Shown here piece by piece: positions 1 through 32,254 of a DNA stretch of 32,254 nucleotides (within the stretch, counting starts at the first letter, position 1; every line of letters starts with the position of its first letter). The notes beneath the pieces were generated by a model, which saw only the letters and a program-made list of their open reading frames with translations, searched no databases and was not told the DNA's origin. Made by a program: the position numbers and the translations under genes. Source of the DNA: a virus; IMG/VR virus record IMGVR_UViG_3300042485_001428, positions 1 to 32,254 of that record; one strand, written 5' to 3'.

Positions 1-898
1 ACTTTTGAACCAATTGTTTTACATATGTCCGTTCACTATCCATACCTCCTTCAACCGCAAAGTTAGGATAAATGGCAGTCTCAGCAATTTCAAGCAAATT
101 AAATCCATCCAAGATCAATTCTGAAATCTCAACGGTTGACCGAGTTGGAATAAAATTACTCAACTTGCTATCTTCATTCTTGACTTGATCACGGGTATGA
201 ACAGCAATTTCAACAACCGCATTCAAAATATCAAGATGACCAACATCAGAAATATTGAAACGGTTCTTTAGATAATTGAACTCTACTTCTTTACTCAACG
301 GACTCATTTCCAACTTGACAGGAAAACGACTCATCAAAGCACGATCCATAACACGGGTAGAAGTATATTCATTACCAATGTTAGCCGTACCAATGAAACA
401 TACACCTTCAGCTACACTTACCACTTCACTGTCCTTCTTTTCATCCAAACGAAGATATCGTTGTAGATCATCCAGAACAGTCATCAACACATTCCAAGCA
501 TCGTGATGAGCACGGCTAACTTCATCCATCAAGATAACAGCATTGGGAGTCTTAATAGCCTTAACGAATGCGGATTCATTGAAGTAAGTACCAGTATTCT
601 TATCATAATGGGTATTACCAATAAGAGCACTACGAGCATCTTGAGTAGCACCAAGATTGAAATAAAAGTAAGGTCGTTCTAGAGCCTTAGCTACAGTTTG
701 TGCTGCCAATGTCTTACCACATCCAGTAGGACCAACGATTAGAATGTTCTTGCCACGCATTACACTGCGTACAAGATACTTCCACTTAATTGAATCCATT
801 ACCAGAGAGGATGGTTTCAACTTGTCACAATCCTTGATAAAGGACTTAACATGAGCTGCGTCAACGGTTACAAGTTTCAGAGATGATTTATTCTTCAT
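1..898 (-). CDS. AAA+ ATPase, MoxR/CobS-like (3' end outside window)
   Basis: The reading frame starts at an ATG at 896-898 and runs off the left edge, so about 299 residues of the N-terminal part are visible. Walker A is GPTGCGKT at residues 56-63 and Walker B is VILMDEV at 121-127, followed by a sensor-like stretch (FIGTANIGNEY) and an arginine-rich RALMSRFPV segment. This is the AAA_5/MoxR layout; phage members of this group are often annotated as CobS-like porphyrin enzymes, but the sequence only supports an ATP-driven remodelling protein. Such ATPases usually work with a von Willebrand A partner, which would lie beyond the window if present. It is insulated from the genes to its right by a strong terminator and has a sigma70-like promoter of its own. 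There is no SD sequence before the ATG. ATPase is near certain; the substrate is unknown. Confidence 0.85.
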   Translation of the reverse strand, partial: MKNKSSLKLVTVDAAHVKSFIKDCDKLKPSSLVMDSIKWKYLVRSVMRGKNILIVGPTGCGKTLAAQTVAKALERPYFYFNLGATQDARSALIGNTHYDKNTGTYFNESAFVKAIKTPNAVILMDEVSRAHHDAWNVLMTVLDDLQRYLRLDEKKDSEVVSVAEGVCFIGTANIGNEYTSTRVMDRALMSRFPVKLEMSPLSKEVEFNYLKNRFNISDVGHLDILNAVVEIAVHTRDQVKNEDSKLSNFIPTRSTVEISELILDGFNLLEIAETAIYPNFAVEGGMDSERTYVKQLVQK

Positions 899-910
899 AT
901 TACAGAAGAC

Positions 911-939
911 ACTCTACCACAGAGATTTTGAACAGTCAA
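911..939 (-). promoter_or_regulatory. sigma70-like promoter for the AAA+ ATPase gene
   Basis: On the minus strand TTGACT (934-939) is separated by 17 bases from TAGAGT (911-916), which is preceded by TGG as in an extended -10 box. It sits just after the terminator at 944-978 and 12 bases before the ATG, so the ATPase gene is probably its own transcription unit. Confidence 0.5.
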
Positions 940-943
940 CTCC

Positions 944-978
944 AAAATAAAAAAACTGCTAGTTTGACCTAGCAGTTT
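944..978 (-). terminator. Rho-independent terminator after the small secreted protein gene
   Basis: A perfect 10-bp stem (953-962 with 969-978) and a 6-base loop are followed on the minus strand by a T-rich run (TTTTTTATTTT). It ends the accessory operon that comes in from the right and separates it from the AAA+ gene. Confidence 0.88.
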
Positions 979-995
979 CATGTTTAAACTTAATT

Positions 996-1310
996 TTAAT
1001 GTCTGTGCCAGTGACCGTGATAATGTCCATGAACAACTACCACTGGTGCTGGTTGATAATAATAAACAGGTTGTGGAACATATACAACTTGTGGTGCTGG
1101 TACATATTGTACAACAGGAGCAGGTTGAACTACAACTGGTTGATTAACATATACAACTTGTGGTTGTGGAGGACATACAATCCTTTCAACTACATGAAGA
1201 GCAGCTACACCAGTAAGAACTTTACCAACTGTGGCCCACTCTCTGTCACCGGCTTTTACATTGGTAAGTGCTACAAATGCAGCCAAACCCAATGCGATTT
1301 TATTTTTCAT
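996..1310 (-). CDS. Small secreted Pro/Val/Tyr-rich protein with His-rich tail
   Basis: This 104-residue protein has a clear signal peptide: Lys at 2 and 4, a hydrophobic core (ALGLAAFVALT) and a likely cleavage after VKA at about residue 20. The mature part is low complexity, with repeated units of the type PQVVYV, QPAPVV and PVYYYQPAP, and ends in HGHYHGHWHRH, which could bind metal. The only Cys is at about residue 46. I recognise no enzyme domain. The start is 4 bases after the stop of the preceding gene, and a terminator follows, so it is the last gene of its operon. A role at the cell surface or in lysis is possible but not shown. Similar Pro/Tyr/His-rich exported proteins occur in bacteria, so host capture is an option. 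Confidence 0.7.
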   Translation of the reverse strand: MKNKIALGLAAFVALTNVKAGDREWATVGKVLTGVAALHVVERIVCPPQPQVVYVNQPVVVQPAPVVQYVPAPQVVYVPQPVYYYQPAPVVVVHGHYHGHWHRH

Positions 1311-1314
1311 ATAT

Positions 1315-1974
1315 TTATTTTTTCTTTGATTTACCCTTGAATGTCTTTTGTTTGACAGTCAATTTCTTATCAGTTTGTTTAGGATACTTATAAGAAGCCT
1401 TTTCACCTTTAACACTATGATCCACTTGTTTCTTGATCTTGTCAACTGGTTTCAATGGTTGGTCAGGTTGATCTTCTTTCTTTTCAACTTGATCTTTTAC
1501 TTCAACCTTTTTAACTGTATGTTCTGGTCCTTCTTCTTTCTTGGATTCTTTGTCCTTATTGTTTTCAACATTCTTATTGAATGCCTTTTGAACATAATTA
1601 CCAACTGTAGTTTTTAGTGTTTCTGTAATAAATTCTTTTAATGCAGAAAATGTTAGGTTAAATTTTTTGATTCTATCGGTGTTATCTTTCATATAGGTTA
1701 CTGTAAAATTGTCGTCTGTCATTGGATAGATTTTAAAATGATGTGGATTGCAAGAACATACATTGTAATAACCTGCGTCATCCAATATTACTTCTGCATC
1801 TTTATACATCTTCTTTACATCTTCGGCTAATTCTTCCATCTTATAATGGAGAGATTCACCCTTTTCAATTTTTACATCTTTCAATGATTCTTTAATCAAA
1901 CTTTTAACAGATTGTTTTACTTTAACTTCAAGAATACATTCTTTGATCAATTTCTTAAATTCGCTTATGTTCAT
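1315..1974 (-). CDS. Lys-rich protein with head-protease-like N-terminal sites
   Basis: No family is recognised in this 219-residue protein. The N-terminus (MNISEFKKLIKECILEVK) is an amphipathic helix followed by a second copy-like helix (VKSLIKESLKDV). Together they hold three I-x-E sites (IKE, ILE, IKE), the cleavage signature of the T4 gp21 head protease. Residues 40-130 look folded, with a CSCNPHHFKIYP segment. From about 135 the chain is low complexity and strongly basic, ending in GKSKKK. A basic, DNA-packing or DNA-injected internal head protein would fit, with the N-terminus as a capsid-targeting peptide; this is inference. It lies 18 bases after the Mom-like gene and 4 bases before the secreted protein gene, and an ATATTTATA box precedes the ATG. 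Confidence 0.75.
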   Translation of the reverse strand: MNISEFKKLIKECILEVKVKQSVKSLIKESLKDVKIEKGESLHYKMEELAEDVKKMYKDAEVILDDAGYYNVCSCNPHHFKIYPMTDDNFTVTYMKDNTDRIKKFNLTFSALKEFITETLKTTVGNYVQKAFNKNVENNKDKESKKEEGPEHTVKKVEVKDQVEKKEDQPDQPLKPVDKIKKQVDHSVKGEKASYKYPKQTDKKLTVKQKTFKGKSKKK

Positions 1975-1981
1975 ATTTCTA

Positions 1982-1990
1982 TATAAATAT
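1982..1990 (-). promoter_or_regulatory. ATATTTATA box before the Lys-rich protein gene
   Basis: The minus strand carries ATATTTATA 7 bases upstream of the ATG at 1974. It is one of a set of near-identical boxes just before starts in this window. The function is inferred: a late-promoter element or an A/U-rich initiation region. Confidence 0.35.
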
Positions 1991-1992
1991 CA

Positions 1993-2775
1993 TTAAAAAA
2001 AAGATTGTTCGTTGGTATTTTCAACTTTTATCTCCATTATATCTTCTTTATATCCACCTACTAGGGGGTAGGGGCGGGAGGGGTGCTTAAGAGATTTGGT
2101 TAACTTCTTGTTTTCAACTTTATTTGATATAAATTTAATATACCTATGTTTACCGCTTTCTTTTTTCCTCCAAAATGTTCTACCAATTTTCAATTTCAAC
2201 TTATCCACATTATGCGTCTTCCATTTTGAATATACAGTTCTACTATGAATCCAGTTGTAATCTGGTGGACCAGAAAGACTTACACTGTAATTAGGCATTA
2301 AAGCCACATCTACATAATTGTCTCCCTGATAAATAAATCCAGTAGCTTGATAAATCTTACCAGTGTGTCCAACTTCACTATCAGCATAACTTAAAATACA
2401 CTTAATTTCTGGATAATCTATGTTTATCTGTCTAAATGATTCCGCAATACAATAACTTTCAATATTCTTACCATATCCATCTTCAATCCACAATCTGGTT
2501 AATTCCAACACATTATCATTATTAATGAGTGGAGTAATGCTATTACTGGCATTTCTACCCACACTGTTTCCATATACTAATACACCAATTAATTTTGCGT
2601 TAAAACCACCAAAGAATGTACTCTCAATATATTCTTTATAATAAACACCATAAGCAACAGTACAAAGTGTCCATTTATGGGTATAATGATTCTTTACAAT
2701 AAGATTTTTCGCAATATTCTTGTTAATCGATTTCAAGAATACCAATGATGTATCACAATACTTTTCGTCTGTCAT
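1993..2775 (-). CDS. Mom-like GNAT-fold DNA modification protein
   Basis: The 260-residue protein carries the pattern of the Mu Mom/GNAT-like family: NHYTHKW (29-35), KLIGVLVYGN (61-70), LELTRLWIEDG (90-100) and SYADSEVGHTGKIYQATGF (129-147). In Mu, Mom converts adenine in DNA to N6-carbamoylmethyladenine, protecting the phage from restriction. Here the same role is inferred from family membership. The last ~35 residues (from HPSRPYPLVGG) are an extension whose codons are unusually C-rich compared with the rest of the gene and create a G-quadruplex motif on the other strand. The gene overlaps the PQ-loop gene upstream by 23 bases, so the two are coupled. A CATTTATAT box lies 7 bases before the ATG. 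The family call is fairly sure; the chemistry is not proven. Confidence 0.72.
   Translation of the reverse strand: MTDEKYCDTSLVFLKSINKNIAKNLIVKNHYTHKWTLCTVAYGVYYKEYIESTFFGGFNAKLIGVLVYGNSVGRNASNSITPLINNDNVLELTRLWIEDGYGKNIESYCIAESFRQINIDYPEIKCILSYADSEVGHTGKIYQATGFIYQGDNYVDVALMPNYSVSLSGPPDYNWIHSRTVYSKWKTHNVDKLKLKIGRTFWRKKESGKHRYIKFISNKVENKKLTKSLKHPSRPYPLVGGYKEDIMEIKVENTNEQSFF
2064..2083 (+). other. Potential G-quadruplex inside the Mom-like gene
   Basis: On the plus strand four G-runs (5, 4, 3 and 4 G) are separated by loops of 2, 1 and 1 bases, a textbook tight G4 motif in an otherwise AT-rich genome. Plus is the template strand for the gene, so a folded G4 could stall RNA polymerase or the replication fork near the 3' end of the gene. 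Confidence 0.6.
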
Positions 2776-3025
2776 ATAACCATATAAATGTTAAAATTGA
2801 ACAATTCAGTATAATTGAACCAATACTATTAATATATACCCACAATCCCGAGTGAGTTAATTGAGCATATATTAATACACACAATTGACCCATGTTATTT
2901 AACCAATAAGCTGGTGCGCTTACTCCTTTGCTGTCTTTGGAAGAAATCAACTTTGCCAATTGAAAACACGGTCCCAGTAGAAATAGGACCGTGAATAAAA
3001 TACCCAAAAATGATTTTAAACTCAT
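2753..3025 (-). CDS. SemiSWEET/PQ-loop-like small membrane protein
   Basis: The 90-residue protein begins MSLKSFLGILFTVLFLLG and has three hydrophobic segments (about 5-22, 40-58, 63-82). After the first is a PQ-loop-like motif, GPCFQLAKLISSKDSKGVS, in which P-x-Q, K and a K/S-G-x-S pattern match SemiSWEET and PQ-loop proteins. A longer reading frame uses a TTG at 3044-3046, but I choose the ATG at 3023-3025. Family members form dimers and transport sugars or amino acids across the inner membrane, or act as LAB-N type membrane domains. A substrate cannot be read here. The 3' end overlaps the Mom-like gene by 23 bases. A strong sigma70-like promoter ends 7 bases before the ATG, so its transcript may be leaderless. 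Confidence 0.65.
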   Translation of the reverse strand: MSLKSFLGILFTVLFLLGPCFQLAKLISSKDSKGVSAPAYWLNNMGQLCVLIYAQLTHSGLWVYINSIGSIILNCSILTFIWLYDRRKVL

Positions 3026-3031
3026 GCAACT

Positions 3032-3059
3032 ACTATACCAACACAACTTACTTTGTCAA
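3032..3059 (-). promoter_or_regulatory. Strong sigma70-like promoter before PQ-loop/Mom genes
   Basis: The minus strand has a perfect -35 TTGACA (3054-3059), a 16-base spacer and an extended -10 TGGTATAGT (TATAGT at 3032-3037). The expected start site falls on or next to the ATG at 3025. It overlaps the last codons of the coiled-coil gene and would drive the PQ-loop and Mom-like genes separately. Confidence 0.6.
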
Positions 3060-3428
3060 TTTCTTTTTGCCTATACTTACTTTACTTTCTGCCAACTTTG
3101 AAATCAAATCATTTGCTGCATCCAACTTAATTTCCAATTCATTCAAGTTGTTCTTTAATTCCGAATTTTCTTTCTTTTGTTCTTCCAACTCTTTCTTTAT
3201 AGATTCATTTTCTTTCTTATATACATTCAATTCACTTCTGATTGCCTCTCTGTCTTTTCTGCACTCTTCCAATTCTACTTTTACTTCGGTTCTTAACTTA
3301 TCATTTGAATCATTAATTAACTTTACTAAGTCAACTTTAGTCTTCTTAGAAGCAATTCCATAAGTTACTACAGATGCAACTACAGCAGGTACAATTCCAA
3401 TCAATGATAAAATAATATTTTGGTCCAT
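3048..3428 (-). CDS. Membrane-anchored coiled-coil protein (spanin-like?)
   Basis: The 126-residue protein has one N-terminal membrane segment (about residues 5-26, ILSLIGIVPAVVASVVTYGI) followed by a long, highly charged coiled coil (about 30-118) rich in K, E and N with heptad spacing, and a basic end (KKKLTK). This is the shape of an inner-membrane spanin (Rz-like) or of a phage anti-host membrane protein, but no partner o-spanin is seen nearby and no motif decides it. The ATG sits in the arm of a 14-bp inverted repeat, so translation from read-through RNA is probably repressed. It follows nrdB by about 50 bases. Confidence 0.65.
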   Translation of the reverse strand: MDQNIILSLIGIVPAVVASVVTYGIASKKTKVDLVKLINDSNDKLRTEVKVELEECRKDREAIRSELNVYKKENESIKKELEEQKKENSELKNNLNELEIKLDAANDLISKLAESKVSIGKKKLTK

Positions 3429-3461
3429 AAGTTATACACTATAAATATATAACTTATGGAC
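3423..3461 (-). promoter_or_regulatory. 14-bp inverted repeat burying a start codon, promoter-like box in loop
   Basis: GTCCATAAGTTATA (3423-3436) is perfectly repeated in inverse at 3448-3461 around an 11-base loop. The ATG of the coiled-coil gene (3426-3428) lies inside one arm. The loop on the minus strand holds ATTTATAGTG, with a TATAGT hexamer. RNA arriving from nrdB would hide the start codon, while RNA started from the loop would lack the blocking arm. Confidence 0.6.
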
Positions 3462-3479
3462 ATTATTTCAATTATTTTA

Positions 3480-4538
3480 TTACAATTTGAAGTCGTCAAA
3501 TGCATTCTCACTGATAGTATTATCTACACCTTTGACATAACTACTCAATTCAGTTTCTTGAGGAGCTACTTGTAGTTTCTTACTATCATAGTAACTATCC
3601 AACCATCCAGCTAATGGATTGGATTTAGCAGCTGGATACAACTTCTTATATCCAAGACTTGTTAATCTATTATTGGCCAACCATTCAATGTAATGTTTCA
3701 AACTTTCAGCAGTCAATCCAATCAAACTACCCTTACTGAATAGATAGTCTGCCCAGTCTTTTTCTGCATTTACTGCCATTTCATAAGCAGCATAGATCTT
3801 GTCTTCATTCTTCTTAACAATATCTTGGAATCCTTCATCTGGATTATTAATCCAATTCTTCATGATATTCTGAGTAATAGCTACGTGTAGATTTTCATCA
3901 CGGCTAATAAACTTAATAATCTTACTATTACCCTCCATCTTTCCACGATATCCAAAATAGAAACTACAAGCAAATGATACATAGAAGATCAACCCTTCAG
4001 TAATCTGAGTAGCTAATACTGCGTCAAATAATTGTTGTTTAACATCATCTGATGGTGCCAATAGTTCATCATACTTCTTACTGATTGCAGTAGCTCTCTT
4101 AACAATTTCTTCATCTTCCAAGACACTATTAAAGAACTTAGTAGCATCTGGATAAACATTGTTTAGAATGTATGTATAACTGTTACTGTGAATAGTTTCA
4201 AAGAAACTCCATGAATTCATACAAATTTCTAATTCACTATTGGTAACATGTTTCATCAATTCATGAATACTGCGACTCAACATACTATCAGTCATAGTCT
4301 GAAACTTAAGATTACTATCAAATACAAATCGTTCTTCAGGTGAAAGATTCTTATAATCACTAATATCCTTTACCAAGGAAACTTCTTGAGGTCTCCAAAA
4401 GAAATTCAATTGTTGATCATATAGATCATAAAACTTAGGATACTTGATCAAATCATATCTTTGTAAAGAGAGATCTTCTCCCAAGAACATTGGATTTCTT
4501 AATTGGTCTATGTTTTTCTTATTTAATACTGTTTTCAT
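3480..4538 (-). CDS. nrdB: Ribonucleoside-diphosphate reductase class Ia, beta subunit
   Basis: The 352-residue protein aligns by eye along its length with E. coli NrdB (FFWRPQEV, SWSFFETIHS, FYVSFACSF, RDENLH, EKDWADYLF, QVAPQE). The diiron ligands are all present: D84, E114, H117, E181, E215 and H218. The radical tyrosine is Y121. With NrdA it makes deoxynucleoside diphosphates for phage DNA synthesis in the cytoplasm. The C-terminus (AFDDFKL) resembles the NrdA-docking tail of NrdB. The start is supported by TAGGAGGA, the only strong SD sequence I found in the window, 12 bases downstream of the nrdA stop. The two genes form one operon in the order nrdA-nrdB. Confidence 0.98.
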   Translation of the reverse strand: MKTVLNKKNIDQLRNPMFLGEDLSLQRYDLIKYPKFYDLYDQQLNFFWRPQEVSLVKDISDYKNLSPEERFVFDSNLKFQTMTDSMLSRSIHELMKHVTNSELEICMNSWSFFETIHSNSYTYILNNVYPDATKFFNSVLEDEEIVKRATAISKKYDELLAPSDDVKQQLFDAVLATQITEGLIFYVSFACSFYFGYRGKMEGNSKIIKFISRDENLHVAITQNIMKNWINNPDEGFQDIVKKNEDKIYAAYEMAVNAEKDWADYLFSKGSLIGLTAESLKHYIEWLANNRLTSLGYKKLYPAAKSNPLAGWLDSYYDSKKLQVAPQETELSSYVKGVDNTISENAFDDFKL

Positions 4539-4542
4539 TTTA

Positions 4543-4550
4543 TCCTCCTA
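4543..4550 (-). promoter_or_regulatory. Consensus ribosome binding site of nrdB
   Basis: TAGGAGGA on the minus strand lies 4 bases before the ATG at 4538 and overlaps nothing but the nrdA-nrdB gap. It stands out because almost no other gene here has an SD sequence. Confidence 0.8.
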
Positions 4551-6839
4551 TTATAGAGCACAAGCTCCGCTTTCACAACCGGATTCTTGTACTACTGGTT
4601 GTTTTATTTCCGTCTTCTTTTCATCCATGGCGGTTTGTTTATCACCGTCATCAGTATTAGCATAATACAGATTCTTTAGACCATACTTGTAAGCCAATAA
4701 CATGTCCTTAATTACTTCTTGAACAGGAACTTTATTCTTTTCATAACGGGATGGAATATAATAAGTATTTGTACTAATACTCATATCAGTAAATTTTTGA
4801 ATGGCAGCAGCAACCTTCAAGTAACCTTCATTACTTGGCATATCAAAAGCAAAGGTATAATTATCCTTATACTTATCAATATTTGGAATTACTACTGGCA
4901 AAATGTTACTCTTGCTTCCCTTAAAACTAATAGCACTACGAGGTGGTTCAATACCATTAGTACTACTTTGAATTACACTGCTAGATTCTACAGGCATACA
5001 TGCAGTCAATGTAGAATGTCTCATACCATGTTTCTTAATTTCTTCACGGAGTGTTTCCCAATCACAATGTAGTGGTTCTGTAATAAATTCATCTACATCT
5101 TTCTTGTAAGTATCAATTGGCAATACTCCTTGACTAAACTTGGTACGATCAAACTTTTCACACTTACCTACTTCTTTTGCCATTTCAACACTAGCCTTGA
5201 TTAGATAGTAACTAGTCTTTTCCATCCATTTGGCAACAAAGTTTGGAGCATCTTTATCCCAATACTTCAATCCTTCTTTAGCCAATAGAGCAGCTAAATT
5301 ACTTACACCTACACCAAGACTACGGCGTTTCTTAGCAAAATTTTCTGCGGCTGGTACGAAGTAATCTTGATGTTCAATCAAAGCATCTAACATTCTAACA
5401 ATAATGTCACATACACTTTCCATTTCTTCATCATCTTTGATTTCCAACCAGTTCAAAGCAGCCAAGATGCAAACACCAATTTCTCCATTCTTATCATTGA
5501 CATCAGTAATTGGAATCAATGGATGATTAACTTCAAGACATAGATTGCTAGTATCTACTTGATCCAACCAACTACCATGTTCATTAGCGTGATCAACAAA
5601 CATTGTATAAATACGACCAGTTTCAAGTCGTTCTTTAGCCAATAATCCCATCAATTCACGGGCAGGTACTTTCTTCTTGAACTTGATATTTTTGTTAGCT
5701 TCAGCCTTTTCATATTTCTCTTTGAATCCTTCCATACCAAATGTATTCCATAGTGAAGGACATTCATGGTAACTGAATAGTGTTACATCTTGATTCTTCA
5801 AGAATCGTTCAAAGATTAGTTTGTCCAATCCAATACAATAATCCAACTTACGAACACGGTTATCATCGGTACCTTGATTGTTCTTCAATACAAGAATATC
5901 TAGAATGTCATAGTGGAACCATGCAAAATTGACGGTGGCACTACCCCCTCTAATTCCGTTTTGGTGACAACTTTTTACTGTTGATTCAAATGCTTTAGCA
6001 AATGGAATTGGTCCAGTATGCATTACTTCACCGTTACGAATTGGAGCATTTGTAGCACGAAGTCTGGATAAATTCAATCCAATACCATAACGACTTGCAG
6101 TAGCAAATCCTACAGCACTGTTGTTGCTGAAAATACTACGAAGATCATCATCTACAGTGAATAGTGAACAACTAGCATAGCTCTTCATTGGAGTTCTTAC
6201 GCCAGCCATAATTGGGGTTGGTAGATTGATCTTATGTTTGCTAAAATAATTATAAGCTTTCTTTACATATTCAAGACGGTTTTCTTTATAGTCTTTAAAG
6301 AATGTCATTGCAATAAGCATATATGCAAACTGTGGAGTTTCATAAATTGTCTTAGTAGCACGATTTTGTACTAAGTATTTATCACACAACTGTTTGATAC
6401 CAGCATATGTAAAATTGAAATCTCTATCATGACGAAGATATTCATCCAATTTATCAAATTCTTGTTTGGTATACCATTCTAGAATTTCTTCGTCATAAAC
6501 CAATGCGTCAATATTAGCTCTAACAAGATCATGTAATTTAGGAGGATTCTTTCCACCCCAAACATTCTTTCTTAATCTATAATTCAATAGTCTTGATGCT
6601 ACATATTGATAATTAGGTTTTTGTTCACTAATCAAATTTGACGCAGCTTCAATCAACATTGTATGAATATCACCAGAAGACATCTTATCAAAGAATGATA
6701 GATGTGCATTCATTGCGACTTCTTCAAAACTAACATTTTTAATATCATCGGTTGCCCATTGCAAAACCTTATTGATTTTATCTGCACTAAATTTTTCCAA
6801 ATTTCCGTTACGCTTCTTTATAAAAATTTCTTTGTTCAT
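4551..6839 (-). CDS. nrdA: Ribonucleoside-diphosphate reductase class Ia, alpha subunit
   Basis: The 762-residue catalytic subunit starts with an ATP-cone (KKRNGNLEKFSADKINKVLQW, residues ~8-95), giving allosteric activity control. The redox pair is C224 (SYASCSLF) and C457 (GEIGVCIL). The active site is N432, C434 and E436 (SNLCLEVNHP). The radical-transfer tyrosines are Y725 and Y726. The C-terminal reducing pair is C755 and C760 in GCESGACAL, almost identical to the E. coli end, so it should accept electrons from thioredoxin or glutaredoxin. No intein or intron interrupts it. It is followed after 12 bases by nrdB. A large hairpin lies between it and the helicase gene upstream; no SD is seen before the ATG. 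Confidence 0.98.
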   Translation of the reverse strand: MNKEIFIKKRNGNLEKFSADKINKVLQWATDDIKNVSFEEVAMNAHLSFFDKMSSGDIHTMLIEAASNLISEQKPNYQYVASRLLNYRLRKNVWGGKNPPKLHDLVRANIDALVYDEEILEWYTKQEFDKLDEYLRHDRDFNFTYAGIKQLCDKYLVQNRATKTIYETPQFAYMLIAMTFFKDYKENRLEYVKKAYNYFSKHKINLPTPIMAGVRTPMKSYASCSLFTVDDDLRSIFSNNSAVGFATASRYGIGLNLSRLRATNAPIRNGEVMHTGPIPFAKAFESTVKSCHQNGIRGGSATVNFAWFHYDILDILVLKNNQGTDDNRVRKLDYCIGLDKLIFERFLKNQDVTLFSYHECPSLWNTFGMEGFKEKYEKAEANKNIKFKKKVPARELMGLLAKERLETGRIYTMFVDHANEHGSWLDQVDTSNLCLEVNHPLIPITDVNDKNGEIGVCILAALNWLEIKDDEEMESVCDIIVRMLDALIEHQDYFVPAAENFAKKRRSLGVGVSNLAALLAKEGLKYWDKDAPNFVAKWMEKTSYYLIKASVEMAKEVGKCEKFDRTKFSQGVLPIDTYKKDVDEFITEPLHCDWETLREEIKKHGMRHSTLTACMPVESSSVIQSSTNGIEPPRSAISFKGSKSNILPVVIPNIDKYKDNYTFAFDMPSNEGYLKVAAAIQKFTDMSISTNTYYIPSRYEKNKVPVQEVIKDMLLAYKYGLKNLYYANTDDGDKQTAMDEKKTEIKQPVVQESGCESGACAL

Positions 6840-6863
6840 ATGGGTAAAAAATAATTATCCAAT

Positions 6864-6928
6864 CGGGGAGAAAAAGTCCAAAATAAAAGTTTAAAAAAAT
6901 CTTGTTTTATAGAAACTTTTTCTCCCCA
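6864..6928 (-). repeat. Long inverted repeat in the nrdA leader
   Basis: GGGGAGAAAAAGT (6865-6877) is perfectly inverted at 6915-6927 with a 37-base spacer, and AATC/GATT extends the stem past a 1-base bulge. Weak inner pairing (ATAAAA with TTTTAT) may extend it. On the minus strand it comes after the helicase stop and 25 bases before the nrdA ATG, followed by ATTATTTTTT. It could be a terminator, a processed 3' end or an nrdA attenuator. Confidence 0.6.
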
Positions 6929-6942
6929 GATTGATATATAGG

Positions 6943-8322
6943 TTATTCACTGTCCTCTGAATTATGAGCATTCCACTTGTTGCTCATCATTTTCTTGACT
7001 ACATTTTCTTCTTGACTCATTTCATTCAAAATACCCATACCTTCACGGCTGTTTTCCGCAAAGATTCTGATATCACCACAACCAGCATTCATTCTAGCTG
7101 GGAATGTAATACCATCGGGTCCGAATCGATTCTTAATTACATGGAATCGTGCAGTATTAGCTTGTTTATCTGACATCTTACGACTTAGTGACATAACAAA
7201 GTCAGCGGTCATAATTTTACGATAACTATCTGAAATGTTATTGGCCTGAATAATGTCTTCATCCATAGCAGCACGGTTACTCTGTGAAGCACTCCAAATA
7301 GGAACTTGTAATTCACCAGCTACACCACGAAGTTCTTCATAAATACCACCTGCCTCACTATAACTGTTACTATTTCGTTCACTTTGTGATGGACGAAGAA
7401 TATCAGCATAGTCAACAATAATCATATCCACCTTAGTACCTAGAGTTTGAATTCGTTCCGCATGTAGTTTCAAACTATGAGCAGATACAGTCTTAATTGG
7501 AAAGTACTTAATAATCAACTTACCAGGTACTTCTGCAATCTTCTTCTTAACAATATCAATGTTGTTACGAATATTTTGGAAATCAATTCCAGTAAAACAA
7601 GCATCATAACGAAGACCAACATAGTTTTCATTCAATTCCAAAGTATAATGTAATACATTTTTACCTTGACGCATTGCTTCTGCACCCATCTTGGCAAGAA
7701 CCCAACTCTTACCACTACCTGCACAAGCAGTGATAATTCCTAGTTCACCACCAGCAAGGCCACCATCCATAATACTATCTACTTCTGTCCAATTAGTCTT
7801 GACAGTCTTACGAGCCATTTGACTCATACGCTTTTCAATATCAACCATGTATTCATGTCCAATATTGCGTTCCATACCAGCTTTCATCGCAACATCAACT
7901 ACATGTTTGATCTTATCATATTGACCACTCTTCAAATGATCAACACTTTCCATAATAGCATTCTTGATCTTTTGATTCTTACAAAATTCAAGAAACTGTT
8001 CTTTGATGTACTTCAAATCAGTGTCACTGATTTTCTGGTAAACCAAACGAAGTTGTTCTACAACGGATTGTTTCAACAAATCATTTTCAATACCGTCAAC
8101 TTTAACCTTAAAGACTGCCAAGGTTGGCAAATCTTTATATTGAAGAAAGTAACTAATCGTTTCTTTAACGATAAATTTATGCGCATCTGTCTCAAAACTA
8201 TCTGGTTCCAAGATATCGCTAATTCTTTCAATGAATGTTTTATCCGACACCAAACCACTAATACATTTGATTTGGAATTCAGATCCGAATTTTTTTAGGT
8301 TATCAATAATTTTTTCCGACAT
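6943..8322 (-). CDS. Replicative DNA helicase, DnaB/T4 gp41-like
   Basis: The 459-residue protein has an N-terminal helical domain (1-150), a linker, and a RecA-fold C-terminal domain. Walker A is ACAGSGKS at ~199-206 and Walker B is MIIVDYAD at ~300-307. The segments LHYTLELNE, WSASQSNRAA and a basic RKMSDKQANTARFHVIKNRFG stretch match DnaB motifs H2-H4, including the arginine region. It should form the hexameric 5'-3' helicase that leads the phage replisome, recruiting a primase that is not in the window. The C-terminus is acidic (NSEDSE). It is transcribed after rnh, with its own extended -10 box 26 bases before the ATG. Confidence 0.92.
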   Translation of the reverse strand: MSEKIIDNLKKFGSEFQIKCISGLVSDKTFIERISDILEPDSFETDAHKFIVKETISYFLQYKDLPTLAVFKVKVDGIENDLLKQSVVEQLRLVYQKISDTDLKYIKEQFLEFCKNQKIKNAIMESVDHLKSGQYDKIKHVVDVAMKAGMERNIGHEYMVDIEKRMSQMARKTVKTNWTEVDSIMDGGLAGGELGIITACAGSGKSWVLAKMGAEAMRQGKNVLHYTLELNENYVGLRYDACFTGIDFQNIRNNIDIVKKKIAEVPGKLIIKYFPIKTVSAHSLKLHAERIQTLGTKVDMIIVDYADILRPSQSERNSNSYSEAGGIYEELRGVAGELQVPIWSASQSNRAAMDEDIIQANNISDSYRKIMTADFVMSLSRKMSDKQANTARFHVIKNRFGPDGITFPARMNAGCGDIRIFAENSREGMGILNEMSQEENVVKKMMSNKWNAHNSEDSE

Positions 8323-8347
8323 AATTTTATATAATTTATCTACACCA

Positions 8348-8356
8348 ACTATACCA
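8348..8356 (-). promoter_or_regulatory. Extended -10 box before the helicase gene
   Basis: TGGTATAGT on the minus strand lies 25 bases upstream of the ATG at 8322. It is the same nine bases as the box before the PQ-loop gene. The -35 (TTGGTT, 16 bases upstream) is weak. Confidence 0.4.
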
Positions 8357-8362
8357 CACCAT

Positions 8363-8389
8363 TTCTGTAAACCAAGATTATTTACAGAA
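8363..8389 (-). repeat. 9-bp inverted repeat over the rnh stop codon
   Basis: TTCTGTAAA (8363-8371) and TTTACAGAA (8381-8389) form a perfect stem with a 9-base loop that includes the stop codon of the rnh-like gene. There is no T-run, so it is more likely an RNA 3'-end structure than a terminator. Confidence 0.5.
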
Positions 8390-9449
8390 CCATTGAATTG
8401 ATTTTTCCAAACACTTCATTTAACCACACCATGCTATTTGGAAAATTATTTTGCATACAGTCTTCTACCAACAATTTACTAAAACCAAATCTGTCAAGTT
8501 TACCGATTGGTTTTTCCATGATTTCATTGATTCTCAATTGCGAGAATGATTGAATTTGTGTGTCATGCAATTGCATTAAATCATAATTACGCTGCATGAT
8601 ATCTTTGTTCTCTAACACAGTATCATACAACTTTAATTTACCTTTGTGAGTATCACTATAATTGTATAATTCTTGTAAAGAATATTGTTTATCCTCTGTA
8701 AGAATAGGATAACACTTGATAATAGTTTTTAACCCAGCACCTTTAATGCCGTCGATATTATCACTACTATCTCCTTCCATTATTCTATAATTGATAAAGT
8801 TCTTACAACTAATACCATATTCCAATAAAATTTCTGCACAACCATACAATTTCTTTTTGGTTGGACTCCAGATTTTAATTCTATCACCGGCTAGTTGTAA
8901 GAAATCTTTATCCGCACTCATAATAGTAACATTACTATTCTTAAAGTACTCTTTAGCCAAATAAGCAATTGTGTCATCTGCTTCAATATGATCAATTGCC
9001 ATTGTTGTTACAGGCAACTTATCTAGATATTGTACAGTTCTCAACAACTGTTTCTTTAGATTTTTATCTTCAGTATCTGGAGTGGTAAGATCATCATAAG
9101 CTCTATTAAGCCTAATTTTAGTCTTTCTACCACTCTTGTATTCTGGATAAATCTTTCTTCTTTTCAGTGAACCCCCTTGACCATCGGATACAATAACAAT
9201 CTTTGTAGGATTGATTAATTTAACCGCATAACCAATGCTTTTTAAACACCCAGCAATTCCACCAGTATGATTACCATTGGTATTGAGGGAGGGGGAGGCC
9301 ATGAACGCTCTAATAAAAGTGTTCATGAAATCAACAATTAATACTTCAGAATCGGAGGATCTATTCAATCCTCCAACTCTGTCTTCTTGTTTTACATTAT
9401 CGAATAACGAAAACAACCTCTTTTTTTCACTGTCAGATAGATTACTCAT
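8382..9449 (-). CDS. rnh: 5'-3' exonuclease/RNase H, T4 Rnh/FEN-like
   Basis: From the ATG at 9449 the protein has 355 residues. It has the PIN/FEN acidic residues in order: D40 (VLIVDFMNTF), D89 (VIVSDGQGG), the E156-x-D158-D159 cluster (IEADDTIAYLA), D180 and D182 (SADKDF), and D227/D230 in GDSSDNIDGIKGAG, the helix-hairpin-helix DNA-binding loop. In T4 this enzyme removes RNA primers from lagging-strand fragments. The frame stays open further upstream to a GTG at 9509, but those codons overlap the recombinase gene. The ATG at 9447-9449 gives an 8-base overlap with the uvsX stop, typical of translational coupling. An N-terminal ~33-residue extension precedes the PIN domain. The symbol is by function, not proven orthology. 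Confidence 0.88.
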   Translation of the reverse strand: MSNLSDSEKKRLFSLFDNVKQEDRVGGLNRSSDSEVLIVDFMNTFIRAFMASPSLNTNGNHTGGIAGCLKSIGYAVKLINPTKIVIVSDGQGGSLKRRKIYPEYKSGRKTKIRLNRAYDDLTTPDTEDKNLKKQLLRTVQYLDKLPVTTMAIDHIEADDTIAYLAKEYFKNSNVTIMSADKDFLQLAGDRIKIWSPTKKKLYGCAEILLEYGISCKNFINYRIMEGDSSDNIDGIKGAGLKTIIKCYPILTEDKQYSLQELYNYSDTHKGKLKLYDTVLENKDIMQRNYDLMQLHDTQIQSFSQLRINEIMEKPIGKLDRFGFSKLLVEDCMQNNFPNSMVWLNEVFGKINSMVL

Positions 9450-10593
9450 TCTCAGATGATACACCAACATCTTCGTCTGTGTCAACAACTGCGTCATCAA
9501 CAATGACACTATTTGGATCTTTATATTTCATAATTACTGCGTCACAAATTTTCAAGTAAACTTCTTCACTCAAAACTTTATCCGTCTTCATTGTTTCTAC
9601 AAAGTCCTTGGATTGGAACTTCCACTCACTACCATCATCCTTTTTATAAGTATAATAAGCACCACCCTGTTTAATTAGATTCTGATCCTTTAGAACCTTA
9701 ATCCAACTACCATAGTCAGCTATTCCACTGTCAAAGTAAATATCAAAACTAGCTTGACGCTGTGGTGGTCCCATACGGTTCTTGATAACAACTGCTTTAC
9801 ATTCATTACCAATAACATCTTCACCTTTCTTTAGTTTACCAGTGTTGTTCAAACGAACACGAACACTACAATGATATGCTAATGCCTTACCACCACTAAC
9901 TACATACTTGTCACCAAATGCCATAGCATTTAGATTCTGACGTAATTGATTGGTAAATACAGTAAGAACTTTTTGTTTACCAATCATGTTGGTGATCTTA
10001 CGCATTGCTTTGCTAATAATAATAGATTTACCAGTAGCAAATCCATCTTTACCGTGATCACTCTCCAACTCTGCCTTTGTAGAAGCAGCAGCTACAGAGT
10101 CAATAATAAGTGTCAAAATACGATCTTTATTGCTCTTACGAACAATTCCAATCATCTTTTCCATCTGTTCAAAAATATCTTCTACAGTATCTACTTGAAC
10201 ATATAGAAGATTCTTTAAATCTACACCCAAACTCTTCCAGAATTCAGGAGCTGCAGCATTTTCTGTATCTAGTACTACTGCGACACCACCTTTACGCTGT
10301 GTTTCTGCACAAATATGAGCAGATACTAGACTCTTACCAGTTCCTTCCAACCCATTGAATTCAACCATCTTTCCAACTGGCAATCCACCATGAGGACGAT
10401 TGCTAATCGCTAGATCAAGCATAGAAGAACCTGTACTAATCCAATCACTAATTTCTGCTGGATTTTCCTGTTCATCCAAGAAATATGCAATCTTACCGCC
10501 ATCTTTATTGGCTTTATTTAACTCATTTGCGAGTAATTCGACTAACTCATCTCTTTGAGGAGTATCTTGTGTAACTTGGTTTTTCTTTTTCAT
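9442..10593 (-). CDS. uvsX: RecA-family recombinase, UvsX-like
   Basis: The 383-residue protein has Walker A GLEGTGKS at 81-88, Walker B LTLIIDSVAA with D165, and the DNA-contacting loop region containing TNQLRQNLNAMAFGDKYVVS, then SGGKALAYHCSVRVRL. The layout matches T4 UvsX (about 390 residues) and RecA. It forms filaments on ssDNA for recombination-dependent replication and repair, acting with the SSB encoded just upstream. The C-terminus is very acidic (DDAVVDTDEDVGVSSENE), which in RecA-like proteins tunes DNA access. The 3' end overlaps rnh by 8 bases. A GC-rich hairpin in the gap from the SSB gene could make its transcription partly independent. No SD is seen. Confidence 0.94.
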   Translation of the reverse strand: MKKKNQVTQDTPQRDELVELLANELNKANKDGGKIAYFLDEQENPAEISDWISTGSSMLDLAISNRPHGGLPVGKMVEFNGLEGTGKSLVSAHICAETQRKGGVAVVLDTENAAAPEFWKSLGVDLKNLLYVQVDTVEDIFEQMEKMIGIVRKSNKDRILTLIIDSVAAASTKAELESDHGKDGFATGKSIIISKAMRKITNMIGKQKVLTVFTNQLRQNLNAMAFGDKYVVSGGKALAYHCSVRVRLNNTGKLKKGEDVIGNECKAVVIKNRMGPPQRQASFDIYFDSGIADYGSWIKVLKDQNLIKQGGAYYTYKKDDGSEWKFQSKDFVETMKTDKVLSEEVYLKICDAVIMKYKDPNSVIVDDAVVDTDEDVGVSSENE

Positions 10594-10613
10594 AATAATA
10601 TAAAACTAAAATA

Positions 10614-10642
10614 GGGGTGGCAGTAATATATACTACCACCCC
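10614..10642 (-). terminator. GC-rich hairpin between SSB and uvsX genes
   Basis: GGGGTGG (10614-10620) pairs with CCACCCC (10636-10642). After one mismatch AGTA/TACT continue the stem around an ATATA loop. On the minus strand it is followed by TATTTTAGTTTTATATT, a broken T-run. It could be a terminator for the SSB gene, allowing a high SSB to UvsX ratio. The stem also contains TGGTAGTAT, so a promoter is an alternative. Confidence 0.6.
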
Positions 10643-10659
10643 ACTACAAACAATTTATT

Positions 10660-11469
10660 TTAACTGTTAAACAAATTATCAAAAGCGGCTGCTACATCAT
10701 CCGAATTTGATTTTGCTGCGGTAGCTGTTGGTGATTTATTCGTTGCAGTTGCTTTTGGAGCAGGAGCAGGAGTTTCCTCATCAACAATTGTGTTGACTGT
10801 TCCTTCAGAAGGAATTGAACCATCTGGATTCAACCAGGCATTCATTACTTCCTTTAGTTCGTCATAACTAAATTCAGGGAATAGATCCATGATATTAGTC
10901 TGTTGTGCCAAGATATCCTTTTGAGAAGGATCAATTGCAACACTTGCATTTGGTTTGACACGAATTGTAGTTTCTGGAAATGACTTACCAGAATCTTCTG
11001 CGGTACGGAATTCTACAACAATGTCACGACCATTGACCAAATCAGTAATATCACCGTAATCAACATCACTGATGATACTTAGAATTTCTTGGTAAACATT
11101 CTTACCAAATCCCCAGAAACGAACACCTTCGTTTTCCTCACCACGAACGATGATAGGAGCATAGGTACGCATCTTTGGTTCAAACTTACGACCCAAAATC
11201 CAGTCTTCCTTGTTTCCGGTCTTCTTCATACGATTGGACCATTCAACGATTGGATCAGGACGATTGAAACTATCGGGAGATAGATAAGTCTTGTTATTGA
11301 TATTGTAGTGGAACTTTAGTTCGATAAAAGGATTATCGGTTTGATACTTGTAGGGAACGATACGAACTACTTGTTTACCAGGCTTTGGTTTCCAAATGAG
11401 ATTGGTTTTGTTGCCTTGGTTTGTTAGAGAGCTCAAACGACTCTTCAATTTTGATATGTCTAATGCCAT
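10660..11469 (-). CDS. Single-stranded DNA-binding protein, T4 gp32-like
   Basis: The 269-residue protein has the gp32 plan. The N-terminal B-domain has a basic LAST-like motif (KLKSRLSSLT, 7-16) for cooperative binding. The core runs from WKPKPGKQVVRIVPYK to about 190. After a Pro/Ala/Thr-rich linker (~225-255) comes a short acidic, aromatic tail (DDVAAAFDNLF), the usual docking site for replication proteins. In T4 gp32 a zinc ion is held by one His and three Cys. Here the matching stretch reads FHYNINNKTYLSPDSFNRPD and has no Cys, so the zinc site is gone. It coats ssDNA in replication and recombination. A repeat leader and a promoter upstream suggest autoregulation. Confidence 0.92.
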   Translation of the reverse strand: MALDISKLKSRLSSLTNQGNKTNLIWKPKPGKQVVRIVPYKYQTDNPFIELKFHYNINNKTYLSPDSFNRPDPIVEWSNRMKKTGNKEDWILGRKFEPKMRTYAPIIVRGEENEGVRFWGFGKNVYQEILSIISDVDYGDITDLVNGRDIVVEFRTAEDSGKSFPETTIRVKPNASVAIDPSQKDILAQQTNIMDLFPEFSYDELKEVMNAWLNPDGSIPSEGTVNTIVDEETPAPAPKATATNKSPTATAAKSNSDDVAAAFDNLFNS

Positions 11470-11474
11470 AATTT

Positions 11475-11508
11475 TTAATTAGTTAATTTAGTTAATTAGT
11501 TAATTAGA
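11475..11508 (-). promoter_or_regulatory. AATTAACT repeats in the SSB mRNA leader
   Basis: On the minus strand the leader reads AATTAACT twice, then AAATTAACT and AATTAAAAATT directly before the ATG at 11469, with no SD. Such unstructured A/U repeats next to a start are what T4 gp32 binds to repress its own mRNA. The role here is inferred. Confidence 0.5.
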
Positions 11509-11525
11509 TAACTCACACGAATTAT

Positions 11526-11554
11526 TTAATAACAACCAATTAAGTTGTCATCAA
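11526..11554 (-). promoter_or_regulatory. Promoter for the SSB gene
   Basis: The minus strand has TTGATG (11549-11554), a 17-base spacer and TATTAA (11526-11531) preceded by TGT, an extended -10. A start near 11519 would give a leader of about 50 bases holding the AATTAACT repeats. Confidence 0.4.
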
Positions 11555-11577
11555 TATATATGAAGACCAAAAAGATT

Positions 11578-11970
11578 TCAACTTATTATATCAAATATTT
11601 TGACGGTGACAATTTTCACTGATACTTCGCTCGTTAAAATAATTGAATTTCTGTAGAGATTCCAATCCAATTGGAAGGTTTTATCAAAAACACCATTGTT
11701 TTCCTCAGCAATCAACTTATTCATTGCATTGAGAGTATACAATGTGTTTGTTTCTTTTTTTCTATGGACACTGATGGTGTTACGAAATTTCGATTGGTTA
11801 CCATCATTTATTTCTACATTGTATGTTGCGTACAATTCTTTTGGATTGTTGACATTACACAATAAAAATATTTTACCGTTAATAACACTATAGAAACTTT
11901 TTATTTCTTGTATAGTATCATTATATTCTTTGGAATTGGTAAATGTACACAATAGTTGTTTGTTCTTCAT
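11578..11970 (-). CDS. Conserved phage protein of unknown function
   Basis: The 130-residue protein starts MKNKQLLCTFTNSKEYND. It has a central HRKKETNTLYTLNAMNKLI segment that I associate with a small protein family common in T4-like phages of aquatic origin; no function is known to me. It looks like a compact alpha/beta fold without membrane segments or a catalytic signature. The ATG overlaps the stop of the preceding gene by 4 bases (ATGA), so it is translationally coupled. The 108 bases after it hold the SSB promoter and leader. Structural-module membership by position is an inference. Confidence 0.7.
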   Translation of the reverse strand: MKNKQLLCTFTNSKEYNDTIQEIKSFYSVINGKIFLLCNVNNPKELYATYNVEINDGNQSKFRNTISVHRKKETNTLYTLNAMNKLIAEENNGVFDKTFQLDWNLYRNSIILTSEVSVKIVTVKIFDIIS

Positions 11971-12575
11971 TTATTTATTATTAGTTGTTTACCGTCAACA
12001 TTCCACAATTTACCGACATAATCTCCCGAAGAATCAAACCAACTATTTCTTTTGTTATAAAATCCAAACTTTAAAGCTTCTTGTAAAGTATATTCAGTAG
12101 TCAATGCTTTCTCAATTGCTACCGCATCTTGTTCTTTTTCTTCGGGAGTTCTATCATCACTCTTTGATTTTTGTGGTTCTGCTTGTTGAACAGGTTGGGT
12201 TTGTTGTGGTTCAAATTCAATTTGTTGTCCACTTGGTTGTTCTGGCCGTTCGTCTCCATCAAATACATTAGCTTGACCCTTTTTTGGATTTTCTTCAAAA
12301 TGGGTACCACGAGCAATAGCTTTTTGTTTATATTCTGGAGTTGGAAAGGTTACAAGAATACCATTTGTATTGTATGCTTGTCTTTCAGGATATTTACCTT
12401 CAAGCATTTTATTCAAATATTGATTTACGATATTTGAATCAACATTTGAATTCAACAAATATTCTCTTAATACTTCAATGTGTTCTTGTTTAGAAATATC
12501 AAATATACCGTTTTCAATTGAAATGTCGGTACTTGCTTTTTCTAATGCTTCTAAAAATATTTGTTTGATGTTCAT
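11967..12575 (-). CDS. Unknown protein with Gln/Pro-rich linker
   Basis: The 202-residue protein has an N-terminal helical part (MNIKQIFLEALEKA, then SKQEHIEVLREYLL), a short segment YPERQAYNTNGILVTFPTPEYKQKAI that looks like a conserved core, then a Gln/Pro-rich low-complexity linker (~110-140). A C-terminal domain with YTLQEALKFGFYNKRNSW and GKLWNVDGKQLIINK follows. I know no function. It starts 2 bases after the stop of the 603-residue gene and overlaps the next gene by 4 bases, so the three are one operon. A GAGG lies 13 bases upstream of the ATG, too far for a good SD. Confidence 0.7.
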   Translation of the reverse strand: MNIKQIFLEALEKASTDISIENGIFDISKQEHIEVLREYLLNSNVDSNIVNQYLNKMLEGKYPERQAYNTNGILVTFPTPEYKQKAIARGTHFEENPKKGQANVFDGDERPEQPSGQQIEFEPQQTQPVQQAEPQKSKSDDRTPEEKEQDAVAIEKALTTEYTLQEALKFGFYNKRNSWFDSSGDYVGKLWNVDGKQLIINK

Positions 12576-12577
12576 AA

Positions 12578-14389
12578 TTAAAATACATCCTCTTCACTTA
12601 AATTGGAACGATGAATTTCTGTTTTGAAAGAAAACTTACTTCCTCTTTCATTTCTTAATTCAATTGCAGAATAAAATGGTTTAACTTCTACCTTTCCATT
12701 TTCCTCTTCTTCTCGTATATCGAATATAATATATAAATATACAACGAAATATGTTCCTTCTTTATTTTTACTTACTTCAAATTTGCTTAATCTAAAATTC
12801 TTATTTTCACTTGCATCGATCAATTTTTTACCACTTGAAAATTCAGACTTGGTTCCCATTCTGTTAATTGTCTTACCATTAAATACTACAAGCGGTAAAC
12901 TATCATTGTTACCAAAGATTGCTTCAGCAGATATTTGACTTGCAAATTGAATAAATTCTTTCTTGATTTGAGCTTCATTGCCCACATTCATAAATCTTTC
13001 AATGAACTTTTCATAAAACTTTATAGCTGCAATATTAGAATTAAAGATATTCATTGGTCTAAATGCACCTTTATTCATCGGAACATCACCTTTAGTAGAT
13101 GGATTAAAATAATCATTATAAACTTTTATAGAAGCATTCTTGACTTCTTTTACATCGTCTGATGTAGTACCAGTTAGTTGAACCATAAACAGATTCTTAT
13201 TATCAATCAATCTTACCTTTTCATTTATGGTGCTAAATAATGAATCTGGTTGAATTCTATTGATTTGTTGAATAAATATAGCAACATTTTTCTTTAAAGA
13301 ATCGGTCATTTTTACTAATACTTCATCAGCTTCTCTTGCTTCAGATAAAACACCAATTTCTTTTTCAATAGTATCCCAACTATTAAACATAGTGGAATAT
13401 TGATTTCTAGCATAATTCATGTCTTCTTGACATTTTTGTTCAATATTACCAAAAATCTTTACAATTGTATTTTTAACTTTTTGTGTAAAATCAGTCCATC
13501 CTTTTGTCAATTCCGCAGACAAATCTCCTATTTTTGATGAAATTCTATTGAGAGATGACTTTAACGATGATATAAATTCAATTTCAGTTAGTAATGTCTT
13601 ACCCAAATATATTTCTTCAAATACAGGAGCACCACCACTAAATACACTGCGTGGATCTTTTTCAATTGGTTTTCCATCTGGTTGTTGTGATTGTAACCAT
13701 TGATAGTATTTTTCTCTTTCTGCGGGTGTACCTGAAAAACTTAATTTGTCTGGTAAAATATCAAAAGCACCTTTCATTCTACCAATACGATAACTATCTC
13801 CACCAGCTTTCAAAGAAACCATTGCGAATTTCTTTCCAGTACCAGTAATCTCACATAAACTTTCATCGGTACCATTTACTTTTTTATCTTTTAAAGCAAT
13901 TTGAATTTCTGATATACTACAATTGTACAACAATACCGCATCAGCAGTGTTTTCTTTTTTCTTATCTTTACTGGCATACCCACTATTATTGAAGAATTCA
14001 TAGAACTTTTTGATGTCTTGATGAATAAATCCGGTTGGTTTTGCAGATGTTACATTTGCTAATGTTACACTAGTACCAGATGCCAATTCAATTCTAGCCT
14101 TTATATCAGCATAATTTTGATATAATTTATTTTTCCCAACCGCAGTAATTATTGCGGGATTATCTAATTGTTGTATACTCTTTAAGATCTTTTCTATTTC
14201 TTCCGATAATTTTAACCACTTTTTGATTGTATCTTTTTCTTTTGGATAATAATCCCCGTTTTCACCAAATATCTTATATAGAGGGAAACTTTCTCTCAAT
14301 TGTTGACTGAATGGTAATGGCATAACAGTCTCAACCTGTTGTAACTTAACTTGTAAGTCTTTTAATTTTACATCTTCGTCTATATTCAT
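12578..14389 (-). CDS. Large unknown protein, probably virion-associated
   Basis: The 603-residue protein has no family I can name. An N-terminal coiled-coil region (~1-75) is followed by a mixed domain with TGTGKKFAMVSLKAGGDSYR (not a Walker A, because the G-K spacing and fold context are wrong). A helical region lies about 260-350, with a beta-rich C-terminus (from ~480) containing KPFYSAIELRNERGSKFSFK. No signal peptide or membrane segment is seen. Its place between the baseplate genes and SSB, with an ATATTTATA box and an imperfect hairpin just before the ATG, suggests late expression. A role as an internal head or baseplate protein is a guess. Confidence 0.7.
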   Translation of the reverse strand: MNIDEDVKLKDLQVKLQQVETVMPLPFSQQLRESFPLYKIFGENGDYYPKEKDTIKKWLKLSEEIEKILKSIQQLDNPAIITAVGKNKLYQNYADIKARIELASGTSVTLANVTSAKPTGFIHQDIKKFYEFFNNSGYASKDKKKENTADAVLLYNCSISEIQIALKDKKVNGTDESLCEITGTGKKFAMVSLKAGGDSYRIGRMKGAFDILPDKLSFSGTPAEREKYYQWLQSQQPDGKPIEKDPRSVFSGGAPVFEEIYLGKTLLTEIEFISSLKSSLNRISSKIGDLSAELTKGWTDFTQKVKNTIVKIFGNIEQKCQEDMNYARNQYSTMFNSWDTIEKEIGVLSEAREADEVLVKMTDSLKKNVAIFIQQINRIQPDSLFSTINEKVRLIDNKNLFMVQLTGTTSDDVKEVKNASIKVYNDYFNPSTKGDVPMNKGAFRPMNIFNSNIAAIKFYEKFIERFMNVGNEAQIKKEFIQFASQISAEAIFGNNDSLPLVVFNGKTINRMGTKSEFSSGKKLIDASENKNFRLSKFEVSKNKEGTYFVVYLYIIFDIREEEENGKVEVKPFYSAIELRNERGSKFSFKTEIHRSNLSEEDVF

Positions 14390-14390
14390 T

Positions 14391-14418
14391 CGTATATATA
14401 AATATTGATATATACACG
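14391..14418 (-). promoter_or_regulatory. ATATTTATA box in the loop of an AT hairpin
   Basis: CGTATATAT (14391-14399) pairs with ATATATACACG (14408-14418) apart from a 2-base bulge. ATATTTATA (14397-14405) sits in and next to the loop, 7 bases before the ATG at 14389. The arrangement resembles that at 3423-3461, but the stem is weaker. Confidence 0.4.
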
Positions 14419-14433
14419 AAAATCAAATTGTTT

Positions 14434-15786
14434 TTAAATATCCACAACCGTCATACTATCATAATTTTTACCTATGTAACACTTTACAGGAAATTGATTA
14501 TTTGACATCAACCTTTTCAATTCTACCAAAGTCTCTTTTTTATCGTTCTTGTGACAATCAAACAAAACACTATCATAAGTATATAAAATAGCCTTAGTTT
14601 GTTTACCGTTCAAATATTCATTAACTCTTACCAATGATTGCATTCCAAATTCAGTTTCACTGGCTTGTAAGATATAATTGAATAATTTGTTAGGATTTGG
14701 TTCATTTATATGGTTTGTAGTGATTCTTCTTTTATAAATCGGAGTTTCTACATAACCATTTTCATTAAAGAACTTCCATCTATGAGCAATATAATCACTC
14801 ATTTTCTTAAAATATGGTATTTCTAATAATTCTGTGGGAATATTACCATACATACACTGAAATGTTAGGTTCTTTGACGCTTTAATTTCTTCGTCTGATA
14901 ACTTATCCTTGCCATAGTATAACTTTCCAAGATACTCATAAGCATTTGGTGGTAAGTTATAATTGATCAACTTTGCAACTATGTGGGGGTGGTAGGCGCT
15001 ATAATCAATCATAAATAACATACCATCATCACCATATCTACTGATAAATGAAGATCTACACCCGTTTTCTTTATTTAAAGCACTATAGTTTACATTACCA
15101 AACCTATTACTGGGTCGTCCTGTTGCAGTATATAGGTTATATTGTGTATAAACATAACCATCCTTATCTTTGATCGTTTTGTTCTCAAAATGCCTATTAA
15201 ACAATTCTACATCCACTTTTAACCTATTATGTTCAAGAATTCTAAGATTGTCAGTAATTGTACTATTGATACTATAAAAACTATCATCAATCTTGACGGA
15301 TTTGAGTCTAATCAACACTGCATCATACATACTTTCAAACTTTTCCAAATGTTTTACCATCGGAATTGCTTTATTCAATTCACCATATTTTTGAAACTTA
15401 GTTTTGATAACATTATGTGCAGTTGTATCAAATTCACTATAATCTTCAACTTTACCGTCACTAATAAAGAAAATGATGTTAATATCAAACAGATTATTGA
15501 TAGGAAACAGATGCAAACACTTTTTCTTATCAAATACCCACTTCTTACCTTTTAGTTTGTTGAAATCATTGATTAACGATCCTTTATCGATAAAGACATT
15601 ACAATCTGGGTGATTTAGATTGATAATATATGTCGTTTTGGATTTGAGTATATGGATTAACACCATACACAATTCATCTACACACGGATGTACTTTTTCA
15701 TCTGATTGAATACATTCAAGAATAAAATCAGATGAAATATGCGATTCTAGGAATTTAGAATAGGACTGTTTATCCAGACACACCAT
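14434..15786 (-). CDS. Divergent short family A DNA polymerase
   Basis: From the ATG at 15786 (a GTG lies two codons upstream) the protein has 450 residues, about half of E. coli Pol I. Family A landmarks appear in order: TGRPSNRF (222-229), motif A DYSAYHP with D261, motif B KNLTFQCMYG with K305, F309 and Y313, the GYVETPIYKRR segment (~345-355), NYILQASETEFG, and motif C YTYDSVLF with D405. Both metal-binding Asp are kept, but the His-Asp-Glu of motif C reads Tyr-Asp-Ser and the Glu steric gate of motif A is replaced by His. The N-terminal ~150 residues show no clear 3'-5' exonuclease motifs. Polymerase fold is likely; whether it is the main replicase or an accessory enzyme is open. It lies inside the structural block. 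Confidence 0.78.
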   Translation of the reverse strand: MVCLDKQSYSKFLESHISSDFILECIQSDEKVHPCVDELCMVLIHILKSKTTYIINLNHPDCNVFIDKGSLINDFNKLKGKKWVFDKKKCLHLFPINNLFDINIIFFISDGKVEDYSEFDTTAHNVIKTKFQKYGELNKAIPMVKHLEKFESMYDAVLIRLKSVKIDDSFYSINSTITDNLRILEHNRLKVDVELFNRHFENKTIKDKDGYVYTQYNLYTATGRPSNRFGNVNYSALNKENGCRSSFISRYGDDGMLFMIDYSAYHPHIVAKLINYNLPPNAYEYLGKLYYGKDKLSDEEIKASKNLTFQCMYGNIPTELLEIPYFKKMSDYIAHRWKFFNENGYVETPIYKRRITTNHINEPNPNKLFNYILQASETEFGMQSLVRVNEYLNGKQTKAILYTYDSVLFDCHKNDKKETLVELKRLMSNNQFPVKCYIGKNYDSMTVVDI

Positions 15787-15800
15787 TGACACAATGTAAC

Positions 15801-15809
15801 ATTATAACA
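15801..15809 (-). promoter_or_regulatory. Extended -10 promoter before the polymerase gene
   Basis: TGTTATAAT on the minus strand is a perfect extended -10 box 14 bases before the ATG at 15786. No well-spaced -35 is seen; a TTGACT only 9 bases upstream is too close. It overlaps the end of the preceding gene's flank. Confidence 0.4.
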
Positions 15810-15821
15810 ACTGTAAGTCAA

Positions 15822-16202
15822 TTATTTACCACCCCAAAATTCAAGTGGGTCATTCAAATAATTTTTTATTCCAGTCATTTTTTTCTCACTTTCAACCAAT
15901 GTTTGGATGTTTTGTTCTTGAACGCCTTTTCGTTCAAGTATTTTGTTTTTATATTGATTGTTTTTTGGACCTGATATTATCCACTGTATATAAATTTTAT
16001 TATAATATTGACTATATATTTGGTTATATTTGTCTTTATTCACTTCTGTTATAGTTAGCTCGTTAATTTTTTGTGTAAAATAACGATTAATATATCCTTT
16101 TGTATAATCATTCTTTGTAACAATTGGTTTGTAATATGTCGGAAATGCGACATCAGATAAAATGTCACCACCCAAATTTTGATATTGTTGAGGTGTAATC
16201 AT
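15822..16202 (-). CDS. Small baseplate-linked protein of unknown function
   Basis: The 126-residue protein is rich in Tyr, Asn, Lys and Ile. It opens MITPQQYQNLGGDILSDVAFP and ends MTGIKNYLNDPLEFWGGK. No enzymatic motif, signal or membrane segment is seen; it looks like a small structural or assembly factor. It begins 6 bases after the stop of the 890-residue hub-like gene and is the last of the uninterrupted tail block, which supports a tail or baseplate role by position only. Confidence 0.65.
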   Translation of the reverse strand: MITPQQYQNLGGDILSDVAFPTYYKPIVTKNDYTKGYINRYFTQKINELTITEVNKDKYNQIYSQYYNKIYIQWIISGPKNNQYKNKILERKGVQEQNIQTLVESEKKMTGIKNYLNDPLEFWGGK

Positions 16203-16208
16203 ACAATT

Positions 16209-18881
16209 TTATTGATTAATTTTATATTCATTTATACCATCAGTAGTAAATGTTACTGCTTTATTTCTAATTGATCTGATACCAGCTTTTATTGTCGTTG
16301 TCCAATTACCATTGTCGATTTTATGAGACACATCTACAATTTGACACATGATTTCTCTTTCAGAATAAGGACTTGGTAAATTTTTCAAGCTAAACAACTG
16401 AAATGTTCTTAATCCGGATATACCTTGTAATGTCATTTCTACAGTAAATCCTGGTTGTTGTCCACCATAAATATTTGAATTTTTCTCAAAATCCATGTCA
16501 TTCATCAATGCAATTAATAATGTTTCATTTGGTAATACAAGATTTACTATATTCCACCCAATTTCTTTACCTCCCGCAACACCTTGAGCACGATTCGCCT
16601 GTTCGGTGATTTTAAAAGTCATTATATAAGAACCATTTGTATTTGTAGAATTTTGAGGTGGTTTTTGTAATTGTTTAATCACTTCAAGATTATTATCAAT
16701 CAATTCTGATTTTCCAGTTCTTTCTATTGAACCTGTTGGTGGTGTTGGTGGTATTAAATTAAATCTATCACCATATGGAAATTGTAACGATTGATTTGAA
16801 TTTATTGTTCCGTTTGGAGATTTTGAATTTGTCTTATTTGAAGATGCGGATGCAATTACTTGATTAGCAGCAACATTTGAAAGTTGAGCAGTAAAATTTA
16901 CACTCTTAATAAATTTATTTGTTGATCCTATATCAAATTGATAAATTTTAAGATTATTAAATTGTATAAATTTTTTATCGACAATCTTCAATTTATGATC
17001 GTCTTCTATTACAGCTAAATCCCAGATTTTACCAGCCGCATTGCTCATTTTATTTAACAAATCATTATAAAATTTTTCAACAGTATCAGCGGATTTTGCA
17101 CATTCTATAATTACCTTTGTATTAACATACAAATCATTTAAATTCCCCCAATATCCAGCAGGCTTTTTTGATACCGGTTCTTCTGAATCCCATCTAGGAA
17201 AAGATTTACTTCCTATCAATTCACTTTGTTTTTTTCTTTTATTGTTTTTATTTCCTATTTTATCAGTATATCTAAATCTATTAATTATACGATCCAAATT
17301 ATCTCTAATTACCGCACCACCTGTTCCTACACTACTGTTTTCTTCATTTCCAAATTGTATACCAAGTATATTAAAGTTGGTGTTTGTAGATCTAACCTGT
17401 GTACCTGTTTTTAAAACTTTAGCAACAGTTCTATCATATGGAAATAATGAATCATAAGTCGATACTTTTGTAATTTTAGATGAAAAAATATTTGGATTTC
17501 CAAATCCTACTTGTTTTTGATAATCATTGTCTTCAGGATCATCAGGTTGTGGATAATAAATACCCGCATTAAATTTAGGAGCCATTGCATTAGGAATTAA
17601 TAAAACATTACCGTCACACGAAATTAAATTAGGATGTGCTCCGATAACTATATCGCTTGTGTCTATTTCATAAAGATCAAATGGTTTAACATCACTTGGT
17701 TTTATATCAATTGGCTGTTTAAAAAATAAATTAGCAAGTTCAACCAAAAATCCAAAAGTTACCCATACATCTTTTTGATCAGACTTATCCCAATCATAAT
17801 CTGCAATCCCTTTCATCAAAGATTCATCACCATATTCATTTTTTCTACCAACGAAGAATCTATCTTCAACTTTTTTATTCTTATTTGAATCCAAATAAAA
17901 ATCTTTGGTTATAAAGTCTTTTGATTGAGATTCTTGTTCGTCTAATGGATCAAAAAAGTTTCTACTTAATACAATACATGCAGGTAACTTTGTTACTCTT
18001 TTTTCTAAATAAGAAGCAAATGAAGATTGTACATTTGTTTTTGTACTATCCGATTCTACTTTTGATGCACCATTTACCATTACACCAGAATAATTTGCAT
18101 GTTTAGATAATATTTCAGTTTTACATTCAAATGTAATACCATCTTGACTAGTAAAATCAAATCCACTTATTATACCCATTGTAACATCATATAATCCATA
18201 TGATTCTTTTATATTTTTATCATACAAAACAGATCCACTAACTGTAAACAAGTCTTTTAAATTTTTTAAATTGCTCTTTCGTAAATCCAACAATGATGCT
18301 TGATTAAAATGATTCCAACCAAATTCAACAAATGCACTAATTTTTGGAGATAAAAAATATGGTGTCATATACTCCAATTGAGCATATCCATAACATTTCC
18401 AATTAACTGTAATTTTTCTAATTCTTTCTTTTTGTACTACCGCATCAATTGATGTAATACCAGGAACAGGCAAAAATTTTTGAACTGTTCTATTTTCTTT
18501 TGAAATTGAATTTGGAAACGATACCAAATTACCATCATTAGACAGATCTAATGTATGTGGTTCGCCTTCTGAATCATATCCCAATATATTTTTATTATCA
18601 GGTATACCATATACTTGATCGAATCCATATCCTCCTTGTAATATAAACCCACTTTTTTCAGGATAATTACTTTTCTCATTTACTTTGCCAGTACCATTAG
18701 AAAATACCCTTACCCAAGCCGTCATTGGACCTTTATAGTTTTGCCAAGTACCATTATCATCCCAAGTAACATTTACAGGATATTCCAATCCAATATCATT
18801 CTGTCTTCTTATAAATTCTTTGATTATCCAATTTGGAATTGGATGTGGTGCCCACGGTCTATTGTCTGGTGTTTTTGCCAT
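16209..18881 (-). CDS. Baseplate hub-like structural protein
   Basis: The 890-residue protein lacks a catalytic signature. Residues ~135-215 hold PVPGITSIDAVVQKERIRKI, then VNWKCYGYAQLEYMTPYFLS and VEFGWNHF, a segment typical of large T4-type and related baseplate proteins. Later parts have an Asn/Ser-rich spacer (~690-715) and a C-terminal beta-rich domain ending in TWTTTIKAGIRSIRNKA, like hub proteins of contractile tails. In order it follows the tape measure, a tube-initiator-like gene and a LysM gene, the position of P2 gpD or T4 gp27. I infer a hub role from that; a wedge component is the alternative. It starts 3 bases after the LysM gene stop; an ATATTTATAAT sequence lies 38 bases upstream inside that gene. 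Confidence 0.72.
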   Translation of the reverse strand: MAKTPDNRPWAPHPIPNWIIKEFIRRQNDIGLEYPVNVTWDDNGTWQNYKGPMTAWVRVFSNGTGKVNEKSNYPEKSGFILQGGYGFDQVYGIPDNKNILGYDSEGEPHTLDLSNDGNLVSFPNSISKENRTVQKFLPVPGITSIDAVVQKERIRKITVNWKCYGYAQLEYMTPYFLSPKISAFVEFGWNHFNQASLLDLRKSNLKNLKDLFTVSGSVLYDKNIKESYGLYDVTMGIISGFDFTSQDGITFECKTEILSKHANYSGVMVNGASKVESDSTKTNVQSSFASYLEKRVTKLPACIVLSRNFFDPLDEQESQSKDFITKDFYLDSNKNKKVEDRFFVGRKNEYGDESLMKGIADYDWDKSDQKDVWVTFGFLVELANLFFKQPIDIKPSDVKPFDLYEIDTSDIVIGAHPNLISCDGNVLLIPNAMAPKFNAGIYYPQPDDPEDNDYQKQVGFGNPNIFSSKITKVSTYDSLFPYDRTVAKVLKTGTQVRSTNTNFNILGIQFGNEENSSVGTGGAVIRDNLDRIINRFRYTDKIGNKNNKRKKQSELIGSKSFPRWDSEEPVSKKPAGYWGNLNDLYVNTKVIIECAKSADTVEKFYNDLLNKMSNAAGKIWDLAVIEDDHKLKIVDKKFIQFNNLKIYQFDIGSTNKFIKSVNFTAQLSNVAANQVIASASSNKTNSKSPNGTINSNQSLQFPYGDRFNLIPPTPPTGSIERTGKSELIDNNLEVIKQLQKPPQNSTNTNGSYIMTFKITEQANRAQGVAGGKEIGWNIVNLVLPNETLLIALMNDMDFEKNSNIYGGQQPGFTVEMTLQGISGLRTFQLFSLKNLPSPYSEREIMCQIVDVSHKIDNGNWTTTIKAGIRSIRNKAVTFTTDGINEYKINQ

Positions 18882-18884
18882 AAC

Positions 18885-19181
18885 TTATGAATTTAATAAC
18901 TTAAAATCTCCTATAATATTATAAATATTTTGTGGTATTCTTAATTGAATACCTGCTGGTACACTCAATCTACCATTACCCAAATTATTAGCTTGAGCCA
19001 ATATCCACCATAATGTAGGATCTTTATAATACTTATTAGCCAAAGTATCAAAAGTAGATACTTCATTTGTTATAACATATAAATCATTATAAGCAACAGG
19101 TATCACAGGATATAATAATGACTTATATACCCTTTTTCCATCCCATCTTTTATCTTGTTGTGCAAATGAATATCTATTCAT
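18885..19181 (-). CDS. LysM/gp53-like baseplate protein
   Basis: The 98-residue protein has a LysM-like region (about 28-88): LYVITNEVSTFDTLANKYYK, then DPTLWWILAQANN and GRLSVPAGIQLRIPQN. This matches the C-terminal part of T4 gp53 and P2 gpX, small proteins that sit at the tube-baseplate junction of contractile tails. It has no signal peptide, so a role in host wall lysis is unlikely. It is tightly packed: 6 bases after the upstream gene and 3 bases before the hub-like gene. Confidence 0.8.
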   Translation of the reverse strand: MNRYSFAQQDKRWDGKRVYKSLLYPVIPVAYNDLYVITNEVSTFDTLANKYYKDPTLWWILAQANNLGNGRLSVPAGIQLRIPQNIYNIIGDFKLLNS

Positions 19182-19187
19182 AAATTA

Positions 19188-21557
19188 TTATGGATTTTGT
19201 ACTGTTTGTGGAACCAAATTTGGTACTGGCGGAACTAAATTTTTTCTTGGTTTATCCGGTACCATTATTTTATCAGAAAATGAATCTGGTTTTGATACAG
19301 GCAATCCACCTTGTTGATTAATATCAATTCCATTAATATAATCACCATTTTTATCCAATACTCTCCAAGCATTTCCAAAATTGTTTCCACCAGCAATTGG
19401 TCTTTCTTTTTCCAATAAATCTAAACTCAAATTTAATTCACATTCTCTAGGAAACTGTGCATAAGTATTTTTGCTATTGTTCAACTTAATAATTCCATTT
19501 AAATAAGTCCAATCATTTTTTTCTGCATATTCTTCACTGAAAGTTTCCCAGACACAGTTATCTGGTATATTCATACCAACGCTTTTAATCACCGCAGGTT
19601 GATATTTGTATATATCACCAATTGTAAATTTAACCAATGGAGGTATAATAAACTTAGAATAGATATTACTAGTAGTCTGTCCTCCTTGTGTATAATTAGC
19701 AGGTTTAGTTAATCCTACTAAATAATTAATTCTTTGCCACATTGGCAACAATTCTTTTATGCTATTAGCAACAACATTAAATTTAAAACTTAGTGTTCTG
19801 GAGAATCCTTTGTATGATTGTAATTTATCAGCTCTACCAATATATTCAATAGCAGTCCAATCTGCATTTAAGTTTTCATTTAATCCAGTAACTGTAGCTC
19901 TAAATGGAATATATTTATCATTTACAACATCATAAAAATAAAACTTTATTAAATCACTATCTTCAGTGTATTTATCATCAAAAACACTTCCTGATAAAAC
20001 ACTCAACAAATTAATTTTATCACTATATTTTGCACCAGAAAATCCTTTTCCATCTTCATCATCCAACAGTTGTTTTCTTTTATCTCCTCTAAATTTTGTA
20101 AGATATCCACCATTTCCATAATTAAATGGACTGGTTCCTTTTTGTTGTGCATATGGATCTTTAGTTAGTTGTGATATAAAATCATATCCTTTAAATGTTG
20201 CATTTGAAAATTGTGGGTTAATCAATTCAGAATCAGATTGTTTAACAACAGTATAACCCGCACTTTCAATGTTCGTTAATACTTGTTTTAAATTATCTTC
20301 TATATTCTTTACCGCATCAGATTCTTTATCTGTAAATTTAGTTGGATATTTTTGTTTTGAATCGGCATAATATGCCAAATTAATCAACATTTCAGAATTT
20401 TTAAATTCTTGATTTGGTTCAATATTATGTCCAACTGCTCTTCCATAAAATTGATATGCATCAGATCTTAAAGAAAGTTGAACTTCTTGACCAAATACTT
20501 TTGGAAATGTACCAATCGATGTGCCTTCCCATGGCCCTCTTTTACCAATTAATAAATAAGTACCATCAGCTTGTCTAAAATATCTACCTCTAACACCTGT
20601 TGTTTCATCAGTATCACCTTTTCTTACAGTATTATCACTCGTTCCAGCATACCATTTTTGTATAACTTTTTTATCAAATGTATGTTTTAATGTTCCTGGT
20701 GGTTGTTCAAATACAGCTCTTGTTGATGCCATTATACCGTATGTAGATTCCCCAACTTTATATTTTTCTCCATTTGGTTGACCTACTGGTATAAATGCAC
20801 CAAATAATGTGCTAGATTTAAAAAAGTTTCCTACTCCAGATAAAAATCCTGCACTTTTACCGCCACCCCATGTATTTTGGAAATTCTTATTAGCATTAGT
20901 AGCAGTTGAACCACGAATCAATCCTTTACCACCAGCTTTATTGATAGATGGTAATGCACCTGCACCAACAGTTCCTTTTGGTGGTGTTGGTTTATTTAAA
21001 CCTAAAGCATTTGATACTGCACCAAGTCCTAAAGCACCAAGGACACCACCCAGATTTGGTTCAATATGTCTAGTTGGACTAGGTATAATTCCAAAAGATG
21101 CAATACTAGTTGATGCTAAAATAGGCATCAAAGGATTGTATATCTTAGTTTCGTTGAAAGTATTTAGTCCTTGTAGTACTAATTGTTTACCTAAGAAAAT
21201 TACACCGTTACCACTTACACTAAACTTTGATACTCTTACTACATCTTGTAATGCAGATCCAATTGGTAATGCTCTGCTTTCATATCTTTTTAAGCCATTT
21301 ACACCTTTTCTTGCATTATTAGGATTAACAGTAATAAATGGTTGTCTAGGACCAAATCTTAACAAACCATTATTGTAATCGGTTTGTAATTTATACTTGT
21401 TATAAATCGCATCACTATTTTGTGCGTATAATACGCTTAATTCGCCAGGTTCTCTAAGATTATTAAATCCAGATGGCAATGTATAACCCGCACCAAGAAT
21501 TTGCGTATTGGTAGTAGATATTGGAGCTGGTGTTTCTAAATTATTAAGATTTGCCAT
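19188..21557 (-). CDS. Tube-initiator/baseplate protein (gp48/gp54/U position)
   Basis: The 789-residue protein has a Gly/Pro/Ala-rich stretch (~165-255, including GGVLGALGLGAVSNALGL), a middle domain, and a C-terminal region (~560-700) with ATVTGLNENLNADWTAIEYI, LPMWQRINYLVGLTKPANY and IIPPLVKFTIGDIYKYQPAV. That region resembles tail-tube cap or baseplate proteins of T4-like phages. It follows the tape measure gene and precedes a LysM gene, the same place as P2 gpU. The acting part would seed tube growth on the baseplate. The N-terminal part and the great length are unexplained, and a fusion is possible. An ATATTTATA box lies 4 bases before the ATG. Confidence 0.7.
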   Translation of the reverse strand: MANLNNLETPAPISTTNTQILGAGYTLPSGFNNLREPGELSVLYAQNSDAIYNKYKLQTDYNNGLLRFGPRQPFITVNPNNARKGVNGLKRYESRALPIGSALQDVVRVSKFSVSGNGVIFLGKQLVLQGLNTFNETKIYNPLMPILASTSIASFGIIPSPTRHIEPNLGGVLGALGLGAVSNALGLNKPTPPKGTVGAGALPSINKAGGKGLIRGSTATNANKNFQNTWGGGKSAGFLSGVGNFFKSSTLFGAFIPVGQPNGEKYKVGESTYGIMASTRAVFEQPPGTLKHTFDKKVIQKWYAGTSDNTVRKGDTDETTGVRGRYFRQADGTYLLIGKRGPWEGTSIGTFPKVFGQEVQLSLRSDAYQFYGRAVGHNIEPNQEFKNSEMLINLAYYADSKQKYPTKFTDKESDAVKNIEDNLKQVLTNIESAGYTVVKQSDSELINPQFSNATFKGYDFISQLTKDPYAQQKGTSPFNYGNGGYLTKFRGDKRKQLLDDEDGKGFSGAKYSDKINLLSVLSGSVFDDKYTEDSDLIKFYFYDVVNDKYIPFRATVTGLNENLNADWTAIEYIGRADKLQSYKGFSRTLSFKFNVVANSIKELLPMWQRINYLVGLTKPANYTQGGQTTSNIYSKFIIPPLVKFTIGDIYKYQPAVIKSVGMNIPDNCVWETFSEEYAEKNDWTYLNGIIKLNNSKNTYAQFPRECELNLSLDLLEKERPIAGGNNFGNAWRVLDKNGDYINGIDINQQGGLPVSKPDSFSDKIMVPDKPRKNLVPPVPNLVPQTVQNP

Positions 21558-21561
21558 ATAT

Positions 21562-21570
21562 TATAAATAT
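21562..21570 (-). promoter_or_regulatory. ATATTTATA box before the tube-initiator gene
   Basis: ATATTTATA on the minus strand ends 4 bases before the ATG at 21557. It is too close for a usual leader if it is a -10 element, so the RNA would be almost leaderless. Confidence 0.35.
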
Positions 21571-21581
21571 CCAACAGTTTA

Positions 21582-24161
21582 TCATTGACCTCTAAATTTT
21601 GTAGCAACTCCAACTGCAGTGCTAACTTTTGTACCATCTATATTCACCGCAATGGCTCCACTCTTCATCAATCCTATTAATTCATCCAATTTATTAACAA
21701 CTTCATCGCCACCTCCACCAGCAGCACCTTTAGCAGTATTACCTAATAAAGCCAATCCCGCAACATTTAATAGATTTACATTATTAATTTCTTTATTTAA
21801 TCCTTTAATTGCTTCTGTAATGTTTTCTATTCCTTCTACTATTGCTTCATCTTTAAACATTTGTAATGTACCACCAATTGAAGATAGTGCCATTGAAGCA
21901 TTATTTAATGCTGGACTAATAGCAGCCAATGCAACCAACTGTAACATCATACCACCACCTAAAAATGATAACATACCACCACCAGCCATTGATGCACCAA
22001 ATGCAAGTACTGCACCAGACAATGTATATAATCCCATTCCAATTTTTAACAAATCAAGATTATTCATCAATGCAAATCCTTCACCAAATAATTTAGTAGA
22101 ATATCCTACGGCCAACATTGCTGCACCAAATGCTAACATTACACCAACCAATGGCCATAAAATTGGTTGTAAAGGAGCCATTACTGCGGCTAACACCCCT
22201 AAAGTTACTCCCATTACTACTGCTGCGGTTGCCATTTTACCAAGTGAACTCCAATCAACACTATTAAATTCTTGTCCAGCTTTTGCTAAAATATACATTG
22301 CACCAGCAAATGCCAACATTGCAACACCCAATGATAATAATTGTGCAGGTTTAATTCCTTTAACTGTATCCATGAATTTATTTCCACCACCTGCACCACC
22401 ACTAGTAGGACCAGCAGCAGCTGGTGCAACTCCTTTACCACCAACATTACTGGTAACATTTTGAACGGCTGAACTTGCACTGGATGCAGCGGATTTTGCA
22501 GCATCTGTTGCAGTTTTCACTACATCTTTAATTTTATTTCCCATCAACTTGTTAATGCCCATAAAAGCAAGTTTAAATGGCCATGTAATTGCATTAACCA
22601 ATACAGTTGTCCAAGTTGTAGAACCAAATGTTGCTACTGCTAATATTACTAAACCTGCCAAACCAGCACCCCATCGTCCAATATCATCACTTTTTAAAAA
22701 ACTAGAAAATCTATCCAATTGATCGGCAATTAATTTAAATAGATCAACACCAGGTGCAAAATAATCCCATATTTTTGAAACTAAATTGTAAAATTCTTTA
22801 AATGGTGCCAATACAAGTGTAACCATTATTCCACTAATTTTAAGCAAAATAGAAACAATTGGCATTAAACCATTGAGTATTGGTAATAGTATTTCTGATA
22901 GTTCTACCATTATTTGATTAATCGATGCGGTAATCTTTTCTTGTTGACTTGCTAATTGTTGTGATAATAATTCTTTCTTGTATTTGTCAGATAAACTTTC
23001 TTTTGTTTTATCCATCACTTTTTGTTTAGCTGTCAACTTTTCATATGTTTCAGGATCTTCCAAACGCAATTGATTCAATTCTTGTTGTTTTGCGTTCATC
23101 TTATCCATTTCTTCAACTGACATTCCCAATGCTTTTGCAATGCCCATTCTTTGAAAATAATCCATCTTCGATACATCACCAGCTTCTTGTAATAATCTAG
23201 ATTGTTCTTTTGCAAGATTTTCTAAATCACCTGCATATGCCAATTCTCTTGCCTTTTGAAGATTAACATCTTTACCAAACAATACACTTGCTTCCATTTC
23301 ATCATTTATTGATGTTTGAAAATCTAACATTCCTGCAGCAGCTTTACCAACTGCTTCTAATGATGTACCTAATCTTTTTGCTTCAATTGCGCCTTTTATC
23401 AATGCATCAACACTGCCTCTAATTAAAGATCTTACTTCTGCTGAAGGTTTTGCAACTTCTTTCATTACTGCACCATATGGAACACCAGCAGCTTTTGCCA
23501 TACTAGCTGCAGCTCCAGCAGTTTCTCTGGCTACTTTTGATGACATACCACCAATACCCATGAAATTTTGCATTAATGCAGTAGAATCTTCCGCACTAAC
23601 ACCCAAATTCTGTTTCATCAAAGAAACATATTCTATATTTTCTCTATTTGCAATTGCAGTATCACCAAATGCATTTGCCAATTGTTGAGCAGATTCAGAT
23701 GCAACTTCAACTGTTACGCCAAATCCAGCTAAATCTCTACTAGCAACTCTAATATTTGTTTCTATTTGTTTTGTTTGAGATGCTAAAAATCCCGTATTTT
23801 GTCTAAAACTCATTGCAGCATTATCCAATTCTGCAAATCTTTGAGCGGATAATTTAATCAATTCAAATCCAGCCGTTAATGGATTTTTTAATTGATTCAT
23901 TGTTGAAAACAAACTAGCAGCTCTTTCATTTAATGGAGTAAAAACATTAATTATACCTCTCAATGCATCACCTTGTTCTTCCAACAATCCTAAATTTTTC
24001 TGAAGTGATTTGGCTAAATCCTTAGTATGTTCTAGTTCTCTTTCTCTTTCACGATTGATTGCTTGAAGCCCTGCCAATTCATCTTCTTGAGCACTATTCA
24101 AATTTTCTTGTGCTTCAAGTTCAGCTTGTCTTTGTTTTCTTTGATAATCGGACGATGCCAT
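21582..24161 (-). CDS. Tail tape measure protein
   Basis: The 859-residue protein has an N-terminal Glu/Gln-rich coiled coil (~1-65), a long helical region (to ~405), then hydrophobic segments (about 420-455, 500-535, 605-628, 645-690, 710-750) separated by an Ala/Ser/Gly-rich linker (~548-595). This layout is typical of tape measure proteins, which set tail length by stretching through the tube and whose hydrophobic parts help DNA cross the host membrane. The position right after a tail-assembly-chaperone pair supports the call. T4 gp29 itself is shorter. The gene opposite it on the plus strand is an artefact of Ala/Pro-rich antisense codons. An ATATTTATA box in an 8-bp palindrome precedes the ATG. 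Confidence 0.85.
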   Translation of the reverse strand: MASSDYQRKQRQAELEAQENLNSAQEDELAGLQAINRERERELEHTKDLAKSLQKNLGLLEEQGDALRGIINVFTPLNERAASLFSTMNQLKNPLTAGFELIKLSAQRFAELDNAAMSFRQNTGFLASQTKQIETNIRVASRDLAGFGVTVEVASESAQQLANAFGDTAIANRENIEYVSLMKQNLGVSAEDSTALMQNFMGIGGMSSKVARETAGAAASMAKAAGVPYGAVMKEVAKPSAEVRSLIRGSVDALIKGAIEAKRLGTSLEAVGKAAAGMLDFQTSINDEMEASVLFGKDVNLQKARELAYAGDLENLAKEQSRLLQEAGDVSKMDYFQRMGIAKALGMSVEEMDKMNAKQQELNQLRLEDPETYEKLTAKQKVMDKTKESLSDKYKKELLSQQLASQQEKITASINQIMVELSEILLPILNGLMPIVSILLKISGIMVTLVLAPFKEFYNLVSKIWDYFAPGVDLFKLIADQLDRFSSFLKSDDIGRWGAGLAGLVILAVATFGSTTWTTVLVNAITWPFKLAFMGINKLMGNKIKDVVKTATDAAKSAASSASSAVQNVTSNVGGKGVAPAAAGPTSGGAGGGNKFMDTVKGIKPAQLLSLGVAMLAFAGAMYILAKAGQEFNSVDWSSLGKMATAAVVMGVTLGVLAAVMAPLQPILWPLVGVMLAFGAAMLAVGYSTKLFGEGFALMNNLDLLKIGMGLYTLSGAVLAFGASMAGGGMLSFLGGGMMLQLVALAAISPALNNASMALSSIGGTLQMFKDEAIVEGIENITEAIKGLNKEINNVNLLNVAGLALLGNTAKGAAGGGGDEVVNKLDELIGLMKSGAIAVNIDGTKVSTAVGVATKFRGQ

Positions 24162-24163
24162 AT

Positions 24164-24181
24164 GTATTATAAATATAATAC
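24164..24181 (-). promoter_or_regulatory. Palindromic ATATTTATA box before the tape measure gene
   Basis: GTATTATA, two A and TATAATAC form an 8-bp palindrome centred on the ATATTTATA box (24168-24176), whose near end is 6 bases before the ATG at 24161. Confidence 0.35.
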
Positions 24182-24196
24182 CTATAGTTTTTTACA

Positions 24197-24406
24197 TCAT
24201 TTTCCTTTACTAATATTTGGTCTAGCAATAGGTTTATTTGAAGATTTATTTGATTTTTCCATTGCTTCTTTTTCTTTTTCTTTGGTGTCTATCAATTTTT
24301 TCAAATAAAAAATGCGTAAATACACAGGTAAATTATAAGCAATGTCCTGTGTAAACGCACCTTGTGAATGATATGCCAGACTAAATATCTGTTCGTGAAT
24401 CAACAA
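24197..24406 (-). CDS. gp51/E'-like tail assembly segment, likely frameshift extension
   Basis: The frame encodes IHEQIFSLAYHSQGAFTQDI, then PVYLRIFYLKKLID and a Lys/Glu-rich tail, a small family that I associate with the position after gp26 in T4-like phages. It has no ATG before residue ~49. The only near starts are two TTG codons at 24401-24406, and the open frame continues upstream, in the other frame of the gp26-like gene, to a TAA at 24443-24445. Seven T lie at 24428-24434 in the overlap. A +1 or -2 slip there would fuse this segment (via GLTPEDK) to the gp26-like protein, like the G/GT and E/E' chaperones. Re-initiation at TTG, with GGAAG upstream, is the alternative. The tape measure gene follows after 35 bases. 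Confidence 0.7.
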   Translation of the reverse strand: MLIHEQIFSLAYHSQGAFTQDIAYNLPVYLRIFYLKKLIDTKEKEKEAMEKSNKSSNKPIARPNISKGK

Positions 24407-24407
24407 C

Positions 24408-25244
24408 TTATCTTCCGGTGTCAGGCCAAAAAAACTGTACCGTTAGCGGTACACCTATCCTTTCTTCATGATTACATTGTTCACATCTAAAGTCAAAATT
24501 CAAATCAATATCAGGAGTTCTTTCTTTAATCAACTTTCTTAATTCAAAACTGTCTCTGGATGTCAATTCTGTTTCAATAAATTTCTTGATTTCTGCCTTA
24601 TCTGCATTTCCATTAACTGCAATAATTGTGTATCTTAATCTAGTAGTTACCTCGGATGTATTACCAGTTTTAATCTTTTGTAACATCTTTAACTCATTTT
24701 CAATTTGTTTTTCATCTCCTGATGTTAACAACTTACATGTTACTGTCTTTTTACAATAAGGAAGTTGAATATCAAATCGATTTACATTTGGTTGATATTT
24801 TGAAAATTCAATTTCTTTATAGTTCAATTCACCTAAATTAAATGTACATTCATTATTTTCTCTACATGATGGACATTTGATTTGAAGTGGACCATAATTA
24901 TCGCCATAAGCAAATCGTCTTGTTGCAACAAAAATAGCATTTTTATCACCCAATAACAAATCATCCAATTTTACATCTTTATCTACTATAAGCGATTCAA
25001 TTAATTTATCAAGAACTACACCCTTTTTAATATAATTTTGGTTGGTAAGAATATCTTCTTCTTTTGCAGTCATTACCTTCAAATTAATAGTACCACTACT
25101 CAATGGACTGGAAGAATCATAAAAATGTCCATTGCTTGGCAATTCAACCACTTCAGATGGATATGTAGATTCTTGTTTTGGTTGTGACACATTTCCAGCA
25201 AATTGATTAGCTGGTTTTGTAATAGGAATTGTATAGTCGTCCAT
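24408..25244 (-). CDS. gp26-like tail/baseplate hub assembly chaperone
   Basis: The 278-residue protein matches the T4 gp26-type family (Pfam T4_baseplate as I know it): VVELPSNGHFY (~32-42), a GTINLKVMTAKEEDILTNQN stretch (~51-70) and KKGVVLDKLIESLI (73-86), with the ending VPLTVQFFWPD. Two Cys pairs, C124-x2-C127 and C254-x2-C257, could bind one zinc ion. By gene order (tube, this gene, small overlapping frame, tape measure) it holds the place of P2 gpE and lambda gpG, chaperones that coat the tape measure. In T4, gp26 is described as a hub protein. The stop lies 2 bases before the first TTG of the next frame. A 13-bp inverted repeat ends at its start codon. Confidence 0.85.
   Translation of the reverse strand: MDDYTIPITKPANQFAGNVSQPKQESTYPSEVVELPSNGHFYDSSSPLSSGTINLKVMTAKEEDILTNQNYIKKGVVLDKLIESLIVDKDVKLDDLLLGDKNAIFVATRRFAYGDNYGPLQIKCPSCRENNECTFNLGELNYKEIEFSKYQPNVNRFDIQLPYCKKTVTCKLLTSGDEKQIENELKMLQKIKTGNTSEVTTRLRYTIIAVNGNADKAEIKKFIETELTSRDSFELRKLIKERTPDIDLNFDFRCEQCNHEERIGVPLTVQFFWPDTGR
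24428..24453 (-). promoter_or_regulatory. Hairpin plus T7 run: candidate recoding site or internal terminator
   Basis: TGTACCG and CGGTACA (24436-24442, 24447-24453) form a perfect 7-bp stem with a 4-base loop. One base later come seven T (24428-24434) on the minus strand, then GG. The element lies in the last ten codons of the gp26-like gene. It has the form of an intrinsic terminator and also of a slippery run. Confidence 0.6.
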
Positions 25245-25291
25245 AAATTATAACTTTCAGTATACCAATATATAGTATAAAGTTATAATTT
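25245..25291 (-). promoter_or_regulatory. 13-bp inverted repeat with extended -10 box in its loop
   Basis: AAATTATAACTTT (25245-25257) is perfectly inverted at 25279-25291 and one arm touches the ATG at 25244. The spacer holds TTGGTATACT on the minus strand (25259-25268), an extended -10 like TGGTATAGT seen elsewhere. RNA started here would lack the 5' arm. Confidence 0.55.
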
Positions 25292-25300
25292 TTATTTTAT

Positions 25301-26149
25301 TTAATTAGAAGATTGTAATTGTTCTTTAGCAGATTTAACTAAATTTTGTTTTGATTTCAATTCATCACTTAATTTTTTTAATTCTTCGGCAGATTTTGAT
25401 TTATCCTCTGGAGAAGTTGATGTTTTACTTTTTTCTTGTGCGATTTTGATTTTATCATCTACTGCTCTTTTTTCCAACTCTCTTTGTAGAACCAATGCTT
25501 GATTTGTTTTTTTGGTAGCTGCTTTTATTTTTGCATCATCCTCCATCAATATTTCATTAATTAACTTAATCAAAGATTCTTTTATCTTTTTTTTGGATGT
25601 TGCCATTCCTTGTTTTACCGCATCAAATAATTCCTTTGCCAATTGTGGATTATTAGGAACGGTACCTTTGAATGATTCAAAATCATTATTTTTAACAAAT
25701 TCTCTAGCCATACTGGCACTCACACCTTCTACTCCTTCAACACCATCTTCTCTTTCACCACTACTGACAATATTTAAAGTACCAAATCTTGGTGTTTTAT
25801 CCATCCCATTCCAAGTATTCAATAACTTTGTAAATTCTGGTACTCTATCACTACCACAAACAAATGTAGCATCAGTATAACCATTTGCCTTTAATTTATC
25901 TGCGGCTTGTAACACATTTTTGATTGTCATATCATACACAATCTTATCTTGTATACTAGGAAATAGTTTCTTTAAAAAGTTTACTTTAGTTTGATAATCC
26001 AGTGGGTTTTTATCTGGGTCTTGTGATTGACTTGTAAATATATAAAAATCACCACCATCTGCAGCATCTACTACAGTATCAATCAACTTCTTGTGTCCAA
26101 TTGTAGGAGGATTAAATCTACCAAATGCAAATGCTACATGTTTCTTCAT
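25301..26149 (-). CDS. Cytidylyltransferase-like nucleotidyltransferase with coiled-coil tail
   Basis: From the ATG at 26149 (a TTG lies two codons upstream) the protein has 282 residues. GRFNPPTIGHKKL (10-22) is the HxGH-type nucleotide-binding motif in T-x-G-H form, and SGEREDGVEGVEGVSASMAR (130-149) matches the second motif (usually S-x-T-x-x-R) of NMN/pantetheine-phosphate adenylyltransferases. FVCGSDRVPEF supports the fold. Similar T4-like phage proteins are named nicotinamide-nucleotide adenylyltransferases, but the substrate is uncertain. A connector (IKESLIKLINEILME, ~189-203) holds three I/L-x-E sites, then a charged coiled coil (205-282). That tail suggests a virion-packaged or cleaved protein. 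It sits between the tail tube terminator and the gp26-like gene. Confidence 0.8.
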   Translation of the reverse strand: MKKHVAFAFGRFNPPTIGHKKLIDTVVDAADGGDFYIFTSQSQDPDKNPLDYQTKVNFLKKLFPSIQDKIVYDMTIKNVLQAADKLKANGYTDATFVCGSDRVPEFTKLLNTWNGMDKTPRFGTLNIVSSGEREDGVEGVEGVSASMAREFVKNNDFESFKGTVPNNPQLAKELFDAVKQGMATSKKKIKESLIKLINEILMEDDAKIKAATKKTNQALVLQRELEKRAVDDKIKIAQEKSKTSTSPEDKSKSAEELKKLSDELKSKQNLVKSAKEQLQSSN

Positions 26150-26171
26150 ATACAATAAATATTCTAATATA

Positions 26172-26207
26172 AAATAAAAAATCCCAATTCTTTTGGAACT
26201 GGGATTT
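26172..26207 (-). terminator. Rho-independent terminator after the tail tube gene
   Basis: AAATCCCA and TGGGATTT (26179-26186, 26200-26207) with TTC/GAA after one mismatch form a stem with a 5-base loop. The minus strand then runs TTTTTTATTTTATATT. It would cap the highly expressed tube gene from the downstream tail genes. Confidence 0.85.
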
Positions 26208-26228
26208 AAAAGGAATGTTTTTGATAAA

Positions 26229-26720
26229 TCAGTATTGTAAAATACAATAATCTACGCTCAAAGTTAAGTTAATTGTCATAGCTTCACCACTGTCTGACCA
26301 ATCTAATTCACCGAAATCTGCACTAGTAATAAATGCACCTTTGAGTGTCCATTCTTCTACTTTATCACCCACAGGTCCAAGAACATTGACGGTTAAATCT
26401 TTCTTATAAAAATCACTATAACCATCACGACCAGTAACAGATTCGTGTCCTAGACGAATCCATTCCATTACTGCTTGCGCACCAGAGGGTACAATTGGAT
26501 CATATAGTTCAATTGATATATCATCCCAAGTAGTTTTACCTTTATAATATCTTTGAATATTGATATGGTCAAGGGTTTTCTTTTCACTTTTTGGTGATGG
26601 TCTCTTGCACTTCTTAATCAAGAAACTTGGGATACCGTCACAATATAATATAAATCTATTCTTTACTTTTGGTTCAAATGTAGTAAAGAATATTTCGTTG
26701 CTATTTAGTAGATCTGCCAT
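26229..26720 (-). CDS. Tail tube protein, T4 gp19-like
   Basis: The 163-residue protein has the length and pattern of T4 gp19: FEPKVKNRFILYCDGIPSFL (15-34), then YYKGKTTWDDISIELYDP, a GAFITSADFGELDWSDSGE segment and the C-terminal strand MTINLTLSVDYCILQY. It polymerises into the inner tube of the contractile tail, through which DNA passes. A plausible SD-like AAGGA lies 10 bases before the ATG, and an ATATTTATA box lies 27 bases before it, the most promoter-like spacing of that box in this window. A terminator follows the gene, fitting strong, separate expression. The sheath gene expected next to it is not in the window on this side; the HEG-like gene adjoins. Confidence 0.93.
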   Translation of the reverse strand: MADLLNSNEIFFTTFEPKVKNRFILYCDGIPSFLIKKCKRPSPKSEKKTLDHINIQRYYKGKTTWDDISIELYDPIVPSGAQAVMEWIRLGHESVTGRDGYSDFYKKDLTVNVLGPVGDKVEEWTLKGAFITSADFGELDWSDSGEAMTINLTLSVDYCILQY

Positions 26721-26747
26721 AATTTTAAATCCTTATTTGTTGTTTAT

Positions 26748-26756
26748 TATAAATAT
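26748..26756 (-). promoter_or_regulatory. ATATTTATA/TATAAATAT box in the divergent gap
   Basis: On the minus strand ATATTTATA lies 27 bases before the tail tube ATG. On the plus strand the same bases read TATAAATAT, the T4 late promoter consensus, about 75 bases before the plus-strand endonuclease gene. It could serve either direction. Confidence 0.4.
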
Positions 26757-26831
26757 AAATAAAAGAATATATTTTTGATTTTTATAGTTATTTTTTAAAT
26801 AGTTATACCATATACGAACCAAAAACTAATT

Positions 26832-28337
26832 ATGTCACGATCTAAAAATTCAAAAAATTGGTTGACTATACATTGCAAATTTTGTAATGGTGTGTTTGAA
26901 TGTAGGGTAAGTAAACCAAAAGTCTTTTGCAGTAAGAAGTGTAGTAACAGTGATAGTTCTACAAAACAAAAGATAATTGACGGACAAAAAAAGACTTTTG
27001 ACAAAAAATATGGTGGACATCCAATGACAACGGATGTGGTAAAATCTAACTTTAAATCTGCAATCCTTGAAAAATATGGAGTGGATAGTTATAGCAAACT
27101 CCCAGAATATAGAAATAAAGTTAAAAAAACAATGTTAGAAAAGTATGGGGATGAGAATTATTCTAATGTAGAACAAACTAAATCTACTATGATGGATAGA
27201 TACGGAGTAGATAATGCAGCTAAGATCAAATCCGTGATTGATAAACGATCACATACTAAGAAATCAAACCACTATGAGTTCCTAATTAATTACTGTAATA
27301 GTAACAAGTTACAATTTCTGTGTGATGAAGTGGATTATAAAGGTTACCACTTTAGTAATATTTATAAATTTAAATGTGATGTATGTGATAAAACACTCGA
27401 AAGTACAGTTTATAATTTAAACAATCTATTCTGCGATTATTGTCACCCAGAGAAAATCACTACAGTTGAAAATCAATTTTATAATTTTCTACAAGAAATT
27501 TTACCGAAAGATACAGTCATTAAACGAAATGATAGAACCATATTAAATGGAAAAGAACTGGATTTTTATATACCAAATCTAAACCTTGCGTTTGAAATTA
27601 ATGGATTATACTGGCACAGTGAAAATGGTGGAGGTATCAATAAAAATTATCACCTAAACAAAACAAAGTCTTGTAGTTTTTATGGCATTTCATTGATTCA
27701 TATATTTGAAAATGAATGGATTAACAAAACGGAGATTGTTAAATCAATAATCAAAATATTAACAAAAACAAATAATCTTGTTAAAATTAATGCAAGAGAA
27801 TGTAAAATCAAAGAAGTAAATGAATGTGATAAAAATAAATTTCTAAATGATAATCATTTGCAAGGCGAAGACAAATCCACAATCAAATTGGGAATGTATC
27901 TAAAAGATGATTTAGTAAGCATTATGACTTTTAGAAAAACTTCACGGTTTGATAAAACAAGTGAATGGGAATTGGTAAGATTTTGCAATAAAATTAATAC
28001 TATAGTTAATGGCGGCGCAAGTAAATTATTAAAACATTTTATAAAACATTATAATCCAAAAAATATTGTCAGTTATAGTGATAGAAGATATTTTACCGGC
28101 AAAATTTATGAAACTTTAGGATTCAAATTCGTAAGTCATACACCTCCTAATTATCATTATCTAATTAATAATTATAAAGATATTAGACACCGCATGAGTT
28201 TCCAAAAACATAAATTAGAAAAATTATTAAAAATATACAACCATTCGCTTAGCGAATGGGAAAATATGAAAAATAATGGTTATGATAGAATCTGGGATTG
28301 TGGTCACGGAAAATATTTTTTAACTATTTCACTATAA
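26832..28337 (+). CDS. Homing-endonuclease-like protein with Mom-like GNAT C-terminus
   Basis: This is the only plus-strand gene, 501 residues. A zinc-type cluster (C15-x2-C18, C33-x3-C37) is followed by four copies of a ~22-residue unit with KYG or RYG (59, 81, 104, 123), then a second Cys cluster (C182-x2-C185, C201-x2-C204). A nuclease core follows: KELDFYIPNLNLAFEINGLY with D244 and E255, then WHSE (261-264), like VSR/PD-(D/E)xK enzymes. Residues ~337-440 run NHLQG, KLGMYLKDDLVSIMTF, WELVRFCN and SYSDRRYFTGKIYETLGF, parallel to the Mom-like protein of this window. Orientation, lone position and architecture suggest a mobile homing-type nuclease. It is inserted beside the tail tube gene; no intron is seen. 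Confidence 0.8.
   Translation: MSRSKNSKNWLTIHCKFCNGVFECRVSKPKVFCSKKCSNSDSSTKQKIIDGQKKTFDKKYGGHPMTTDVVKSNFKSAILEKYGVDSYSKLPEYRNKVKKTMLEKYGDENYSNVEQTKSTMMDRYGVDNAAKIKSVIDKRSHTKKSNHYEFLINYCNSNKLQFLCDEVDYKGYHFSNIYKFKCDVCDKTLESTVYNLNNLFCDYCHPEKITTVENQFYNFLQEILPKDTVIKRNDRTILNGKELDFYIPNLNLAFEINGLYWHSENGGGINKNYHLNKTKSCSFYGISLIHIFENEWINKTEIVKSIIKILTKTNNLVKINARECKIKEVNECDKNKFLNDNHLQGEDKSTIKLGMYLKDDLVSIMTFRKTSRFDKTSEWELVRFCNKINTIVNGGASKLLKHFIKHYNPKNIVSYSDRRYFTGKIYETLGFKFVSHTPPNYHYLINNYKDIRHRMSFQKHKLEKLLKIYNHSLSEWENMKNNGYDRIWDCGHGKYFLTISL
28241..28259. repeat. Perfect 9-bp palindrome in the endonuclease gene
   Basis: CCATTCGCT, one T and AGCGAATGG form a near-continuous inverted repeat in the C-terminal codons (NHSLSEW). 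It is one of three GCG-rich palindromes within 360 bases. Confidence 0.6.
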
Positions 28338-28380
28338 AATCTTGACAGGACTTACAGACTTTGTATAATTTGCTTATGCA

Positions 28381-28399
28381 TTGCGCTTGATGCGCTTTT
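28381..28399 (+). terminator. Weak terminator-like hairpin between convergent genes
   Basis: GCGC, a TTGAT loop and GCGC are followed by TTTTAATT on the plus strand, between the convergent endonuclease and nucleotidyltransferase genes. The stem is short, so activity is uncertain. Confidence 0.35.
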
Positions 28400-29078
28400 A
28401 ATTGTTTAAACTTTGTTTTTTATCGTACAGGTTTATAATTTCCTGTTTTAGTTTTTCTATATAATTCCTGTTTCTTAAGATTTTAAATACTAAGTTTTCA
28501 GTGCTTAATTCTCCTGATTTATTTAAACCTGCTTGGCGCATATCATAAACATCTTTAACTATTGATTTAAGCTTATCAATATCTTGCGCTTTAAGCGCAG
28601 AATTAATTTTTCTGACAAAATCATTATATTTTTCTTGAATTTTTTCTTTATCAATTTCAATATTTTCTTTTTGCGGTTCACTTAACCATTTATCTTGCAT
28701 TAATGAATACACTCCGGTAGATCTATTTTCTTTAGTTACATCTTGAATATAAACTTCAACATTGTGTTGTTTTACATGTATATCATGTTCATCGTTCCAT
28801 TTTGATTTAAGAGCATTTACTAATTTTTCAACAAGCTCTACATTTTCATCAACATCTTTGAAATCTATTACTACATGCACATCAAAGTCACTTGTATCTG
28901 ACCAATTATAATTTGCTAAACTACCCACAAACAATATATCTTTCAAAGGCGCATCAGTTTCTGTATCCGCATAGAAATCTTTGCCTATTTGCAATAGTTT
29001 TTCTTTAATTTCCGGTTTTAATTTTAAATTATCCCAGATAGCTGGATTTAATATATCGTTGTAAATTCTAACCTTCAT
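28398..29078 (-). CDS. Pol-beta-superfamily nucleotidyltransferase
   Basis: The 226-residue protein has the nucleotidyltransferase signature GS at 52-53, then ANYNWSDTSDFDVHVV with D64 and D66, and a third acidic site near E108 (NVEVYIQD). The sequence LKPEIKEKLLQIGKDF before it and YSLMQDKWLSEP after it are shared, as I recall, with a family widespread in T4-like phages of aquatic origin. The C-terminal ~90 residues are helical. The chemistry is nucleotide transfer to an unknown acceptor, such as RNA, protein or a small molecule. The ATG overlaps the stop of the HAD gene by 4 bases, so the two are made together and may act in one pathway. A 7-bp palindrome (28585-28599) lies in the C-terminal codons. 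Confidence 0.82.
   Translation of the reverse strand: MKVRIYNDILNPAIWDNLKLKPEIKEKLLQIGKDFYADTETDAPLKDILFVGSLANYNWSDTSDFDVHVVIDFKDVDENVELVEKLVNALKSKWNDEHDIHVKQHNVEVYIQDVTKENRSTGVYSLMQDKWLSEPQKENIEIDKEKIQEKYNDFVRKINSALKAQDIDKLKSIVKDVYDMRQAGLNKSGELSTENLVFKILRNRNYIEKLKQEIINLYDKKQSLNN
28585..28599. repeat. TGCGCTT-T-AAGCGCA palindrome
   Basis: A 7-bp perfect inverted repeat with a 1-base centre lies in the coding region of the nucleotidyltransferase, close in sequence to GCGCTTGATGCGC at 28383-28395. Confidence 0.5.
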
Positions 29079-29677
29079 ATTTTTATTTTAGCCTTTAGTT
29101 CATCTATGGCTTGATGTGCGTCTGTGAAAATGATACCATTACCGCCAGAAGCAATAAATGATTCTATATTTGGCGATAAATCGTCTATTAAGATACTATT
29201 TGCAGTTGCGTGTTTGGCTTTACTTTTGCCAGAATCGCTAAAAATTATAGAAATTGGTCCAGACCAATGTGTTCTTAACCATGTTCTTTTACCTGATTCT
29301 ATATTTTTAATATAATCTACTGCTTCTTGACGGGGATAATTTTTCAATATTTGTCCAGCACTTGTACTGGTTAAAAACTTCAATTTGAATCTACCATCTG
29401 TTGCAATAGTGGTTAATTCTGTTTTAAAATAATCAAATTCTGGCATTGTATCCATTGTTGACCAGAATTTTTCGCCTTCTTGTAAAATTACATTCCAAAA
29501 TTCTTTTGTTCCGTTGGATGCTTCAAATTCTTTTGGTGGTGTACTTGTTAATTTTTCAAATTGTTTTTCAAAGTCACATAGCACTCCGTCCATATCGCAA
29601 TATATTGTTATTTCAACATTATTTTCCAATAAATTTGCGTCAAAAATTTCTTTTACTATAGACTTTAATTTTATCAT
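29075..29677 (-). CDS. HAD-superfamily 5'(3')-deoxyribonucleotidase-like protein
   Basis: From the ATG at 29677 the protein has 200 residues. A longer open frame reaches 29761 but enters the LamG gene, so I reject it. HAD motif I is YCDMDGVLCDF (D28, D30), motif II FLTSTSAG (T103), with K153/K155 before SILIDDLSPNIESF (D165, D166). This is the NT5C-like layout of enzymes that remove phosphate from deoxynucleotides. The first 20 residues, MIKLKSIVKEIFDANLLENN, form an amphipathic helix with an LLE site, a possible targeting leader. It overlaps the nucleotidyltransferase gene by 4 bases. A CTATTTATTATAT box lies before the ATG. Confidence 0.82.
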   Translation of the reverse strand: MIKLKSIVKEIFDANLLENNVEITIYCDMDGVLCDFEKQFEKLTSTPPKEFEASNGTKEFWNVILQEGEKFWSTMDTMPEFDYFKTELTTIATDGRFKLKFLTSTSAGQILKNYPRQEAVDYIKNIESGKRTWLRTHWSGPISIIFSDSGKSKAKHATANSILIDDLSPNIESFIASGGNGIIFTDAHQAIDELKAKIKI

Positions 29678-29705
29678 ATGATATAATAAATAGTAACAAA
29701 AAATA

Positions 29706-30419
29706 CTATAATCCGTACCTTTTTCTTGTAGCATTATAATTTTGAAGTATTTCATTTGCATTTAATAATCTGCTGTAAATTTGTATATTAGATACAGAGC
29801 CGGACCAATAAGCACCGGTGGGTCTTCTACCTATTTGAATAGTATCTGTAGTTGTCGCATATACTGATCCGCCTAATGTACCTGTACCATTACTTAAAAC
29901 ACCATCTATATATATTGATGTTGTATTACTTCCAAGAGTTGTTGTATTAGTTGTATATACTGATACTATATTTCTCCAAGTATTATTATTGACTGTTGCT
30001 GTACTTGATCTGTTATAAGTATTAATACCAGTAGAACCTTTTGTAGTACCAGAAACTGTTCCTGAGGAGTCAAATTGAAACAGCCAACCAGCAGTAGAAG
30101 CAGTTGCACCTTTAGAAATAATAACACCACCTGTAGAAGAAGTAGTTTTTATCCATAAACTCACAGTAAATGTGACATTTGCAAATTGAAAAGTTGTTCC
30201 GGTATTAACTGTATCTACATAATCATTTGTACCATCAAAAACTATACTACCACCATTTGCACTATTGAAAGTTGGTCCATTGGTTAATGTACCGGTATTA
30301 TTATTTTGACTTAAATCATACCAAGTAGTTCCTGTTCTTGGATAACTTTTATTATTAGCCGCATCCAAATATAATACTAATCCATTTGATATAATTTTTG
30401 GTCCTCTGGATAATGACAT
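29706..30419 (-). CDS. LamG-like lectin-fold protein, copy 3
   Basis: The 237-residue protein has the LamG/concanavalin A-like pattern: GLVLYLDAANNKSYPRTGTT, NNTGTLTNGPTF, GGSIVFDGTNDYVDT, then IYIDGVLSNGTG and a C-terminal NANEILQNYNATRKRYGL. It is the third and most distal of three tandem paralogues, whose N- and C-terminal thirds are nearly alike and whose middles differ. Such domains bind carbohydrate or protein on cell surfaces and are common in phage tail fibres and decoration proteins. No signal peptide. It starts 9 bases after the copy 2 stop. The role in host adhesion is inferred. Confidence 0.8.
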   Translation of the reverse strand: MSLSRGPKIISNGLVLYLDAANNKSYPRTGTTWYDLSQNNNTGTLTNGPTFNSANGGSIVFDGTNDYVDTVNTGTTFQFANVTFTVSLWIKTTSSTGGVIISKGATASTAGWLFQFDSSGTVSGTTKGSTGINTYNRSSTATVNNNTWRNIVSVYTTNTTTLGSNTTSIYIDGVLSNGTGTLGGSVYATTTDTIQIGRRPTGAYWSGSVSNIQIYSRLLNANEILQNYNATRKRYGL

Positions 30420-30428
30420 ATCTTATAA

Positions 30429-31115
30429 TTATCTGCCAAATCTACTTTTAGTAGCATTATAGTTTTGAAGAACTTCTGATGCAGTTAATACTCTATTATA
30501 AATTAAAAATTGAGGTATGTTACCATTTATATACGCAAGACTATCTCTTATATCTGCACCAATTACAAAATCGTTTGTACTTATACTTGCATTAAATCCT
30601 GCTGTACCGGTACCAGAAGAATATCCATCAATATAAAATGTACCATTTGTAGAATTTTTTGTAAATCCTAAATATTGATAAATATTTGGTGATAATGTAC
30701 CTGCCGATTGAATATAATTAAAAGCTATAGAACCATTATAATCCCAATATTGTAATCTAGAATTGGATTGTTGTAATTGAGCTTCAGAATCCGCATCTGA
30801 AGGACTTCTTCCTAAACTAAATAATATACTATATGCACTAACAGAAACGAATTTTGCCCATAACAATATGGTATATGTCGATGAATTAAAATTATTTAGC
30901 GATGAACGATAAATATAATCATTTGTGCCATCAAACACAATACTGCCCATATTTGCTGCGTTAAATGTGGGTCCATTGGTTAATGTGCCATTATTGCCAT
31001 TTCCGCTTAAATCTGTCCAAGTTGTACCTGACCCAGGATAACTTTTATTATTTGCTGCGTCTAAATGTAATATCAATCCATTTTCATTTATATCTGGTCC
31101 AATTTTTCCTGACAT
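30429..31115 (-). CDS. LamG-like lectin-fold protein, copy 2
   Basis: The 228-residue paralogue opens GPDINENGLILHLDAANNKS and has NGTLTNGPTFNAANMGSIVF and DGTNDYI. The middle (residues ~75-160, with NFNSSTYTILLWAKF) differs from copies 1 and 3. It ends NRVLTASEVLQNYNATKSRFGR. The end is almost identical to that of copy 1. The spacing to both neighbours is about 10 bases, so all three are cotranscribed. The different binding-loop region suggests ligand diversification after duplication. Confidence 0.8.
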   Translation of the reverse strand: MSGKIGPDINENGLILHLDAANNKSYPGSGTTWTDLSGNGNNGTLTNGPTFNAANMGSIVFDGTNDYIYRSSLNNFNSSTYTILLWAKFVSVSAYSILFSLGRSPSDADSEAQLQQSNSRLQYWDYNGSIAFNYIQSAGTLSPNIYQYLGFTKNSTNGTFYIDGYSSGTGTAGFNASISTNDFVIGADIRDSLAYINGNIPQFLIYNRVLTASEVLQNYNATKSRFGR

Positions 31116-31126
31116 ATATTTTATAA

Positions 31127-31819
31127 TTATCTACCAAATCTACTTTTTGTAGCATTATAGTTTTGTAATATTTCAGCTGTACTTAATGCTCTGTTGTATA
31201 TGAGGGTCGTTGATATATTTCCGATAAATGGATAAACACCACCACCAAAAGGAGACCGTCCAATCCAAACAGCATATGATAATGTTGTTATACTTGTGGT
31301 ATCAGAACCGCTATTATTTAAGATACCATTAATATATAAATTTTGCGTTCCACCTGGTCCGGTTCTTACTGCACATATATGATACCACTGATTATTATTA
31401 ATTGCATATGTACTACTAACTCCACTATATCCGCCTCCACTAACATCAAATGTTACAAGACCAGAACTTTGAACTATATATAATCTATAATTCCAAGTGG
31501 AAGCTCCTGTAACAGATTCATCCGCTATAATTGCTCTATAAGTACTAACATTAGTAGATGCCTTCACCCAAGCAGATAAAGTTAGAGAACCTAAATTAAG
31601 ACTACTATTACTTCCACAATTGACATAATCATCCGCCCCATCAAATACAATAGATCCTCCGTTTGTACTACTAAAAGTAGGACCATTCGTTAATGTACCG
31701 TTATTACTATTTTGACTTAAATCTGACCAAGTTGTACCTGACCCAGGATAACTATTTCTATTAGCAGCATCTAAATACAATACCAAACCATTTGTTATTA
31801 TTTTTGGTCCGTAAAACAT
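31127..31819 (-). CDS. LamG-like lectin-fold protein, copy 1
   Basis: The 230-residue paralogue opens MFYGPKIITNGLVLYLDAAN, then NNGTLTNGPTFSSTNGGSIV and FDGADDYVNCG. Its middle (SLTLSAWVKASTNVSTYRA, then YNNNQWYHICAVRTG-like strands) is closest in style to eukaryote-like LamG jelly rolls. It ends NRALSTAEILQNYNATKSRFGR. It is the first of the three to be transcribed and lies 3 bases after the small tail-end gene. Surface adhesion is inferred from the family and from the neighbouring probable fibre gene. Confidence 0.8.
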   Translation of the reverse strand: MFYGPKIITNGLVLYLDAANRNSYPGSGTTWSDLSQNSNNGTLTNGPTFSSTNGGSIVFDGADDYVNCGSNSSLNLGSLTLSAWVKASTNVSTYRAIIADESVTGASTWNYRLYIVQSSGLVTFDVSGGGYSGVSSTYAINNNQWYHICAVRTGPGGTQNLYINGILNNSGSDTTSITTLSYAVWIGRSPFGGGVYPFIGNISTTLIYNRALSTAEILQNYNATKSRFGR

Positions 31820-31822
31820 AAA

Positions 31823-32191
31823 TTATTTATTCACTGATAAAACCCAAGATTTTGTTGATTCGTCCCAAGTATACAATTTTCCGTCGTTTGGATGTGAAAG
31901 TGGAGGATTCCATAAACAAGATTGTTCGTCTAAAATCCAACTTGGATATGGTTTGGGTGCTATAAATGCGTCTCTAATTGGATCGTAAGTAAATCCTAAA
32001 CCTGCGTAATTTTTACGAAAAGAAATTCCTCCATTTTTATGTACGCCACCTATTGTATTATAACTAGTGCGTTTACATAATTGTCCACGAATATCCCCAT
32101 AATATCTTTCCCAGTCAAAATTACTTTCGTCTTTACCAACAATAACTTCTGTAACTATATAGTTTTCATTTAAAAATGCGTAATGTGCCAT
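31823..32191 (-). CDS. Conserved tail-fibre-adjacent protein
   Basis: The 122-residue protein starts MAHYAFLNENYIVTEVIVGK and has FRKNYAGLGFTYDPIRDAFI, then PKPYPSWILDEQSCLWNPP and a GKLYTWDESTKSWV end. I associate this pattern with a small protein found beside tail fibre genes in many T4-like phages of aquatic bacteria. The Trp/Tyr/Pro-rich strands suggest a small beta domain, possibly a fibre tip, chaperone or adhesin. No enzyme motif. Its neighbours, a probable fibre end and LamG genes, fit a receptor-binding module. No SD is seen. Confidence 0.75.
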   Translation of the reverse strand: MAHYAFLNENYIVTEVIVGKDESNFDWERYYGDIRGQLCKRTSYNTIGGVHKNGGISFRKNYAGLGFTYDPIRDAFIAPKPYPSWILDEQSCLWNPPLSHPNDGKLYTWDESTKSWVLSVNK

Positions 32192-32206
32192 ATTATTTAT
32201 TTTTTA

Positions 32207-32254
32207 TTATAATGTAAATGTTACTGTTCCTGTACCAGCAGTAATAGTACTTAT
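32207..32254 (-). CDS. C-terminal end of a probable tail fibre or structural protein
   Basis: The last 15 codons at the right edge read ISTITAGTGTVTFTL and stop at TAA 32207-32209, 15 bases before the next ATG. The Thr/Gly/Val beta pattern is typical of fibre or virion protein ends. One other frame is also open over this short span, so the call rests on composition and gene packing only. Confidence 0.45.
   Translation of the reverse strand: MSTITAGTGTVTFTL

What the first reader, a model, noticed from the sequence alone, without database searches (positions are those of the whole stretch)
24197..25244. Possible +1/-2 recoding or TTG re-initiation joining a gp26-like chaperone to a gp51/E'-like segment
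The small frame before the tape measure gene has no ATG ahead of its conserved part. It is open upstream into the gp26-like gene, and the overlap holds seven T plus GG. A -1 slip would hit TGA within three codons, so only +1 or -2 gives a fusion (via GLTPEDK). The gene order tube, chaperone, overlapping frame, tape measure, U-like, LysM, hub copies P2 FII-E-E'-T-U-X-D. Lambda G/GT and P2 E/E' use programmed slips and a -2 slip has been reported for Mu, so this would extend the logic to T4-type phages, where gp26 and gp51 are treated as separate.
Basis: partly seen in the sequence, partly recalled or inferred. Interest (0 to 1): 0.65.

Follow-up and report, generated by a model that had tools for sequence, protein, structure and literature searches.

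The report
+1 frameshift in T4-type tail chaperone
A large group of T4-related phages appears to make two versions of a tail-assembly helper protein from one gene by having ribosomes skip one base at a conserved run of T's, apparently helped by a small RNA hairpin beside the skip site; T4 itself uses two separate genes and other relatives seem to slip backwards instead.

Summary
On the minus strand a gp26-like gene (25244..24408, PF12322) overlaps by 32 nt a frame with no ATG (24442..24197); the shift site is CAG TTT TTT TGG CCT. In 225 of 230 distinct relatives the site is kept, the second frame lies at +1, and its conservation starts exactly at the site. All 225 have an in-frame UUU followed by U or C. 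Variants such as TTTCTTTGG and TTCTTTTGG cannot slip by -2, so +1 is the reading. Two relatives that lost the site gained an ATG start. RNA structure beyond codon constraint peaks only at the site: a hairpin immediately 5' (present in the window) and, in other sublineages, a covarying 3' hairpin. Cyanophage-type relatives, which carry a canonical -1 heptamer at the same Phe-Phe, lack the 5' hairpin. This fits published work in which upstream hairpins stimulate +1 and attenuate -1 shifting (PMC6321510). Frameshifted tail chaperones are known, and T4 gp26/gp51 were already identified as short and long forms (Vladimirov 2022, cited in PMC12846349, PMC10885494). What appears new is the +1 clade and its 5' hairpin. 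No fusion protein was observed directly.

The parts
24408..25244 (-). ORF1: gp26-like tail assembly chaperone, short form, 278 aa, 0-frame product; stop TAA at 24410..24408
   Evidence: PF12322 E 2.3e-15 (curated cut-off passed) and PHROG 150 'baseplate hub' E 1.9e-16; AlphaFold pLDDT 90, Foldseek matches to phage 'baseplate hub assembly protein, bacteriophage T4-like' models E 7e-16
24428..24434 (-). Shift site: T7, read TTT TTT T(GG) in frame 0; +1 slip of tRNA-Phe from UUU to UUU, resuming at GGC (24427..24425)
   Evidence: conserved in 225 of 230 distinct relatives; all 225 have in-frame TTT followed by C or T
24436..24453 (-). 5' hairpin TGTACCG-CTAA-CGGTACA, 7 bp, ending 1 nt before the first slip codon; proposed +1 stimulator
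   Evidence: -9.3 kcal/mol; flagged as more stable than all but at most 2 of 40 synonymous-codon shuffles
24197..24433 (-). ORF2: +1-frame C-terminal segment (gp51/E'-like), 76 codons after the site; stop at 24199..24197; fusion product 348 aa
   Evidence: residues G-L after the site conserved in 186 and 207 of 225; three predicted helices, pLDDT 84; homologous to the cyanophage gp51-type tail, hhalign E 2.7e-10
21582..24161 (-). Tape measure protein gene downstream (expected position for a tail assembly chaperone)
   Evidence: PHROG 167 tape measure E 5.6e-5
26229..26720 (-). Tail tube protein gene upstream
   Evidence: PHROG 4542 tail tube E 7.8e-27

Best explanation
A programmed +1 ribosomal frameshift makes two tail assembly chaperones from one start codon. 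Most ribosomes read the gp26-like frame through TTT TTT TGG CCT to its stop six codons after the slip codons, giving the 278-residue short form. A minority, with tRNA-Phe in the P site on UUU followed by U (or C), slip forward one base and continue at GGC, giving a 348-residue long form with a helical C-terminal domain. A hairpin that re-forms just behind the P site (5' side), or in other sublineages a hairpin just ahead, raises the shift rate. The short form coats the tape measure protein and the long form bridges it to tail tube subunits, as gpG and gpGT do in lambda. Shown: conservation of site, frame, coding constraint and RNA structure. Inferred: that the shift happens, its rate, the stimulator role of the hairpins, and the chaperone functions.
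For: Site and +1 frame kept in 225 of 230 distinct loci, including isolate genomes (Flavobacterium phage immuto, Microcystis phage Mel-JY01), and in Rhodothermus phage RM378. ORF2 is under protein-level selection in the +1 frame: close pairs differ 1101/737/3376 at codon positions 1/2/3. Its conservation begins at the slip codons, and no start codon is conserved. All 225 sites hold in-frame UUU-Y, so tRNA-Phe can re-pair after +1. Two relatives without such a site (TTCTTGTAT, TTCCTTTGG) have an ATG-started ORF2 in another frame and nest inside the +1 clade. Synonymous-shuffle folding peaks only at the site: 5' window dE -2.83, 3' window -2.2, near 0 further upstream. 3' stem: 89% paired vs 55% (max 64%) in shuffles in one clade, 87% vs 39% (max 50%) in another. 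The 5' hairpin is absent from the -1 clade (dE +0.46 vs -2.97), as expected from PMC6321510.
Against: No protein or ribosome-profiling evidence. About a quarter of non-redundant loci show neither hairpin as significant (24 of 98). Much of the 5' pairing is built into the IPxGV amino-acid motif, and only the excess over synonymous shuffles counts. The A-site codons (UGG, UAC) are not obviously slow. Two sites (TTTCTAT) need the slip to occur one codon earlier. Related sequences are not independent, which inflates all counts.
Confidence: 0.88

Rival explanations
1. The same fusion is made by a -2 shift, as reported for phage Mu, adding one extra Phe.
For: In the window and other T7 sites tRNA-Phe could re-pair two bases back; -2 is used in Mu (PMC5009743).
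Against: Sites TTTCTTTGG, TTCTTTTGG, TTCTTTTAC, TTTCTATGG and TTTCTATTC (24 of 225 loci) offer no -2 re-pairing but keep +1 re-pairing of UUU to UUY.
Confidence: 0.03
2. ORF2 is translated separately by re-initiation at TTG (24406) or another non-ATG start after the ORF1 stop.
For: The TTG begins one base after the TAA stop; termination-reinitiation is common in phages.
Against: The conserved part starts before the TTG. Start-type codons in the first 12 +1-frame codons are scarce (13 TTG, 17 ATG, 1 GTG over 225 loci). Relatives that lost the slip site use a clear ATG instead.
Confidence: 0.05
3. RNA polymerase slips on the T-run (transcriptional slippage), giving mRNAs of different frame.
For: Seven T in a row; loss of one U would give the same fusion.
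Against: 24 relatives have the run broken to three or four T with the arrangement otherwise intact; conserved RNA hairpins hugging the site suggest a ribosomal event.
Confidence: 0.03
4. An assembly or sequencing error in a homopolymer splits one gene in two.
For: Homopolymers are error-prone and the window is a metagenomic contig.
Against: 225 distinct junctions and several isolate genomes agree, and sites without a long homopolymer have the same layout.
Confidence: 0.01

Closest known systems
T4 gp26 and gp51 (tail assembly chaperones TAC-N and TAC-NC; Vladimirov, Gautam and Davidson 2022)
   Same: Both T4 proteins and ORF1 belong to PF12322; gp51 has the extra C-terminal piece that corresponds to ORF2 through cyanophage intermediates (hhalign E 2.7e-10 and 2.3e-10). 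T4 gp26 ends in KEFFELL at the place of the Phe-Phe slip codons.
   Different: T4 makes short and long forms from two genes on opposite strands, without frameshifting; here one gene and a +1 shift.
Cyanophage and other T4-type gp26 plus overlapping gp51-like frame (P-SSM2, Syn9, KVP40, Cr30, phiM12, phiW-14, HTVC008M)
   Same: One PF12322 gene followed by an overlapping homologous tail frame at the same Phe-Phe.
   Different: They carry a canonical -1 heptamer T_TTT_TTY, stop 0-6 nt later, often an in-frame ATG nearby; cyanophage-type loci have no 5' hairpin.
Lambda gpG/gpGT, P2 E/E+E', Mu (-2)
   Same: Short and long chaperones by frameshift between tube and tape measure genes (review PMC5009743).
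   Different: -1 (lambda, P2) or -2 (Mu); no sequence relation was tested here.
E. coli prfB +1 frameshift
   Same: +1 slip, stimulated by a duplex right behind the P site; 11 relatives have CUU-U at the site.
   Different: [quoted passage not shown] here a sense codon (UGG or UAC) and an mRNA hairpin.
Engineered upstream hairpins (Huang, Cho and Chang 2018, PMC6321510)
   Same: A hairpin abutting the shift site; reported to stimulate +1 and attenuate -1 shifting on 70S ribosomes.
   Different: That was a constructed reporter; here the elements look natural and conserved, but activity is untested.

Membership tests
Frameshifted tail assembly chaperone (G/GT type) | Gene lies between tail tube and tape measure genes | tested here: met
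   Tube 26720..26229 and tape measure 24161..21582 flank it; a nucleotidyltransferase gene also lies between tube and ORF1
Frameshifted tail assembly chaperone (G/GT type) | Overlapping second frame without its own start, joined by a conserved slip site | tested here: met
   225 of 230 distinct relatives
Frameshifted tail assembly chaperone (G/GT type) | Fusion protein made at low ratio and absent from the virion | not testable with these tools
   Needs proteomics or reporters
Frameshifted tail assembly chaperone (G/GT type) | Fold like a solved tail assembly chaperone | tested here: inconclusive
   No significant PDB match; HK97 chaperone 2ob9 only at E 7.7
T4 gp26/gp51 family (PF12322) | PF12322 match above the curated cut-off | tested here: met
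   57.3 bits, cut-off 24.5
T4 gp26/gp51 family (PF12322) | Long form carries a homologous C-terminal extension | tested here: met
   Through cyanophage intermediates, E 2.7e-10 and 2.3e-10; the direct comparison of ORF2 with T4 is weak (E 0.012)
T4 gp26/gp51 pair as arranged in T4 | Short and long forms on separate genes | tested here: not met
   One gene plus overlapping frame; one match to this protein in the record, which is a fragment
Canonical -1 programmed frameshift (X XXY YYZ) | Second frame at -1 of a heptamer | tested here: not met
   -1 frame reads TTG GCC TGA
[quoted passage not shown]
   A-site codon is TGG, TAC, TTC or ATC, and no common SD is seen by eye in the aligned sites
5'-hairpin-stimulated +1 frameshift | Stable hairpin abutting the slip site | tested here: met
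   Stem ends 0-6 nt before the first slip codon in 38 of 43 significant cases; excess stability over synonymous shuffles
5'-hairpin-stimulated +1 frameshift | Hairpin raises the shift rate | not testable with these tools
   Needs a reporter assay

The most novel reading that the evidence does not exclude
This is a widespread natural class of +1 frameshift sites in which an mRNA hairpin re-forming directly behind the P site drives tRNA-Phe forward on UUU-Y, with no stop or starved codon in the A site. Within one homologous phage gene, evolution has switched between -1 shifting, +1 shifting, separate initiation and gene duplication, gaining or losing the 5' hairpin with the +1 direction.
Probability: 0.5. 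Interest if true: 0.78.

Novelty: new variant of a known kind. Interest (0 to 1): 0.62.

Why it matters
Well-studied +1 programmed frameshifts in bacteria and phages are few and often rely on a stop or rare codon. Here there are hundreds of natural variants of one site, with stimulators that differ between sublineages and with natural losses replaced by an ATG, so what makes ribosomes slip forward rather than back becomes testable by simple reporters. It also corrects annotation: isolate genomes such as Flavobacterium phage immuto and Microcystis phage Mel-JY01 list the segment as a short or separate hypothetical protein instead of the C-terminal part of the tail chaperone's long form.

Tried and rejected
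A single position-fixed 5' stem common to all relatives was tested and rejected: in the 109 loci with [IV]Px[GT][VI] upstream, the obvious register is paired at 76.5% against 75.2% in synonymous shuffles, so the 5' hairpins are lineage-specific in register. Strict either/or use of 5' and 3' hairpins was considered: the two are negatively correlated (Spearman -0.23, P 0.02, in the non-redundant set) but not exclusive (Fisher P 0.31). Foldseek of ORF1 against solved structures and of ORF2 against viral models gave nothing significant. The paper by Vladimirov et al. 2022 is not held, so I could not check whether it mentions any +1 case. An internal Shine-Dalgarno as a general stimulator was looked for by eye in the aligned sites and no common one was seen.

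Full report
WHAT IS IN THE SEQUENCE. On the minus strand, ORF1 (25244..24408, 278 aa) matches PF12322 (E 2.3e-15, cut-off passed) and PHROG 150 'baseplate hub' (E 1.9e-16). Its end reads CAG TTT TTT TGG CCT GAC ACC GGA AGA TAA. ORF2 is the overlapping frame (24442..24197), 32 nt of overlap, with no ATG ahead of its conserved part; it reads F F G L T P E D K from the same T-run and has 76 codons after the site. The -1 frame stops at the third codon. The tape measure gene follows (24161..21582) and the tail tube gene precedes (26720..26229), with a nucleotidyltransferase-like gene between tube and ORF1. The record is a 32,254-base viral fragment.

CONSERVATION. Searches from six seeds in IMG/VR plus annotated phages gave 338 loci with the gene and 230 distinct junctions. 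The site is TTTTTTTGGCCT in 145, TTTTTTTACCCT in 36, TTTTTTTGGCCA in 16, TTTCTTTGGCCT in 11, TTCTTTTGGCCT in 10, and rarer forms in the rest. In 225 of 230 the gp51-like segment lies in the +1 frame, with ORF1's stop 9-18 nt after the second slip codon. In the +1 frame conservation jumps at the site: G in 186 and L in 207 of 225, then Y, [KR], H, I, F and G further on; upstream of the site the +1 frame is poorly conserved. Closely related pairs differ mostly at third positions of the +1 frame (1101/737/3376; window versus nearest relative 8/7/21), so ORF2 is selected as protein. In the non-redundant set all 92 Phe-Phe sites have TTT as second codon against 69.8 expected (P 2.5e-12).

+1, NOT -2. 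Every one of the 225 sites has an in-frame UUU followed by U or C at codon 1 or 2, so tRNA-Phe can re-pair one base forward each time. A -2 slip needs U-rich sequence two bases back; TTTCTTTGG, TTCTTTTGG, TTTCTATGG and TTTCTATTC lack it. The same broken runs speak against transcriptional slippage and homopolymer error.

NATURAL EXCEPTIONS. L098 (TTC TTG TAT) and L102 (TTC CTT TGG) have lost the UUU-Y site; in both, ORF2 sits in another frame and has an ATG a few bases after ORF1's stop. In the tree they are sisters nested inside the +1 clade next to Flavobacterium phage immuto, so this looks like a loss replaced by separate initiation. A basal giant-phage group (L084, L107, L109) likewise has the segment in a different frame with an ATG near its start.

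RNA STRUCTURE. Folding 36-nt windows along the gene and comparing with synonymous-codon shuffles gave a clear excess of structure only at the site: 5' window ending at the site dE -2.83 kcal/mol (z -1.26, 34% of loci in the lowest ~5%); 3' window dE -2.2 (z -1.1 to -1.25, 31-34%); between 60 and 180 nt upstream dE lay between -0.4 and +0.1. In the non-redundant +1 set the 5' value is dE -2.97 with 46% in the lowest 5%; in 52 cyanophage-type loci it is +0.46 with 4%. The window has TGTACCG-CTAA-CGGTACA, -9.3 kcal/mol, ending 1 nt before the slip codons. The stems differ in register between lineages; in the small TVPxTV group there are compensatory synonymous changes (ACG..ACC against ACC..ACG). 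In the clade whose fusion reads FFGLG a 3' stem of 7 bp is 89% paired against 55% (max 64%) in shuffles, with 23 double-substitution cells against 9.2 (max 20); in the FFGQ clade 87% against 39% (max 50%). These clades were chosen by amino acids, not by pairing.

MECHANISM. Huang, Cho and Chang (PMC6321510) report that an upstream hairpin abutting the site stimulates +1 and attenuates -1 shifting on 70S ribosomes, mimicking the SD duplex of prfB, with a downstream pseudoknot opposing +1 in their system. The 5' hairpin here, present with +1 sites and absent from the -1 sites tested, fits that. The 3' hairpins of other sublineages fit it less well: they may act by pausing the ribosome, and this is unexplained. 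The stimulator role is inference. The chaperone roles (short form on the tape measure, long form bridging to the tube protein) are taken from lambda gpG/gpGT (PMC5009743) by analogy and gene position.

RELATION TO T4. T4 gp26 (208 aa) and gp51 (249 aa) are both PF12322 (E 9e-64 and 4e-52), lie on opposite strands, and with their relatives form one clade (100/96). gp51 has an extra C-terminal piece that matches the -1-frame tail of cyanophage-type phages (E 2.3e-10), which in turn matches ORF2 (E 2.7e-10); the direct ORF2-T4 match is weak. P-SSM2, Syn9, HTVC008M, Cr30, phiM12, KVP40 and phiW-14 have T_TTT_TTY at the same Phe-Phe, and 71 of 72 cyanophage-type IMG/VR loci have TTTTTTC. RM378 has a +1-type site, TTT TTT TGG AAT. 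So one protein pair seems to be made in at least three ways across T4-related phages: two genes, a -1-type site, a +1-type site (and rarely a separate ATG).

WHAT IS KNOWN. The recoding review PMC5009743 says tail frameshifts are widely conserved except in T4 and that -1, -2 and +1 occur in different phages. Vladimirov et al. 2022 (Virology 566:9-15) identified the T4-like tail assembly chaperone genes and a mechanism without frameshifting; I know it only through its title and citing papers PMC12846349 and PMC10885494. The first of these also cites it for poly-T -1 signals in T4-like phages. I found no report of the +1 clade or of its hairpins in the held library, which lacks most subscription papers.

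STRUCTURE. ORF1 folds with high confidence (pLDDT 90, pTM 0.84) and matches predicted phage baseplate-hub assembly proteins but no solved structure. ORF2 is predicted as three helices (pLDDT 84).

VERDICT. Conserved +1 programmed frameshift in a T4-type tail assembly chaperone, a new variant of a known kind, with good comparative support and no direct protein evidence.

Noticed in passing
window 29706-31819, minus strand: Three tandem paralogous genes (237, 228, 230 aa; 40-46% identical) that match virion structural protein PHROGs; likely surface or fibre-type modules.
   Followed up: partly
window 26832-28337, plus strand: A homing endonuclease-like gene (PHROG 3339 E 2e-115) on the opposite strand, next to the tail tube gene.
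   Followed up: no
window 25301-26155, minus strand: A nucleotidyltransferase-like gene (PHROG 3041 E 2e-52) sits between the tail tube and chaperone genes.
   Followed up: no
L082 (Flavobacterium phage immuto) 3738-3961 and L081 (Microcystis phage Mel-JY01) 3749-3985: The +1-frame segment looks mis-annotated: in immuto only a short CDS (3851-3961) overlaps it, in Mel-JY01 it is a separate hypothetical protein.
   Followed up: partly
L353, L354, L356, L357, L359, L360, L361 at the end of the gp26-like gene; L375-L454: Cyanophage-type and other T4-type phages carry an almost invariant T_TTT_TTY heptamer at the homologous Phe-Phe with a -1-frame gp51-like tail that often also has an ATG near its start, so -1 shifting and re-initiation may both be possible there.
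   Followed up: partly
L364 (Rhodothermus phage RM378), end of the PF12322 gene: A +1-type site TTT TTT TGG AAT with a +1 frame open for 76 codons stop to stop, at the base of the +1 clade on a long branch.
   Followed up: partly
L020, L053 and relatives, 3' of the slip site: Covarying 3' hairpins next to a +1 site, although a downstream pseudoknot opposed +1 in the cited 70S assay; how these would help +1 is unexplained.
   Followed up: partly
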